From Arthrobacter endolithicus (GTDB lineage: Bacteria; Actinomycetota; Actinomycetes; Actinomycetales; Micrococcaceae): a DNA stretch of 64,000 nucleotides. The notes under the pieces were generated by a model. That model searched no databases and was not told the origin of the DNA. It worked only from the letters and a program-made list of their open reading frames with translations. A program made the translations under genes and the position numbers. Every line of letters begins with the position of its first letter. Positions within the stretch are counted from its first letter, which is position 1. Below are positions 1 to 64,000 of the stretch, one piece after another. Where the stretch lies: NCBI RefSeq assembly GCF_026627425.1, contig NZ_JAPNLH010000008.1, positions 1 through 64,000 on the forward strand, read 5' to 3'.

Positions 1-122
1 CAACTCATCCGGCTCGCCGCAGCCAAGACCTACTCCCAAGCACCCCACGCAGCATGACACTTTCGCGAGCACATTAGATGAGGCACGCAGGAATCATTTG
101 GCGAGCATATTGACATGAGGCA
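1..122 (+). mobile_element. Likely right terminus of an IS21-like insertion sequence (partial)
   Basis: Two imperfect direct repeats lie at 65-85 (GCGAGCACATTAGATGAGGCA) and 101-122, about 36 bp apart; the outer copy ends in CA. On the minus strand each reads TGCCTCAT...GCTCGC, so the element would end in the usual TG/CA dinucleotide. Repeated terminal blocks are typical of IS21-family ends. Frame 1 is open from base 1 to a TGA at 55-57, giving only 18 codons, which could be the 3' end of the element's last gene but is too short to assign. The rest of the element is outside the window. Family assignment is an inference from the repeat pattern; the repeats themselves are seen directly. Confidence 0.5.
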
Positions 123-1042
123 CCACGATCCGGGGAATCCGCGAGGTCTCCAGTACCCAGATTGCCTTCCCCGACCGTGGCCCGTGCCGGGGAATGCAGC
201 CGTGGCCACCGCGGTTCGAGGGAGTCCCCGGACGAGACTCCGCGCAACCGCCGGCCGATCCACGGGCCCACATATTCCCGCGCCCATTGGGCATTGGCCG
301 CTGCGACCTTGAGCCGACTCAACGCCGGGAGCGGCTGAAGGTCCGGTACGTCCAGCCCGGATTCCCGCTCCAGCAGGGACAGCACGCGGCGTGCCATATT
401 GATATGTCCGGCGGTGGACATATGCATTCGGTCGATGCTCCACATCCGTGCATCGTCGTATTCGTCAAAGCGCCAGTAGTCCACGAGCAGCGCGTCATGC
501 TCATCCGCAATTTCCCTGACCAGCTCGTTGTAAATGGCCGTCCGTCCCCGGGTCTTTCCGAAAACTCCCGAGGCCTTGGAGTCGAACCCGGTGAACAGCA
601 GCACCGTGGCGCCGGTAGCACTTAGCTTCGCAATCCCACGGCTGTAGTCCTCCACGAGGGCATCGATATCCACCCTGGGGCGGAGAATGTCGTTGGCTCC
701 CGCGTAGATACTGATAAGGGTGGGCTCCAGCGCCACCGCGGCATCGATCTGCTCGCTGAGAACCTGCCGCAGCTTTTTACCCCGGATTGCCAGGTTCGCA
801 TAGCCAAGGCCGGGCCCTTGGTTGGCGTCAGCGGTGGCGGTGGCAGTGGCATCGGCATCGGCATCGGCATCGGCATCGGCCCGAGCCAACTGTTCGGCCA
901 CGCGGTCCGCCCAGCCACGGCAGCCGTGCGGCAGCCTCGCATCGTCGTCGCCCATGCCCTCGGTGAAGGAATCCCCGAGGGCGACATATTTCGTCGAAAA
1001 CCTGGTCGAAAACTCTGCCGAGATCTTTGCCGGGACTTCCAC
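74..1042 (-). CDS. SGNH/GDSL-type hydrolase
   Basis: Probable esterase or lipase of the SGNH superfamily, about 322 residues. Block I GDSFTEG puts the nucleophile at Ser25. Block III GAND and block V DRMHMSTAGH (Asp and His) follow in the right order. I chose the GTG at 1042 because GGAGG lies five bases upstream; longer in-frame starts reach 1153. No signal peptide is evident from this start, so it is probably cytoplasmic. Two oddities: an Ala-Asp/Ala-Thr dipeptide run after about residue 50 comes from a GCATCG-type hexamer repeat, and the last 16 or so residues are encoded inside the putative IS terminus, so the native C-terminus was probably replaced. Substrate unknown. Confidence 0.85.
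   Translation of the reverse strand: MEVPAKISAEFSTRFSTKYVALGDSFTEGMGDDDARLPHGCRGWADRVAEQLARADADADADADATATATADANQGPGLGYANLAIRGKKLRQVLSEQIDAAVALEPTLISIYAGANDILRPRVDIDALVEDYSRGIAKLSATGATVLLFTGFDSKASGVFGKTRGRTAIYNELVREIADEHDALLVDYWRFDEYDDARMWSIDRMHMSTAGHINMARRVLSLLERESGLDVPDLQPLPALSRLKVAAANAQWAREYVGPWIGRRLRGVSSGDSLEPRWPRLHSPARATVGEGNLGTGDLADSPDRGASCQYARQMIPACLI
822..884. repeat. Dipeptide-coding hexamer microsatellite
   Basis: A run of GCATCG-like hexamers preceded by GGTGGC-like variants lies inside the SGNH hydrolase gene and codes for alternating Ala-Asp then Ala-Thr on the minus strand. The repeat is in frame with hexamer periodicity, so copy-number change would alter loop length without a frameshift. 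Confidence 0.8.
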
Positions 1043-1182
1043 ACTTACCTCCGCGCCGGGAACTGGACAGGCTAATCCTACGATCATTGTGCGCAGCGAC
1101 GTCCCGTTACAATATAGTCGGCTCAAACTTCCGTTTTGTGCCATAGCCTTCATCAGCGGAATCCCTAGCGAGAGAGCACACC

Positions 1183-1434
1183 ATGGCCAGCAATTTGCGT
1201 CTCAGCCCCGACGACAAGTTTCCCGAGAATCTCGATAAGATCGCGGACACGAAACTGCAGATCCTCGACAGCCAGGTACAGCGCCAGCTCGATCGTGAAT
1301 ATGTTGTGGAGGGCGGGCCGAACCCGGAGACGGAGTTTCGGCACTATGAAATCGACGAGGAATTCGCCGAGCGGGAGAGCGGCGGCCGGGACAATTCCGG
1401 GAGCGGCGAAAGTGCGGCCGCGGCCAACGCCTAA
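1183..1434 (+). CDS. Small acidic hypothetical protein
   Basis: An 83-residue, highly charged protein with no membrane segment and no family I recognise. The N-terminal 60 residues are rich in Asp, Glu, Lys and Arg and look helical; the tail is Gly/Ser/Ala-rich and probably disordered. The ATG is preceded by GAGAGAG. It is divergent from the SGNH hydrolase and upstream of an MFS transporter on the same strand. The codon pattern fits a real gene, but function is unknown. Confidence 0.6.
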   Translation: MASNLRLSPDDKFPENLDKIADTKLQILDSQVQRQLDREYVVEGGPNPETEFRHYEIDEEFAERESGGRDNSGSGESAAAANA

Positions 1435-1500
1435 AGCCCAGCTGCACCGTTCCTGACGAACTACTGGTTCGGCGTGCTCATTGCGGACCATGATAGAAGA

Positions 1501-2970
1501 GTGAAACGTAACTCCGCGCCACAATCAGCGGAAAAAACGGCCGCCGCTTCGGCATCCATCTGGGGAGCCACCTACCGCAAGGCGACGGTGGGGCTGTTTA
1601 GCCTGGCTTTTTTGATTGCCTCCTCCGTCTCCGCCATCACGACGGCGATGCCGCGCGCGGCGCAGGAACTTGACGGCCTCCCGCTTTATGGCCTGGCGTT
1701 TGCCGTAACGATGGCCACTTCGGTGGTTGCGATGGCCTTTGCGGCGCCGTGGATAGACCGATCGGGCCCCGGGACGCCGTTATTGGCGGGCATCGCCGTG
1801 GATTGCGCAGGCCTGCTGGTGGCTGCCGCCGCGCCGACCATGGAAGTCCTGGTGGCAGGGCGGGCCATTCAGGGTCTGGGCGCTGGGTTGGAGGGCGTAG
1901 CCCTGTATGTAGTGATTGCCCGTGTGTTCCCGTCCGCCCTGCGCGGCAAAATGTTCGCCGCGCTGTCGGCAGCCTGGGTGCTGCCGGCTATTGTGGGGCC
2001 GGCCGTCAGCGGTGCCGTCACCGACCAGTTCGGCTGGCGCTGGGTGTTCGGTTCTGTTCCCGTCCTGGCCGTCTTCGCCGTGGCGCTGGTCCGCTCGGGC
2101 ACCCGCGGCATGAATATGACCGCCCCACGCCGCACACCCCGGCGTCCCGCTGGCTTTTCTCCGATCGGTCCGGTTTCATCCCGGACCAGGCGCCAGCGAC
2201 GGCAAACTCCCCGGCGACGCCTGCCCCGATTACGGATCGCTCCCGTGTGGCGTCGGCCCGGCTGGGCCCTGGCCGCCGCCCTGGCGGTGCTGGTCCTGGG
2301 GGATGCGGCCCAGCGGGCGCAACGCTGGTGGGCCGCCGAACTTGGGGCCGCCGTCGTCGTCCTGATCGTCGCCGTGCCCAAACTACTGCCGCGGGGAACC
2401 TGGCGTTCGCGGCGCGGTCTGCCGTCGCTGATCCTCATGCGCGCCCTGATCGGCACCGCCTTCATGATCGGTGACGTTTATCTGCCGCTGCTTATGATTC
2501 AACAGCGCGGGCTGCCGGCCTGGCTTGCCGGGCTGTCGCTCACCGTGGGCGGGATTACCTGGTTCACCGGCTCCTGGTTCGCTGGCGGCGGCTTCGTTCC
2601 ACCGCACATGCGCCTGGTGACCGGGGCGCTGGGCATCCTGCTCGGGCTGCTGATTTGCACCTTGGTGGTGCTGCCTGCCACGCCCGTCTGGATCGCATGG
2701 CTGGGCTGGGCCTTCGCCGGGATGGGAATGGGGATGGCCTATCCAACGCAGTCCGTCCTGGTGCTGGAGCAGTCGCCTCCCGCGGAACAGGGAAGCAACG
2801 CTTCGGCCCTGCAGCTTAACGAGACTCTCACTACCGCCGCCGTGCTGGGTGTGGTGGGAGCCGTCTTTGCCGCCCTGCTGATCAATCCGGTGGGGGGTTT
2901 CGCCGCGGCCTTTGGCGTCGCCGCGCTGCTGTCCCTCGCTGCGGGATTGGTCGCGCGGCGCACCGGCTGA
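1501..2970 (+). CDS. MFS transporter
   Basis: Major facilitator superfamily protein of about 489 residues. Hydrophobic segments fill both halves; the N-half carries the helix 4-5 region (GRAIQGLGAGLEGVALYVVI) typical of drug-exporter MFS proteins. Between the halves is an unusually Arg/Pro-rich cytoplasmic loop of about 65 residues, much more basic than normal. I prefer the GTG at 1501; an upstream GTG at 1474 would add nine residues. Likely a drug or metabolite exporter; substrate cannot be read from sequence. The basic loop could reflect compensating frameshifts, though the frame stays open throughout. Confidence 0.8.
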   Translation: MKRNSAPQSAEKTAAASASIWGATYRKATVGLFSLAFLIASSVSAITTAMPRAAQELDGLPLYGLAFAVTMATSVVAMAFAAPWIDRSGPGTPLLAGIAVDCAGLLVAAAAPTMEVLVAGRAIQGLGAGLEGVALYVVIARVFPSALRGKMFAALSAAWVLPAIVGPAVSGAVTDQFGWRWVFGSVPVLAVFAVALVRSGTRGMNMTAPRRTPRRPAGFSPIGPVSSRTRRQRRQTPRRRLPRLRIAPVWRRPGWALAAALAVLVLGDAAQRAQRWWAAELGAAVVVLIVAVPKLLPRGTWRSRRGLPSLILMRALIGTAFMIGDVYLPLLMIQQRGLPAWLAGLSLTVGGITWFTGSWFAGGGFVPPHMRLVTGALGILLGLLICTLVVLPATPVWIAWLGWAFAGMGMGMAYPTQSVLVLEQSPPAEQGSNASALQLNETLTTAAVLGVVGAVFAALLINPVGGFAAAFGVAALLSLAAGLVARRTG

Positions 2971-3126
2971 AACGTATCTCTGTATTGTGCTAAGCGGTCC
3001 CGGATGCTATTCCTTGAAGCAAGCCCGGGACCGCGCAATGGCCCAAGGCAAATCGTTTACGGCAGAAACCTTCACAACAACGTCCCAGGCAACAATGCAG
3101 GTATACGACCGGAAGAGGGAGCAGCG

Positions 3127-3444
3127 ATGACTGACCATGACAAGGAAGAGCGGGCTTTGGCTCATTGGGGCCAACGGCTCTCGCAGGCACTGCAAATCCT
3201 GGATCTGAAAGTGGACCAGCCGTTGATTCGCCGACTGGCTGACGAGTCCGCACGCACGGCGGGACCCTCGGCCGGGCCGATTAGCGCCTTCATCGTCGGC
3301 TACGCAGCCGCTCTTGCCGTCAGCAGCGGCCACGTTGACTCACCGGCAGCGGTCAGTTCCGCCGTCGACACAGCCCTGAAGCTGTGCGAGGACGGAACAG
3401 CCGGCGGCCCTGACACCAAGGGGTGGGCAGGCACGGCGCAGTAG
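3127..3444 (+). CDS. DUF6457 domain protein
   Basis: A 105-residue soluble protein. The central region (about residues 10-85) resembles DUF6457, a small helical domain that from memory of actinobacterial genomes is often found next to or fused with molybdenum-cofactor genes. The ATG is preceded by GAGGGAGC at good spacing. It is convergent with the YdeP-like molybdoenzyme that ends 35 bp away, which fits a molybdenum-related role. That role is an inference from neighbourhood. Confidence 0.7.
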   Translation: MTDHDKEERALAHWGQRLSQALQILDLKVDQPLIRRLADESARTAGPSAGPISAFIVGYAAALAVSSGHVDSPAAVSSAVDTALKLCEDGTAGGPDTKGWAGTAQ

Positions 3445-3478
3445 AGCGCCGGCCCGTCCGGTCGCCCCCCCCCGGCGA

Positions 3479-5776
3479 TCAGGCGCTGGTGGGCTCCAGC
3501 CGCACGATCACGTGTTTGGAGACCGGGGTGTTACTCCCGTCAGCCACGCTGTCCAGCGGCACCAGCACGTTCGCCTCCGGGTAGTAGGCGGCAGCGCATC
3601 CCCTTGCCGTCGGATACGACACCAGCCGGTAGTTTCGCAGCACCCGCTCCTGATTGTCGTGGTGCTCGCCGTGTACGTCGACGTACTGGCCGTCCGCCAG
3701 GCCCAATTCGGCAAGATCCTCCGGGTTCACAAAGACGACCTGGCGGCCCTTTTTGATTCCCCGGTAGCGGTCATTGTGGCCATAGATGGTTGTGTTGAAC
3801 TGGTCATGGGACCGCATGGTCTGCAGGATCAGCCGGCCCGGCGGGCACTGGACGTGCTCCAGGTCGTTGACCGTGAACACCGCCTTGCCGGTGGGCGTGT
3901 GGAAGGTCCGGGAGTCCCGGGGCCCGTTCGCGAGCACGAATCCGCCGTCCTGGCGGATGCGTTCGTTGTAGTTTTCGCAGCCGGCCACGACGTGCGAAAT
4001 GTGCTCGCGGACCAGGTCATAGTCCCGCTCAAATCCGTCCCAGTCCACCGCCACCTTCCCGCCCAGCGTCGCTTGGGCCAGCCGGGAGACGATCGCTACT
4101 TCGGAGAGCAGGTTGCGCGCCACTGGTTCCACCTTTCCCCAGGACGGGTGCACCGCACAGACGGTGTCCTCCACGGAGACGAACTGTTCGCCGGAGGCCT
4201 GCCGGTCGATTTCGGTCCGGCCCATGGTCGGCAGGATCAGTGCCTCCTTTCCCACCACCGTGTGGGACCGGTTCAGCTTGGTGGAGATCTGCACGCTCAT
4301 ATCCAGGTTTTCCATCGCCGCCTCGGCCGCCGTGGTGTCTGAGATGGCGGCCACCAGGTTCCCGCCCAGTGCCACGAAAACCTTCATGCCGCCGTCGCGC
4401 ATCCGCTGGATGGTCTGCACGGCGTCCGCGCCATGCTCACGGGGCGGGTTGAAACCGAACTCCTTCTCCAGCGCGTCCAGGAAAACCGGCGGCATCTGCT
4501 CCCAGATACCCATCGTGCGATCCCCCTGCACATTACTGTGCCCCCGGATCGGGGACGCACCGGCCCCCGGCTTGCCGATGTTGCCGCGGAGCAGGAGCAG
4601 GTTGATGACCTCCTTGATGGCCGCCACACCCTTCTTCTGCTGGGTCAGTCCCATGGCCCACGTGATGATGACCCGCTCCGCCCGCAGGTAACGGTCGGCC
4701 AGCTCGTCGATCTCCTCCCGGCGCAGACCAGTCGCCGCCAATACTGCGCCCTCGTCCAACCGGGCCAGGTGTGCCTTCAGTTCCTCCAGCCCTTGGCAGT
4801 GCTGCTCAATGAACTCGTGGTCCAGCACCGTGCCCGGCTTAGCGTCCTCCGCCTCCAGGACCCGTTTGCAGATCGCCTGCAGCAGCGCCATGTCCCCGCC
4901 CAGACGGATCTGCAGGAATTGGTCCGCAATCTCCGTCCCAGCCCCAATGATCCCCTTGACCTCCTGCGGATTCTTGTAGCGCCGCAGACCCGCCTCGGGA
5001 AGTGGATTAACGGCGACGATCTGCGCGCCATTGTTCTTGGCCTCCTCCAGCGCAGTGAGCATGCGCGGGTGGTTGGTGCCGGGGTTCTGGCCCATGATGA
5101 TTATCAGATCGGACTTGCCGAAGTCGTCGTAGGCAATGGTGCTTTTGCCGATGCCCAGCGTCTGCCCCATCGCCCAGCCGGTGGATTCATGGCACATATT
5201 GGAGCAGTCCGGCAAATTGTTGGTGCCGAAAGCGCGCACGAACAACTGGTAGCTGAAAGCGGCCTCGTTGGAGGTGCGGCCGCTGGTGTAAAACGACGCC
5301 TGGTCCGGGGAGTCCAGGGCGTTCAGCTTCTTGGCGATGATGGTGAAGGCCTCACCCCAGCTGATTGGCTGGTAATAGTCCTTGCCTGCGGCCTTGTAGA
5401 CCGGCTCGGTGAGGCGGCCCTGCTGTCCCAGCCAGTACTCCGACTTGGTGCGGAGCCCGCTCACCGGATTCTGCGCCCAGAAGTCCGAGTCAACGGTGAT
5501 GGGTGTGGCCTCCCAGGTGACCGCCTTGGCCCCGTTCTCGCAGAATTCAAAGGCCTTGCGGTGATCCGGATCCGGCCAGGCACAGCTCATGCAATCGAAG
5601 CCGTCGCGGTGGTTCATCGCCAGCAGGGTTTTCCGGGTCCTGTTCACCCCCATGTCCTTCAGCGCCGGCCCCATCGAGTGAAGGACGCCAGGCAGGCCAG
5701 CGGCCCACGTTTTCGGCTTACCGACCTCGATCTGGCTTTCGTCCTCGACCTCGACCTCGGGATTCTTACGGGTCAT
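3479..5776 (-). CDS. FdhF/YdeP family molybdopterin oxidoreductase
   Basis: A 765-residue molybdopterin-dependent oxidoreductase of the formate-dehydrogenase-like YdeP family. Cys62, Cys65 and Cys79 near the N-terminus suit a 4Fe-4S cluster. The rest matches the molybdopterin and dinucleotide-binding domains (for example GQNPGTNHPRML and RGHSNVQGDRT). There is no twin-Arg signal, so it is cytoplasmic. The ATG at 5776 follows AGGGAAG at six bases; a start 13 codons upstream is less likely. E. coli YdeP is linked to acid resistance, but the substrate of the family is not established and formate dehydrogenase activity should not be assumed. The DUF6457 protein next door fits molybdoenzyme context. 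Confidence 0.9.
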   Translation of the reverse strand: MTRKNPEVEVEDESQIEVGKPKTWAAGLPGVLHSMGPALKDMGVNRTRKTLLAMNHRDGFDCMSCAWPDPDHRKAFEFCENGAKAVTWEATPITVDSDFWAQNPVSGLRTKSEYWLGQQGRLTEPVYKAAGKDYYQPISWGEAFTIIAKKLNALDSPDQASFYTSGRTSNEAAFSYQLFVRAFGTNNLPDCSNMCHESTGWAMGQTLGIGKSTIAYDDFGKSDLIIIMGQNPGTNHPRMLTALEEAKNNGAQIVAVNPLPEAGLRRYKNPQEVKGIIGAGTEIADQFLQIRLGGDMALLQAICKRVLEAEDAKPGTVLDHEFIEQHCQGLEELKAHLARLDEGAVLAATGLRREEIDELADRYLRAERVIITWAMGLTQQKKGVAAIKEVINLLLLRGNIGKPGAGASPIRGHSNVQGDRTMGIWEQMPPVFLDALEKEFGFNPPREHGADAVQTIQRMRDGGMKVFVALGGNLVAAISDTTAAEAAMENLDMSVQISTKLNRSHTVVGKEALILPTMGRTEIDRQASGEQFVSVEDTVCAVHPSWGKVEPVARNLLSEVAIVSRLAQATLGGKVAVDWDGFERDYDLVREHISHVVAGCENYNERIRQDGGFVLANGPRDSRTFHTPTGKAVFTVNDLEHVQCPPGRLILQTMRSHDQFNTTIYGHNDRYRGIKKGRQVVFVNPEDLAELGLADGQYVDVHGEHHDNQERVLRNYRLVSYPTARGCAAAYYPEANVLVPLDSVADGSNTPVSKHVIVRLEPTSA

Positions 5777-5946
5777 GGAGCACTTCCCTTCATGTACGAT
5801 GGCGTGTCCCGACACCGGGACGAGCGGCGGCTCCGCACACCTGTCTAAGGCCTAACAGTTATTCGCAGACGCCGCAAGCGATCGGGCAGTTTCCGCCCGT
5901 GCGCCGGCTTGCCCTCCCCGGTCGAGTGCAACCCTCCCTGTTGGGA

Positions 5947-7260
5947 TTAGACGGTTGCACCGTCGTCGCGCTCCACAAACCGCGGCCTGCCCGCGCGCCA
6001 CCCGAACCCGGCGCACAGCGCTCCGACCAGGAGAAACATCAATCCGGCCGGTGCAAAACTTCCGGTGGCCGCGTGTAGCCAGCCGACCAGCAGCGTGCCG
6101 GTAGAGCCGACGCCGTAGCCAACACCCTGCATCATGCCGGACAGGTGCGAGGCGGTGTGGGCGTCCTTGGTCCGCAGCACAATCATGGTCAGCGCGACGG
6201 CGGTCAGGCTCCCCTGCCCCAGGCCCAGCAGCCCGGTCCAGATCCAGATGCAGCCCAGCGGGCCGAAGATGCTCAGTGCAAAGCCGACGCCGGTCATCAG
6301 CGCCACCATCGTATTGATGCCGCGCTGCCGGCTGAGCTTCACGGCGAGCGCCGGGGCCAGCAGCGAACCACCCATCTGCAGCACAATCGAAACTGCCACA
6401 ATGGTTCCCGCCGTGCCGCCGTCTACCCCACGTTCACGCAGAATCGGTGCCAGCCAGGCAAAAACGGAAAAGGACATCATGGCCTGAAAGACCATAAACA
6501 AGGTGATCTGCCAGGCCAGTGGTGAGCGCCATACGCTGGGCCCGGCAACCACCTGCGCACGCCGCACATGCTTTTGGCGCAGGGCAATCGGCGCCCAAAG
6601 CAGCACGCTAACCGCCGCTGGCAGCGTCCAAAAGGCCAGCGCGGTCTGCCACGAGCCGGTCGCTGCGTACATCGGATGCGTAAACCCGGCCCCCAACGCA
6701 GCCGCCCCGCAGAGGGACATGGTGTACAGCCCGCTCATCAGCCCCAGCCGGTGCTGGAAGTCCCGTTTCACCAGTCCCGGCAGCAGGACATTGACGACGG
6801 CGATTGCGGCTCCCGCGGCGAAGGTGCCGGCCAACATGGCGCCGATGGCACCGGTGCCGCGCATGGCCAGACCGAGCGTGAGCACCACCATGGCGACGAG
6901 CAGGGTGCGTTCCGCGCCGAAACGCCGGGCCAGCCCGGGTGCCAGCGGTGCAAAGAGGCCGAGGAACGTCACCGGGACGGTGGTCAGCAGCGTGACCATG
7001 AGCACCGGCATGCCCGACGCTGCCGTGATTTCGGTGAGGACGGCAGAAAAGCTGGAGAAGACGGTGCGAAGGTTCAGCCCGACGAGGATCAAGCAGACCG
7101 CGACGTACAATAAACTCCGCGGTCCGGTGATACGGGTGCGATCCGCCTGGGGAACATCATCGACCTCGGAGTCGACCAGCAGGCCGGCCGGGCCCAGATG
7201 GCCGGATGCGGGCGCTCCGACCGGTACCGGCATTTCCGACCGGGAAGCTGAGGATTTCAC
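5947..7260 (-). CDS. MFS transporter, CynX/NimT-like
   Basis: A 12-TM major facilitator of about 437 residues. The first helix (LYVAVCLILVGLNLRTVFSS) and following loop resemble the cyanate/nitroimidazole CynX/NimT group. The longest frame extends to 7347, but that would overlap the stop of the upstream gene, so I use the GTG at 7260; an ATG at 7233 is also possible and neither has a clear ribosome site. It shares strand with the glutathionyl-hydroquinone-reductase-like gene, 47 bp away, so they may be cotranscribed. Substrate is unknown. Confidence 0.8.
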   Translation of the reverse strand: MKSSASRSEMPVPVGAPASGHLGPAGLLVDSEVDDVPQADRTRITGPRSLLYVAVCLILVGLNLRTVFSSFSAVLTEITAASGMPVLMVTLLTTVPVTFLGLFAPLAPGLARRFGAERTLLVAMVVLTLGLAMRGTGAIGAMLAGTFAAGAAIAVVNVLLPGLVKRDFQHRLGLMSGLYTMSLCGAAALGAGFTHPMYAATGSWQTALAFWTLPAAVSVLLWAPIALRQKHVRRAQVVAGPSVWRSPLAWQITLFMVFQAMMSFSVFAWLAPILRERGVDGGTAGTIVAVSIVLQMGGSLLAPALAVKLSRQRGINTMVALMTGVGFALSIFGPLGCIWIWTGLLGLGQGSLTAVALTMIVLRTKDAHTASHLSGMMQGVGYGVGSTGTLLVGWLHAATGSFAPAGLMFLLVGALCAGFGWRAGRPRFVERDDGATV

Positions 7261-7306
7261 GCTACTTATGGTACAAGAGGCGCCGGGGCCGCCACGCGCC
7301 CTTGCC

Positions 7307-8329
7307 TCAGGCTCCGTGCCCCGGAGCCACCTCTTCGCCGGGAGCAACCGGTCCGGGAGCGGTGCCGTCCCCGAATGGCCGGCCGCCGAGCCTCTCGCGC
7401 CCGTGCGCGGTCAGCCAGCCGGACGTATCCGGCCCTTTAGGTACGATCTGCGTGGGGTTAATGTCTTGGTGCACCAAGTAGTAGTGCCGCTTGATCTGCT
7501 GGAAATCGATGGTGTCGCCGAAGCCGGGGGTCTGGAACAGGTCCCGCGCGTAGCCCCACAGGGCGGGCATCTCGGTGAGTTTGTTCCGGTTGCATTTGAA
7601 ATGCCCATGGTAGACGGCGTCAAAGCGCGCCAGCGTTGTGAAGAGCCGTACATCGGCCTCCGTAATGGTCTCTCCGACCAGGAAGCGCTGGCCGGACAGG
7701 CGCTCTTCCAACCAGTCCATGGCCGTAAACAGGCGGTCGTAGGCGGCGTCGTAGGTCTCCTGGGAACCGGCAAATCCGCATCGGTAGACGCCGTTATTGA
7801 CCTCCGTGAAGACACGCTGGTTGACCCGGTCGATTTCTTCCCGCAGCTCCTCCGGGTAGAGACGGGGAGCACCCTCGCGCTGATATTCGGTCCACTCGGT
7901 GGAGAAGTCCAGCGTGATCTGCGGAAAGTTGTTGGTCACGACCGCGCCGGAGGGAACGTCGACGACGGCGGGAACCGTTATACCGCGAGGGTAGTCCGGA
8001 AAGCGCCTGAAATAGGCGTCCTGAATCCGTTCAATGCCCAGCACCGGATCTTTGCCATCCGGGTCGAGGTCAAAAGACCAGCTGCGCTCATCGTGGGTGG
8101 GGCCGGGCTGACCGAGGGAAATCACGTCCTCCAAACCCAGTAACCGGCGCACGATCACAGTTCTATTGGCCCACGGGCACGCCCGGGCGGCTATGAGTCG
8201 GTAGCGGCCGCTCTCCACCGGCCACCGCCCGGCGTCAGGAGCGTCCCCGTCGCGGACAATGCGATCTTCAATGTAATGGGTGTCGCGGGTGTACTCCTGG
8301 CCGCCGGTGACATATGTGTTTGTGCTCAT
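7307..8329 (-). CDS. Glutathionyl-hydroquinone reductase-like (Xi-class GST) protein
   Basis: A 340-residue glutathione S-transferase family protein. The Xi-class catalytic motif CPWA is present with Cys51. A thioredoxin-fold N-domain is followed by an all-helical C-domain (about residues 175-310). These enzymes reduce glutathionyl-quinol adducts; actinobacteria generally use mycothiol, so the physiological thiol here may differ (inference). The length is typical. The MFS exporter gene downstream on the same strand could act in the same detoxification unit. Confidence 0.9.
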   Translation of the reverse strand: MSTNTYVTGGQEYTRDTHYIEDRIVRDGDAPDAGRWPVESGRYRLIAARACPWANRTVIVRRLLGLEDVISLGQPGPTHDERSWSFDLDPDGKDPVLGIERIQDAYFRRFPDYPRGITVPAVVDVPSGAVVTNNFPQITLDFSTEWTEYQREGAPRLYPEELREEIDRVNQRVFTEVNNGVYRCGFAGSQETYDAAYDRLFTAMDWLEERLSGQRFLVGETITEADVRLFTTLARFDAVYHGHFKCNRNKLTEMPALWGYARDLFQTPGFGDTIDFQQIKRHYYLVHQDINPTQIVPKGPDTSGWLTAHGRERLGGRPFGDGTAPGPVAPGEEVAPGHGA

Positions 8330-8366
8330 GGCCCCAGCTTAGGCCGGTTCCCCGTTGGGATTAAGC

Positions 8367-8408
8367 GTGCGGAAGCGTGCGGAAGCGTGCGGACCCGGCG
8401 GACCCGGC
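8367..8408. repeat. Short tandem repeats downstream of the serine hydrolase gene
   Basis: Three copies of a 10-bp unit GCGTGCGGAA, the last imperfect, followed by two copies of CGGACCCGG. They fill most of the gap between two minus-strand genes, just upstream of the GST-like start and past the serine hydrolase stop. There is no obvious hairpin or T-run, so this is not a classical terminator. Confidence 0.7.
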
Positions 8409-8413
8409 ATGGC

Positions 8414-9529
8414 TTATGTCTGGCCGAGCAGCACCTTCCGTACCGCGGTACTTAGCTGCATGCCGCGGCCCACCGTCCCGCCCTCTTCGGCACGCTGCGG
8501 AATGTAGCCGAAACCGATCCCGTACGCTGGATCGGCAAACCCCAAAGCCGCATTAGCGCCGTCGTGCCCGAACGCCTGCGCACTGCCGAAATCCATCCGC
8601 GCATGTGCCTTCATGAAGACGACGGCGAAGGCACTTTCCGCACTGAAGACGCGGTCGATGCCCCAGACCTGTTCTTGGCTCATCGTCGCGATGGTCTGCG
8701 GCGTCAGGAACGGCTGGCCACCGTGGACCCCCGTGCTGGCAGCGGCGTAGAGTCTGGCCAGCCCGGCAGCGGATCCCACGCCCGCGCCGCTGCAGCTGCC
8801 GGCCGCCCGGATGGAACGCATGTTCGGCAGCGTCAGCAGGTTGCCTGCCCGAACATTAGCTGACATGCCGACAATGCCCTCAGGATCGATGAACGGCAGG
8901 CTTGGATCCTCGTCGAAGAGGACGTCGCGGTACCGCGGCTCCTCGCTCTCCGGTAGACCCAGATACATATCCACCGCAAACGGCGTCCGGATCCGCTCCT
9001 CATACAGCGACTGCAAGGTTCCGCCCGTGATCCGGCAGCAGAGTTCCTCCAGGAACACGCCCATGGTCAGCGCGTGATAACCGAAGGCATGGCCGGGGCG
9101 CCACAACGGAACCGCCGCGGCCAGCTTGGCGGCCACGGCGGCGGCATCGTTGTATTCCTCCATGGCGAAGCCGCCAGGCACGCCGACCAGGCCGCCCTGA
9201 TGGCTCAAAAGCTGACGGACCGTGAGCATTTCCTTACCGTGGCAGCCAAATTCGGGCCAGTATCGCGTTACCGTGGCGTCCAGATCCATCAGGCCGTCCT
9301 GCACCAATAAGCCAAAGGCGAGCGCGGCCACACCCTTGGAGCAGGAAAACACGCCTGTCACGGAATCTGCGGCAATGTCCGGGCCACCGTGCAGGTCCAG
9401 TACCTTCACGCCCTGATGGTAGGCCGCCACTTGGGCACTGTACCGGGGATCGGCGGCGAGCATGGAATCAAAAAGGCGGCGGACGGCGTCGAACTCCTCG
9501 GCGGCAAAACCCTGCGCGTGTTCACTCAT
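8414..9529 (-). CDS. Serine hydrolase, beta-lactamase/EstB family
   Basis: A 371-residue class C beta-lactamase-like serine hydrolase. The SxxK motif is SCSK (Ser62, Lys65) and the Tyr motif is in FGYHALTMG near residue 150. Intracellular homologues are usually esterases (EstB type) and not antibiotic hydrolases; no signal peptide is seen. It is divergent from the acyl-CoA dehydrogenase gene across a 139-bp gap. Substrate unknown. Confidence 0.88.
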   Translation of the reverse strand: MSEHAQGFAAEEFDAVRRLFDSMLAADPRYSAQVAAYHQGVKVLDLHGGPDIAADSVTGVFSCSKGVAALAFGLLVQDGLMDLDATVTRYWPEFGCHGKEMLTVRQLLSHQGGLVGVPGGFAMEEYNDAAAVAAKLAAAVPLWRPGHAFGYHALTMGVFLEELCCRITGGTLQSLYEERIRTPFAVDMYLGLPESEEPRYRDVLFDEDPSLPFIDPEGIVGMSANVRAGNLLTLPNMRSIRAAGSCSGAGVGSAAGLARLYAAASTGVHGGQPFLTPQTIATMSQEQVWGIDRVFSAESAFAVVFMKAHARMDFGSAQAFGHDGANAALGFADPAYGIGFGYIPQRAEEGGTVGRGMQLSTAVRKVLLGQT

Positions 9530-9668
9530 GTTCCCAGCCTAGGTGCCGGCGGCGGGCATACCGCGGCCATAGCTTCCCCGGCTACTGACGGGTAGCATGA
9601 GTCACACCCCGACGGGTCCTCACAACCCGTGCAGGCGCCTGCACCCATCGGGCGGCGAAAGGGACATA

Positions 9669-11654
9669 ATGAGCGTCAAGGCTGACAATCCCACGGCATC
9701 CAGCAACCCCGCTCCAATAGGCGGCGGCTCCCAGGTCACCGAACAGGACGCACGGAAGGTCGCCGAGGATGCGCGCGAAACCGATTGGTCCCGGCCCAGT
9801 TTTGCCAAGGGTCTTTATCTGGGTAACTTCGATATTTCCCTGATTCATCCGCACCCGGAGCCCACAGCCGACGATGCCGAGCGCGGCGAAGAGTTCCTGG
9901 GCAGGCTGCGGACCTACTGCGAAACTCTGGATGCCACCCGGATCGAACGCGACGCCCTGATCCCGGATGAATACCTTGCCGGGCTGACCGAATTGGGCGT
10001 CTTTGGCATGAAGATCCCGCGTGAATATGGCGGCCTGGGACTTTCGCTGACTTACTACGGCAGGGCGCTGCAGCTACTCGGTTCCGTCCATCCGTCATTT
10101 GGCGCGCTGGTCTCTGCGCATCAGTCCATTGGCGTGCCCGAGCCGGTGAAGGTCTTTGGCACCGAGGAACAAAAGAAGGAATACCTGCCCCGATGTGCCG
10201 CCGGGGCCATCACCGCGTTCCTGCTCACCGAGCCGGACGTCGGATCGGACCCGGCCCGGATGGGCTGCACCGCGGTGCTGAGCGAGGATGGCACCGAGTA
10301 CGTGCTTGACGGCGTCAAACTCTGGACCACCAACGGGGTCATCGCCGAAATCGTGGTGGTGATGGCCACGGTTCCCCCACATATACTCCCGGACGGGACC
10401 CCTGCCAAGGGTGGTATCTCCGCCTTCGTGGTGGAAGCTGACACCCCCGGGGTCACCGTTGAAAACCGCAACTCCTTCATGGGTCTGCGTGGTATTGAAA
10501 ACGGTGTGACACGCTTCCATCAGGTCCGCATTCCGGCAGCCAACCGGCTGGGCCGCGAGGGGCAGGGACTGAAAATAGCTCTCACCACACTCAACACTGG
10601 CCGGCTGTCCATTCCCGGGATGTGCGCGGCCACCGGCAAATGGACCCTGAAGATCGCCCGGGAATGGTCCAACGCCCGGACCCAGTGGGGTAAACCCGTG
10701 GGCCAGCACGAGGCGGTGGGCAAGAAGATCGCGTTCCTGGCCGCGACCGCCTTTGCTCTTGAGGCTGTCTTTGAACTCTCCGCCGAGCTGGCGGATTCGC
10801 ACATGAAGGATGTCCGCATCGAGGCAGCCCTGGCGAAATTATGGTCCTCCGAGATGGCCTACCGGTGTGCCGACGAGCTGGTGCAGATCCGCGGCGGCCG
10901 CGGCTACGAAACTGCGCAGTCCCTGGCGGCCCGCGGCGAACGGGCCGTCCCTGCCGAGCAGGTGCTCCGCGATATGCGTATTAACCGGATCTTCGAGGGC
11001 TCCACGGAGATTATGCACCTGCTGATCGCGCGGGAAGCCGTGGATGCCCATTTGAGCGCGGCCGGCGATCTTGCCTCCGCCACCGCCTCCCTGCAGGACA
11101 AGGGTAAGGCTGCCGTCGCCGCGAGCGGTTTTTACGCCAAATGGCTGCCCAAACTCGCCGTGGGCAAGGGCATGGATCCGCGCTCCTACAGCGAATTCGG
11201 GCCGCTGGCAGGGCAGCTGCGCTACATCGAACGGGCGTCCCGCAAACTCGCCCGACAGACGTTTTACGCAATGGGCCGCTGGCAGGCGAAACTGGAATAC
11301 AAGCAGGCGTTCCTTGGCCGGATCGTGGACATCGGCGCCGAGCTGTTCGCGATGGCAGCCTGCTGCAGCCGCGCCGAAATGCTGCGCATGAAGGACCCTG
11401 TGCAGGGGCGGTACGCGATAGAACTGGCCGAAGCGTTTTGTGGCCAGGCCCGGATCCGCGCGGACGCGCTGTTCTCCGACCTTTGGCACAACACGGACGA
11501 CGGCGACGCGCGCCTTGCGTCCGGCGTGCTCGCGGGCGATTTCGGCTGGCTGGAACAGGGAATCATCGATGTCTCCGAGGGGACCGGTCCATGGATAGCC
11601 GAAACCGTCTCAGGACCCAGCAGCAAGGAGAACCAGCACCGCAAATACCGCTGA
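9669..11654 (+). CDS. Acyl-CoA dehydrogenase, long form
   Basis: A 661-residue FAD-dependent acyl-CoA dehydrogenase. The core (about residues 60-460) carries the FAD/substrate signature around LTEPDVGSDPARMGCTAVL and the catalytic Glu in FEGSTEIMHLLIAREA. A further C-terminal domain of about 190 residues resembles the long VLCAD/ACAD9-type proteins, so long-chain or unusual acyl substrates are plausible. The ATG at 9669 follows AAAGGGA; an upstream in-frame start would need 24 poorly conserved codons. It is followed by a convergent MarR regulator. No electron-transfer flavoprotein gene is nearby. Confidence 0.9.
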   Translation: MSVKADNPTASSNPAPIGGGSQVTEQDARKVAEDARETDWSRPSFAKGLYLGNFDISLIHPHPEPTADDAERGEEFLGRLRTYCETLDATRIERDALIPDEYLAGLTELGVFGMKIPREYGGLGLSLTYYGRALQLLGSVHPSFGALVSAHQSIGVPEPVKVFGTEEQKKEYLPRCAAGAITAFLLTEPDVGSDPARMGCTAVLSEDGTEYVLDGVKLWTTNGVIAEIVVVMATVPPHILPDGTPAKGGISAFVVEADTPGVTVENRNSFMGLRGIENGVTRFHQVRIPAANRLGREGQGLKIALTTLNTGRLSIPGMCAATGKWTLKIAREWSNARTQWGKPVGQHEAVGKKIAFLAATAFALEAVFELSAELADSHMKDVRIEAALAKLWSSEMAYRCADELVQIRGGRGYETAQSLAARGERAVPAEQVLRDMRINRIFEGSTEIMHLLIAREAVDAHLSAAGDLASATASLQDKGKAAVAASGFYAKWLPKLAVGKGMDPRSYSEFGPLAGQLRYIERASRKLARQTFYAMGRWQAKLEYKQAFLGRIVDIGAELFAMAACCSRAEMLRMKDPVQGRYAIELAEAFCGQARIRADALFSDLWHNTDDGDARLASGVLAGDFGWLEQGIIDVSEGTGPWIAETVSGPSSKENQHRKYR

Positions 11655-11701
11655 CGCCACCGGCGCCAAGACCATGGGATAACCGGGCCTGAGTCGCTCC
11701 G

Positions 11702-12187
11702 TCAGGGCGCAGGCTCACGGAGAATCCAGTGCTGCGGGTCCAGACCACGCACCAGTTTGCGGCCGATCCGCGCAAGGTCGGCCGCGTCGTCGTCGTCCAG
11801 CTGGTCAAACACCAGCGTCCGCACATTGTGCACATGCGCCGGCGCCAGTCCCGTAACCAGATCCATTCCCGGCTCCGTGACGGTGGCCGTGGTGACCCGC
11901 GCATCCCGGGCGTGCGTGCACCGGGTGACATAGTTCCGGCCTTCCAGCTTCTTCACCACGTGCGAGAGCCGGGAGAGTGAGGCACTGGTCCGCGCGGCGA
12001 GCTCGCTCATGGGCAAGGTCCGGTCGGTCGCTTCGGAGAGCATGGCCAGCACGTTGTAGTCGAAGAGCGAAAGCCCGGCCTCCTGCTGCAGGGGCCCGTC
12101 CAGGGCGCCGGGCAGCAGCGTCATGGTGGACAGCAACGCCAGCCAGGCCTGTCGCTCCTGCGCAGACAACCAGTTCGGTTCGCTCAT
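11702..12187 (-). CDS. MarR family transcriptional regulator
   Basis: A 161-residue winged-helix regulator. The recognition region (LSRLSHVVKKLEGRNYVTR) and the dimer helices at both ends are typical of MarR. The ATG at 12187 was chosen because upstream in-frame sequence overlaps the promoter and a likely operator at 12209-12220. It is convergent with the acyl-CoA dehydrogenase. The ligand is unknown; no redox Cys of the OhrR type is present. Confidence 0.9.
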   Translation of the reverse strand: MSEPNWLSAQERQAWLALLSTMTLLPGALDGPLQQEAGLSLFDYNVLAMLSEATDRTLPMSELAARTSASLSRLSHVVKKLEGRNYVTRCTHARDARVTTATVTEPGMDLVTGLAPAHVHNVRTLVFDQLDDDDAADLARIGRKLVRGLDPQHWILREPAP

Positions 12188-12208
12188 GAATTGCTCATCC
12201 CACAATAC

Positions 12209-12220
12209 TTGATACTTCAA
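12209..12220. promoter_or_regulatory. Putative MarR operator
   Basis: TTGATACTTCAA is an inverted repeat (TTGA-N4-TCAA) lying 22 bp upstream of the marR-like start, with an ATACTT direct repeat overlapping it. MarR proteins often repress their own gene from such short palindromes. Only this one site was found. Confidence 0.5.
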
Positions 12221-12344
12221 CTTTTTTGTCAGCGTGCATGACCCCTTGCCGGCTCCAAACACATAGAGGTCCGCGAGCAGGCCCCTCTGGTCACCCGCAG
12301 CCGCGGTGCCCAGCGCCGACCCGTCCACCTAAACCCAGTGCAGC

Positions 12345-12638
12345 TTGAAGCGCTGGCCGGCTGGATCGACCAGTACAGGTTGGTTCGTGAAGAGCGGCGG
12401 CCTCTTCCATACGGTCCGGGACAACGAGTTTGCCATCCAGACTTTCGAATTTGACGGCTATCCGGATGTGGTCTGCATCGAGTTCGCCACCTTCGAGGAC
12501 CTCGGCAACGGCCGCACACGGCTCCACGGCCACGCCGTCCACCCCAGTCAAGACGCCCGCGACGGCATGGCCGCCTCCGGTATGGAGGCTGGCATGTCTG
12601 AAGAATATGAGCGGCTCGACGAGCTACTGGGAAGCTAA
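12345..12638 (+). pseudogene. C-terminal fragment of an AHSA1/SRPBCC-domain protein
   Basis: The open frame gives 97 residues whose last 70 match the C-terminal half of activator-of-Hsp90-ATPase-like SRPBCC proteins: IQTFEFDGYPDVVCIEF, TFEDLGNGRTRL, and the closing helix with DGMAASGMEAGMSEEYERL. The first half of the fold is missing; the sequence before residue 20 is not homologous and an in-frame stop (TAA) sits at about 12329. No ribosome site precedes the ATG. I read it as a 5'-truncated relic. These proteins often accompany ArsR or MarR regulators, which fits the neighbour. Confidence 0.7.
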
Positions 12639-12667
12639 GCAGGGATCCGTGACAGCGTCGCAGACCG

Positions 12668-13495
12668 TCAGCTGGTGAGAACGTCCTTGGTGCCGTGATC
12701 GTAGCGGAAGGTGATCGGGCCACCCCGGTGATGCAGTTCGTGGTTAGCCCCGCCGCGCACCCCGAACGCTCCGTAATTTTCTTCCCAGGACCTGTCGATG
12801 GTGGCCTTGTAGCTGTAGAACCCCTCGGGGAGTTCCGCCGTCAGCTTCCAGAGTCGGTCCTTGTCATCGAACTTCATCTGTACTTCGTCGTAGTCCGGTT
12901 CCCAGTTGCCAGGCGCGCCCAGCGACGTGCCGAAGTCCCCGACGATGGCGACGGATTCCGGTTGTGGCCCCAGTTCGACGGCGGACGGTGCGGTCTGCGC
13001 GGCGGCTACCTTAGGGGATGCGGAGTCTTTCTGTGCCGCAGCGGGTTTGGCAGTGCGGGTTTTCCTGGTGGTGCCTTTTTCTGCCGTTTTGCCGGACTCA
13101 GCCTTGGTGGCCTTGGTGGCTTTGGCCGGCGATGTCGGCACGGGCATATCTGCCGGGACCGGTGTTCCCGCCGCGAGCGCAGCTGCCAGCGATTCTGCGT
13201 CCGGGAAGGCGACCGTGGCCCGCAGCCCGTCATCGGTGAGCGACCAACCGCTGCGGCCCTTCACCAGCCAACCGGCTTTGACCAGTTTCGCCGTTGCCGT
13301 GGTCAGGTTCTTGTGGCCGCGCGGCACTCCCCCGCTGAGCAGCTTGCCCTCCTCCGCGTCAAAGGGCACCACCGCAATGGCCTCCGCCAGAACCTCTCCC
13401 GCCCCCGGCTTCTCGCCCCGCCAGGCTCCGGCGGCCATAATATCCAGCACGGCTTTGAGCCGACGGTCGATGTTGTTTCCAGTGACAGTATCCAC
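12668..13495 (-). CDS. Winged-helix-like plus X25/CBM-like two-domain protein
   Basis: A 275-residue protein starting at GTG 13495, five bases after a strong GCAGGAGG. Residues 1-110 look like a winged helix (RRLKAVLDIMAAGAW, then a wing near VKGRSGWSLTDDGLRATV). Residues 115-175 are a Lys/Ala/Thr/Pro-rich linker. Residues 180-275 resemble the pullulanase X25/early-set fold that binds starch or glycogen (GNWEPDYDEVQMKF, YSYKATIDRSWEENYG). No catalytic domain is present. It may be a carbohydrate-responsive DNA-binding or glycogen-associated protein; this combination is not one I know to be characterised. Confidence 0.65.
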   Translation of the reverse strand: MDTVTGNNIDRRLKAVLDIMAAGAWRGEKPGAGEVLAEAIAVVPFDAEEGKLLSGGVPRGHKNLTTATAKLVKAGWLVKGRSGWSLTDDGLRATVAFPDAESLAAALAAGTPVPADMPVPTSPAKATKATKAESGKTAEKGTTRKTRTAKPAAAQKDSASPKVAAAQTAPSAVELGPQPESVAIVGDFGTSLGAPGNWEPDYDEVQMKFDDKDRLWKLTAELPEGFYSYKATIDRSWEENYGAFGVRGGANHELHHRGGPITFRYDHGTKDVLTS

Positions 13496-13750
13496 GGTGC
13501 CTCCTGCGGCGATCAATGTGCTTTCATTCTGCCAGCAGGGAGGCCTTAGATGCCATTCCCGCGCCGTCACAAAAGGGGTAACCCCCCCAGGGTTCCACGA
13601 AACGGATGCCGTGGGCCGAAGTGGCCCACAACCCCCGCGCATGGGCGCGCACTCCCCTTCGTTGACTAATTCGCAGGGGAGTTCTAGCATAATTTCATAG
13701 AACAATATTTAGTTTTCGTTATACGAAATGTTTAGAAGAGGCAACCCGCC
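13496..13750. promoter_or_regulatory. Divergent intergenic region with operator upstream of the CitE-like gene
   Basis: A 255-bp gap. The left part holds the ribosome site of the minus-strand gene; the middle shows no feature I can name. The last 70 bases are AT-rich and contain ACAATATTT at 13702-13710, three bases, then the palindrome at 13714-13728 described separately, ending 22 bp before the CitE-like start. Confidence 0.6.
13714..13728. promoter_or_regulatory. Palindromic operator A (purine/glyoxylate regulon)
   Basis: TTTCGTTATACGAAA: a perfect TTTCGT-TAT-ACGAAA inverted repeat. Related 15-mers occur before uraD, the AceE gene, malic enzyme and hyi. It is preceded by ACAATATTT with a three-base spacer, exactly as at the AceE site. 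The position just upstream of the start suits repression. The proposed regulator is the IclR protein encoded at 31313-32086 (inference). Confidence 0.65.
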
Positions 13751-14671
13751 ATGCATACCGCTACCGCCATCCGGGATACCCAAGACGCCGGAGGTGAAGA
13801 CAGACCGGCCGATCCTCAACAGGACACAGGACGGGCACCTGCAGTCCAAGCGGAGGTCGCACGTTCCTGGCTGCTGGTCCCCGCAACCCGGCCGGAAATT
13901 TTCGGTGACGCTGCGGCATCACCCGCGGACGCCGTCGTTCTGGATATTGAAGATGCGGTCGACCCTGGTAAAAAGCCGGAAGCCCGGGAGACTGTATCCC
14001 GCTGGCTTCACAACGGCGGCCAGGCGTGGGTGCGTGTCAATGATGCAGCCTCGGCTTTCTGGGCAGACGATCTGGCCGCTCTCAGGGATGCGCCCGGACT
14101 GCTCGGAGTGATGCTTGCGAAGACTGAGACCCCCGAACAGGTCTCCACCACCTTTGACCGTCTCGGTGGTAAGCACCGCATTGTGGCCCTCGTTGAATCC
14201 GCCTACGGCATCGAGGAAGCGACGCGCATTGCCCGCGCACATGGGGCCTTCCGTCTGGCTTTTGGCAGCGGCGACTTCCGCCGCGACACCGGCATGAGCG
14301 CGGACCGGGAGGCGATGGCGTACCCGCGGGCGAAGCTGGTCGTGGCCAGCCGCGCCGGTAATCTCCCCGGCCCTATTGACGGCCCGACGGTGGGAACCAG
14401 TCGCCCGATTCTCCGCGAGCAGTCGGGAATCACCGTGCTGATGGGAATGACGGGCAAACTCTGCCTTTCAGCTGATCAGGCTCCGGTGATCAACGAGGTC
14501 ATCAGCCCCACGCCGACGGACATTGACTGGGCATGTGACTTCCTGGCCGATTTCGATGCCCGCGGCGGGATTATCCGCGACGGAAGCGACCTGCCCAGAA
14601 TCGGCCGCGCACGCAAAATCCTCACGCTGGCCAGCGCTCTGGGGCTTCAGCGGGCGCGCACGGCTGAGTAG
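13751..14671 (+). CDS. CitE-like CoA ester lyase (HpcH/HpaI aldolase family)
   Basis: A 306-residue TIM-barrel protein of the citrate-lyase beta/malyl-CoA lyase family. Visible family residues are the N-terminal WLLVPATRPE, the metal/acyl region VLDIEDAVDP, VRVN (Arg), the Glu in ALVESAYGIEEA and the Asp in GSGDFRRD. The first 35 residues are an extra low-complexity extension, so the true start may be later. No lyase alpha or acyl-carrier subunit is near, so it is not citrate lyase; it could cleave or form malyl-, citramalyl- or similar CoA esters, or hydrolyse malyl-CoA. The shared operator links it to glyoxylate metabolism. Confidence 0.85.
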   Translation: MHTATAIRDTQDAGGEDRPADPQQDTGRAPAVQAEVARSWLLVPATRPEIFGDAAASPADAVVLDIEDAVDPGKKPEARETVSRWLHNGGQAWVRVNDAASAFWADDLAALRDAPGLLGVMLAKTETPEQVSTTFDRLGGKHRIVALVESAYGIEEATRIARAHGAFRLAFGSGDFRRDTGMSADREAMAYPRAKLVVASRAGNLPGPIDGPTVGTSRPILREQSGITVLMGMTGKLCLSADQAPVINEVISPTPTDIDWACDFLADFDARGGIIRDGSDLPRIGRARKILTLASALGLQRARTAE

Positions 14672-14769
14672 ACTTTCAATGATCAGCGCGCCCCGTCTGC
14701 CGCCTCCACGCGTCCGCTCGGCTTACTGCCCAAAGCCACAGCGTAAAATTCCGCATTCTCAACGGCTCC

Positions 14770-14803
14770 GCACCCACAACGACTAAGCACCCACAACGAC
14801 TAA
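14770..14803. repeat. 17-bp perfect tandem duplication upstream of bcp
   Basis: GCACCCACAACGACTAA occurs twice head to tail, immediately before the GGAAACCCC that precedes the bcp start. A recent slippage duplication in the leader is the simple explanation. Confidence 0.85.
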
Positions 14804-14812
14804 GGAAACCCC

Positions 14813-15283
14813 ATGACAGCACAGCTTTCCTCCGGCACTACCGCCCCCACGTTCAGCCTCCAGGATGCCTCCGACAACACCATTTCCCTCTCCGACTTCC
14901 AGGGCCGCAACGTGGTGGTGTACTTTTACCCGGCCGCAGCCACCCCCGGTTGCACCACGGAGGCCTGCGACTTCCGCGACAGCCTAGGCTCGCTGAAGAA
15001 GGCCGGTTACGAGGTGGTGGGAATTTCTCCGGATTCCCCCGAAAAGCTGCGCACGTTTACCGAAGATCAGGCCCTGACCTTCCCGCTGCTGGCCGACGAC
15101 GGCGCACAGGTTGCGCGCGCATGGGGCGCCTGGGGCCACAAGACCGTCAACGGTAAGGATATGGAAGGCGTGCTCCGGTCGACCTTCGTACTGGACGGTG
15201 AAGGACGCGTGCTGCACGCTGCCTACAACGTCGCACCGACCGGCCACGTCGCCGAGTTACGCGAAACCCTCGGCGTTAACTGA
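14813..15283 (+). CDS. bcp: Thioredoxin-dependent peroxiredoxin (Bcp/PrxQ)
   Basis: A 156-residue atypical 2-Cys peroxiredoxin that reduces hydroperoxides in the cytoplasm. The peroxidatic Cys47 lies in ATPGCTTEACDF and the second Cys52 five residues on, the BCP pattern. It sits downstream of the CitE-like gene on the same strand with 141 bp between, and is followed by a clear terminator, so it is probably its own unit. Confidence 0.93.
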   Translation: MTAQLSSGTTAPTFSLQDASDNTISLSDFQGRNVVVYFYPAAATPGCTTEACDFRDSLGSLKKAGYEVVGISPDSPEKLRTFTEDQALTFPLLADDGAQVARAWGAWGHKTVNGKDMEGVLRSTFVLDGEGRVLHAAYNVAPTGHVAELRETLGVN

Positions 15284-15292
15284 TCAGGCAGC

Positions 15293-15332
15293 AAAAGGCC
15301 ACGGCCCGGATCTCCCGGGTTGTGGCCTTTTT
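15293..15332 (+). terminator. Rho-independent terminator after bcp
   Basis: AAAAGGCCAC at 15293-15302 pairs with GTGGCCTTTTT at 15322-15332, with an inner CCCGG/CCGGG that extends the stem. The hairpin runs into a T-rich end. It starts ten bases after the bcp stop. Confidence 0.85.
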
Positions 15333-15395
15333 CATTGTCATTTTCGCCCGGAACGCCCCCGCGAGCCACCGAAGGTCACATCCGCTGGCCGCTTT

Positions 15396-15595
15396 TTATT
15401 GGTTGACCTCCAGAAGCCCCTCAATAACGCTCAGCGTGCTGGTCTTGCCCGCGCCGTTGGGTCCAAGTAAACCGAAGATCTCTCCCCGCGCACGTGGAAG
15501 GTGAGGCCGTCAACCACCGTCCGCGCGCCATAGGCCACGTGCAGGTCATTGATCTGCAATATCAGTGGCGCTACCGGCTCAATCGCTTCACTCAT
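15396..15595 (-). pseudogene. Truncated, frameshifted ABC transporter ATP-binding protein
   Basis: From ATG 15595 (after AGAGGAAA) the frame encodes a normal ABC ATPase N-terminus: [20 protein letters not shown], then LTFHVRGE. The next expected piece, [20 protein letters not shown] with Walker A, is in another frame: near 15480 two extra bases (AG repeated) break the frame. After Walker A the sequence stops at a TAA (15396-15398) before the Q-loop, signature and Walker B. It therefore carries both a 2-bp insertion and loss of the 3' two thirds. No permease partner remains. Confidence 0.8.
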
Positions 15596-15794
15596 CTGAA
15601 CGCATTTCCTCTGGAGGGGCTCTTTCGCAGAGCACCTGACTCCAGCATACGGACTAGCCGCCCGCCGGAGGTTGCTGCGAGCGGGCGATGGTTCTAAAAT
15701 TTTTTGGAGGAAATTTGCCCCGCAGCTTGACAGTTTCCTTGTGACGCGGTTCACTATTACATATGCTGAAATAACAGTTCCACGATGCGAGATT

Positions 15795-15809
15795 TTTCGT
15801 ATAGCCCTA
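15795..15809. promoter_or_regulatory. Palindromic operator B upstream of the urate operon
   Basis: On the minus strand this reads TAGGGCTATACGAAA, matching operator A at 11 of 15 positions and keeping the TATACGAAA half intact; the other half is degenerate. It lies 39 bp before the uraD start. It is the weakest member of the set. Confidence 0.45.
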
Positions 15810-15848
15810 CACCGTGGATGCCAGCATTTTTAGTACGAGGTACAAGCA

Positions 15849-16361
15849 ATGTTGCTTGATCAACTGACCCTTGAGCAATTCAATCGGTTACAGCCTGCAG
15901 AGGCGGTAGCCGTGCTCCGCCCCTGTATTGACGTTCCACGGTGGATCGAGGAGATCGCCCGGGCGCGGCCCTTCACGAGCATCGAAGCGTTGCTGGAGTG
16001 TGCCGGCAAGGCTGCCGACCCGTTCGCCGAGGCGGAGATCGAGTCCGCACTGGCCCACCATCCCCGGATAGGTGAACGTGCCGCCGGCAGCAACGCCGAA
16101 GCCGCCCTCTCCCGCTCCGAACAAGCGGCACTCGGTCACACCGATGCACAGGTGGCAGCAGAGCTCGTGGCGGGAAACCGGGCCTATGAGGAAAAATTCG
16201 GCCGGGTCTTCCTGATCCGCGCTGCCGGCAGGAGCTCAAGTGAAATCCTGGCCGTCCTCAAGGAGCGGCTGGAGAATACCCCCGAAACCGAGAATCCGAT
16301 CGTTGCCCAGCAGCTGCGCGAAATCGCCCTGCTGCGGCTCAAAGGAGGAGTAACCGCGTGA
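15849..16361 (+). CDS. uraD: OHCU decarboxylase (2-oxo-4-hydroxy-4-carboxy-5-ureidoimidazoline decarboxylase)
   Basis: A 170-residue enzyme that decarboxylates OHCU to (S)-allantoin, the last step from urate. The family motif HHPRIGERAAG contains the catalytic His, and the helix with SRSEQAALG follows. It is preceded by ACGAGGTACAAGC and operator B. Its stop overlaps the uraH GTG start by four bases, so uraD, uraH and uox are translationally coupled. Confidence 0.95.
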   Translation: MLLDQLTLEQFNRLQPAEAVAVLRPCIDVPRWIEEIARARPFTSIEALLECAGKAADPFAEAEIESALAHHPRIGERAAGSNAEAALSRSEQAALGHTDAQVAAELVAGNRAYEEKFGRVFLIRAAGRSSSEILAVLKERLENTPETENPIVAQQLREIALLRLKGGVTA

Positions 16362-16699
16362 GCGTCTCCCATGTGACCACCCACATTCTGGATACCGCAG
16401 CCGGCACGCCGGCTGCAGGTGTCGCCGTCGAGCTTTACGCCCGCGACGGTGACACTTGGTCCACGATTGCGACGGGCAAAACCGATGCTGACGGGCGGGT
16501 GAAAGACCTTGGCCCCGAGCGGCTTGCTTCCGGAGATTACCGGCTGCACTTCGCCACTGGGCCCTACTTCGCCGGCATCAAAACGGACACCTTCTTCCCG
16601 GAGGTTGTGCTGACATTCACTGTCGCCCAGAGCGAGGCGCACTATCACGTGCCGCTGCTGCTCAGTCCATTCGCCTATTCAACGTACAGAGGAAACTAA
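16358..16699 (+). CDS. uraH: 5-hydroxyisourate hydrolase
   Basis: A 113-residue transthyretin-like enzyme that hydrolyses 5-hydroxyisourate to OHCU. Family marks are the N-terminal HVTTHILDTAAG with the active-site His, and the C-terminal signature YRGN at the very end. It starts at a GTG with AAAGGAGG upstream and overlaps uraD. Confidence 0.95.
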   Translation: MSVSHVTTHILDTAAGTPAAGVAVELYARDGDTWSTIATGKTDADGRVKDLGPERLASGDYRLHFATGPYFAGIKTDTFFPEVVLTFTVAQSEAHYHVPLLLSPFAYSTYRGN

Positions 16700-16701
16700 T
16701 C

Positions 16702-17601
16702 ATGAGCAGCAACAAAATCATTCTCGGCGCTAACCAGTTCGGCAAGGCGGAGGTCCGCCTGGTCAAGGTCACCCGCGACACGGACCGCCACGAGATCGAA
16801 GACCTCAACGTCACCTCCGAGCTGCGCGGGGACTTCGAGGCAGCCCATCTGCAGGGCGACAACGCGCACGTAGTCCCGACGGACACGCAGAAGAACACGG
16901 TCTACGCCTTTGCCCGTGACGGCGTGGGCTCCCCGGAGAATTTCCTGCTCCGCCTGGCCGAGCACTTCACCTCCAGCTTTGAATGGGTTGACGGTGGCCG
17001 GTGGGCCGCTGAGTCCTACAGCTGGGACCGCATCCAGGCCCATGGCTCGGCGCACAATCACTCGTTCGTCAAGAACGGATCGGAAACCCGCACCGCCGTC
17101 GTCGTCAAGGACGGCGACGATGTCCAGGTTCTGGGCGGCCTGAAGGGCCTGACGGTCCTGAAAACCACTCAGTCCGGCTTCGAGGGCTTCCCGGTGGATA
17201 AATACACCACCTTGGCTGAGACCAGCGAGCGGATCCTGGCGACCGATGTTGCAGCCCGGTGGCGTTACAACACGACCGACGTGGACTTCAACAAGTCATA
17301 CGACGATGTCAAAGCCCTGCTGCTGGAAGCGTTCACGGAGGACTACTCCACCGCCCTCCAGAACACCTTGTTCGGAATGGGAAAGAAGGTCCTCGAGGCC
17401 CACCCGGAAGTCGATGAGATCAAATTCTCCATGCCGAATAAGCACCACTTCCTCGTGGACCTGTCCCCCTTCGGGCAGGACAATCCGGACGAGGTTTTCT
17501 TCGCCGCTGACCGTCCCTACGGCCTGATCGAAGCAACGGTCCTGCGCGAAGATGCATCCGATGCAGGCCGCGCCTGGGAAGGCGTCGCCGGCTTCTGCTA
17601 G
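16702..17601 (+). CDS. uox: Urate oxidase (uricase)
   Basis: A 299-residue cofactor-free uricase that oxidises urate to 5-hydroxyisourate. The N-terminal FGKAEVRLVKV holds the catalytic Lys, the ATD motif region and the second tunnelling-fold domain (VDFNKSYDDVKALLLEAF) follow. It starts two bases after uraH in the same operon. There is no peroxisomal-type tail. Separate uraD and uraH genes mean the full urate-to-allantoin route is present. Confidence 0.96.
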   Translation: MSSNKIILGANQFGKAEVRLVKVTRDTDRHEIEDLNVTSELRGDFEAAHLQGDNAHVVPTDTQKNTVYAFARDGVGSPENFLLRLAEHFTSSFEWVDGGRWAAESYSWDRIQAHGSAHNHSFVKNGSETRTAVVVKDGDDVQVLGGLKGLTVLKTTQSGFEGFPVDKYTTLAETSERILATDVAARWRYNTTDVDFNKSYDDVKALLLEAFTEDYSTALQNTLFGMGKKVLEAHPEVDEIKFSMPNKHHFLVDLSPFGQDNPDEVFFAADRPYGLIEATVLREDASDAGRAWEGVAGFC

Positions 17602-17707
17602 GACCTGGTGCCGTGGGGACGGGCCGACCGCCCGCCCCCACGGTCCTAACATCCCGACACTTTCATTGCGGCAGAACCCGCTAAGCGAAGTAACAATCGG
17701 GCAGTTT

Positions 17708-17754
17708 CATGACCAAAGCTTTTCATGCACCCCGCATGACCAAAATTTTTCATG
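17708..17754. promoter_or_regulatory. Tandem operator pair before the urate/xanthine permease
   Basis: Two 20-bp near-identical sites, CATGACCAAAGCTTTTCATG at 17708-17727 and CATGACCAAAATTTTTCATG at 17735-17754, are 27 bp apart. Each has CATGA/TCATG outer arms, so they are palindromic direct repeats. They differ from the TTTC-N7-GAAA sites, so another regulator is likely. They lie 37-83 bp upstream of the permease start. Confidence 0.7.
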
Positions 17755-17790
17755 ACGGCACGATTGATGCCGGGACGGAGACTTCGCACC

Positions 17791-19281
17791 ATGTCCAGAA
17801 CCACCAAAGTGAGCCGGTCGCGGCGCGCGGCCACCGACAGGCCCGAAGACGAGCGGATGTCGATTGGAGCCAGCTTCGGCTACGGGCTCCAGCATGTGCT
17901 CACCATGTACGGCGGCATCATCGCAGTACCGCTGATCGTCGGGCAGGCGGCCGGAATGAACACCGCGGATATCGGGCTGCTGATTGCTGCCTGCCTTTTC
18001 ATGGGCGGTCTTGCCACCCTGCTGCAGACCGTCGGAGTGCCGTTCTTCGGCTCTCAGCTGCCGCTGGTCCAGGGTGTTTCCTTTGCCGGCGTTGCGACCA
18101 TGGTGGCAATTGTCAAAGGCGGCGGCGGTATCCAATCTGTCTTCGGCGCCGTGATTGTCTCCTCCGTGGTCGGGCTCCTGATCACCCCCATCTTTTCCAA
18201 GATCATCAAGTTCTTCCCGCCCGTGGTCACGGGCACCGTGATCACGGTGATCGGGCTGTCCCTGATGCCCGTCGCGGCTAACTGGGCGATGGGCGGAAAC
18301 GCTAAAGCCCCTAATTACGGCAGCGTGGCCAATATCGGCTTGACCGCACTGACTCTGGCCATCGTCCTGCTGCTGAGCAAGCTTGGCAGCGCCACCATCT
18401 CGCGGTTGTCCATCCTGCTTGCCATTGTGATCGGCACGCTGGTGGCTATCCCACTCGGGATGGCAGACTTCTCCAAGGTGGGCGTCGGCGACATCGCCGC
18501 GTTCCCGGTACCTTTCCACTTGGGCCTGCCGACGTTCAATATTGCCGCAATCGTCTCCATGTTCATCGTTGTTTTGGTCATCATGGTTGAGACCTCGGCA
18601 GATATCCTGGCCGTCGGCGAAATCGTCGGAACGAAGGTTGATTCTAAGCGCTTGGGCAACGGCCTGCGGGCAGATATGGCCGCCAGCGCGGTAGCCCCCA
18701 TTTTCGGATCCTTCACGCAAAGCGCCTTCGCCCAAAACGTTGGACTGGTGGCAGTCACGGGGATCAAGAGCCGGTTTGTGGTTGCCGCCGGCGGCGTCAT
18801 CCTGGTGATCCTGGGCCTGCTTCCCGTCATGGGCCGCGTTGTGGCCGCCGTGCCGTTGTCCGTTCTGGGCGGGGCGGGCATCGTCCTGTTCGGTACGGTT
18901 GCTGCCAGCGGTATCCGCACGCTCTCCACGGTGAGCTACAAAAACAACATGAACCTGATCATCGTGGCCACGGCCATCGGTGCCGGGATCATACCGATCG
19001 CTGCTCCGACCTTCTACAACAAGTTCCCGGACTGGTTTGCCACGATCTTCCACTCCGGCATCAGCTCTGCCGCCATCATGGCGATCCTGCTGAACCTGCT
19101 GTTCAACCATCTCAAGGCCGGCAACTCCCAGAATCCATCAGTTTTCTCTGCGGCGGCTGACCGCTTGGTGCCGGCGGAAGTGGTGGAAGCCTTGGAGCAC
19201 GGTGACCGCTGGGAAGACGGCAAGCTTCTCGATGTCAACGGTGTTCAGGTGCCGATCCGCCAGGTGGAATCGGACCACTAG
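17791..19281 (+). CDS. NCS2/NAT family urate-xanthine permease
   Basis: A 496-residue inner-membrane purine transporter with about 14 membrane segments. The NAT signature QNVGLVAVTG has Gln first, typical of xanthine- or urate-selective members and not uracil permeases. Start at ATG 17791 after GGACGGAG; an earlier ATG at 17752 falls inside the operator pair. Placement after uox suggests urate or xanthine uptake. Confidence 0.92.
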   Translation: MSRTTKVSRSRRAATDRPEDERMSIGASFGYGLQHVLTMYGGIIAVPLIVGQAAGMNTADIGLLIAACLFMGGLATLLQTVGVPFFGSQLPLVQGVSFAGVATMVAIVKGGGGIQSVFGAVIVSSVVGLLITPIFSKIIKFFPPVVTGTVITVIGLSLMPVAANWAMGGNAKAPNYGSVANIGLTALTLAIVLLLSKLGSATISRLSILLAIVIGTLVAIPLGMADFSKVGVGDIAAFPVPFHLGLPTFNIAAIVSMFIVVLVIMVETSADILAVGEIVGTKVDSKRLGNGLRADMAASAVAPIFGSFTQSAFAQNVGLVAVTGIKSRFVVAAGGVILVILGLLPVMGRVVAAVPLSVLGGAGIVLFGTVAASGIRTLSTVSYKNNMNLIIVATAIGAGIIPIAAPTFYNKFPDWFATIFHSGISSAAIMAILLNLLFNHLKAGNSQNPSVFSAAADRLVPAEVVEALEHGDRWEDGKLLDVNGVQVPIRQVESDH

Positions 19282-19295
19282 CCGGTTCGCATCCC

Positions 19296-19355
19296 ATCGA
19301 CTGTGCCGCAGATGTCCGTCTGAGCTCTCATTCGGACAGCTGCGGCGCAGTCGAT
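19296..19355. terminator. Long inverted repeat after the permease
   Basis: Arms at 19296-19318 and 19333-19355 match at 21 of 23 positions around a 14-base loop (left arm starts ATCGACTG, right arm ends CAGTCGAT). It begins 15 bp after the permease stop. There is no T-run, so it is a stem-loop with probable terminator or mRNA-end role and not a textbook intrinsic terminator. Confidence 0.7.
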
Positions 19356-19357
19356 CG

Positions 19358-19418
19358 GCGTTTTGCCACAGCGTTTTGCCACAGCGTTTTGCCACAGCGT
19401 TTTGCCACAGCGTTTTGC
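19358..19418. repeat. 13-bp tandem repeat array
   Basis: Four perfect copies of GCGTTTTGCCACA and nine bases of a fifth fill the space between the long inverted repeat and the stop of the convergent SDR gene. Units are contiguous with no spacers, so it is not CRISPR. Confidence 0.9.
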
Positions 19419-19419
19419 G

Positions 19420-20205
19420 TCAGCCGCGGCCGACGAAGGGCATCCCGGCAGCCGTGATCAGCACCGAGCCCACGCTGGCCGACGGCGGCATGTCCGCCAT
19501 CAGCAGCACCGCACGGGCCGCTTCGGCCACCGGAAACGTCGGCTCCACCCGGCGACTGCCATCGGCCTGCAGGGCTCCGGTTCCCACACCCAGGGTGGAC
19601 ATGATGTCGGTGGCGGTATTGCCGATGTCGATCTGCCCGCAGGTGATACCGAAGCCGCGCCCGTCCAGTTCAATGGATTTGGTCAGCCCGGTGATGGCAT
19701 GTTTGGTGACGGTATAGGCGGCAGACCGCGGCCGTGGCGAATGCGCCGAGATCGAGCCATTGTTGATGATCCGTCCGCCCTGGGGCTGCTGCACCTTCAT
19801 GGCACGTACGGCCGCCGCAGCGCACAGCATCGAACCGGTGATATTCACGGCCATCGTGCTTTCCCAATCCGCTACGGATATCTCGTCCACTGAGCCCATG
19901 GGGCCGAACGTGCCCGCATTGTTGAAGAGCACGTCCACCCGGGCGAACCGCCGGATAGCGGCTGCGAAGAGTGCTTCCACATCCGCCGGCATGGTGACAT
20001 CCGTCGGTACTGTCAGGGCGGCGGAATTCCCCTCGGCGGTCTCCACGAGTTCCTGCTCCCGCCGCCCGGCCAGCACCACCCGATAGCCGGAGTCCAGCAG
20101 CAGCCGTGCCACCGCCCGGCCGATCCCGGAGCCGGCTCCGGTCACCACGGCGACCTTCCCGCCGTCGTTCCCACTATCGGTCACTGTGCTTGATTCAACG
20201 GTCAT
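19420..20205 (-). CDS. SDR family oxidoreductase
   Basis: A 261-residue classical short-chain dehydrogenase. The cofactor motif TGAGSGIG, the NNAG (FNNAGTFG) and the Ser-Tyr-x3-Lys triad (Ser before [10 protein letters not shown]) are visible. The ATG at 20205 follows CAGGAGG at ideal spacing. It is divergent from the AceE gene and shares its promoter region with operator C, so it may be coregulated. Substrate unknown; a 2-hydroxyacid or ureidoglycolate-related alcohol is possible from context only. Confidence 0.88.
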
Positions 20206-20300
20206 TAGGCCTCCTGAAATGTTCACCCGACACATCCGGACGGCGGTCGGGATTGACCGCTCCGGCCGGACACCTGTATTCTCATTCTACAATATTTGTT

Positions 20301-20315
20301 TCTCATAATATGGAA
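20301..20315. promoter_or_regulatory. Palindromic operator C upstream of the AceE gene
   Basis: TCTCATAATATGGAA matches operator A at 10 of 15 positions and is preceded by ACAATATTT at 20289-20297 with the same three-base spacer as at 13702. The TACAAT at 20288-20293 could serve as a -10 box. It lies between the SDR and AceE genes and could control both. Confidence 0.55.
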
Positions 20316-20372
20316 TATGGCTCTTCCGCCGTAGTCTCATCGGGAAACGCTTTCAACGACGAAAGGTCTGAC

Positions 20373-23009
20373 GTGGCCGCTGGCGAAGAGAACTCCCACA
20401 TCCTGAGCGAACTAACCCATCGGCTGCCCGACGGCGACCCTGAGGAAACCGCGGAATGGATCGAGTCGCTGGACTCACTGATCCAGGAACAGGGTACCGA
20501 ACGGGCTCAGTTCATTATGCGCAGTCTGCTCCAGCGGGCCGGTGCGCAGAGCGTAGGCGTACCGATGGTGACCACCACCGACTACGTCAACACCATCCCG
20601 GTGGACCAGGAGCCGGAGTTCCCCGGGGATGAGGACATCGAACGCAGTTACCGCCGCTGGCTGCGCTGGAATGCCGCCGTCATGGTGCACCGGGCGCAGC
20701 GTCCGGACATCGGCGTGGGCGGGCACATCTCCACCTATGCCGGCGCGTCCACCATCTACGAGGTGGCGTTCAATCACTTCTTCCGCGGGAAGGACCACCC
20801 GGGCGGCGGAGACCAGGTCTTCTTCCAGGGCCACGCCTCCCCCGGCATGTATGCCCGCGCCTTTCTCGAAGGCCGGCTGGATACCGAAGATATGGACGGG
20901 TTCCGGCAGGAAAAGTCCAAGGAAGGCCACGCGCTTTCCTCCTATCCGCACCCGCGGCTGATGCCGGAGTTCTGGGAGTTCCCCACGGTCTCGATGGGGA
21001 TCGGCCCGATGAACGCGATCTACCAGGCGCAGTCCAACCGCTACCTGCACAACCGCGGCATCAAGGACACCTCGGACCAGCAGGTCTGGGCGTTCCTGGG
21101 CGATGGCGAAATGGACGAGCCCGAGAGCCGCGGCCTGCTCCAGCTCGCGGCCAATGACAAGCTCGACAACCTGAACTTTGTGATCAACTGCAACCTCCAG
21201 CGCCTGGACGGACCGGTCCGCGGTAACGGCAAGATCATGCAGGAACTTGAGGCGTTCTTCCGCGGCGCGGGCTGGAACGTCATCAAGGTGGTCTGGGGCC
21301 GCGAGTGGGACGACCTGCTGGCCAAGGACCGCGACGGTGCACTGGTGGAGGTCATGAACACCACCGTCGACGGCGACTACCAGACCTACAAGGCCGAATC
21401 CGGCGGGTTTGTGCGCGAGCACTTCTTCGGCCAGACACCGCAGACCAAGGAAATGGTCGCCGGGCTTTCCGACGACGATATCTGGAACCTCAAGCGCGGC
21501 GGCCACGATTACCGCAAGGTTTACGCAGCCTACAAGGCGGCCACAGAGTTCAAGGGCAAGCCGACAGTGGTCCTCGTCAAGACGGTGAAGGGCTACGGCC
21601 TGGGTACCCACTTTGAGGCCCGCAACGCCACGCACCAGATGAAAAAGCTCACGCTGCAGGACCTCAAGGACTTCCGCGATCTGCTCCGGATTCCTATCTC
21701 TGACGAGGTGCTGGAGAAGGATCCTTACCGTCCTCCGTACTACCACCCGGGGATGGATGCGCCGGAGATCAAGTACATGATGGACCGCCGCGCCCAGCTG
21801 GGGGGATCCGTTCCGGAACGGCGCTCTGAGCATAAAGCGCTGGCGGTGAGCGATTCGAAGAGCTTTGATATTGCCAAGCGCGGTTCCGGGAAGCAGCAGG
21901 CCGCCACCACGATGGCCTTCGTGCGTCTGTTCAAGGAACTGATGCGGGATAAGGAATTCGGTGCCCGGATTGTGCCGATCATTCCCGATGAGGCTCGGAC
22001 CTTCGGCATCGATGCGTTCTTCCCGACGGCGAAGATCTACAATCCGAACGGCCAGAACTACCTGTCTGTGGACCGCGACCTGGTACTGGCGTACAAGGAA
22101 TCGACGGCCGGGCAGATTGTGCACGCCGGCATCAACGAGGCTGGCTCCGTGGCTGCTTTCACCGCCGCCGGCACCGCTTATGCCACGCACGGTGAACCGC
22201 TGATCCCGGTTTACGTCTTCTACTCCATGTTCGGCTTCCAGCGCACCGGCGACGCATTCTGGGCCGCCGGTGACCAAATGACGCGCGGATTCATCATCGG
22301 CGCCACCGCTGGCCGGACTACCCTCACGGGTGAAGGTCTGCAGCACGCGGACGGCCATTCCCCGCTGCTGGCCTCCACGAACCCGGCAGTGGTGACCTAT
22401 GACCCGGCCTACGGTTACGAAATCGGGCACATCATGCGTGCCGGGCTGGAGCGGATGTACGGCGGAAAGCATTCCGATCCGAACGTCATGTACTACATCA
22501 CTGTGTACAACGAGCCGATCACCCAGCCTTCCGAGCCGGAAGATCTCGATGTGGAGTCCCTGCTGAAGGGAATGTATCTGCTGGCTCCGGCCGCGGGCCA
22601 GGGGCCCCGGGCGCAGCTGCTGGCTTCCGGTGTGTCCGTGCCGTGGGCCTTGGAGGCCCAGCAGATCCTCGCCGAAGACTGGGGAGTTTCGGCCGATGTC
22701 TGGTCCGTGACGTCCTGGACCGAACTGCGCCGCGACGGCCTGGCCGCGGAGGAACAGGAGTTCCTGAATCCGACGGCGGAGCCCCGCCTTCCGTTCGTCA
22801 CCAGCTCGCTGCAGGACAGCGTCGGGCCGGTCATCGCTGTCAGCGACTACATGAAGGCGGTCCCGGACCAAATCCGGCAGTTCGTGCCGGGTGATTATGC
22901 CGTACTTGGTGCCGACGGGTTCGGTTTCTCCGATACACGCCAGGCAGCCCACCGGCACTTAAGCTCAGCGGACCGGGGTAATGATGAATTATGCGCATTG
23001 ACAAGATGA
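20373..23009 (+). CDS. aceE: Pyruvate dehydrogenase E1, homodimeric type, C-terminally shortened
   Basis: An 878-residue thiamine-diphosphate E1 that decarboxylates pyruvate and feeds the E2 lipoyl domain. The TPP motif runs from [12 protein letters not shown] to NCN. The GTG at 20373 after GAAAGG gives the expected N-terminus ([19 protein letters not shown]). The protein follows the family up to [16 protein letters not shown], then stops about 20 residues later with unrelated sequence; AceE proteins normally continue for roughly 50 more residues. The stop lies 19 bases inside mocA. The shared operator suggests a glyoxylate-pathway role; E2 and E3 are not in the window. Confidence 0.9.
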
Positions 23010-23590
23010 CGACGGCGGTCCTGCTGGCCGCGGGTGCCGGCCGCCGGCTGGGCCGGGGCCCGAAGGCGCTGCTCCAGTTCCGCGGGACCACGCTGGTGGA
23101 GCACCTCGCCGGGGTCCTTCGCGCCGGCGGGTGCGAGGACATCGTCGTCGTCCTGGGTTCCGAGGCACCGCGAGTCAGCGCCGAAACCCAGCTTGAGCGC
23201 TACCGCGTGCTGGACAACCCGGGCTGGGACGCCGGGATGAGCACGTCGTTTCGACTGGGCGTTGGCGCAGCCGCCGCGGGAAACCATGTGCTGGTGGCGC
23301 TCGTGGACCAGCCCGGACTCACGGCCGCTACGGTAGCCCGGCTGCTGGACTCGCACCAAACCGGACGGGTAACGGCTGCGGGATACCAAAGAGCAGGCAT
23401 CCTACACAGGGGCCATCCGGTCCTCTTCGACTCGTCCCTGGTCCGGCAGGCGGCCACTGTAGCCTCCGGGGATTCCGGCGCCCGCGCATTCCTGCGCGCC
23501 AATCCCGCCCTAGTGGACCTCATCGACTGCAGTGACTTGTCCGACGGAGCCGACGTGGACACTCCCGCCGGGCTGCACCTGCTGCGCTGA
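22991..23590 (+). CDS. MobA/MocA-like molybdenum cofactor nucleotidyltransferase
   Basis: A 199-residue NTP-transferase. [22 protein letters not shown] is the nucleotide-binding signature and the metal Asp lies in [10 protein letters not shown]. Proteins next to xanthine dehydrogenase are usually CTP:molybdopterin cytidylyltransferases (MocA) that mature the cofactor for that enzyme. It overlaps the AceE stop by 19 bases and overlaps the convergent xanthine dehydrogenase gene by 81 bases at its 3' end. An internal ATG at 23006 is an alternative start. Confidence 0.88.
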
Positions 23591-26395
23591 ATCCACGTCC
23601 TGCAAGCCCGCTTCGCCGCGACCCACGTCCGCCAGCCCGGCGTCCCGCAGGCCCAGATAGATCCTGTCCCGGGCCAGCGGCAGCTCGGAGAACCGGACTC
23701 CCGTGGCATTCCGGATCGCATTGGCCAGTGCGGGCGCCACCGGGTTAAACGGGCTCTCGCTCATGGACTTCGCGCCCAGCGGCCCCAACTCGTCTCTGGT
23801 CCTGGCAAAGTAGACCTCGCTGCGCGGTACATCGGCGAACGTGGGCAGATGGTACTGCCGGAAAATCTTCGTCTCCACCGCCCCCTCCGCGCCAACCACC
23901 ACGTTCTCATACAGCGCCGCCCCCAAGGCCTGGGCAATTCCGCCCTCCACCTGGCCGCGGCACTGCATCGGGTTCACCACCACACCGGCATCCGCGGCCT
24001 GCACGCTTTGCATAATGCGAAGCTCTCCGGTGCCCGAATGCACAGCCACCCGGAAGCCATGCACATTGAAGGCTACGGACCGCGGGCTTCCGCCCCACCG
24101 CCCCTGCGCCAATAGCGGCGTTCCGGCGGCAATGGCCTTCCGGTACAGCTCCGCTAACGCAAGGGTGACGCCGGCGCAGATGACTGTGTCCGCGTCCAGC
24201 CGGCAGTCGGAGACATCTGCGCCGCTGCTGACGGCAGCGAGCTCCAGCAGCATCCGTGCCAGTTCCTCAGCAGCGGCCAAGGATGCCTTTCCGGCCACTA
24301 CGGTCCCGGTGGAGCCAAACGCGCCGCTGTCATGGTCGACGACGTCGGTATCGGACTGCACGATCCGGACCCGGTCCGCCGTGGTCCCCAGCGCGATGGC
24401 AACCAACTGAGCGTGCACCGTCGTCGTGCCGTTGCCGAATTCCGCGGTGCCCACGCTCACCTGGTACTGACCGTCCGGCAGCAGCGCCACGGTGGAATGG
24501 GCAAAATGACCCCGCGGCGGCACTGTGTCGATCATGGACACCGCGGATCCCTCCCCCACCAGCCACTGCGGGCCGGGATTATCCACACCGGCGGCGCGTT
24601 CGCGTTCGCGGCCGCGGGCCAGCGCCTCGGCAGCCAGCGAAATACACTGATCCAGCCCGTAGCTCTCCGGGTGCAGGATCACGTCTTCCTCCGGTTCCGG
24701 CTGGGTGGACAGCATTACATCGCCCTTGGCGATAATGTTGCGGCGGCGGAACTCCATCGGGTCCATTCCGATGCCCGCTGCCAGCTCATCCATGGTGGAT
24801 TCAACGGCGAAGATCATCTGGCTCAGGCCGTAACCGCGGAAGGCACCGGCCGGGACCGTGTTCGTATACACGGCATGGGCGTCAACCCTCTTGTTCCCGC
24901 ACCGGTAAATGGCTATAGATTCCCCGCAGCCGTGAAACATAACCCCGGGGGCGTGATTGCCGTACGCACCGGTGTTCGTCACCACGTCGAAGGCGAGGGC
25001 GGTCAGTGTGCCATCGTTTCGCGCCCCCGCCCGGACCTTAATCCGGAAGGGGTGCCGGGTGGTTGCCGCGGTGAATTGTTCCTCCCGCGTATTTTCCAGC
25101 TGCACCGGCCGCTTCAGCTTCAGCGCGGCAAGCGCCACGATGTCCTCGGTGAGCATTTCCTGCTTGCCGCCGAATCCGCCACCGACCCGTTCGCACACCA
25201 CCCGGACCTTTTCCGCCGGCAGGTCAAAGACCCGGCAGAGCGCCCGGCGCACCAGGAACGGAACCTGCGTTGAGGTGCGCAGAACCAGGCGGCCGGCGTC
25301 GTCAAAATAGGCGATGGAGGCATGAGTTTCCAGCGAAGCGTGCTGCACGCGCTGCGTCCGGTAGGTGTTTTCGTGCACGAAGTCCGCGGAGTCAAGCCCA
25401 GCCTCCACATCGCCAAGGTGGCTGTGCAGTTCCGCCACCACATTGTTCTCCGGCCGGGAAATCCTGGCCTGCAGCGACTCCTTTTCCCCGTGGATGACCG
25501 GCGCGCCCTCTTTCATGGCCGCTTCCGGATCGAACACGGCCGGCAGAAGCTGATAGCGAACGCGGAGCCGGCGAACGCCCTCTTCGGCCGCCCCCACGGT
25601 GTCCGCGACCACGGCGGCGACGCGCTGGCCGATGAAGCGGACCACGTCGTCGAGCACCCGGGTGTCATCCGGATCGTCCAGATACCCCTCATGTTGGGCG
25701 GTGGAGAAAAGCTGCGCGGGAGCGTCTTCGTGGGTGAAAACCGCCTGCACTCCCGGTACTGCCAGCGCTGGAGCAGCGTCGATGGATAGGATGCGGGCAT
25801 GCGCGTGCGGCGAGCGCAGCACCACCAGATGCAGCAGACCCGGGAACTGACCCGCCGGCACATCCAGCGTGAAGCGCGCTGCCCCGGTGACCACGGCCAG
25901 TCCGGCCGGGGCGCCCACGTTATCTCCGGCCCGCTGCCCGGTCGTGCTGACATGGCTGACGCCGCAGACCGCATCCTCGATGGCACGGTAGCCGGTGCAG
26001 CGGCACAGGTTGCCCTTGAGGTTCCGGGGCAGGTTCTGCTTCTGCTCCGCGTTGAAAGTGGCAGCCGTCATCAGCATGCCTGCAGTGCAAAAGCCGCATT
26101 GGAACCCCTGCGCCGCCAGGAACTGCTGCTGCATCGGGTGCAGACCGTCCGGCCCGGCCAGCCCCTCCACCGTGGTCACTTCCCGGCCCTCGGCCCGGAC
26201 AGCCGGGTAGATGCAGCTGTGCACCGGCTTCCCGTCCACGTGCACGGTACACGCTCCGCAGTCGCCGCCGTCGCACCCCTTTTTGACGCCCAGGTTGCCC
26301 TGCTCCCGTAAAAAAGTCCGCAGGCATTGTCCCGGGCGTGGTTGGGCATCAGTGAAGGTGCCGTTGATGTCCATTCCATTCTTGTGCTCAGCCAT
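23510..26395 (-). CDS. Xanthine dehydrogenase, fused [2Fe-2S] and molybdopterin subunit
   Basis: A 961-residue fusion. Residues 1-150 form the iron-sulfur domain: Cys41, Cys46, Cys49, Cys61 for the plant-type cluster and the QCGFC plus CRC set for the second. Residues 165-940 are the molybdopterin large subunit; GAKSMSESPFNPVAPALANA carries the catalytic Glu. It oxidises hypoxanthine and xanthine to urate with the separate FAD subunit encoded upstream. The last 45 residues are not conserved and are encoded antisense to the mocA 3' end. Fe-S plus Mo fusion with a separate FAD protein is a less usual subunit split. Confidence 0.93.
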   Translation of the reverse strand: MAEHKNGMDINGTFTDAQPRPGQCLRTFLREQGNLGVKKGCDGGDCGACTVHVDGKPVHSCIYPAVRAEGREVTTVEGLAGPDGLHPMQQQFLAAQGFQCGFCTAGMLMTAATFNAEQKQNLPRNLKGNLCRCTGYRAIEDAVCGVSHVSTTGQRAGDNVGAPAGLAVVTGAARFTLDVPAGQFPGLLHLVVLRSPHAHARILSIDAAPALAVPGVQAVFTHEDAPAQLFSTAQHEGYLDDPDDTRVLDDVVRFIGQRVAAVVADTVGAAEEGVRRLRVRYQLLPAVFDPEAAMKEGAPVIHGEKESLQARISRPENNVVAELHSHLGDVEAGLDSADFVHENTYRTQRVQHASLETHASIAYFDDAGRLVLRTSTQVPFLVRRALCRVFDLPAEKVRVVCERVGGGFGGKQEMLTEDIVALAALKLKRPVQLENTREEQFTAATTRHPFRIKVRAGARNDGTLTALAFDVVTNTGAYGNHAPGVMFHGCGESIAIYRCGNKRVDAHAVYTNTVPAGAFRGYGLSQMIFAVESTMDELAAGIGMDPMEFRRRNIIAKGDVMLSTQPEPEEDVILHPESYGLDQCISLAAEALARGRERERAAGVDNPGPQWLVGEGSAVSMIDTVPPRGHFAHSTVALLPDGQYQVSVGTAEFGNGTTTVHAQLVAIALGTTADRVRIVQSDTDVVDHDSGAFGSTGTVVAGKASLAAAEELARMLLELAAVSSGADVSDCRLDADTVICAGVTLALAELYRKAIAAGTPLLAQGRWGGSPRSVAFNVHGFRVAVHSGTGELRIMQSVQAADAGVVVNPMQCRGQVEGGIAQALGAALYENVVVGAEGAVETKIFRQYHLPTFADVPRSEVYFARTRDELGPLGAKSMSESPFNPVAPALANAIRNATGVRFSELPLARDRIYLGLRDAGLADVGRGEAGLQDVDSAQQVQPGGSVHVGSVGQVTAVDEVH

Positions 26396-26398
26396 GGT

Positions 26399-27349
26399 TT
26401 ATGCCCCCGTCTTCGACGACGAATCGTTCGCGAGCTCGGCACGGATTTCCCCGGCCAAACGGTACGTCATGTCCCGCCGCCACGCGGGCAGACCGTGGAT
26501 ATCATCGTGATACAGCTCCTGCGGTATTGCCGCGTCAAGCGCCGCGCGCAAGTGCGCTGCGGTTGGCAGTCCTCCGTCGTCGGTTCCAACGGGCGACGGC
26601 GGCACGGTTGACGACGCGGTTGACGACGGCGCGGTTGACGACGACGCAAAGCGCAGCTTTACCGGTCGCTTCGTCGAGGCGGTGACCGTCAGCACGAAGG
26701 CGCCATCCTGGTCGAGCCTGCCGATCAGCAGTACACCCGACCGGCCCAGGTTGGAGAGCGACAGCCGGCGGAAGGCGGTCCGCGAGCGAAGGGCGACGGC
26801 GGGCACCGTAATGCTGCGCAACAATTCGCCCGGGGCCAGAGACGTTGCGCCGTCGCCAATCACCAGGTCCTCGACCGGCACGGCACGGGTGCCGCCGTCG
26901 ACCATCCAGACCGTAGCGATTCCGTCCAGGGCCGCAGTCAGCGAAGTCATGGGGCCGGCCGGTAACGCGGTGCAGAGGTTGCCGCCCACGGTAGACATGT
27001 TCCAGATCTTGAAGGAGGCCACAAAGGAATCGCAGCACAGGCGGATCAACGCCAGCGCGGGCCACTGCGCCAGCACATCGAAGTGCGCCGGCGCATCGGG
27101 ACGCGCCCGCGTTTGCGCCCGATCCGGCAGGGCGTACAGCTCGGCGATGGTGCAGGTGGCTGCCAGCTCAAGTCCGGCCTCGCTGACCGTGATCGGGGCC
27201 CAGCCGGCTGCGCTGATATCCAGCAAGCGGCGCAACACGGTGCTCCCATAGGAGAACAGCACCGTTCCACCTGCCAGCCAGGCGTCGCCCGGCCGCCAAC
27301 AGCCCGGATCCGTGGTCCGGATGGTGGATTCGATGGTGTTCATATCCAT
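26399..27349 (-). CDS. Xanthine dehydrogenase FAD-binding subunit
   Basis: A 316-residue FAD-domain protein of the molybdopterin-dehydrogenase family. The FAD loop is recognisable in STVGGNLCTALPAGPM, and the C-terminal CO-dehydrogenase flavoprotein domain follows. It passes electrons from the Fe-S domain to NAD. A Thr/Ser/Val/Ala-rich insert near residue 245 comes from repeated ACGACGGCG DNA. It ends three bases before the fused subunit, and starts at ATG 27349 after GAGGAGAT. Confidence 0.9.
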   Translation of the reverse strand: MDMNTIESTIRTTDPGCWRPGDAWLAGGTVLFSYGSTVLRRLLDISAAGWAPITVSEAGLELAATCTIAELYALPDRAQTRARPDAPAHFDVLAQWPALALIRLCCDSFVASFKIWNMSTVGGNLCTALPAGPMTSLTAALDGIATVWMVDGGTRAVPVEDLVIGDGATSLAPGELLRSITVPAVALRSRTAFRRLSLSNLGRSGVLLIGRLDQDGAFVLTVTASTKRPVKLRFASSSTAPSSTASSTVPPSPVGTDDGGLPTAAHLRAALDAAIPQELYHDDIHGLPAWRRDMTYRLAGEIRAELANDSSSKTGA

Positions 27350-27359
27350 GCCAATCTCC

Positions 27360-28889
27360 TCAAATCCTGAACATCAGTGGTCCGCCGGCGTGCACGAAAG
27401 CCGTGGTCAACGGTGCATCTTCGACCGCGGCCGGATCGTACATGCCGGCCGGGGTCTTGATGCTGCCTGTGCCGTGGAAGGGATCCGTGCCTTGGATGGG
27501 ACCGTTACCATGGATGGGACCCGTACCATGGCGCAACGGCCCGAAGGCCTGCTTGTTGGCGCGCACGGCCAGGATCTCAGCGGTGATGGAAACGGCCACC
27601 TCCGCCGGGCTGACTGCGCCCAGATCGAGGCCGATCGGTGAATGCAGCCGGTCCAGCCGGGCCGGCGGCACACCGGCGTCGAGTAGGGCCTCCGTCCGCT
27701 GGGCGTCGCTGCGCCGTGACCCCATCGCGCCCAGGAACGCCACGTCCAGCTCCAGCGCGGCGGTCAACAGCGGGATATCAAATTTCGGATCATGGGTGAG
27801 CACGCAAATCACGCTGCGCCCATCTACCCGTCCTGCTGCCGCTTCGGCCCGCAGATAACGGTCCGGCCAGCTGGTGACCACCTCGTCCGCGCGCTGAAAA
27901 CGCTGCTGCCGGGCGAATGCCGGGCGGGCATCGCAGAGGGTAACCCGGTAGCCGAGCAGTTGGGCGGCGGGCAATAGCGCGGCGCTGAAATCGTTGGCTC
28001 CGAACATCAGGAACCGAGGAGCCCGGAGCCTGGACTCAACGAATAGCGTGACCGGTTCCCCTGACGACGGCGGTTCCCCGGACGTTCCCGTTCCATCGGT
28101 GCAGGAAACCCCGTCAGCGCTCAACCGCAACTGCCCGGTCCAGCCAGCGTGCAGCAGCGGAATCAACTGCGCGGCGGCGGCCTGGACCAGGGACGAATTC
28201 CCGAGCAACGCTGTCAGTCCTGCGGCCAGGGTCTGCTCCCGCACGTTTTGCGGTTCGGGAACCACGACGGCGGCACAGCGCTCAGCCCGTCGGCCGGAAG
28301 ATCCCAGGCTGGCAGCCGGGCGACCAACTGGGCTACCGGAGGCTTCCTTACTGTCGCCACCGCACCGGACGGTGTCACTAAGCCGTACAGAGTCACTGTG
28401 CCGGACGCTTTCACTAAAACCGACGGTGTCAAGGCGCCGGATCAAAGCAGCCGGGTGCTGTGCCCCCAGCCCTGCCAGCCCCGCAAGCGCACCGGACATC
28501 AGCGGGTGCGTGCCGCCGTCGTTCCCCTCTTTGCCGTCGCCCTCTTTCCGGCGCCCCGTCCAGCCCTCCGGGAACACCGGCTGCACCAATATTTCCAAGG
28601 TGCCGCCGCAGGTCAGCCCGGCGGCGAACGCGTCATCGTCGCTGAAGCCGAAGAACTGCCGGTTCGAGTCGCCACTGGCAATCGCTTCCAGGGCGGCTTC
28701 GACCACTGCACCTTCGATGCAGCCGCCGGAAAGGCTGCCCGTCACCGCGCCGTCCGGGCTCACGAGCATGGCTGTCCCCAGCGTCCGCGGTACCGAACCC
28801 GTTGCCCCCACAATGGTGGCGACGGCGCACGGGCGGCCGTCGCCAGACTCTGCCAGCAGTGCCAGCAGCGAATCCACAAGATCCAACAT
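27360..28889 (-). CDS. xdhC: XdhC/CoxI family xanthine dehydrogenase maturation protein
   Basis: XdhC inserts sulfurated molybdenum cofactor into xanthine dehydrogenase. The N-domain (residues 1-110, CAVATIVGATGSVPR, GSLSGGCIEG) and the C-terminal Rossmann domain (about 290-450, FLMFGANDFSAALLP, FLGAMGSRRSDAQR) are intact. At 509 residues it is well above the usual 250-380: an insert of about 170 residues with a Ser-Val/Asp-Thr-Val repeat separates the domains, and the tail has a degenerate HGTGPIHGNGPI repeat. It sits 10 bp upstream of the FAD subunit. Confidence 0.9.
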   Translation of the reverse strand: MLDLVDSLLALLAESGDGRPCAVATIVGATGSVPRTLGTAMLVSPDGAVTGSLSGGCIEGAVVEAALEAIASGDSNRQFFGFSDDDAFAAGLTCGGTLEILVQPVFPEGWTGRRKEGDGKEGNDGGTHPLMSGALAGLAGLGAQHPAALIRRLDTVGFSESVRHSDSVRLSDTVRCGGDSKEASGSPVGRPAASLGSSGRRAERCAAVVVPEPQNVREQTLAAGLTALLGNSSLVQAAAAQLIPLLHAGWTGQLRLSADGVSCTDGTGTSGEPPSSGEPVTLFVESRLRAPRFLMFGANDFSAALLPAAQLLGYRVTLCDARPAFARQQRFQRADEVVTSWPDRYLRAEAAAGRVDGRSVICVLTHDPKFDIPLLTAALELDVAFLGAMGSRRSDAQRTEALLDAGVPPARLDRLHSPIGLDLGAVSPAEVAVSITAEILAVRANKQAFGPLRHGTGPIHGNGPIQGTDPFHGTGSIKTPAGMYDPAAVEDAPLTTAFVHAGGPLMFRI

Positions 28890-28970
28890 GACAGTAGTCT
28901 TCCTCCTCCGCGGGCGCCGGCCCTTGAAACCGGCACCCGCGTTTAGTGTGGCCCAGCGGAAAAGGATCGG

Positions 28971-30491
28971 CTAGTGGAGGCCGAGGAGCTGCTGGATCTG
29001 CCCAATAGCAAAGTAGATAACGAAGGCCGCCGAGACTCCCCACATCAGGAGATGCACTTCCTTTGCTCTGCCCTGGACCACCCGGATGAGCACGTAGGCG
29101 ATGAATCCGGCCCCCAGACCGTTGGCGATCGAGTAGGTGAACGGCATCAGAATGAAGGTCAGGAAGGCAGGGATCGCGATGCCGAAGTCCGACCAATCGA
29201 CGTTGCGGATTTGCGAGGCCATCATGAACCCGACGATCACCAGCGCAGGTGCTACCGCCTCAAACGGCACGATGGCGACCAGCGGGGTGAAGAAGGCTGC
29301 CAGCAGGAACAACCCTCCTGTGACCACACTGGCCAAGCCTGTGCGTGCCCCCTCGCCGATACCGGCGGCCGACTCTACGAAGATCTCATTGGCCGAGACT
29401 GAACCAAAGCCGCCCGCAACGGAGCCTGCCGCGTCGACCAGCAGCACCCGGTTGGCGTTCTTCATATTTTTGTTCTTATCCACCAGCCCTGCCTCGCTGG
29501 CCAGTCCTGTCATCGTTCCCATCGCATCGAAAAACACGCTGAGCAGGATGGTGAAGGTCAGCAGCAGCGCCGACATGATGCCCAGATGGGCGAAGGCTCC
29601 GAAGACGTTCACCTTCCCGATCAGGGACAGATCCGGGAAGGTGAAGATTTGGCCGGGGACCGACGGGATCATGAGCGACCAGCCGGAGGGATCCTTCACG
29701 CTGGACGGGGTGTTAGTCATCAGCTGCAGACCCATGGCGAACAGCGTGCTGGCCACAATGCCGATCAGGATGCCGCCCCTGACCTTGCGCACCACCAGGA
29801 TGATGGTCAAAATCAGCCCGATAATGAAGACCCAGGTCGGCCACCCGAACAGTTTGCCGTCCTGGCCCAACTGCAGCGGCACGGTGGTGTGTGCGGCGTC
29901 CGGCACGCGACGGACAAAACCGGCATTTACCAGCCCGATAATGGCGATGAAGAGGCCGATGCCAACCACGATCGCGGTCTTCAGCCCGGTGGGGACCGCC
30001 TTCATCACGGCCTCCCGGAGTCCGGAAAGGACCAGTACGAACATGACGATGCCGGCGATCAGTACCAGTCCCATCACTTCAGGCCACGTCAGGTCCTTCG
30101 TGGTCGCAATGGTGGAGGAGACAAAGGCGCTCACCCCGAGGCCGGCGGCCAGCGCGAAGGGGTATTTCGCCCAGATCCCCATCACAATGGTGGTAACACC
30201 GGCGACGACGGCGGTGACCGCGGCAACCTGGGGGATGCCCAGGGTGTGACCGGAGCCGTCCGGGCTGCCGAGGATCAGCGGATTGAGGACGACGATGTAG
30301 GACATAGCGAAAAAGGTGGCCAGGCCACCGCGGAGTTCGCGGAACACGTTCGAGCCGCGTGCGCTGATTTCAAAGTAGCGGTCGAACGAGCGCGCGAGTC
30401 CGCGTCTGGCCCCTTGTTTTCCTGTGCTGACGGTGGTGCCGGCGATTTTTTCGCCCTTGGCGGTCTTAGTCTGAAGTGTCATTGGAATCAC
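28971..30491 (-). CDS. AzgA-type NCS2 purine permease
   Basis: A 506-residue inner-membrane transporter of the AzgA-like NCS2 branch, which takes up adenine, guanine and hypoxanthine. The family N-terminus FRELRGGLATFFAMSYIVVLNP and VFFDAMGTMTGLASEAGL are clear; it lacks the NAT motif seen in the other permease. The start could be GTG 30491 or ATG 30482. It is six bases after the guanine deaminase stop, forming one operon with it and the xdh genes. Confidence 0.93.
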   Translation of the reverse strand: MIPMTLQTKTAKGEKIAGTTVSTGKQGARRGLARSFDRYFEISARGSNVFRELRGGLATFFAMSYIVVLNPLILGSPDGSGHTLGIPQVAAVTAVVAGVTTIVMGIWAKYPFALAAGLGVSAFVSSTIATTKDLTWPEVMGLVLIAGIVMFVLVLSGLREAVMKAVPTGLKTAIVVGIGLFIAIIGLVNAGFVRRVPDAAHTTVPLQLGQDGKLFGWPTWVFIIGLILTIILVVRKVRGGILIGIVASTLFAMGLQLMTNTPSSVKDPSGWSLMIPSVPGQIFTFPDLSLIGKVNVFGAFAHLGIMSALLLTFTILLSVFFDAMGTMTGLASEAGLVDKNKNMKNANRVLLVDAAGSVAGGFGSVSANEIFVESAAGIGEGARTGLASVVTGGLFLLAAFFTPLVAIVPFEAVAPALVIVGFMMASQIRNVDWSDFGIAIPAFLTFILMPFTYSIANGLGAGFIAYVLIRVVQGRAKEVHLLMWGVSAAFVIYFAIGQIQQLLGLH

Positions 30492-30497
30492 CGGCGC

Positions 30498-30995
30498 CTA
30501 GTAGTCGATCCGGGTGTCGCTGGCCAGCCATGCTTCGAACGGCGCCAGCGGGCTCGTTTGCGCAGGAGTGAGCCGTTGGACCGGCATTGACCGCAGTTCC
30601 ACCGGGGTTTCGAAGTAGTCGTAGAAGACGGCGTCGTCGAATCCGGCGCGGGCGGCGTCATGCCTGTCCGCGGCGAAGATGATCCGATCTACGCGGGCCC
30701 ACAAAGCCGAGGCCAGGCACATGGGGCACGGTTCGCAGCTGGTGTACAGGGTGGCCCCGGTCAGGTCGAAGGTACCGGTTCCCTCGCATGCTGCCCGGAT
30801 GGCCGTCACTTCCGCGTGGGCGGTGGGGTCGTTGGTGGCCGTGACCCGGTTTAGCCCTTCAAAGGCCTGGCCCGAAGCGGTGACGACGACGGCGCCGAAA
30901 GGGCCGCCGTGATTGTGGACGTTCCTGGTGGCAAGATCAATGGCCTGGACCAGATAGGTCTCGAGGTCAGCTGTGGCATTTAATGCAGATTCCAT
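30498..30995 (-). CDS. guaD: Guanine deaminase (cytidine-deaminase fold)
   Basis: A 165-residue zinc deaminase that converts guanine to xanthine. Zinc and catalytic residues are in HAEVTAIRAAC (His, Glu) and SCEPCPMCLASAL (two Cys). The C-terminal tail ending in DTRIDY fits the Bacillus GuaD type and not tRNA adenosine deaminases. It is first in the minus-strand operon guaD-permease-xdhC-FAD subunit-fused subunit, so guanine is taken to urate by one transcript. Confidence 0.9.
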   Translation of the reverse strand: MESALNATADLETYLVQAIDLATRNVHNHGGPFGAVVVTASGQAFEGLNRVTATNDPTAHAEVTAIRAACEGTGTFDLTGATLYTSCEPCPMCLASALWARVDRIIFAADRHDAARAGFDDAVFYDYFETPVELRSMPVQRLTPAQTSPLAPFEAWLASDTRIDY

Positions 30996-31312
30996 GGTGG
31001 CGACTTCCTTGCGTCAGAAGCAGCCCGGCCGCGCGGAGGGTACGCGGTGTAACGGCGGGTCTTAGGCGGCCCGGCAGCTTCATTGAGTATGAAGGTTCAG
31101 TTACGCCCGGTAGATAACAACCCCGTCAGATCTCATTCACGTCTGGGATGCCCGCCTTTGGCTGAAGATGACACTAACAGGAACTTGTGACCGGCACCAT
31201 AGTTTTGGTGAAACTTTTTTCTCAACAGGTGAAATCTTTGCTGGCCCCGGTGCCAGCCCCCAGATCGAGGGCCCGGCTGCGGGATCTCCCGGCCGCGAAC
31301 CCCCGCATGCCG
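30996..31312. promoter_or_regulatory. 317-bp region upstream of guaD, with candidate operator
   Basis: This gap holds the guaD-operon promoter and the end of the IclR gene. AGTTT-TGGTG-AAACT (31201-31215) is an inverted repeat, followed by TTTCTCAACAGGTGAAAT (31218-31235), which has TTTC/GAAA arms with nine bases between and matches the AceE site at 13 of 18. It is 220 bp from guaD, far for a simple repressor site. I found no convincing -35/-10 pair. Confidence 0.4.
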
Positions 31313-32086
31313 TCAGGACGCGCGGCTGGCCTGCTCCAGGTCATCCGCGATAACGCGGGCGGCGGCGTGCAGCAGTGGAATGGCCCGGTCCGCGAAACCC
31401 TCGTCCACGCGGGAGATGGGGCCGGAAACGGAAACGGCAGTGGGTGTGGGGGCCCCGGGAATGGCCACGGCAAAGCAGCGAACGCCGATTTCCTGCTCGT
31501 TGTCATCGATGGAATACCCGCGGTCACGGATCCGCTGCAGGTCCGCGAGTAGCTCCTCGACGTTCCCGATACTCCGGTCCGTCGGTGTGGGCATGCCGGC
31601 ACGACTGACGATACCGCGTACCACTTCGTCGTCAAGCTGGGCCAAAATGGCCTTGCCCACGCCGGAATCATGGGTGTGCACACGGCGTCCCACCTCGGTG
31701 AACATCCGCATCGAGTGCGCCGACGGAACCTGGGCAATGTAGACCACCATGTCGCCGTCGAGCATCGCCATATTCGACGTCTCGCCGAGCTTTTGAACCA
31801 GTGACGCCAACTGCGGGCGCACCAGCGCACCAAACTGCTTGGTGGCGCCGTCGCCCAACCGGATCAGTCGCGGCCCCAGTGCGTAGCGCCGATTGGGCAG
31901 CTGACGTGCGTAGCCGAGCTTGACCAGCGTGCGCAGCAGCCGATGAATGGTGGGCAGCGGCAGGTCGGTGGAACCGGCCAGCTCCGAGAGCGTCACTTCA
32001 CCGCCGGCATCGGTGACGAGCTCCAGCAACTCGAAGACACGCTCCACGGACTGCACGCCGCCGGCAGCTTTAACAGCCATTTCCAT
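31313..32086 (-). CDS. IclR family regulator, AllR-like
   Basis: A 257-residue regulator with an N-terminal winged helix (LTLSEL to GYARQL, about residues 5-70) and the IclR effector domain (residues 85-250, including GVRCFAVAIPG). ATG 32086 follows ACAGGAGA; the longer frame to 32122 lacks a ribosome site. It lies between guaD and the divergent malic-enzyme operon and is the only regulator inside the purine island. E. coli AllR of this family responds to glyoxylate and allantoin, so a glyoxylate-sensing repressor is a reasonable proposal. Confidence 0.9.
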   Translation of the reverse strand: MEMAVKAAGGVQSVERVFELLELVTDAGGEVTLSELAGSTDLPLPTIHRLLRTLVKLGYARQLPNRRYALGPRLIRLGDGATKQFGALVRPQLASLVQKLGETSNMAMLDGDMVVYIAQVPSAHSMRMFTEVGRRVHTHDSGVGKAILAQLDDEVVRGIVSRAGMPTPTDRSIGNVEELLADLQRIRDRGYSIDDNEQEIGVRCFAVAIPGAPTPTAVSVSGPISRVDEGFADRAIPLLHAAARVIADDLEQASRAS

Positions 32087-32206
32087 CGTCTCCTGTGACT
32101 CTCTGTCAGTAAAGTTTGACAAAAATTATCCGCATCGCGGAAGGTTTGCCCTGTTGTCCCAAGATACCGCACCCGCGGACTGCGCGGGTGATATATGAGG
32201 AGGGGA

Positions 32207-32235
32207 TTGTATTTCCACGAGATAGATAATAATAT
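32207..32235 (+). promoter_or_regulatory. Promoter of the malic enzyme-aceB operon
   Basis: TTGTAT (32207-32212) and TAATAT (32230-32235) are spaced by 17 bp. Operator D begins inside the -10 box, as expected for a repressor. Predicted by eye only. Confidence 0.5.
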
Positions 32236-32248
32236 CCATAATACGAAA
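32234..32248. promoter_or_regulatory. Palindromic operator D upstream of malic enzyme
   Basis: ATCCATAATACGAAA matches operator A at 11 of 15 positions with ATACGAAA intact. It lies 51 bp before the malic enzyme start and 148 bp from the iclR start, so it could regulate both directions. Confidence 0.6.
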
Positions 32249-32299
32249 ACATTCACATCGTAGCTAGGGCCGGTCCGACCGGCACCAGGAGGAAATTCA

Positions 32300-33688
32300 A
32301 TGGCGACTCCCAGTCCCGGAAATTCGATCACCCTGCGCGTCGAGGCGCCGTCCAGCTTCACAGCGACCAGTGAGCTGACCGCCGCGGTTGCCGCTGTCGG
32401 CGCGGCCGTCACCGCGCTGGACGTCACGGAATCCCACCACGAACGCCTTGTCGTTGACGTCACCTGCAACACCACCGACGATGCGCACGCCGTCCGCGTG
32501 AAGGATGCGTTGAACGCGCTCGACGGCGTCACCGTCCGCAAGGTCTCCGACCGCACCTTTTTGATGCACCTGGGCGGCAAACTCGAGGTCGTCCCGAAGG
32601 TAGCCCTGCGCAACCGGGACGACCTGTCCCGTGCTTACACGCCCGGCGTCGCCCGCGTCTGCATGGCAATCGCCGAAGACCCCAGCGCCGCCCGGAATCT
32701 GACCATCAAGCGCAACACAATTGCCGTCGTCACTGATGGCTCCGCCGTCCTCGGCCTGGGCAACATTGGCCCCGCCGCGGCGCTGCCGGTGATGGAGGGT
32801 AAGGCGGCGCTGTTCAAGCAGTTCGCCAACGTTGATGCGTGGCCGGTCTGCCTGGATACGCAGGACACCGAAGAGATCATCATGATCGTCAAGGCGCTGG
32901 CCCCGGTTTACGGCGGCGTCAATCTGGAAGACATCGCGGCCCCGCGCTGCTTTGAAATTGAAAAGCGCCTCCGCGACGAGCTCGACATCCCGGTCTTCCA
33001 CGATGACCAGCACGGCACCGCCATTGTTACCCTCGCCGCGCTGACCAACGCGCTGCGCGTGGTGGATAAGAAGATCGGCGACGTCAAGATTGTGGTGGCC
33101 GGCGTGGGTGCGGCAGGGAATGCCATCATCCAGCTGCTGATCGCCCAAGGCGCTGTCAATGTTATCGCCTGCGGACGCAAGGGAGCCATCAACCGCAGCG
33201 AAACCTATACGGACACGCACCGAACCTGGTTGGCCGAGAACACCAACCCGGACAACTTCACCGGCACCCTGCACGAGGCAGTGGCCGGCGCGGACGTCTT
33301 CATCGGGGTCAGCGGCCCGAACGTCCTGGGCGAGGAGCAGGTCGCCTCGATGGCAGAAAATTCCATCATCTTCGCGATGGCCAACCCGACACCCGAGGTG
33401 GATCCGGCCATCGCGTCCAAGTACGCCGCCGTCGTCGCCACCGGCCGCAGCGACTTCCCCAATCAGATCAATAACGTGCTGGCCTTCCCCGGATTCTTCC
33501 GCGGCCTGCTCGATGCCGGCGTTTCCGACATCACCGATGAAATGCTGGTGGCCGCAGCAGGTGCAATTGCCGCCCGTGTAGCCGATGATGAACTGAACGC
33601 CAGCTTCATTGTGCCGAGCGTTTTTGATCACCAGGTGGCCGGTGACGTAGCAACGGCCGTAGCTACCGCTGCCGGGCACCACTCTTAG
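32300..33688 (+). CDS. NAD(P)-dependent malic enzyme with N-terminal ACT-like domain
   Basis: A 462-residue enzyme that decarboxylates malate to pyruvate. Residues 1-85 form an ACT-like regulatory domain; the catalytic part carries Tyr in SRAYTPGV, Lys in GKAALFKQF, metal ligands in [11 protein letters not shown] and the Rossmann [22 protein letters not shown] precedes the ATG. It heads the operon malic enzyme-aceB-DUF6986-allE. With malate synthase and AceE it can regenerate acetyl-CoA from malate. Confidence 0.94.
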
Positions 33689-33703
33689 AAGGGATTCTTT
33701 CTC

Positions 33704-35320
33704 ATGACTTCCGCACCAACCCCCATGCTTATCCTTTCCGACGCGCATCCGATTGACCGCGCCGAGGAAATCCTCACCCCGGAGGCGCTGGCCTTCATCG
33801 AAGAGCTAAACCGGCGCTTCGCCCCCGCCCGCAAGGAACGCATGACCGACCGCGCCGCCAAGCGCGAGCAGGTGGCCCGGACCGGCAAACTCGATTTCCT
33901 GCCCGAGACCGCAGACGTCCGCGCCGGCGACTGGAAGGTTGCCGTCGCGCCCGCCGCATTGCAGGACCGCCGGGTGGAAATGACCGGGCCTGCGTCGCCG
34001 GCCAAAATGGCCATCAACGCGCTCAATTCCGGCGCCAAGGTCTGGCTCGCGGACCTCGAAGATGCCAGCACACCGACCTGGCCCAACGTCGTCGACGCGG
34101 TGCTGAACCTGCGCGACGCCGCCGCCGGAACGCTGAGCTACACCTCGCCGGAGGGCAAGGAGTACCGGCTGCGCACCGATGCGCCGCTGGCGACCGTGAT
34201 CGCCCGCCCCCGCGGCTGGCACATGGACGAGCGGCATGTCATGGTCGACGGCGAACCGGCCGTGGCCGCGCTGGTGGACTTTGGCCTGCTCTTCTTCCAC
34301 ACCGCCAAGCTGCAGCTGGCCAATGGCGCCGGCCCGTACTACTACCTGCCGAAGATGGAAAGCTATCTGGAGGCCCGGCTGTGGAACGAGGTCTTCGTCT
34401 TTGCACAGGATTACCTGGGCGTGCCACAGGGCACCATCCGGGCGACCATGCTGATCGAGACCATCCCCGCAGCCTTTGAGATGGACGAAATCCTCTACGA
34501 ACTGCGCGACCACGCCTCCGGGCTGAACGCCGGCCGCTGGGACTACCTGTTCTCCATCATCAAGTACTTCCGCGACGCCGGCGAAGCCTTCACCCTGCCG
34601 GACCGTGCACAGATCACCATGACGGCGCCGTTCATGCGCGCCTACACCGAGCTGCTCGTGAAGACCTGCCACCACCGCGGCGCTTTCGCCATGGGCGGCA
34701 TGGCGGCGGTCATCCCGAACCGGCGCGAGCCCGAAGTCACGGCCGCAGCCTTTGACAAGGTCCGCGCCGACAAGACGCGCGAGGCCAACGACGGCTTTGA
34801 CGGCTCCTGGGTTGCACACCCGGACCTGGTCCCGGTGTGCAAGGAGGTCTTCGACTCCGTGCTGGGCGATCGGCCCAACCAGCTGGACAAGCAGCGCCCC
34901 GAGGTCACCGTTACTGCCGACCAGCTGCTGGACATCTCCTCCGCAGCCGGCCAGGCCACCGAAGCGGGCCTGCGCCTGAACCTCTACGTCGCCGTGGCCT
35001 ACACGGCCGTGTGGACCTCGGGCAACGGTGCGGTCGCCATCCATAACCTCATGGAAGATGCCGCCACAGCGGAAATCTCCCGTTCGCAGGTCTGGCAGCA
35101 GATCCGCAACGGCGTGGTGCTCACCGACACCGGCAACACCGTCACCCGTGAGCTTGTCACCCGCATCCTGGCCGAAGAGACCGAGAAACTGCGCGGCGAG
35201 GTCGGCGAGGAAAGCTTCCAGAAGCATTACAAGGCCGCCAGTAAGCTCATCGGGGACATCTGCCTGTCGGAGGACTACACCGACTTCCTGACCATCCCCG
35301 CCTACGAACTGGTGGGCTAG
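33704..35320 (+). CDS. aceB: Malate synthase A
   Basis: A 538-residue A-isoform malate synthase condensing glyoxylate and acetyl-CoA. Landmarks are the active-site strand LADLEDASTPTW, ARPRGWHM, and the metal-binding LIETIPAAFEMDEILYELR. It starts 15 bp after malic enzyme. No isocitrate lyase is in the window, so here it probably serves purine-derived glyoxylate. Confidence 0.95.
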   Translation: MTSAPTPMLILSDAHPIDRAEEILTPEALAFIEELNRRFAPARKERMTDRAAKREQVARTGKLDFLPETADVRAGDWKVAVAPAALQDRRVEMTGPASPAKMAINALNSGAKVWLADLEDASTPTWPNVVDAVLNLRDAAAGTLSYTSPEGKEYRLRTDAPLATVIARPRGWHMDERHVMVDGEPAVAALVDFGLLFFHTAKLQLANGAGPYYYLPKMESYLEARLWNEVFVFAQDYLGVPQGTIRATMLIETIPAAFEMDEILYELRDHASGLNAGRWDYLFSIIKYFRDAGEAFTLPDRAQITMTAPFMRAYTELLVKTCHHRGAFAMGGMAAVIPNRREPEVTAAAFDKVRADKTREANDGFDGSWVAHPDLVPVCKEVFDSVLGDRPNQLDKQRPEVTVTADQLLDISSAAGQATEAGLRLNLYVAVAYTAVWTSGNGAVAIHNLMEDAATAEISRSQVWQQIRNGVVLTDTGNTVTRELVTRILAEETEKLRGEVGEESFQKHYKAASKLIGDICLSEDYTDFLTIPAYELVG

Positions 35321-35322
35321 GG

Positions 35323-36591
35323 ATGACGGAAACCCAATCACTGACAGCGGCGGACTTGGCGCACATCGACGCTTCCTGCGCCGCCACGGACCAGTTACTT
35401 GACCGCAACTACCCGGGCGACGACGGCACCCGCCAGCCCGTGCACACCGTGTACGTGCCGGCGGATAAGTTCACCACCACCTTTGCCGCCGACTGGGGCG
35501 CACAGGGCCTTGAGGCGATCAACAACGCCGGCGGACTCGAGCGCCTCGGCGCGCTGCTGGGGCAAGACGGGGAACTGGCTGCGGCCGTGGCTCCCCGGGT
35601 TGCCGCCAAGCTGGCGAACGAACCGATTGAGGACCTGCGCCTGGACTTTGAGGACGGCTTTGGCAACCGCGGCGACGACGTCGAGGATGCCGCCGCCGTG
35701 ACGGCCGCCAAGACTGTCAGCGCAGCCGTAGCCGCGGGGACGGCTCCGCCGTTCGTAGGCATCCGCTTCAAGTGCTTCGAGGCTCCGACCCGGGCCCGCG
35801 GCGTGCGCACCCTGGACCTCTTCGTCTCCACCCTGGCTCAGGCGGGGGAACTCCCCGACGGCCTGGTGCTGACGCTGCCGAAGGTGACCACGGTCGACCA
35901 GGTCAAGGCCATGGACTTCGCCGTAGGCCGTTTGGAGGAAATCCACGGACTGCCTGCCGGACGCCTGCGCTTTGAGGTGCAGGTGGAAACCCCGCAGCTC
36001 ATTTTGGGCCCGGACGGCACCTCCCCCGTGGCGCAGCTGCCCCACGTGGTCCCCGGACGCATCAGTGGCCTGCACTACGGGACCTACGACTACAGCGCCT
36101 CGCTGGAGATCTCCGCCCAGTACCAGTCCATGGAGCACCCGGTGGCGGACTTCGCCAAGGAGATCATGCAGCTGGCCGTGGCCGGAACGGGCATCCGCCT
36201 CTCCGACGGCTCCACGAACATCATGCCGATCGGCGACGGCGCCGACGCGGCCTGGGCACTGCACGGCCGGCTGGTCCGCCGCTCGCTGGAACGCGGCTAC
36301 TACCAGGGCTGGGACCTGAACCCCGCCCAGCTGCCGAGCCGTTTCAGCGCCACGTACGCGTTCTACCGCGAAGGCCTTCCGGCAGCCGCCGTGCGCCTGC
36401 GCAATTACGTCCAGCAGACCCCGGGCGCCGTCATGGACGAACCGGCCACGGCACGCGCCCTGGCCAACTTCATCCTGCGCGGTCTGGTCTGCGGCGCCGC
36501 CGGCGCCGAGGAAGTACTGGCCCAGACGAGCCTTGACCAAACCCAACTGACAGCGCTGGCCCACCCGCGGCTCGCCACCGTCTCTCACTGA
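35323..36591 (+). CDS. DUF6986 family protein, CitE/malate-synthase-like aldolase fold
   Basis: A 422-residue soluble protein I place in DUF6986. It has the residue pattern of the HpcH/CitE/malate synthase barrel: LRLDFEDGFGNR, an Arg in IRFKCFEAP, the Glu in FEVQVETPQLIL and the Asp in LHYGTYDYSASLEIS. It starts two bases after the aceB stop and ends 11 bases before allE, so it is tightly coupled to glyoxylate and ureidoglycine metabolism. No reaction is established. Candidate roles are cleavage or condensation of a glyoxylate-derived C-C bond, or a ureidoglycolate step missing from the window (inference). Confidence 0.8.
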   Translation: MTETQSLTAADLAHIDASCAATDQLLDRNYPGDDGTRQPVHTVYVPADKFTTTFAADWGAQGLEAINNAGGLERLGALLGQDGELAAAVAPRVAAKLANEPIEDLRLDFEDGFGNRGDDVEDAAAVTAAKTVSAAVAAGTAPPFVGIRFKCFEAPTRARGVRTLDLFVSTLAQAGELPDGLVLTLPKVTTVDQVKAMDFAVGRLEEIHGLPAGRLRFEVQVETPQLILGPDGTSPVAQLPHVVPGRISGLHYGTYDYSASLEISAQYQSMEHPVADFAKEIMQLAVAGTGIRLSDGSTNIMPIGDGADAAWALHGRLVRRSLERGYYQGWDLNPAQLPSRFSATYAFYREGLPAAAVRLRNYVQQTPGAVMDEPATARALANFILRGLVCGAAGAEEVLAQTSLDQTQLTALAHPRLATVSH

Positions 36592-36602
36592 AGGATTCAC
36601 TG

Positions 36603-37415
36603 ATGGGCAAGTACTACTACCCCGAGGGCGGCCTGCCGCCGCAAACACACCTCACCACCGAACGCGCCATCGTCAAGGAGGCCTACACGGTCATCCCCAA
36701 GGGCGTGCTGACGGACATCGTCACGAGCAACCTCCCGGGATTCACCAACACCCGGTCCTGGATCATCGCCCGTCCGATCTCCGGCTTCGCCACCACCTTC
36801 TCCCAGCTGATTGTGGAGATCGGTGCAGGCGGCGGCTCCGAGAAGCCCGAGCAGGAGGCCGGCGTCGAAGGCGTCATCTTCGTCACCAAGGGGAAGGTCA
36901 ACCTGACCCTCGAGGGCGAGCTGCACCAGCTGGAGGAAGGCGGCTACGCCTACCTGGCCGCCGGTGACGCTTGGAGCCTGGAGAACGTCTCGGAGGACAT
37001 CGTCTCCTTCCACTGGATCCGCAAGGCCTACGAGCGTCTTGAGGGCTACGAGGCCAAGTCCTTCGTCACTAGCGACGCCGAGGTGGCGCCCAACGAGATG
37101 CCCGACGTCGACGGCGTCTGGAAGACCACCCGCTTCGCTGACCCGAACGATCTGGCCCACGATATGCACGTGAACATCGTGACGTTCCAGCCCGGCGGAG
37201 TGATCCCCTTCCCGGAGACCCACGTGATGGAGCACGGCCTGTACGTGCTCGAGGGCAAGGCCATGTATCTGCTCAACAACGACTGGGTCGAGGTTGAGGC
37301 GGGCGACTTCATGTGGCTGCGTGCCTTCTGCCCGCAGGCCTGCTACGCGGGCGGCCCCGGCCAGTTCCGCTACCTGCTGTACAAGGACGTCAACCGCCAG
37401 ATCCGCCTGACGTAA
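36603..37415 (+). CDS. allE: (S)-ureidoglycine aminohydrolase
   Basis: A 270-residue bicupin that converts (S)-ureidoglycine to (S)-ureidoglycolate and ammonia. The C-terminal cupin has the metal set in PFPETHVMEHGLYVLEG (Glu, two His) and the Gln of FCPQACYAGG; the first cupin lies at about 60-135. Length equals the E. coli enzyme. Last gene of the operon, followed by a large palindrome. The product would need ureidoglycolate lyase or dehydrogenase, not found nearby. Confidence 0.92.
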   Translation: MGKYYYPEGGLPPQTHLTTERAIVKEAYTVIPKGVLTDIVTSNLPGFTNTRSWIIARPISGFATTFSQLIVEIGAGGGSEKPEQEAGVEGVIFVTKGKVNLTLEGELHQLEEGGYAYLAAGDAWSLENVSEDIVSFHWIRKAYERLEGYEAKSFVTSDAEVAPNEMPDVDGVWKTTRFADPNDLAHDMHVNIVTFQPGGVIPFPETHVMEHGLYVLEGKAMYLLNNDWVEVEAGDFMWLRAFCPQACYAGGPGQFRYLLYKDVNRQIRLT

Positions 37416-37460
37416 GTCCCGGCCGGGCGGCCCATCCTGGCCGTTCGTTTGCCGTTCGTT

Positions 37461-37498
37461 TGGAAGGATGCCGTGGAAATTTCCACGGCATCCTTCCA
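37461..37498. terminator. Perfect 38-bp palindrome after allE
   Basis: Both halves are exact: the left half from 37462 reads GGAAGGATGCCGTGGAAA and is followed by its own reverse complement with no loop. It starts 45 bp after the allE stop. It may form a cruciform or a long mRNA hairpin; no T-run follows. Preceded by a duplicated CCGTTCGTTTG. Confidence 0.75.
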
Positions 37499-37535
37499 TT
37501 TCCACGGCATATGTCCATTTCCACGGCGTGCGCGA
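37479..37535. repeat. 19-bp repeat sharing the palindrome arm
   Basis: ATTTCCACGGCATCCTTCC, ATTTCCACGGCATATGTCC and ATTTCCACGGCGTGCGCGA follow each other with 19-bp period; the first is the right arm of the palindrome. The palindrome may have arisen from an inverted copy of this unit. Confidence 0.8.
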
Positions 37536-37573
37536 GGGCCGGAGATCCCGGCGGGTCAGTGATTGGCCCTACT

Positions 37574-38482
37574 TCAGGGAGAATAGCCGCAGCCTTCCCC
37601 TTGCGGGTTTTGGAGGCAATCGTCGGCGTACGTTTTCGTTATTGTCCGCCAAACGCTCACCGGCAGTGGCGCTGAGCTGAACGTTCCGTGTCCGGGGATT
37701 GCCAGCGGGGCACCGCCGTTGACCGTATATGTTCCGCGGAAGTGAGTTGCCACCTTGACGGCGAAGTCACCGGTTTGGGTATAGATATGGCTGGTCAAGG
37801 TCTTTTCCCCCCAGCGGTCCTGAGGAAGTTGTGCGCCCGAATGGGGCGTCGGGCCGAGTGCGATGCCGTCGCCGTAGTCCCAGACATAGGCGATGGGCGT
37901 AGCCGAAATGTGGACTTTTTGGCCCAGTAGGTCCACGTCGAAGGCCTGCTCCACGGCCTCAGCATAGAGATTGGTTTCCGCCCCGCGTAAGGTGTTGGGC
38001 CCTGGCTGGCTGCCGACCGCGGCAGGGATGACGGGCGAGTTCTGGAATTCGTGTTCAATGCCTGCTGCTATTTCGGCGAGAACATCCCGGGGCTTCTCCG
38101 AATAGATGCAGGTTGGCCCGCTCAGGAAGCTCCATACCGGGGGCTGAATGGCCTTCACAGCGTTGTACCAAACAACAGAAACCCCGCCATGATCGCTTTG
38201 GCATTGAGGTCCCGCTGCCAAACATTTCGGTAGTAAGTCGTCCGCCGTTCGACAGGCAAGCTCGAATTTATAGTCGAAGGGATCGTCGGGAACACCCACG
38301 GGAACATCTCCCCACATCGTGGAGCCCGGAATCTGGTGCCACACTGAAGTCGCAACGCCATAACCGTTCCAGTTTTCCCTGACCGGCGGCGGCGATCCTG
38401 CAGGCCACGCCGGCATACAGGTTCCAGTCAGCAACGCTAGGCCGAGACTGATCAATGCCATCCGCCGGATTCGAAAGGACAC
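37574..38482 (-). CDS. Secreted hypothetical protein with PKD-like domain
   Basis: A 302-residue exported protein. The signal peptide is residues 1-28 (MSFRIRR, hydrophobic core, then PAWPAG). A PKD-like beta-sandwich is suggested by AYVWDYGDGIALGPTPHSG and HIYTQTGDFAVKVATHFRGTY, near residues 195-260. Several Cys pairs suggest disulfides. It lies 14 bp after the DUF6318 lipoprotein gene, with which such PKD proteins are often paired in Arthrobacter (from memory). Function unknown. Confidence 0.75.
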   Translation of the reverse strand: MSFRIRRMALISLGLALLTGTCMPAWPAGSPPPVRENWNGYGVATSVWHQIPGSTMWGDVPVGVPDDPFDYKFELACRTADDLLPKCLAAGPQCQSDHGGVSVVWYNAVKAIQPPVWSFLSGPTCIYSEKPRDVLAEIAAGIEHEFQNSPVIPAAVGSQPGPNTLRGAETNLYAEAVEQAFDVDLLGQKVHISATPIAYVWDYGDGIALGPTPHSGAQLPQDRWGEKTLTSHIYTQTGDFAVKVATHFRGTYTVNGGAPLAIPGHGTFSSAPLPVSVWRTITKTYADDCLQNPQGEGCGYSP

Positions 38483-38496
38483 TTTGATTCCTCCGC

Positions 38497-39183
38497 CTAA
38501 TTAGCACCAAGATGCTCGACTGTCATGGCAGTCCAGTGACCATCACGATGGCCAGCGACAACAATGTCGGCGATAGCCGCCGTCGGTGGTTTCTTTTCAA
38601 TGAGCATCCCATCGGCATCAAAATAGGAAATAGACGCTTGCTTGACGCTAGTAACCGCCTGAAAGAAGCCTTCGGGCGTCCGCTCGAACGATGATTGTGT
38701 GCCATCCACGATCATTTGGCCTCCGACCGTCCATCGACCTTCCTGATGCCACGGGACTACTCCTGCTTTAGTTCGCGCGCATGGAATACAACCAGGATCC
38801 GAAATCGACTCCAGGGGCGACATCTCCCCTGTCTCAAAGGCGTAGGAGAGTGTGTCGTACCAGTAGCGGGCGAAGGCTTCTATCCCTGCTTTGGAGAATT
38901 CGTCGGCGAGTGGCGGTTTAACCGGGAGTGGGACGTTTTGCGCCGGCCCGCTTGCGTCGGCAGGCTTGTAAACGGGGAGCGCCACTGTCGGGGAGGCAGT
39001 GGTCCCCGGCGCGGTGCTTACGGAAGTCACTGTCCCGCTCGTTGTTGCTGGCGCGGTGGCGGAGCTGGAGGGCGGGGTGTTGGGGGCTCCGGTGCAGGAT
39101 GTGAGAACAAGGATGATTGCCGTACCGGCCACCGCTGCTGCGAGGCGGCCATTTCCATGTCGTGCCGAAACTGGGTACATCAT
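38497..39183 (-). CDS. DUF6318 family lipoprotein
   Basis: A 228-residue lipoprotein: the lipobox LTSC follows a hydrophobic stretch near residue 30, then a Ser/Thr/Pro-rich spacer to about residue 75, then a globular SnoaL-like region (GIEAFARYWYDTLSYAFETGE with CIPC). It is placed in DUF6318 from memory. Cell-surface anchored, upstream partner of the PKD protein. Function unknown. Confidence 0.75.
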   Translation of the reverse strand: MMYPVSARHGNGRLAAAVAGTAIILVLTSCTGAPNTPPSSSATAPATTSGTVTSVSTAPGTTASPTVALPVYKPADASGPAQNVPLPVKPPLADEFSKAGIEAFARYWYDTLSYAFETGEMSPLESISDPGCIPCARTKAGVVPWHQEGRWTVGGQMIVDGTQSSFERTPEGFFQAVTSVKQASISYFDADGMLIEKKPPTAAIADIVVAGHRDGHWTAMTVEHLGAN

Positions 39184-39486
39184 TTCCCCAACCCCAGAGG
39201 TGGTGTACTGCGAGTGTGCTTAAAGGTAGCGCAGATCACGAAGACGGTCCAAGGTTTTCCACAGGCCCGGTGTTTGGGCAGGGAATCGGCAAAACTTGCG
39301 CAGACTTTGCGGCAGACACTGCGCCAGAACACCCCTGCGCACTCTCCGTCCGTCAGGGTGCGCAGAAGTGTCCGATTGCGGGCCCCCACACCGCCACCAG
39401 GGTCCAGGCCAACCCCGGTCCGCGGCCGATCAGCGGGGCGGGCTGACTATCGGGGCCCGGGCGCGCGCGTTAAGTTTTGTTCTCGG

Positions 39487-39546
39487 GCCGCCACGAGACA
39501 GAAAGAGCCGCCCCGAGACAGAAAGAGCCGCCCCGAGACTAAAAGA
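39487..39546. repeat. 20-bp tandem triplication
   Basis: Units GCCGCCACGAGACAGAAAGA, GCCGCCCCGAGACAGAAAGA and GCCGCCCCGAGACTAAAAGA are adjacent. There are no spacers. It lies about 120 bp upstream of the hyi promoter. Confidence 0.85.
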
Positions 39547-39644
39547 ACAGCGGGGTACCTTAGATGCAAGGGACCTATGTACTTCGAAGCTGGCCGTCAT
39601 CACCCGCTCTGCCATCCGGGGGTTGACGGCACGCGGGGGCAGCC

Positions 39645-39672
39645 TTAGACTTTTCATTAGGCAAGATATAAT
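39645..39672 (+). promoter_or_regulatory. Promoter of the hyi-glxR-gcl-glxK-allB operon
   Basis: A consensus TATAAT at 39667-39672 with TTAGAC at 39645-39650, 16 bp apart. Operator E overlaps the end of the -10 box and the start site. Confidence 0.6.
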
Positions 39673-39689
39673 TTTCATATGGTGAAAAT
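39671..39689. promoter_or_regulatory. Palindromic operator E upstream of hyi
   Basis: ATTTTCA-TATGG-TGAAAAT is a perfect 7-bp inverted repeat; its core 15-mer TTTCATATGGTGAAA (39673-39687) fits the TTTC-N7-GAAA pattern of operator A. It covers the predicted transcription start, so binding should block transcription. Confidence 0.65.
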
Positions 39690-39746
39690 CGCGTCGTTTC
39701 ATCAACGACGTCGCACCATTTACCACGCTGGCGAAGGATATCCACA

Positions 39747-40529
39747 ATGACGTACACAGTGAACTGTTCGATCCTCCTGACCGATCTGCCTTTGCTGGAG
39801 CGTCCGGCCGCGGCTAAGGCTGCCGGCTTCGACGCGGTCGAATTCTGGTGGCCCTTCGCCGAATCGGTTCCGTCCGATGCCGATGTCACGGCCTTCGAAA
39901 ACGCCATCACCAACGCAGGCGTCCAGCTCACCGGCCTGAACTTCAACGCCGGGAACATGCCCGCCGGTGACCGCGGCCTGGTTTCCTGGAAGGGCCGCTG
40001 CGCGGAGTTCAAGGACAATATCGACGTCGTCGCCGGCATCGGTGAGCGGCTTGGCTGCAAGGCCTTCAACGCGCTGTACGGAAACCGGATGGCCGAGTTC
40101 ACACCCGAGGAGCAGGATGAGCTCGCCGTCAAAAACCTGGTGGCCGCAGCCCAGGGTGTAGACCGGATCGGTGGAACCGTTCTGCTGGAACCTGTCAGCG
40201 GCGCGGAGCTCTACCCGATTAAAACAGCGAAGCAGGCCATGGACGTGATCGGCAAGGTCCGTCACGCCGGAGCCGAGAACATCGCCCTGCTGGCGGATTT
40301 CTACCACCTCTCCGTCAATGGCGACGACGTGGAAGCGGTCATCGAGAGCTACGCGAAGGACTTCGGACACATTCAGATCGCGGATGACCCCGGCCGCGGC
40401 GCGCCCGGCTCCGGCGACCTCCCGCTCGGTGACTGGATCACCAAGAGCCGTGACCTCGGCTTCGACGGGTTCATTGGACTCGAGTACAAGGCGGATACGG
40501 ATAAGGCCTTCGCCTGGCTGATCCGCTAG
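39747..40529 (+). CDS. hyi: Hydroxypyruvate isomerase
   Basis: A 260-residue TIM-barrel isomerase that interconverts hydroxypyruvate and tartronate semialdehyde. Metal Glu residues lie in VLLEPVSGAELYP and FIGLEYKAD, with ADFYHLSVNGDD between. First gene of a glyoxylate-to-glycerate operon also ending with allB. Confidence 0.93.
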   Translation: MTYTVNCSILLTDLPLLERPAAAKAAGFDAVEFWWPFAESVPSDADVTAFENAITNAGVQLTGLNFNAGNMPAGDRGLVSWKGRCAEFKDNIDVVAGIGERLGCKAFNALYGNRMAEFTPEEQDELAVKNLVAAAQGVDRIGGTVLLEPVSGAELYPIKTAKQAMDVIGKVRHAGAENIALLADFYHLSVNGDDVEAVIESYAKDFGHIQIADDPGRGAPGSGDLPLGDWITKSRDLGFDGFIGLEYKADTDKAFAWLIR

Positions 40530-40602
40530 CCGGCGACTTTCGCCGCCCCCACACCCAGCAGTGCACCCAGCAGCTCACCCCACAGACCTAAAGGATTTCA
40601 CC

Positions 40603-41508
40603 ATGACAAACGTTGCAGTTATCGGACTCGGCATTATGGGCCTCCCCATGGCCACCAACCTGGTCAAGGCTGGCTTCACCGTCACCGGCTTCAACCGCAG
40701 CCAGGACAAGATTGACGCCCTGGTCGAGGCGGGCGGCAACGGCGCCGGCAGCATTGCCGAGGCCGTCAAAGATGCCGACGTCGTCATCACCATGGTGCCG
40801 GACTCCCCCGATGTTGAAGGGGTAGTGTCCGGCCCGGACGGCGTGTTCGCGAACGCCAAGGCCGGCGCATACTGGGTCGATGCCAGCAGCATCCGCCCGG
40901 ACGTCAGCGTACAGCTCGCCAAGGATGCCAAGGAAGCCGGCGTCAAGCCGCTTGACGCACCGGTTTCCGGCGGCGAGCAGGGCGCCATCGACGGGGTACT
41001 CTCCATCATGGTCGGCGGGGACGCCGCTGACTTCGACGCCGTCGCTGACGTACTCAACGCCGTCGGCAAGACCATTGTGCACGTTGGTCCCTCCGGTTCC
41101 GGCCAGACGGTCAAGGCAGCGAACCAGCTGATCGTGGCCGGCAACATCGAGCTTCTGGCTGAAGCGATCGTCTTCCTGGAGGCCTACGGCGTGGACACGC
41201 AGGCAGCCCTGAAGGTCCTCGGCGGCGGCCTGGCCGGCTCCAAGGTCCTCGAGCAGAAGGGCCAGAAAATGCTGGACCGCTCGTTCGAGCCCGGTTTCCG
41301 CCTGCAGCTGCACAACAAGGACATGGGCATCGTCACCTCCGCCGCCCGCGAAGCCGGGGTCACCATCCCGCTCGGTGCCGTAGTCGCACAGCTGGTCGGC
41401 TCCATGGTCAACCAGGGCGACGGCGGCCTGGACCACTCCGGGCTGTTCAAGCTCGTCGAGCAGCTCTCCGGTAAATCCGGCGGCGCTGGTTCTTCCACCG
41501 CCAACTAG
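40603..41508 (+). CDS. glxR: Tartronate semialdehyde reductase (2-hydroxy-3-oxopropionate reductase)
   Basis: A 301-residue beta-hydroxyacid dehydrogenase reducing tartronate semialdehyde to glycerate. The NAD(P) motif [10 protein letters not shown], substrate motif [11 protein letters not shown] and catalytic Lys in [11 protein letters not shown] are clear. The ATG at 40603 is chosen over 40561 because AAAGGA precedes it. Confidence 0.94.
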
Positions 41509-41602
41509 CCCTCCCCCCGCCGGACTTCCGGCCACTCATCATTCAAAGAATTCCCCCGGCCGGTGCATAGCGGCGGCCGGGGGAAACCAAAAGGAGAATC
41601 CC

Positions 41603-43393
<1,791 letters not shown>

Positions 43394-43402
43394 GAGAAAA
43401 CC

Positions 43403-44584
43403 ATGCGCATTGTCATAGCCCCGGATAAATTCAAGGGTTCACTCTCCGCGCCGGAGGTGGCCGCGCATCTGGCCGCCGGTCTGCTGGCCGCGGAGCCGGG
43501 GCTGACAGTGGAGCAGATTCCAGTGGCCGACGGCGGCGAGGGGACTTTGGACGCCGCCGTCGCCTCCGGCTTCACCCGCCGGAGTGTGACGGTGGCCGGG
43601 CCAACGGGCCGCCCGATCACCGCGGACTTTGCGGTCCGCGGTCATCAGGCGGTCATCGAAATGGCAGTGGCCTCCGGGCTCGCCGTGCTCCATAACGGCG
43701 AACTGTCGGCACTGACCGCCACCAGCCGTGGCACCGGAGACCTGATCCGGGCCGCCCTGGATGCCGGGTGCACGGACATTGTCCTCGGCGTGGGCGGCAG
43801 CGCCTGCACCGACGGCGGCGCCGGACTTCTCAGCGCCCTGGGCGTGAAACTGCTGGACGAACGCGGGCAGAAATTGCCCGACGGCGGCGGCGCCCTGGCG
43901 CAGTTGGCCGAAGTTGGCGTCTGCGGGCTGGACCCGAGGCTGGCAACGGCAACCATCGTGTTGGCCAGCGACGTGGACAATCCGCTGCTCGGGCCAAACG
44001 GTGCTGCGGAAATCTTCGGCCCGCAAAAGGGTGCCTCACCGGCGGATGTGCTGGCGCTCGAACACGGTCTGGAATGCTATTTCCGGCTGCTCTCCAACGC
44101 CATCGGCACCCATGCCGTCACCAGCTCCGATGCTCCGGGAGCGGGCGCCGCCGGAGGTGTGGGCTACGCCGCCCTGGCCGTTCTGGGCGCGGAGCGCCGC
44201 CCCGGCATCGATGTGGTTTTGGACTTCACCGGCCTGGACGGCAGAATTGCAGGGGCGGATCTGGTCATCACCGGCGAGGGCAGCCTGGATGGGCAAAGCC
44301 TGGGCGGCAAAACGCCGATGGGCGTGGCGCAGGCGGCCGCGCGCGCCGGCATTCCTGTAATCGCCGTCTGCGGCCGCACCACCCTTGATCAGGACACGCT
44401 CTCCAGTGCCGGGTTTGCCAAAACGTATGCCTTGACCGACCTGGAACCGGACGTCAGCATCTGCATCAGCGATGCGGCAGCCCTCCTGGAACGGCTGGGC
44501 CGGCGGATCGCTCTGGACTGGGCCGAGGGTGGATCCATCACCGCCGATCTGGGCAGCACCGCACCACGCAACCTACGACTTTGA
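43403..44584 (+). CDS. glxK: Glycerate kinase, GlxK type
   Basis: A 393-residue glycerate kinase that phosphorylates glycerate from GlxR. Family marks: [16 protein letters not shown] at the start, [24 protein letters not shown] and [15 protein letters not shown]. It begins nine bases after gcl. The product is expected to be 2-phosphoglycerate by family knowledge. Confidence 0.94.
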
Positions 44585-44601
44585 TACCAAGGAGCCCTTC
44601 C

Positions 44602-45936
44602 ATGTTTGACCTCGTCATCCGCGGCCAGCGAGTCCTCACCGGTGACGGCATAGCCGCGCGTGAGGTGGGCGTCCGCGGCGGCGTAATTGCCGCCGTCGAA
44701 CCCCTCGGTACCGGCCTTGAAGGCACCCGCAGCATCGAGCTGGCCGACGACGAAACCCTCATTCCCGGCCTGGTGGACACGCATGTGCACGTCAATGAGC
44801 CCGGCCGCACCGAGTGGGAGGGCTTCGCATCCGCCACCCGGGCCGCTGCCGCCGGCGGCGTCACCACCATCATCGACATGCCGCTGAACAGCATCCCACC
44901 AACGACGACGGCCGACGCCCTGGCGCTCAAGCGCAGCGTTGCGCGGGACCAGGCCTTCGTGGACGTCGGTTTCTGGGGCGGTGCCGTGCCCGGCAACACC
45001 GGCGATCTGCGCGGCATGCATGACGCCGGCGCGTTCGGCTTCAAATGCTTCCTGATCCACTCCGGCGTGGACGAATTCCCGCATCTGGAGCCGGCCGAGA
45101 TGGAAACGGACATGGCCGAGCTGGCGACGTTCGACTCGTTGCTGATCGTGCACGCCGAGGACTCCCGCACCATTGAGGAAGCCCCCGCGACCCCGGGCAC
45201 CCACTACAGCGATTTCCTGGCCTCCCGCCCGCGCGGAGCCGAGAACGTTGCCATCGCGGCCGTTATCGATGCCGCCCGCCGAACCGGCGCACGAGCCCAC
45301 ATTCTGCATCTGAGCTCCTCCGATGCCCTGCCGCTGATCGCCGCGGCCAAGGCCGAGGGCATCAAGCTGACCGTGGAAACCTGCCCGCATTACCTCACCC
45401 TGATGGCCGAGGAGATCCCCGACGGCGCCACCGCGTTCAAATGTTGCCCGCCGATCCGCGAAGCAGCCAACCGTGAATTGCTCTGGGCCGGGCTGCAGGA
45501 CGGCACCATCGACTGCATCGTTTCCGACCACTCCCCCAGCACCTTGGATCTCAAGGACCTGGAAAACGGCGACTTCGCCGTGGCGTGGGGCGGCGTTTCC
45601 TCGCTGCAGCTGGGACTGTCGCTGATCTGGACCGACGCCCGCGAGCGCGGCATCCCACTGGAGCAGGTCATCTCCTGGATGTCCGCAAAACCCGCCGCAC
45701 TTGCCCGGCTGGGCGCGAAGGGCCAGCTGGCAACGGGGTACGACGCCGACCTCGTGGTCTTCGCTGCCGAGGAATCCTACGTGGTGGACGTTTCCAAACT
45801 TAAGCACAAAAACCCGATCACGCCCTACGCCGGTAAAACCCTGACGGGTCTGGTCCGGAAGACCTTTTTGCGCGGGAATGAAGTGGACGGGAAAACGCCC
45901 ACCGGGAATCTGCTGTCCCTCGGGAACGTGGGCTAA
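44602..45936 (+). CDS. allB: Allantoinase
   Basis: A 444-residue cyclic amidohydrolase opening allantoin to allantoate. Metal ligands: [18 protein letters not shown], the carbamylated Lys in [26 protein letters not shown] and CIVSDHSPS. The ATG at 44602 follows AAGGAG. Last gene of the hyi operon. It links the urate operon at 15.8 kb to the glyoxylate genes. Confidence 0.95.
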
Positions 45937-45971
45937 GGGCCGACGCACCCCGGGGCATTTAGCCCTGTGGC

Positions 45972-46015
45972 CGGTCTCTGTCGTTTTGGTACTCTCAAAG
46001 CGGCAGAGACCGTTT
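45972..46015 (+). terminator. Terminator-like hairpin after allB
   Basis: CGGTCTCTG at 45972-45980 pairs with CAGAGACCG at 46004-46012, followed by TTTC. It lies 36 bp after allB. Confidence 0.6.
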
Positions 46016-46058
46016 CATTGGGAGCCCTCGCCGGCAGGATCCGCCCAGCTTTACCGGA

Positions 46059-46070
46059 CATAATGGTCTC
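46059..46070 (+). promoter_or_regulatory. Possible leaderless promoter
   Basis: CATAAT at 46059-46064 is only six bases before the ATG at 46071, and no ribosome site is present. This spacing fits a leaderless mRNA, common in actinobacteria. No clear -35 box. Confidence 0.45.
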
Positions 46071-46418
46071 ATGAGCATAGTGAAAATCAACGCCATCACC
46101 GTTCCTGCCGACAGCGGTGACGAGCTCGCGCAGCGCTTCGCCGCCCGCGCAGGTGCTGTCGACGGCCAGGACGGATTCGAGGGCTTCGAACTCCTCAAGC
46201 CCACCGACGAGCGCACCACCTGGCTGGTCGTCACCCGCTGGCGGGACGAGGAATGCTTCGAGGCATGGAAGAACTCGCGCAGTTTCGGGGCCGGGCACCA
46301 GCAGGCTGAACCCGGACAGGACGACGGCGATGCTCCGCGCCAGCGGCCTGTCGGCCTTTCCGCTGAGCTATGGAGCTACGCCGTGGCCGGCGGTAGCGGC
46401 AGCCTACTCAGCTTCTGA
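46071..46418 (+). CDS. Antibiotic biosynthesis monooxygenase-like (ABM) protein
   Basis: A 115-residue ferredoxin-fold ABM-domain protein. VKINAITVPADSGDELAQRF and TTWLVVTRWRDEECFEAW are typical; the C-terminal part has a Gly/Asp/Pro-rich loop and ends in LWSYAVAGGSG. Related proteins include heme-degrading monooxygenases, but the heme ligands of that group cannot be confirmed here. Function unassigned; probably a leaderless gene. Confidence 0.8.
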   Translation: MSIVKINAITVPADSGDELAQRFAARAGAVDGQDGFEGFELLKPTDERTTWLVVTRWRDEECFEAWKNSRSFGAGHQQAEPGQDDGDAPRQRPVGLSAELWSYAVAGGSGSLLSF

Positions 46419-46461
46419 AGGCAACGCCTCATGGCTCACATGAGGGCATGGTCAATCATGG

Positions 46462-47073
46462 TCAGGACGGGCCCATCAGCACGGTGGTCTGCACGGTCGC
46501 GACGCTCGGTCGCGACGGCACGCTGCTAAAGCCGAACCTGACCGGCGGCCGGATCTACGCCAGCCCGCCAACGTCGTGGCCGTCCCAGCTCACCATGGCC
46601 GAATCGATCCGCCGCACATCGGTGACCCCGTAAAACTCCTGGCGTGCGTCCCGGGCGGAACCGGCGGTCTGAACCCCTGGACTCAGCCGTGCTGCCACCG
46701 GACTGATGGCGCGCAGCCAGCACGGGTGAACCGCCAAATTCCGGGGCAACAGCGCCGCCGCATAGCCCAGAGCAGACCTGGCTCCGACAACCGCACGGAT
46801 CCGCAATGGCCCGGCCTCGACCACCAGATTCTCCGCGTCACTCCCAGCGTCCAACGAGGCCGTTAGCGGCACCAACCGCGTCTGGTCAAAGCCGTAGGTG
46901 CTGCCAATAAAGTCAGCTACTTCCGCATTTGGCGCCAGCAGAATCCTGCGGCCGGAGGCCAGCTCCACCATCACATCCGCGAACGGCCCAAAGGGCGACT
47001 GCGCCCACACACCAACCACAGCGCGGAGACCGGACGCTGTCCCCAGCCCCGCTATATGGCCGGAAAAAACCAT
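46462..47073 (-). pseudogene. Conserved hypothetical gene interrupted by an amber codon
   Basis: The frame from ATG 47073 encodes 172 residues (MVFSGHIAGLGTASGLRAVV, then FADVMVELASGRRILLAP) and meets TAG at 46555-46557. The same frame then continues without a shift for another 30 codons (IRPPVRFGFSSVPSRPSV...) to TGA at 46462-46464, and that extension looks like natural protein sequence. I recognise the family only as an uncharacterised actinobacterial protein. Either a nonsense mutation truncates it, or 172 residues suffices. Confidence 0.6.
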
Positions 47074-47112
47074 TCGCGACCGGTATTCGGCGATGTCGTC
47101 AGAGCCGATACA

Positions 47113-47595
47113 TCAGTTGGTGTGGTGCGGTCCGGCCACCGCTTCGGCCAGCTTCCCGAGCGAGCCCTCCAGCTGGTGCGCCTCTACCACCGGGAAGGAG
47201 ATCTGCCGCAGCACGTCCTTGTCCGTCACCTGGCTCCAGTCGTACGTGAGCGAGACTTTGGTGGAATCCGGCGCGGCCGCTTCCAGTTCCCAGACCCATT
47301 CCCAGCCGGCCGGTTCCTTGCCTGCCTCGGCCGTCTTCCAGGCCAGCAGCTTGTTCGGATCGAATCCCACCACATGGTTATCCGTCTGGTACTCACCGCC
47401 CATCTTGTCCCAGAACATGTTCATCGTGAACACCTGCCCCACGGCAGTGATCCGATCCGTCTTCTCATCCGACTGCACCATCCCCGAGCCATCCAGCTCG
47501 GCGTGGTTCGCCGGGTTGCTCAGGAGCTTAAAGATCTCCTTCGCCGGGGCATCGATCACGCGGTCAACTGTCAGTTTTCCTTCGGTTTCAGTCAT
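47113..47595 (-). CDS. SRPBCC family protein
   Basis: A 160-residue START/Bet v1-like protein. The N-terminus VDRVIDAPAKEIFKLLSNP and the C-terminal long helix (LEGSLGKLAEAV) are characteristic. The cavity ligand is unknown; many relatives are annotated as polyketide cyclases without evidence. Start ATG 47595; the frame extends ten codons upstream. Confidence 0.85.
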   Translation of the reverse strand: MTETEGKLTVDRVIDAPAKEIFKLLSNPANHAELDGSGMVQSDEKTDRITAVGQVFTMNMFWDKMGGEYQTDNHVVGFDPNKLLAWKTAEAGKEPAGWEWVWELEAAAPDSTKVSLTYDWSQVTDKDVLRQISFPVVEAHQLEGSLGKLAEAVAGPHHTN

Positions 47596-47741
47596 CGTCC
47601 AAGCATTGCGCAGTTTGCTGAGCAATTCCAGTGCACCGAATGACGGCGGCGGCGGCGGCCATCAGGCGTTGCGGGCTCGGCTGCGGACGACGCAGGGATC
47701 CATCCCGGAATATCGACGCACCGCCCGTGGTTGCCGCCACC

Positions 47742-48620
47742 ATGACCATCCAGAACACCCAAACCAGCCAGACGCCGTCGACCATTGACCTCAAGGACCT
47801 CGGCACCGTGCACCGCCTTGGCTTCGGCGCCATGCGGATTGTCGGCGACGGCGTGTGGGGCGAGCCCGCTGACCGCCGCACCGCCATCGCCGTCGTCCGC
47901 CGCGCCGTCGAACTCGGCGTTGACTTCATCGACACCGCAGATTCTTACGGGCCGAATATCAGCGAGGAAATCATCGCCGAGGCCGTGCACCCCTACGCGG
48001 ACGGCCTGAAAATCGCCACCAAGGTCGGATTCACCCGCACCGGACCGGACCAGTGGGTACCGGTGGGCCGCGCCGAATATCTCCGTCAGCAGACCGAGCT
48101 GAGCCTGCGCAAGCTCAAGGTGGATGCCTTGGACCTGCTGCAGCTGCACCGCATTGACCCCAAGGTCGACGCCGAGGAGCAGTTCTCCGTGCTGCGCGAC
48201 CTGCAGCAGGAAGGCAAGGTCAAGGCGCTGGGACTCTCGCAGGTCAGCGTCGACGAACTCAAGGCAGCCGGCAAATTCTTCACCGTCTCCACCGTGCAAA
48301 ACCGCTACAACCTCACGGACAACTCCTCCGAAGACGTGCTGGACTACGCAGAAGAAAACGGCATCGGCTTCATCCCCTGGGCACCCATTTCCGCCGGCGA
48401 ACTCGCCAGGCCGGGCGGCGCGCTGGATGAAGCCGCCAAGCGGCTAGGGGCGACGACGGCGCAGGTCGCGTTGGCATGGTTGCTGCGCCGCTCCTCCGTG
48501 ATGATGCCGATTCCCGGCACCGGGACGGTCAAGCACCTCGAGGAAAACCTGGGCGCGGCCGCTGTCGTGCTCGATGATGCGACTTTTGCGGAGCTAAGCG
48601 CCGCCCGGCAGTCCCAATAA
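47742..48620 (+). CDS. Aldo/keto reductase
   Basis: A 292-residue NADPH-dependent aldo-keto reductase. The catalytic Asp and Tyr lie in [11 protein letters not shown], Lys in IATKVGF and His in [28 protein letters not shown] matches a bacterial oxidoreductase subgroup. It is divergent from the SRPBCC gene and upstream of a DJ-1-family gene. Substrate unknown. Confidence 0.9.
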
Positions 48621-48661
48621 ATTCCCACCACCGGGCTTACGCCCCGAATAGGAGAAACACA

Positions 48662-49363
48662 ATGGCCAACATACTCATGGTCGTCTCGGCCGCAAATCAC
48701 CTCACCATGAAGGACGGCAGCGAACACCCCACCGGCTACTGGGCCGAAGAACTCGCTGTCTCCCATCGCCTGCTGCTCGACGCCGGCCACACCGTGCACA
48801 TCGCCACCCCCGGCGGCAGGAAGCCGACCGTGGATGAGGTCAGTTTGGCCCCTGAGGCCGCCGGCGGACAGGAAAAGGCCGATGAACTGCGGTCCTACCT
48901 CGCCGGCATTGACACGGAGCTGTCATCGCCGCTGGTCCTCGCCGACGTCGATGCCAGCAGTTACGACGCCGTCGTCATGCCTGGCGGTCACGGACCCATG
49001 ACCGACCTTTATCAGGACGCTGATCTGGGTGCTCTGCTCACATCGATGGACGCAGCAGAGAAGATCATCGCCCCGTTCTGCCACGGCCCGGCGGGTCTGC
49101 TCAGCGCAGTCGACGGTTCGGGAACATTCCTCTTTGCCGGCCGCCGCCTCACCGTGTTCACCGACCACGAAGAGCTGCACGGCGGCACGGGCCCCAATAC
49201 GCCATGGTTCGTGGAGACCGTGCTGCGCAGCAAAGGCGCCCTGGTGGAAACCGGCCCGGACTGGACCTCCCACGTGGTCCGTGACGGGAACCTGATTTCC
49301 GGCCAGAACCCGCAGTCCAGCGAGGACGTTGCCCGGCAAGTGCTGGCCGCCTTGACCGAGTAG
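48662..49363 (+). CDS. DJ-1/PfpI family protein, Hsp31-like
   Basis: A 233-residue class I amidotransferase-like protein. The nucleophile-elbow Cys140 lies in APFCHGPAGL, with the family Glu in GYWAEELA. Hsp31-type members act as glyoxalase III or deglycases on methylglyoxal or glyoxal. Next to an aldo-keto reductase it may serve reactive aldehyde removal (inference). Confidence 0.87.
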   Translation: MANILMVVSAANHLTMKDGSEHPTGYWAEELAVSHRLLLDAGHTVHIATPGGRKPTVDEVSLAPEAAGGQEKADELRSYLAGIDTELSSPLVLADVDASSYDAVVMPGGHGPMTDLYQDADLGALLTSMDAAEKIIAPFCHGPAGLLSAVDGSGTFLFAGRRLTVFTDHEELHGGTGPNTPWFVETVLRSKGALVETGPDWTSHVVRDGNLISGQNPQSSEDVARQVLAALTE

Positions 49364-49389
49364 TTGGTGGCCCAGCTCAGAGAACCTGC

Positions 49390-49427
49390 GCGCGTGCGGA
49401 TCCATCAGCTGGTGGATCCGCACGCGC
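49390..49427 (+). terminator. Perfect 15-bp stem-loop after the DJ-1 family gene
   Basis: GCGCGTGCGGATCCA at 49390-49404 pairs with TGGATCCGCACGCGC at 49413-49427 around an eight-base loop. It starts 26 bp past the stop. No T-run, so a GC-rich actinobacterial-type terminator or mRNA stabiliser. Confidence 0.7.
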
Positions 49428-49655
49428 CTGCCGTTCGCCGGTATCTTTGGGAGCAGCGCCGACATGGTCACCTTCGCTTCGCGGCTATTCAAAATCGGAA
49501 GATTCCTCAGCCAGGGACAGATACGTCCCACCCAACAGCTCCTCCCACGACGGACAGCTCCGAATACGCGACGGCGCGGCGCGGCGCAGCACTCCTGGTC
49601 CTGCTGGCTCAGGACTGGCCGCCCCAGCCGTTCGCCGCCGCCGTCGTCGTCGGCT
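49428..49655. other. Unassigned stretch before the phosphoesterase gene
   Basis: This 228-bp stretch lies between the stem-loop and the stop of the convergent phosphoesterase. Short frames exist but none shows conserved sequence or a ribosome site. I see no further feature. Confidence 0.5.
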
Positions 49656-50174
49656 TTAGGCCGCACTCGTACTTCGGCCCACGGCGACCAGGGTGACCTC
49701 CCGCAGTTCCCCCGCTTCGGCGACCAACGTCAAATACGTGCACGCCGGCTGCCGCCGCCTGTCCGTGGGCGAGCCTGGATTGAGCAGCCGCAGGCCACCT
49801 GGCGCAACAGAATCCCAGGGAATGTGGCTGTGCCCGAAAACCAGCACGTCCGCGTCCGAAAACCGCGCGGCACACCGTGCCTCCCGCCCCGCTGCAGGCC
49901 CGGTTTCATGCACCATGGCGAACCGTAGGCCCTCGATCATTACCCGGGCCACCTCCGGCAAGCGCCCCCGCAGCCCGTCGCCGTCGTTATTGCCGTAAAC
50001 TCCCACGAGACGGGGCGCGCGGCGCTCGACGTCGTCCAGGACTGACTCGTGGGTCCAGTCACCGGCGTGGAAGACGACATCCGCCGCCTCGATCGCGGCC
50101 AGCACCTGCGCGGGGAGAGCCCTTGCGCGTTGGGGGATGTGGGTGTCGGAGAGCAGGAGTAGACGGGTGGTCAT
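49656..50174 (-). CDS. YfcE-type metallophosphoesterase
   Basis: A 172-residue calcineurin-like phosphodiesterase of the YfcE/MJ0936 group. Metal motifs in order: LSDTHI, HAGDW, GNNDG, FGHSHIP. The ATG at 50174 follows CAGGA. Small members hydrolyse phosphodiesters of unknown physiological identity. Confidence 0.92.
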   Translation of the reverse strand: MTTRLLLLSDTHIPQRARALPAQVLAAIEAADVVFHAGDWTHESVLDDVERRAPRLVGVYGNNDGDGLRGRLPEVARVMIEGLRFAMVHETGPAAGREARCAARFSDADVLVFGHSHIPWDSVAPGGLRLLNPGSPTDRRRQPACTYLTLVAEAGELREVTLVAVGRSTSAA

Positions 50175-50249
50175 GCAGCTATCCTGCCACCACGAACCGA
50201 AGGGGCCGCCGCCGTCGTTCGGGCACTGCAACTTAGGCTAACGTCGCGG

Positions 50250-51257
50250 TTAGCGGAACAGCCCGCTGTAGGCATTCAGCGCGAGCTGGCCACCCAGGTG
50301 CGCGTAGAGGACGTTGCTGGCGGCTGGAATCTCGCGGCTTGTGACCAGATCAATCAGGCCGGCCAGGGACTTGCCCTCGTAAACCGGGTCCGTGATCATC
50401 CCTTCCAGGGAGCCGCCCAACCGGATCGCGTCCAGGGTCGATTCGACAGGGATGCCGTAGAAGTCTCCGGCCCAGCCTTCCAGCACGTTGATTTCGTCGT
50501 CGCGCAGTTCACGTCCCAGACCGATCAACTCGGCTGTGTTGCGCGCGATTCGTGCGACCTGGTCACGGGTTTTCTGCAGCGTGGCCGAGGCGTCAATGCC
50601 GATCACGCGGCGCGGCCGGTCCTGGCCGGCAAATCCGGCGATCATCCCGGCATGGGTTGAGCCCGTGACAGTGCAGACCACGATGGTGTCGAAGAAGATC
50701 CCGAGGTCCTTCTCCTGTTGTTCCACTTCATAGGCCCAATTCGCGAAGCCAAGGCCACCGAGCCTGTGGTCGGAGGCACCAGCCGGGATGGCGTAGGGCT
50801 TGCCGCCGGCTTCTTCCACCTCGTGGATGGCCTGCTCCCAGCTGCTGCGGATGCCGATGTCGAACCCGGCGTTATCCAGCGTGACGTGGGCGCCCATGAT
50901 GCGGGAGAGCTGGATGTTGCCGACCCGGTCGGTCAGCGGGTCGGGCCAGTCCACCCAGTTTTCCTGCACCAGGCGCGCTTTGAGCCCGAGCTTGGCCGCC
51001 ACTGCTGCGACCTGGCGCGTGTGGTTGGACTGATAGCCGCCGATCGAGACCAGAGTATCGGCGCCCTGGGCCAGCGCGTCCGGGACCAGGTACTCCAGTT
51101 TCCGGGTTTTGTTGCCGCCGAAGGCCAGCCCGCTGTTGACGTCCTCGCGCTTGGCCCAGATCTGCGCGCCGCCCAAATGCTGGCTCAGCCGCGGCAGCGG
51201 GTGCACCGGGCTGGGCCCAAAGGTGAGGGGATAGCGTTCAAAGTCGGTAATGGCCAC
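50250..51257 (-). CDS. acdS: 1-aminocyclopropane-1-carboxylate deaminase
   Basis: A 335-residue fold-II PLP enzyme. Catalytic Lys50 is in GGNKTRK (Lys51 in Pseudomonas). Tyr-Glu in DPVYEGKS and Leu in YAHLGG match the residues that define true ACC deaminases and are changed in D-cysteine desulfhydrases. It would turn ACC into 2-oxobutyrate and ammonia. GTG 51257 is preceded by AAGGAGAT. The divergent GntR gene is its probable regulator. Confidence 0.92.
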
Positions 51258-51333
51258 AGGATCTCCTTGAAGAAGGGTGCGAGACGTTTGGGCGTCAAAC
51301 GCGTTGGACGCCATCTGCACGAGCTGGCCAACA

Positions 51334-51347
51334 TGTAATATATTGCA
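51334..51347. promoter_or_regulatory. Candidate GntR operator on the acdS side
   Basis: TGTAATATATTGCA is an AT-rich near-palindrome 77 bp upstream of acdS. It resembles TGTATAGTATGTGCA near the GntR start. Confidence 0.45.
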
Positions 51348-51467
51348 GCCCCTAAAGGCCGCGTGTCAAGGTTCCAAAAGATGGCCGACGGCGGCGGCCG
51401 GGCACCCTCGTCCGCCGCCCCGCTGAAGGGGAAGCAGCGGACGGCCGGGGCGGAGAACCGAGGGGTG

Positions 51468-51482
51468 TGTATAGTATGTGCA
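51468..51482. promoter_or_regulatory. -10 region and candidate operator of the GntR gene
   Basis: TATAGT at 51470-51475 lies nine bases before ATG 51485, so the mRNA may be nearly leaderless. The same bases form TGTATAGTATGTGCA, similar to the acdS-side site, suggesting autoregulation. Confidence 0.45.
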
Positions 51483-51484
51483 GC

Positions 51485-52162
51485 ATGCCCACCCCTTCCA
51501 TTCAAGGCGTGCACAAGCGCTCGCTCCTGCGCGACGACGTGTACCAATCGCTCCGCGATGCCATCGTCGACGGAACATTCGCGCCGGGTGAAAGGCTGAA
51601 GGATACCGAGCTGGAGCAGTGGCTGGGCGTCAGCCGGACGCCCATCCGGGAGGCACTGTTGCGGCTGGAGCGCGCGGGCCTGGCCATCGCCGTGCCCGGA
51701 CGGGCAACCATTGTTGCTCCCTTTGACCTGGCGTCCACCATCAGCGCACAGCAGGTGGTGGCCGCTATGCACGAACTGGCTGCCCGGTTGGCCGTTCCCT
51801 TCCTGACGGCGGAGCGCCTAGCCGCGATGGAGGAAGCCAACGCGCGTTTCGCCATGGCCTTGAAGGATCAGGATGTGGACGCCGCGCTGCTGGCGGACGA
51901 TGCCTTCCACGACGTGTTCGCTGCACACTGCGGAAATACGGTGCTCCCCGAGGTACTGGAACAAAGCACTCCGGTGCTGCGCCGGGTGGAGCGGGTCCAT
52001 TTCGCGTCCTTTGCCGCCCGGACCTCCGTGTCCCAGCACGCTGAAATTATCCGGTTTGCCCGCGACGGCGACGCGGAGGGCGCGGCCCGGGCCAGCCGGG
52101 ACAACTGGCTCAGCCTGCGCTACACGCTGCCGTATCGAGGTACCTTGACAGAGCCCTTGTGA
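51485..52162 (+). CDS. GntR family (FadR/FCD) regulator
   Basis: A 225-residue regulator: winged helix at residues 12-75 (RDDVYQSLRDAIVDGTFAPG, GVSRTPIREALLRLERAG) and a helical FCD ligand domain with metal-type His residues (DDAFHDVFAAHC, SVSQHAEIIRF). Divergent from acdS, so the likely regulator of ACC use. The longer frame begins at 51467 in the promoter. Confidence 0.9.
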   Translation: MPTPSIQGVHKRSLLRDDVYQSLRDAIVDGTFAPGERLKDTELEQWLGVSRTPIREALLRLERAGLAIAVPGRATIVAPFDLASTISAQQVVAAMHELAARLAVPFLTAERLAAMEEANARFAMALKDQDVDAALLADDAFHDVFAAHCGNTVLPEVLEQSTPVLRRVERVHFASFAARTSVSQHAEIIRFARDGDAEGAARASRDNWLSLRYTLPYRGTLTEPL

Positions 52163-52204
52163 CAGGTTGACCGGCGACACCGCCGCCGCCCGCGCTCTGC
52201 CACA

Positions 52205-53515
52205 ATGGCAAGCATGGGACACGCCGAAAAAGGACTTGAACTTCGCATCTCGCTGGACGGGATCGCGCCGCCGATCTGGCGGTCGATCCGTGTCCCAGAG
52301 AACATTGAGCTAGCGCAGCTGCACCGGGTGATCCAGTTGGCGTTTGGCTGGGAAGACCGCCATCTGCACCAGTTCACCGCCGGAACCGGCCCGGACACGC
52401 AACGAATCCTCTCGGATGAAGAGACTGCCCGGGAGATCGGGGTGGAAGCCGAGACCGGCGTTTCGCTGACCTCCGTGCTGGAGACCGCGGCGGGCTCCGG
52501 CAGCGCTGGCAGCGCTGCCGCCGCCGGGACCCAGGCCGGCACGCTGGCGTACGAGTATGACTTCGGGGATTCCTGGGACCACACCATCACGGTGACCGGC
52601 CGATGCCTGCTCCAGGACGGTCAGGCTGTCTGCACCTCAGGCGATCGCCGCGGCCCGGTGGAGGATTCAGGAGGCATCGGCGGCTACACCCAGCTGTGCG
52701 AGGTGCTCGCGAATCCACGGCATCCGCAGTATGAGGACCTGGCCGATTGGTATGCCGGGGCCGCGTCGACGATCGGCACCGGTGACGCTGCCCCGTTTGA
52801 CGCCGAGGCCTTCGATATCGATGCCGTCAACGCGAAACTGGCCCGTTTTACCTTGCTGCGCAACGCCGGCCCGCCCACCGAAACCGAGCTCGCCGCCGTC
52901 GTCCGTCCCGTCCGTTGGCTGCTGCAGCGCGCCGGTACCGATGGCCTGGAGCTCACGGCGGCCGGCTACCTGAAACCGGCAGTGGTGCGCACGGCGGTGG
53001 CGGAGCTGGGCTGGCAGGAACGCTGCTACGGTTCGGTTAATCGCGAGGACCAGGCCATTCCGGTGATGGCGCTGCGGGAGAACTGCCAGCACTGGAAGCT
53101 GCTGCGCAAAGCCAAGGGCAGGCTGGTCTTGACGCCGGCGGCACGGAAGATGGCCGACGACGACGCCGCCTTGTGGGCCTACGTGCGCGAACGTTTTGCC
53201 TTGCCTGCCAGCAACGCCGCGGACCTGGTGCACCGCGTGGTTGTCAGCTGGTTACTGGAAGACACCATGCCCGAATGGAACGCCATCGGGGGGATGCTGG
53301 CCGATATCCTAAATAACTCGATGTTCCGGATGCCCGGCGGCGCGCCGGTAGAAGAGCTGGATGCAATGGGCCTGTATCGGGATCTGCGCTGGTCCCTGGG
53401 CTGCCTGGACCTTCGGGAACCGGAGGGAAAGTTCGGCAAACAGGGCCCGCTCACGCTGGCCGGAATCAAGTTCCTGCTCGACGTACGGCAGCGCAGGAGC
53501 CGGGAATATCCCTAA
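52205..53515 (+). CDS. Plasmid pRiA4b ORF-3-like family protein
   Basis: A 436-residue protein whose first 190 residues match the pRiA4b ORF-3 domain (LRISLDGIAPPIWRSIRVPE, LHRVIQLAFGWEDRHLHQF, YEYDFGDSWDHTI, RRGPVEDSGGIGGY). An Ala/Gly/Ser insert sits at 95-115. The C-terminal 230 residues are a winged-helix-like region of unknown role. The domain also occurs as passenger genes of insertion elements, but no transposase or terminal repeats are seen here. ATG 52214 is an alternative start. Confidence 0.85.
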   Translation: MASMGHAEKGLELRISLDGIAPPIWRSIRVPENIELAQLHRVIQLAFGWEDRHLHQFTAGTGPDTQRILSDEETAREIGVEAETGVSLTSVLETAAGSGSAGSAAAAGTQAGTLAYEYDFGDSWDHTITVTGRCLLQDGQAVCTSGDRRGPVEDSGGIGGYTQLCEVLANPRHPQYEDLADWYAGAASTIGTGDAAPFDAEAFDIDAVNAKLARFTLLRNAGPPTETELAAVVRPVRWLLQRAGTDGLELTAAGYLKPAVVRTAVAELGWQERCYGSVNREDQAIPVMALRENCQHWKLLRKAKGRLVLTPAARKMADDDAALWAYVRERFALPASNAADLVHRVVVSWLLEDTMPEWNAIGGMLADILNNSMFRMPGGAPVEELDAMGLYRDLRWSLGCLDLREPEGKFGKQGPLTLAGIKFLLDVRQRRSREYP

Positions 53516-53619
53516 CTGCTACGGTTTCGATTGCGCTGATGGCCTGCTGAACACGATGCCCAATCGGAGCCTCATCGGCCAGCTACCGGCCGACGTCATG
53601 AGCATCGCGATGTTTCCGC

Positions 53620-53877
53620 TCAGAGTCCCGAGTCACGGCTCTCGTTGCGCGTAATGCGTTCCCCGGTACCGGGATCCACTATGGATCGGCTCTCAGTGAC
53701 CCGGCGTTGACGGTGCGAGCCGCTCATGACCAGCGAGATAATCAATCCCAGTACACCCACGATCAGCAAAATGTAACCGACCAGATGCAGATCAATGTAG
53801 GGGACGGCGCTGCCGTCGATGGCAAAAGCCAGAATGGCTCCCACCGCTATCAGGAAAATTGACGATCCGATTCTCAT
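53620..53877 (-). CDS. DUF6458 family small membrane protein
   Basis: An 85-residue protein with two membrane helices (residues 4-22 and 30-50) separated by AVPYIDLHL, and a basic cytoplasmic tail. It matches DUF6458 from memory. AAGGAGG lies six bases before the ATG. Function unknown. Confidence 0.85.
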   Translation of the reverse strand: MRIGSSIFLIAVGAILAFAIDGSAVPYIDLHLVGYILLIVGVLGLIISLVMSGSHRQRRVTESRSIVDPGTGERITRNESRDSGL

Positions 53878-53982
53878 GCTGAACCTCCTTGTGTGGCGGC
53901 AGTGCCGGGGCTCTGCCGCGTGTGTTGCCGGCCGTGAGAGCAGCGTACCTCACAAGGCTGCCGCGTTGGGGGACCGCCCCGG

Positions 53983-54816
53983 CTATCCGGCAGGCTGCGC
54001 GATGACCATCTCCTCGCTGCGCTCCCACAGCGCCCTGGCCAACCCGGCGTCGTCGGCCTGCTTGTTTGCCTTTGCCACCTTGCGCTTGGCATAGTACTGT
54101 CCGGAAACCCAGTCCGTTCCCGGTCGCGTGGTTGCCAGCCAGACCAGCGTGTCTGCGCCCTGCGCGGGGGTCAGCATGAACCTGCGCAGCAGGCCCTTGT
54201 AGGCAAAACGCATCGGGCTCTGCGACTCCGCTGAGAAGTTCGTTGCCACCCCTCCCGGATGGAACGCCGCCGTGGTCAGTCCCTGCCGCCCGTACCGGCG
54301 GTCAAGTTCCTTCGTGAACAAAATATTCGCCAGTTTGGCATTGCCATACGCCCGGTTCGTGCCGTACTTCTTTTCGGCGTCCAGATCATCGATGTCCAGA
54401 TGACCGAAGAAACTGTTGGCCACGCTGGAGGTATTGATCACCCGGGCCTTGCTCTCCAGCAGTACGTCCAGCAACAGGGTCGTCAGCAGGAACGGTGCCA
54501 GATGGTTTACCTGGAACGTCTTCTCGTGCCCGTCCACGGTCAGCCCACGGCGCCCCATAATACCGCCTGCGTTGTTTGCCAATACGTCGATGCGCGGATA
54601 CTTTTCCTTCAGTGCTGCTGCCAGCCCGCGCACCTGGTCCAGCTGGGCAAAATCGGCGAGGAAGTACTCCGCGCCGAGTCCGTCGGCGATCGCCTTGGTC
54701 TTTTCCGGCGACCGGCCGACGACGACGACCCGGTCACCTCCGGCGCTCAGCGCCTGCGCTGCCGCTGCACCGATTCCGTCGCTCGCTCCGGTGATGATGA
54801 TCGTACGTTCTGCCAT
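53983..54816 (-). CDS. SDR family oxidoreductase, retinol-dehydrogenase-like
   Basis: A 277-residue short-chain dehydrogenase. TGASDGIG, NNAGG, Ser (NTSSVAN) and Tyr-x3-Lys (YGNAKLAN) are present. The C-terminal extension (YYAKRKVAKANKQADD) resembles the retinol/WW-domain oxidoreductase-like group. Substrate unknown. Divergent from the nuclease-like lipoprotein. Confidence 0.9.
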   Translation of the reverse strand: MAERTIIITGASDGIGAAAAQALSAGGDRVVVVGRSPEKTKAIADGLGAEYFLADFAQLDQVRGLAAALKEKYPRIDVLANNAGGIMGRRGLTVDGHEKTFQVNHLAPFLLTTLLLDVLLESKARVINTSSVANSFFGHLDIDDLDAEKKYGTNRAYGNAKLANILFTKELDRRYGRQGLTTAAFHPGGVATNFSAESQSPMRFAYKGLLRRFMLTPAQGADTLVWLATTRPGTDWVSGQYYAKRKVAKANKQADDAGLARALWERSEEMVIAQPAG

Positions 54817-55031
54817 GGCTAGTCCTTCGGGTTGTCCAGCATGAGGTCCTCGGTGCGGGGATAGCTACTGATGATAGAACGGCGCCGGCGGGTCGGTTGT
54901 TCCACACTGATGGTGCTCCGCGGGTAACGTATGCGCACATGGTAATACCAGCTAACCATCAGTGGGCTAACATGAGGTTCCCAGCTTTTCGTCATACGTC
55001 AACTTCGCTCGCTAAATTCCATGGGGGAATC

Positions 55032-56150
55032 ATGGGTACAAAACCGCCCATCTCACGCCGAAAAACAGGGACCATCCTGGCGGCCACCGTTGTGCTGGCC
55101 TTCGCGGCCGGATTAGTTTCCTGTTCTGCTGCACCCAAGCCAACCTCAGGCGAGGTTGTCCGCATTGTTGATGGCGCCACCCTGGTTGTCACCATCAACA
55201 AACGGGATCAGACCGTTCATTTGCTCAATGTCGATACGCCGCAGCCGAAGGATGCCAGCAGCCCCGTTGAATGCCTGGAACCCGAAGCCGAGGCCTATCT
55301 GAAGAGCACGATGCCGCCCGGCAGCCATATCACTATGGAGCTCGATGACCCCATACCGGACCAATCCGGTCGGATCCTGGCCGCAGTATATAACGAATCG
55401 GGGCAGTTGGTCGATGCAGGAGTAGCCAGGAAGGGTCTGGGGATTCCTGTCTCGTCCGGGGCAAATACGAAGTACCTTGCAACGGTCCGGGCAGCCCACG
55501 ATGAGGCTCGGGCCGCGGGCATCGGATTGTTCAGCACCTCGATACCATGCACCCTGCCGGCCCAGATCGAAGAAAGCATGACTGCGCTCGAAACATCCAT
55601 GGACTCAGCAGCAGCGCAGACTTCCGGTGCTGCCGTTACCGCCATCGCTGCTGCCGTTGCCGCGCTGGCTTCGGCCAAGGTGGTCCACACCCTGCTCTCT
55701 GCCGGAACCGGTTCAACCAAACCCATTCTTTGGGCCGCGTTCAGCGCCGCGGACGTGTCGCGACACCTCGCCCGTGTCACGGCGGGGATCGACCGGATGA
55801 ACGCCACCATTCCTGTATTGGAGAACCGCCGCGACGAGCTGCTGGCCGCTGACACGCGGGCCGCGGCTGATAAGGCAGCAGCCGAGGCTGCCGAGGCTGC
55901 TGCGGCAGTTGCGGCGGAACAAGCTGTCGCCGCACAAGCGGCACGAGAAGCGGCGGCACAGGACGCGGCAAGTCGGGAGGCGGTAGGGGTCAGCAATCTT
56001 CCGGCACCGTATGTACCTCCTGCTCCCCCGCCCTACGTCCCTCCTGCTGCGCAGCCCTATGTTGCGCCCCCGGTGGCGCCTGCCCCTGCCAAGGGTTACA
56101 CGGGCCCGCGCTGTTACGCCCCGGGCGGAAAGACGTACCGGCCCTGCTGA
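55032..56150 (+). CDS. Lipoprotein with degenerate thermonuclease (SNase-like) domain
   Basis: A 372-residue lipoprotein (lipobox LVSC, Cys31). Residues 40-155 follow the staphylococcal nuclease fold, but key positions differ: the metal Asp21 equivalent is Ala49, Arg35 is His63 and Glu43 is Gln71; Asp40 (Asp68) and Arg87 (in DQSGRILAAV) remain. Nuclease activity is therefore unlikely. An Ala-rich helical region (280-330) and a Pro/Tyr-rich repeat (APYVPPA) lead to a C-terminal YAPGGKTYRPC motif common after excalibur-like tails. Possibly a cell-surface binding protein. Start chosen at ATG 55032 after GGGGGAA. Confidence 0.8.
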   Translation: MGTKPPISRRKTGTILAATVVLAFAAGLVSCSAAPKPTSGEVVRIVDGATLVVTINKRDQTVHLLNVDTPQPKDASSPVECLEPEAEAYLKSTMPPGSHITMELDDPIPDQSGRILAAVYNESGQLVDAGVARKGLGIPVSSGANTKYLATVRAAHDEARAAGIGLFSTSIPCTLPAQIEESMTALETSMDSAAAQTSGAAVTAIAAAVAALASAKVVHTLLSAGTGSTKPILWAAFSAADVSRHLARVTAGIDRMNATIPVLENRRDELLAADTRAAADKAAAEAAEAAAAVAAEQAVAAQAAREAAAQDAASREAVGVSNLPAPYVPPAPPPYVPPAAQPYVAPPVAPAPAKGYTGPRCYAPGGKTYRPC

Positions 56151-56232
56151 CGGTGTGTCTGGGGTTTCCTTTCGACAGCCGCCGGCGGGTCGGTTGTTCC
56201 GGACTGGAGGCGTGGCCAGGCAGCGCCGGGGG

Positions 56233-57318
56233 CTAACTGTTCTGCCCGCGGGCCGCCACCTGCCACGTATCAGCCACGGCGCCGTCGACCATCACCATCA
56301 GTTCGTCGGCCAGGTTCACCGCCGCGCACACGTGATTCGGCACCACACGGACCAGCTCCCCCAGATCCGGGAGCGCCGCACCGTCCGGGAATTTTACGGT
56401 CGCATGGTGTTCGGAGAGCGCTGTGATGCGTGCGTCCGGGTGATCCGGCAGCCGGCCGCCGCCGGTGGCCCAGGCCGGCCAGTCCGCGCCGAGCGTTTTG
56501 CTGCCGGAATCCACGATGATGTGCTGGCCATGCCGGCTGACCGTCGTTGCCACCGCCCAAAGGGCAACGTCACCCCACCCGCAGGTGCCCATTTCTACCT
56601 GCTGGGCGTCATTGAACAGATAGACCCCAGGACGCATCTCGGTGAGTATTGCAGCGTCGGCAACTGCCGCCGTCGGCGTCGAACCGCCGCTTACCACGGT
56701 GGCTTTCAACCCGGCAACGGCGAGGGATTCCACCGCGACGGCGAGCGCCTGTGCCTCATCCTCCGCGGCGCTGCTTTGGGTCCCCCGACCATAACCGTGG
56801 CCGGGGAAGGTAAACACCCCGCGGACATCGAGTCCGGCCTCCGCGGCAGCTCGGGCCAGAGCACCCGCGTCGGCCGGGGCCGCGCCGCTGCGGTGATGGC
56901 CACTGTCCACTTCTACCAGCACCCCGATCGGGGCTCCCGCCGTTGTCGCAGCGAGTTGGCGTGCGCCCTCCGCGGAGTCAACGCCGACGGTCAGCGTGAT
57001 GTTCTCCGCCAGCGCCCGCAGCCTGGCACCCTTTCCTTCGTCCGCCCACAGGGGAAAGGCAATGAAGATGTCGGTGACGCCGGCCACCGCGAAGACCTCC
57101 GCTTCGCCCAAGGTCGCGACGGTCAGCCCCACGGCGCCGAGTTCGATCTGCCGCATAGCCAGCTCCACTACTTTATGTGTCTTGGCGTGCGGCCGCAGGG
57201 CCAGACCCCGTGCCGCAGCAGCGTCCGACATTGCAGCCAGGTTCGTCTCCACGATGGCGGCGTCCACGGCAAGGAATGGAGTTGGAGGAAGGTGGCTGGC
57301 GTTCAGGCTGTCGGTCAT
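56233..57318 (-). CDS. Fold-type III PLP enzyme, D-serine dehydratase/D-threonine aldolase-like
   Basis: A 361-residue alanine-racemase-fold enzyme. The PLP Lys46 is in RPHAKTHK; the metal His and Cys of the D-serine dehydratase group are in PNHVCAAVNL. VEVDSGHHRSG and SGGSTPT bind phosphate. It likely acts on a D-beta-hydroxy amino acid; dehydratase and aldolase cannot be separated by eye. Confidence 0.88.
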   Translation of the reverse strand: MTDSLNASHLPPTPFLAVDAAIVETNLAAMSDAAAARGLALRPHAKTHKVVELAMRQIELGAVGLTVATLGEAEVFAVAGVTDIFIAFPLWADEGKGARLRALAENITLTVGVDSAEGARQLAATTAGAPIGVLVEVDSGHHRSGAAPADAGALARAAAEAGLDVRGVFTFPGHGYGRGTQSSAAEDEAQALAVAVESLAVAGLKATVVSGGSTPTAAVADAAILTEMRPGVYLFNDAQQVEMGTCGWGDVALWAVATTVSRHGQHIIVDSGSKTLGADWPAWATGGGRLPDHPDARITALSEHHATVKFPDGAALPDLGELVRVVPNHVCAAVNLADELMVMVDGAVADTWQVAARGQNS

Positions 57319-57408
57319 GGACCCATCGTGTCAGGAATCCGAGGGGCGGGCCAAGGCGGCCGGCCGCGCCGGACAGGCTGTACGGGCAGGCGCAGCGCTG
57401 CCGCAGCC

Positions 57409-58077
57409 CTACTGCGCATTTCCGGTGCCGAGCATCCGGGCTATCTTTTCCTCGAGCGCCGCCACCGTCACATCGGGCAGCACAATCAGGCCGTCCAGCT
57501 CCCGGCGGGCGCGGCGGTAAGCGGTCTGCCGCTCGGACGGGGTGGCGGCGTTATCCACGGCAATGGTAATCAGCTTGCGTGCGGTGGCCAGTCGCTGGCG
57601 CTCCGGGCCGGTGAAGCTGCTGTCCTTGACCCGACGGGCCTCCCGCTCGGCCACTTCAAACGCGACTTCATACCCGTTGACGGCGGCGCGGTACTCATCC
57701 AGCCGGCTCTTGGCCGTGATTTCGCCGGCCTCCGCTGGCCGGAGGCCATCGGCCTCCCGTTTAGCGCGCAAAAATGCGACGGTGAGCGGTTCGCGCACGT
57801 CCGTCATCATCGGAAAATCAATCAGCTTCCCAACGTCAAGTTCGTAGTCCAGCCAACGCTTATTGACGCCGTCGTGCGTGAGCATCAACTGCGCGACCTC
57901 CTCGGCGCGCACCTGGTCTATCCGCAGCGCCTGGTTTTTGACCTGATACAGCTCAAGTCTGCGCTGATGCCTGCGTTCGCCGGCCTTGGACCATGACCGT
58001 GCCCAGCCGCCCACGACACCGCTGAGGGGAAAGACCAGCCACCAATAATGGCCCGCAAAATCGAGTATGGACTGCAC
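57409..58077 (-). CDS. Hypothetical single-span membrane protein
   Basis: About 222 residues from GTG 58077: one membrane segment near the N-terminus (HYWWLVFPLSGVVGGWA), a basic stretch (KAGERRHQRR), then a charged, largely helical cytoplasmic domain likely to form coiled coils. Upstream frame to 58320 is open but Gly/Ser-rich and overlaps the next gene. No family recognised. Confidence 0.6.
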   Translation of the reverse strand: MQSILDFAGHYWWLVFPLSGVVGGWARSWSKAGERRHQRRLELYQVKNQALRIDQVRAEEVAQLMLTHDGVNKRWLDYELDVGKLIDFPMMTDVREPLTVAFLRAKREADGLRPAEAGEITAKSRLDEYRAAVNGYEVAFEVAEREARRVKDSSFTGPERQRLATARKLITIAVDNAATPSERQTAYRRARRELDGLIVLPDVTVAALEEKIARMLGTGNAQ

Positions 58078-58324
58078 GCTTCCATCGTCCCATTCCCGGC
58101 CCGGCTCAGCCAGACCCCTCGTTTCCACGACGGCGCTCGATTGCCGCTCAGGGGCTGACACGCAAAGACTTGGGTGATAGACAGAAGGATGCCCACTCAC
58201 CAGTGCCACCCCAACAGTGACCATCATCCCCTCCGCCCCGCCGGACCTGCCCGCCGCACTACTGCCGCCGCCGCCGTAGTTACGGTTGTCACTCATCCCG
58301 CCGCCCGTTCGGACGGTCACTAAG

Positions 58325-60142
58325 ATGGGCCGGATTGAGGACTACGCGATCATCGGTGATCTGCATACGGCGGCGCTGGTGGGCACCGGTGGCTCCATTG
58401 ACTGGCTCTGCCTGCCGAACTTCGACTCGCCCGCGTGCTTTGCGGCACTGTTGGACGACGACGGCGCCGGCCGCTGGCTACTGGCTCCGGAAGCGGGTGG
58501 GGTGTGCACCCGCCGGCAGTATCAGCACGGCACGCTGATCCTGGAATCGGAGTGGGACACCGACGAGGGACGGGTGCGCGTCACGGACTTTATGCCGCCG
58601 CGCGACGAAGTTGCCGACGTCGTCCGCATTGTTGAGGGGCTCAGCGGAACCGTCCGCATGCGCGGCGAGCTGGTACTGCGCTTTGACTACGGCCACATTG
58701 TGCCATGGGTGCGTAAACATGGGGCCGGCATCCTGGCGGTGGCTGGCCCGGACGCGGTGCTGCTGGCGACCCCGGTGCCCGTGCAGGGCGAACACATGAG
58801 CTCGGTGAGCGAATTCTCCGTGAGCGCCGGCGAAAAAGTCCCGTTTGTGCTGACCTGGCATCCCAGCCATCAGACCCAGCATCGGACGCGGAAAGTCGAT
58901 CCGGACAAGGCGCTGGCGCAGACGCAGGAGTACTGGGCGCAGTGGAGCGGGCGCAGCAAGGCCAGCGGACCATATAAGGAGGCCGTGCAGCGCTCGCTCA
59001 TTACCCTCAAGGCGCTGACCTACCTGCCCACCGGAGGCATCGTGGCGGCCGCGACGACATCCCTGCCGGAGCAGATCGGCGGCCCACGGAACTGGGACTA
59101 CCGGTATTGCTGGTTGCGGGATGCCACCCTGACGCTGCAGGCGCTGCTCGCCGCCGGCTACACGGACGAGGCGACGGCTTGGCGGAACTGGCTGCTGCGT
59201 TCTGTCGCCGGGGATCCGGCAGATCTGCAGATTATGTATGCCATTGACGGCCGGCGGCGCATCCCAGAGGCCGAGTTGGAATGGCTGCGCGGCTTTGAAG
59301 GATCCTCGCCGGTGCGCACCGGAAACGCCGCGGCGGACCAGCTGCAGCTCGATGTCTGGGGCGAGGTGCTGGACGGCTTGTCCCTGACCCGCAATGCGCT
59401 GCTGAAGGCCAATGACAATTCCTGGGCCGTGCAGACGGCGCTGATGGAGCACCTGGAAACCGTCTGGGACAAGCCGGACAACGGGCTGTGGGAAATGCGC
59501 GGGCCACGGCGGCACTTCACGCATTCAAAGGTGATGGCGTGGGTGGCGGCGGACCGGATGGTGAAGGGGATACGGAATTACCATCTGGATGGCCCGGTGG
59601 ACAGGTGGGAGGCGCTGCGGGACACCATTCACGCGGACGTGATGGAACACGGTTTCGACGCGGGCCGCAACACCTTTGTCCAGTCCTACGGCAGCACCGA
59701 ACTTGACGCCAGTCTGCTGCTGATCCCGCGCGTGGGGTTCCTGCCACCGGATGATCCGCGCGTCGTCGGCACCATCGACGCGATCCTGCAGGACCTCTCC
59801 CAGGACGGTTTCGTCATGCGGTACCGTCCGCAGACGAGCGACGACGGCCTCCCGGGCGGGGAGGGCGTGTTCCTGGCCTGCTCCTTCTGGATGGTGGATG
59901 CGCAGCTCGGGGCCGGGCGGCGCCGGGAGGCCACCGAACTGTTCGAACGGCTTCTGGCGCTGCGCAACGACGTTGGCCTGCTCAGCGAGGAATGGGACAC
60001 GAAGTCCGGCCGCCAGCTGGGCAACACTCCGCAGGCGTTTAGCCATTTTGCACTGGTCAACAGTGCCATCCAGCTCCATCACGGGAAGGCGCACCGCAGC
60101 GACGCTCCGGTTCCCGACTCGGCCCCGTGCGCAGGTGCCTAG
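58325..60142 (+). CDS. Glycoside hydrolase family 15 (trehalase/glucoamylase-like)
   Basis: A 605-residue GH15 enzyme. The N-domain starts IEDYAIIGDLHTAALVGTGG; the catalytic (alpha/alpha)6 barrel has RNWDYRYCWLRDA and the general-acid/base region GLLSEEWD with NTPQAFSHFALVN. Mycobacterial relatives are trehalases, so trehalose or short maltooligosaccharides are likely. No signal peptide. ATG 58325 has no ribosome site; a start at 58286 is possible. Confidence 0.9.
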   Translation: MGRIEDYAIIGDLHTAALVGTGGSIDWLCLPNFDSPACFAALLDDDGAGRWLLAPEAGGVCTRRQYQHGTLILESEWDTDEGRVRVTDFMPPRDEVADVVRIVEGLSGTVRMRGELVLRFDYGHIVPWVRKHGAGILAVAGPDAVLLATPVPVQGEHMSSVSEFSVSAGEKVPFVLTWHPSHQTQHRTRKVDPDKALAQTQEYWAQWSGRSKASGPYKEAVQRSLITLKALTYLPTGGIVAAATTSLPEQIGGPRNWDYRYCWLRDATLTLQALLAAGYTDEATAWRNWLLRSVAGDPADLQIMYAIDGRRRIPEAELEWLRGFEGSSPVRTGNAAADQLQLDVWGEVLDGLSLTRNALLKANDNSWAVQTALMEHLETVWDKPDNGLWEMRGPRRHFTHSKVMAWVAADRMVKGIRNYHLDGPVDRWEALRDTIHADVMEHGFDAGRNTFVQSYGSTELDASLLLIPRVGFLPPDDPRVVGTIDAILQDLSQDGFVMRYRPQTSDDGLPGGEGVFLACSFWMVDAQLGAGRRREATELFERLLALRNDVGLLSEEWDTKSGRQLGNTPQAFSHFALVNSAIQLHHGKAHRSDAPVPDSAPCAGA

Positions 60143-60151
60143 GATGGGCTC

Positions 60152-62323
60152 ATGACGCAGACACGCGCAGAGGAGCACCGTTTGGCCGACGAACCAGCAG
60201 ACGAATTTCTTTGGCTGGAGGACATTCACGGGGATGAAGCCATCGCCTGGGTCCGTGAGCACAATGACCGTACCGATGCGCAGCTGCTGACCGATGAATA
60301 CACGGCACTGGAAGGCCGGGTGCTGAAGGTCCTGGATTCGGCCGATCGCATCCCGCTGGTGAACAAGCGAGGCGATTGGTACTACAACTTCTGGCGCGAT
60401 AAGTCGCATCCCCGTGGGCTGTGGCGGCGAACCACATGGGCGCAGTACCAGACCCGCACCCCGGAATGGCAGGTCCTGCTGGATCTCGATGAGCTCTCCA
60501 ACGAAGAAGACCTGCCCTGGGTCTGGGCCGGCGCATCCCTGCTCAGGCCTGCTCAAGGCTCGGACTACCGACGCGCGATGGTGGCCCTCTCCGCCGACGG
60601 CGCAGACGCGGTCACCTACCGCGAATTCGATTTGGCCGCGCAGAACTTTGTCCCAGACGGCTTCTTTCTGCCCTCTGCCAAGACCCGGCTCAGCTGGCGG
60701 GATGCCGACACCCTCTACGTGGGAACGGATCTTGGAGCGGGCTCCATGACGGCATCGTCCTACCCCTCCCAGTGCCGGATCCTGCACCGCGGGCAGTCGT
60801 TGGCGGAGCTGGCGGGCACTGCGCCTTACTTCGACGTCCCCGAACACCATCTCAGCGGCGGTGTTTCGCACGACCGCACGCCTGGCTTCGAACGTAACAT
60901 CGCCTGCGATGTGATCGACTTTTTCCGCAGCAGGACGTACCTGCGCCACGACGACGAATGGGTGCATATTGCTGTTCCGGACGATGTGAACGTCTCCCTG
61001 CACCGGCAGTGGCTGCTGCTGCGTCCACAAACGGATTGGGAGCTGGACGGGACGATTCACCTGGCCGGCAGCCTGCTGGTGATTGAACTTGCAGCCTTCC
61101 TCTCGGGCGACCGGCAGCTGCGGACGGTGTTCGTCCCGGATCTGCACACCGCCCTGCAATCATGGAGCTGGACTTCAAATTTTATGCTGCTGAACCTGCT
61201 CCAGGACGTTTCGGCAGCCGTGACGGTCCTCGATCCGGACGCCGAGTGGGCAGGCCATGACCTGGCCGGCTGTCCGCCGTTGCACTCGGGCGAAGCCTTT
61301 GCCGTCGACGACGAGGATCCCGCATGTGGCGACGACTACTGGCTGTTGGTCAGTGGCTTCCTCACACCCACGACCCTACTCCGCGGGACCCTCTCAGCTG
61401 CCATGCCTGCTGACAGGTCAGCCGAGGCGGGCGCTGCGGTCGCCGCCCGGGCCGGCGAGACGGCCAGCCTGGTCCGGCAGGCGCCGTCGTTCTTTCAGGC
61501 GGACGACTTGGAGGTCCAGCAGCACTTCGCCGACTCTGCCGATGGCACGCGCGTCCCGTACTTTCAGGTGGGGCGCCGGGACCTAGTGCTCGACGGCGCC
61601 AATCCAACGCTGTTATCCGGCTACGGCGGATTCGAGGTATCCCGTACGCCCGACTACAGCGGCGCCCTGGGCAGGACCTGGCTGGAACGGCGGACCGTTA
61701 TCAGCGGGATCGAACGCGGCGGCGTCTATATAGTGGCCAATATCCGCGGCGGCGGCGAGTACGGACCGCTTTGGCATAGGGCCGCACTACAGGAGAACCG
61801 GCATAGGGCCTACGAGGACTTCGCCGCGGTGGCGCGGGATCTGAAGGCGCGCGGGGTCACCAGTCGGTCGTATCTGGGATGCACGGGGGGCAGCAACGGC
61901 GGCCTGCTCGTGGGCAACATGCTTACCAGCTATCCGGACTTGTTCGGCGCCATCTCCTGCGGTGTGCCCCTGCTTGACATGCGGCGATACTCGAAACTCT
62001 CCGCCGGCGCGTCTTGGATTGCGGAGTACGGCGACCCCGATGTGCCCGAGCAGTGGGAGTATATCCGCACGTTTTCCCCGTACCACTTACTGCGCGAAGG
62101 CCTCGACTATCCGCCAACCTTTCTTTGGACCGCCACCTCCGACGACCGGGTCGGGCCGGTCCAGGCCCGCAAGATGGCAGCTCGGATGGAAGCCATGGGC
62201 ATCCCCGGAGTCTTGTTCCACGAAGCCCTGGAAGGTGGACATGCCGGAGCCAGCAACAACCGGCAGGCAGCCCGACTGCACACAGCTTCCCATGAGTTCC
62301 TCTGGCGACACTTGGCTGGTTGA
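60152..62323 (+). CDS. Prolyl oligopeptidase family (S9A) serine peptidase
   Basis: A 723-residue cytosolic peptidase: N-terminal segment, seven-bladed propeller (about 80-430), C-terminal alpha/beta hydrolase. The triad is Ser581 in GCTGGSNGG, Asp664 or Asp665 in TSDDRVG and His697 in EGGHAGAS. Expected to cleave short peptides, often after Pro. Nine bases after the GH15 gene, so probably cotranscribed. Confidence 0.93.
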   Translation: MTQTRAEEHRLADEPADEFLWLEDIHGDEAIAWVREHNDRTDAQLLTDEYTALEGRVLKVLDSADRIPLVNKRGDWYYNFWRDKSHPRGLWRRTTWAQYQTRTPEWQVLLDLDELSNEEDLPWVWAGASLLRPAQGSDYRRAMVALSADGADAVTYREFDLAAQNFVPDGFFLPSAKTRLSWRDADTLYVGTDLGAGSMTASSYPSQCRILHRGQSLAELAGTAPYFDVPEHHLSGGVSHDRTPGFERNIACDVIDFFRSRTYLRHDDEWVHIAVPDDVNVSLHRQWLLLRPQTDWELDGTIHLAGSLLVIELAAFLSGDRQLRTVFVPDLHTALQSWSWTSNFMLLNLLQDVSAAVTVLDPDAEWAGHDLAGCPPLHSGEAFAVDDEDPACGDDYWLLVSGFLTPTTLLRGTLSAAMPADRSAEAGAAVAARAGETASLVRQAPSFFQADDLEVQQHFADSADGTRVPYFQVGRRDLVLDGANPTLLSGYGGFEVSRTPDYSGALGRTWLERRTVISGIERGGVYIVANIRGGGEYGPLWHRAALQENRHRAYEDFAAVARDLKARGVTSRSYLGCTGGSNGGLLVGNMLTSYPDLFGAISCGVPLLDMRRYSKLSAGASWIAEYGDPDVPEQWEYIRTFSPYHLLREGLDYPPTFLWTATSDDRVGPVQARKMAARMEAMGIPGVLFHEALEGGHAGASNNRQAARLHTASHEFLWRHLAG

Positions 62324-62527
62324 GCAGGACGGGGCGCGCAAGGGGGGCCCCAAGGAGGGGGTCTCCCTTGGGTACACGTCCGCACTAGCTGATTGACATC
62401 CTCCGGGCTGGTTGCCATCAGGCGGTGAACGGGTGTTCACTGGGTGATGACCTGCTGTTCACAGCCCGTTTAGCCCCCGCCGCACTCGCCCGGCCCCGTT
62501 CCGCGCGAATTTTTCCGAGAGGTTCCT
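62324..62527. other. Intergenic region with imperfect hairpin
   Basis: CCCAAGGAG (62349-62357) pairs with CTCCCTTGGG (62363-62372) with one bulge, a possible terminator for the peptidase gene. No other feature seen before the MFS start. Confidence 0.5.
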
Positions 62528-64000
62528 GTGCCCTCGCACTCAGCGAAGACCACCACCCGCAGACCCACGGGTCTCATCGTCGTCATCCTCTGCCTTTCCG
62601 GGACCGTGGTGTCGCTGCAGCAGACCATGGTGATTCCGCTGCTGCCGGATTTCCCCAAGATCCTGAACACCAGCCCGGACGATGTCTCCTGGCTGGTTAC
62701 CGTAACGCTGCTGACCAGTGCGGTCGCCACGCCCATCGTCTCCCGGCTGGCGGATATGGTCGGGAAGCGTCGAATGATGATCGTCGCCATGGTTCTCATG
62801 GTGATCGGCTCCGTCATCGCGGCGTCGGGCGGCAATTTCGTCACGCTGGTGACCGGCCGTGCCTTCCAGGGCTTCGCCGCGTCACTGATCCCGGTCGGCA
62901 TCAGCATCATGCGCGACGAGTTGCCCAAAGAGAAGGTGGCCTCAGCAGTCGCCCTGATGAGTGCCACACTGGGCATCGGCAGCGCGCTGGGCCTGCCGCT
63001 GTCCGGGATTATTTACGAGGCACTGGGCTGGCAGGCCATCTTCTGGCTGTCGGCCGCCGTCGGCATCGCGTTGATCATCGCGGTGCTGGCCATCGTGCCG
63101 GAATCGGAGCTGCGGACCCGCGGCCGGTTCGATTTCCTGGGCGCCGCGATGCTCTCGATCGCCCTGACCGCGCTTTTACTGGCAATTTCCAAGGGCGGCA
63201 GCTGGGGCTGGAGCAGCGAGCCGGTGATCCTGCTGTTTATCACCACGGCGGTGGTGTTGGCCGTGTGGTTCCCGTTCGAGCTACGGGTCAGCCAGCCAAT
63301 GGTGGATCTGCGCACATCTGCGCGCAGGCCGGTGCTGCTGACCAATATTGCCTCGATCCTGGTCGGCTTTTCGATGTATGCCAATATGCTTTCCACCACG
63401 CAGCAGCTGCAGATGCCCAAGGTTTCCGGTTATGGATTTGAGCTCAGCGTGGTGGTCGCCGGGCTGTGCATGGTGCCGTCGGGCCTGGCCATGGTGGCCC
63501 TCGCTCCGATTTCCGCCGTCATCACCAAGCGGTTCGGGGCCAAGACCACGCTGATTGTCGGTGCGCTGGTTTTGGCGGTCTCCTACGTGGCCCGGGTCTT
63601 CCTCAACAGCGAGATCTGGATGATCGTGGTGGGCGCTATGGCGGTCAGCATGGGCACCGCAATTGCCTATGCTGCGATGCCGACGCTGATCATGCGCTCG
63701 GTGCCGATTACGGAGACGGCCTCCGCGAACGGTTTGAATTCGCTGTTGCGCGCGGTGGGAACCTCGACGGCGTCCGCTGCCGTAGCTGCCATCCTCACCT
63801 CGGTGGTGATGGACCACAACGGAGTGTCGCTGCCGACGCTGGATGCGTTCCAATTCATCTTCTGGCTTGCCGCCGTCGCCGCCTTGCTCTCGGTGGGCGT
63901 AACGGCTTTCATTCCTAAGTTCCTGACAATGGCAGTTGGGAAGGTGGCCGACGGGCGCGCCGCTGGCTCCGCTGTCGGTCTCCCCGGACCGGCTCCGGCC
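62528..64000 (+). CDS. MFS transporter, DHA2 (14-TM) drug exporter type, partial
   Basis: The frame opens at GTG 62528 after GAGAGG and runs off the window after 491 codons. Helix 1 (LIVVILCLSGTVVSLQQTMV), motif A-like RLADMVGKRRMM and motif C-like ALMSATLGIGSALGLPLSG are typical of EmrB/QacA exporters. The 3' end is outside the window. Likely proton-driven efflux; substrate unknown. Confidence 0.88.
   Translation, partial: MPSHSAKTTTRRPTGLIVVILCLSGTVVSLQQTMVIPLLPDFPKILNTSPDDVSWLVTVTLLTSAVATPIVSRLADMVGKRRMMIVAMVLMVIGSVIAASGGNFVTLVTGRAFQGFAASLIPVGISIMRDELPKEKVASAVALMSATLGIGSALGLPLSGIIYEALGWQAIFWLSAAVGIALIIAVLAIVPESELRTRGRFDFLGAAMLSIALTALLLAISKGGSWGWSSEPVILLFITTAVVLAVWFPFELRVSQPMVDLRTSARRPVLLTNIASILVGFSMYANMLSTTQQLQMPKVSGYGFELSVVVAGLCMVPSGLAMVALAPISAVITKRFGAKTTLIVGALVLAVSYVARVFLNSEIWMIVVGAMAVSMGTAIAYAAMPTLIMRSVPITETASANGLNSLLRAVGTSTASAAVAAILTSVVMDHNGVSLPTLDAFQFIFWLAAVAALLSVGVTAFIPKFLTMAVGKVADGRAAGSAVGLPGPAPA

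Follow-up and report, generated by a model that had tools for sequence, protein, structure and literature searches.

We propose that the DUF6986 protein encoded in the purine-degradation region of Arthrobacter endolithicus is very probably a ureidoglycolate lyase (EC 4.3.2.3), which replaces AllA in actinobacteria. This assignment is based on co-occurrence, gene order, a shared operator, the predicted fold and a conserved metal site. DUF6986 would probably also represent a new, non-homologous family of ureidoglycolate lyases and, within the CitE/malate-synthase superfamily, the first C-N lyase, acting through an aza-analogue of the malyl-CoA lyase reaction as the usual final enzyme of purine breakdown in Actinomycetes. 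The whole stretch of DNA that was analysed, 64,000 nucleotides and referred to here as the window, is a purine-degradation region. A divergent IclR-type regulator gene is followed by the genes for malic enzyme, malate synthase and DUF6986, by allE and then by hyi, glxR, gcl, a glycerate kinase gene and allB. The window also contains xanthine dehydrogenase genes and, by sequence reading, a permease gene. The features of the region are:

15849 to 17601, plus strand: genes for OHCU decarboxylase, HIU hydrolase and uricase (urate to allantoin), by sequence reading; homologues recur in other loci
31313 to 32122, minus strand: IclR-type regulator gene (IclR by sequence reading), divergent from the operon; position kept in most loci
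32128 to 32142, no strand assigned: candidate operator ATCCGCATCGCGGAA, one mismatch to TTCCGNNNNNCGGAA, in the gap between the regulator gene and maeA; enriched in such gaps
32300 to 33688, plus strand: malic enzyme (malate to pyruvate), encoded by the gene that opens the operon (PF00390/PF03949)
33704 to 35320, plus strand: aceB, malate synthase A, which uses up glyoxylate (TIGR01344, 748 bits)
35323 to 36591, plus strand: DUF6986 protein (PF22484), proposed ureidoglycolate lyase (PF22484 match, co-occurrence with AllE/allantoicase, CitE/malyl-CoA lyase fold)
36603 to 37415, plus strand: allE, (S)-ureidoglycine aminohydrolase, which makes ureidoglycolate (NF008376, 487 bits, above cut-off)
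41603 to 43393, plus strand: gcl, glyoxylate carboligase (TIGR01504, 1123 bits)
44581 to 45936, plus strand: allB, allantoinase (TIGR03178, 567 bits)

The open reading frame at 35323-36591 encodes a protein of 422 amino acids, which matches PF22484 with 595.5 bits against a cut-off of 27, over 397 residues and profile positions 2-407 of 408. An earlier note on this DNA had placed the gene two bases past aceB and 11 before allE and had seen Glu and Asp motifs in its product. The coordinates agree with this placement (TAG gg ATG between the aceB stop and the DUF6986 start, allE starting 11 bases 3' of the frame), and the motifs D108-x-E110-D111, E222 and D256 are present and invariant among 31 diverse members of the family. 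A Pfam scan of the protein gave neither a PF04115 (AllA cupin) nor an M20 match, and the protein stays below the cut-off of the HpcH/HpaI family PF03328 (14.8 vs 25 bits). The malate synthase A model has no significant match to it and no NCBIfam model fits, the top one being the haloarchaeal malyl-CoA lyase model NF041626 with 23 bits against a cut-off of 500. Paenarthrobacter sp. PH39-S1 encodes a 99% identical protein in an identical gene order. In deposited annotations, DUF6986 proteins are called just 'aldolase/citrate lyase family protein'. DUF6986 was not mentioned in the literature searched, which excluded most subscription journals and preprints, and targeted searches found no assignment of the family as ureidoglycolate lyase, which may nevertheless have been reported elsewhere. 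A second, ordinary CitE-like (HpcH/HpaI) protein is encoded at 13751-14671, upstream of the urate genes; its homologue lies directly 3' of allB in Microbacterium helvum and Arthrobacter sp. zg-Y238.

The enzyme expected to act after AllE is AllA (PF04115), UAH or AllD (PMC3793230). PF04115 is found neither in the window nor anywhere else in the assembled genome (99.97% complete), and no allantoicase is encoded in the whole genome either. The product of AllD is oxalurate and not glyoxylate. The sole AllC/UAH-like M20 gene found with the E. coli AllC protein as query (L147 8349-9569, contig C8) adjoins hutF and hutU. Because these neighbours code for formimidoylglutamate deiminase and urocanate hydratase, its product is, judging from gene context, probably a histidine-pathway enzyme, and on account of this location the gene was set aside as a UAH candidate. 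NCBIfam names the product allantoate amidohydrolase, a name that is probably wrong. The FAH-family protein 'UGL', annotated as ureidoglycolate lyase, was set aside as well, as its annotation has been argued to be a misassignment (PMC3793230). The remark in the earlier note that the window is without a ureidoglycolate lyase thus extends to the whole genome as far as AllA is concerned, and the check for a true ureidoglycolate lyase elsewhere in the genome yielded no AllA, allantoicase or stand-alone UAH candidate.

Two further observations concern the ureide enzymes of this strain. The AllE cupin also passes the NF040771 model 'bifunctional allantoicase/(S)-ureidoglycine aminohydrolase' (466 bits vs a cut-off of 350), and since neither an allantoicase nor a clear dedicated AllC is encoded in the genome, allantoate may be a further substrate of this cupin. 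In addition, a second allantoinase gene, 78% identical to that of the window, is located on contig C10 (L148 3384-7222), where it is preceded by NCS1 permease-like and allantoin racemase-like genes.

To follow the distribution of the family, 247 Actinomycetes genomes were all searched for DUF6986, AllA, AllE, allantoicase, glyoxylate carboligase and allantoinase. For DUF6986 an E-value of at most 1e-60 was demanded, because a looser phylum-wide search mostly gave partial matches to ordinary CitE-like proteins. DUF6986 was found in 86 genomes, AllE in 16 and allantoicase in 73. AllE and allantoicase, two unrelated enzymes that both form ureidoglycolate, never occur in the same genome of this sample. 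One or the other is present in 85 of the 86 genomes with DUF6986, and DUF6986 is present in 85 of the 89 genomes with AllE or allantoicase (phi 0.956); as the sampled genomes are related, P-values overstate independence. Counted by genus, DUF6986 tracks AllE-or-allantoicase in 36 of 37 cases spread over 18 families, with no genus showing the reverse, and within four families DUF6986 and the ureidoglycolate-forming enzyme are present or absent together. The association with gcl is much weaker (phi 0.40 vs 0.96), and gcl was rejected as an obligate partner of DUF6986. AllA reached the threshold in three of the 247 genomes, strongly in only one. The DUF6986 and AllA families hardly overlap in Actinomycetes, and genomes that form ureidoglycolate and lack AllA generally contain DUF6986. 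Seventeen genomes encode allantoinase with neither AllE nor allantoicase, and only one of them, a fragmented assembly, has DUF6986. As ureidoglycine is no intermediate under allantoicase, what the AllE and allantoicase lineages share is ureidoglycolate itself. The profile against allA and allantoicase suggested in the earlier note therefore shows DUF6986 following AllE or allantoicase, and the possibility raised there that the family is common outside purine- or glyoxylate-metabolizing genomes did not hold, the fragmented assembly being the sole exception. Of the two functions which that note had considered, a replacement ureidoglycolate lyase is strongly favoured, with several independent lines of genomic evidence and the active site in its support. 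The evidence speaks against the other, a different glyoxylate C-C bond enzyme, because DUF6986 tracks the ureidoglycolate-producing step and not the glyoxylate-using gcl.

Three genomes of one genus possess allantoicase and neither DUF6986 nor AllA, and a further genome shows just a fragment of DUF6986, close to the edge of a contig. Because of these three genomes, the lyase may be dispensable or replaced in that genus. In Nocardia farcinica, the genes for DUF6986, allantoicase and puuE lie in a row, an arrangement suggesting that the loss of DUF6986 in the genus may be secondary. A PuuE-type allantoinase gene adjoins the allantoicase gene in the genus, and in one of the three loci a urease operon is close by.

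Gene order was counted in 92 scored loci, of which 80 are named and the others come from regions of further genomes. Directly downstream of DUF6986 lies allE in 69 of them; on the upstream side, aceB is found in 50 and the malic enzyme gene in 10. As the aceB-DUF6986-allE order recurs in many genera, the arrangement in the window is not due to chance. In loci of Microbacterium, Gordonia and Mycolicibacterium, DUF6986-allE is retained with aceB missing from the vicinity, and an adjacent malate synthase was rejected as a requirement. In the allantoicase lineages, DUF6986 is usually a neighbour of allantoicase or allantoinase. The order aceB-allB-allantoicase-DUF6986 is found in two genomes of 1.5 Mb, in one case with the malic enzyme gene in front; for their route from allantoin to malate to be complete, DUF6986 would have to split ureidoglycolate. 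In Gordonia polyisoprenivorans VH2, the DUF6986 gene of plasmid p174 is located directly upstream of a urease operon, which suggests that urea is its product. On a Tsukamurella plasmid, it abuts the gene of a cupin annotated as bifunctional allantoicase/(S)-ureidoglycine aminohydrolase. The gammaproteobacterium Aeromonas cavernicola carries an iclR-aceB-DUF6986-allE-hyi-glxR-gcl block, which was apparently acquired from an actinobacterium.

In putative Streptomyces genomes of 6-11 Mb, DUF6986 lies outside the purine cluster, with the same neighbours as at the Streptomyces fildesensis locus. A search for common words in the purine promoters of these genomes yielded TTCCGCTTTACGGAAA, a near copy of which is found upstream of DUF6986. 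Of ten putative Streptomyces genomes, six have the exact palindrome TTCCGNNNNNCGGAA a short way upstream of DUF6986 and two others a one-mismatch copy there; the palindrome is also present upstream of gcl and in the gap between the regulator gene and allB. Each of these genomes has 8-21 copies, compared with 1-5 for the reversed control. In other genera, copies of the palindrome with no more than one mismatch are present in 27 of the 63 gaps that separate iclR from the DUF6986 operon, vs 1.6% of background stretches. Recurring at the purine-gene promoters of many actinobacterial genera, it looks like a conserved operator of a purine regulon.

The AlphaFold model of the DUF6986 protein has a pLDDT of 89, and its best PDB matches are all CitE-like proteins, malyl-CoA lyases, citramalyl-CoA lyase or malate synthases, with E-values down to 4e-9. 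The protein is hence predicted to fold as a TIM barrel of the CitE-like/malyl-CoA lyase/malate synthase superfamily. A phmmer search of the PDB with a single DUF6986 protein gave chance matches only, and the relationship emerged from a profile search: the DUF6986 profile aligns with the Rhodobacter sphaeroides malyl-CoA lyase 4l9y (E 3e-4), and hhalign pairs DUF6986 with CitE-like proteins at a probability of 98.8. In malyl-CoA lyase, Mg2+ is bound by Glu141 and Asp168 and its waters by Glu44 and Asp45; Arg76 is oriented by Asp42, and the lid residue Asp299 serves the acyl carbon (PMC3832036). The counterparts of the metal-site residues and of Arg76 are all invariant in the 31 diverse DUF6986 members. 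At the lid position, D372 is invariant and E373 is conserved in at least 90% of these members; hhalign sets E373 opposite the CitE Asp, a shift by one residue, and either of the two is a candidate for the lid acid. The residues are encoded as follows:

35644 to 35655, plus strand: D108-x-E110-D111 motif, equivalent to Asp42/Glu44/Asp45 of R. sphaeroides malyl-CoA lyase; aligned with CitE-like DLED
35764 to 35766, plus strand: R148, equivalent to the substrate-binding Arg76; aligned with the Arg of CitE VRVN
35986 to 35988, plus strand: E222, predicted Mg2+ ligand (Glu141 of malyl-CoA lyase); aligned to 4l9y
36088 to 36090, plus strand: D256, predicted Mg2+ ligand (Asp168 of malyl-CoA lyase); aligned to 4l9y
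36436 to 36441, plus strand: D372-E373, candidate lid acid (Asp299 of malyl-CoA lyase), from conservation and hhalign

Malyl-CoA is HOOC-CH(OH)-CH2-CO-SCoA and ureidoglycolate is HOOC-CH(OH)-NH-CO-NH2. The Mg2+-binding halves of the two molecules are identical, and the bond that is broken leads to CH2 in one and to NH in the other. As ureidoglycolate is thus an aza-analogue of malyl-CoA, a C-N cleavage of the retro-aldol type would be chemically natural. We hypothesize that Mg2+, held by E222 and D256 and with its waters on E110 and D111, chelates the carboxylate and the alpha-hydroxyl of (S)-ureidoglycolate. R148, oriented by D108, would accept the hydroxyl proton, and the C-N bond would be cleaved in the way the C-C bond is in malyl-CoA lyase, as an aza-version of the retro-aldol reaction. 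The lid acid (D372 or E373) would protonate the leaving urea, so that the products would be urea and Mg2+-bound glyoxylate. Malate synthase and malic enzyme, or alternatively glyoxylate carboligase, could then take over the glyoxylate. The reactions known from the superfamily are C-C and thioester chemistry on CoA compounds, and it is not known to include a C-N lyase.

The proposed reaction, ureidoglycolate to glyoxylate and urea, is that of AllA/DAL3 (PF04115, EC 4.3.2.3), and DUF6986 would likewise follow AllE or allantoicase in the pathway. The two are unrelated in sequence and fold, AllA being a nickel-dependent cupin that releases urea (PMC3793230) and DUF6986 a predicted Mg2+ TIM barrel. 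With malyl-CoA lyase (4l9y) and the CitE-like lyases (3qqw, 3r4i and human CLYBL), DUF6986 shares the fold, the Mg2+ ligands, the substrate Arg and the DxED motif. It differs from them as a deep separate family below the PF03328 cut-off, and its proposed substrate has no CoA and is broken at a C-N bond. Malate synthase A (AceB) belongs to the same superfamily, has glyoxylate/Mg2+ chemistry and is an operon neighbour, whereas DUF6986 is proposed to make glyoxylate and not to use it.

The fold and the predicted glyoxylate/Mg2+ site would also fit a C-C bond enzyme that consumes glyoxylate. DUF6986 might then resemble malyl-CoA lyase or malate synthase, or be a new aldolase, and clear glyoxylate derived from purines, and the frequent neighbourhood of aceB would fit such a role. 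We regard this as unlikely, since the glyoxylate users aceB and often gcl are already part of the same operon, and since the family follows the formation of ureidoglycolate rather than gcl. Moreover, it would leave the cleavage of ureidoglycolate without an enzyme in nearly all these genomes.

The genomic linkage narrows the step down no further than to ureidoglycolate or the compounds next to it, and one might speculate that DUF6986 releases ammonia and carbon dioxide from ureidoglycolate in a UAH-like reaction or that its substrate is an adjacent ureide, for example allantoate. UAH (EC 3.5.3.19) shares ureidoglycolate as substrate and glyoxylate as product with the reaction proposed here and would fill the same gap (PMC3793230), but it is an M20-type hydrolase that is unrelated to DUF6986 and releases ammonia and not urea. 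As the predicted fold is a Mg2+ lyase barrel, dedicated allantoate enzymes already exist in the allantoicase lineages and the urease adjacency in Gordonia points to urea, such a reaction seems very improbable. Ureidoglycolate also decays spontaneously, and one genus manages with allantoicase in the absence of DUF6986 and AllA; hence the step might need no enzyme, or be carried out by an unrecognised M20-type UAH, with DUF6986 as an accessory or non-catalytic protein. We give this equally little credence: the catalytic residues of the superfamily metal site are all invariant, the only M20 gene of this kind that E. coli AllC retrieved from the genome sits with hutF and hutU, and both the retention of DUF6986 in the minimal operon of the 1.5 Mb genomes and its separate operator copy in putative Streptomyces argue for a needed step.

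Taken together, if DUF6986 is indeed a ureidoglycolate lyase, it would fill a gap in purine and allantoin degradation in about a third of the sampled Actinomycetes, where AllA was not found, among them relatives of Arthrobacter, mycobacteria and probable Streptomyces. It would also give a function to a DUF family so far named only after aldolases and citrate lyases. Finally, it would suggest that a C-C lyase scaffold can be converted to C-N cleavage, since ureidoglycolate mimics malyl-CoA.
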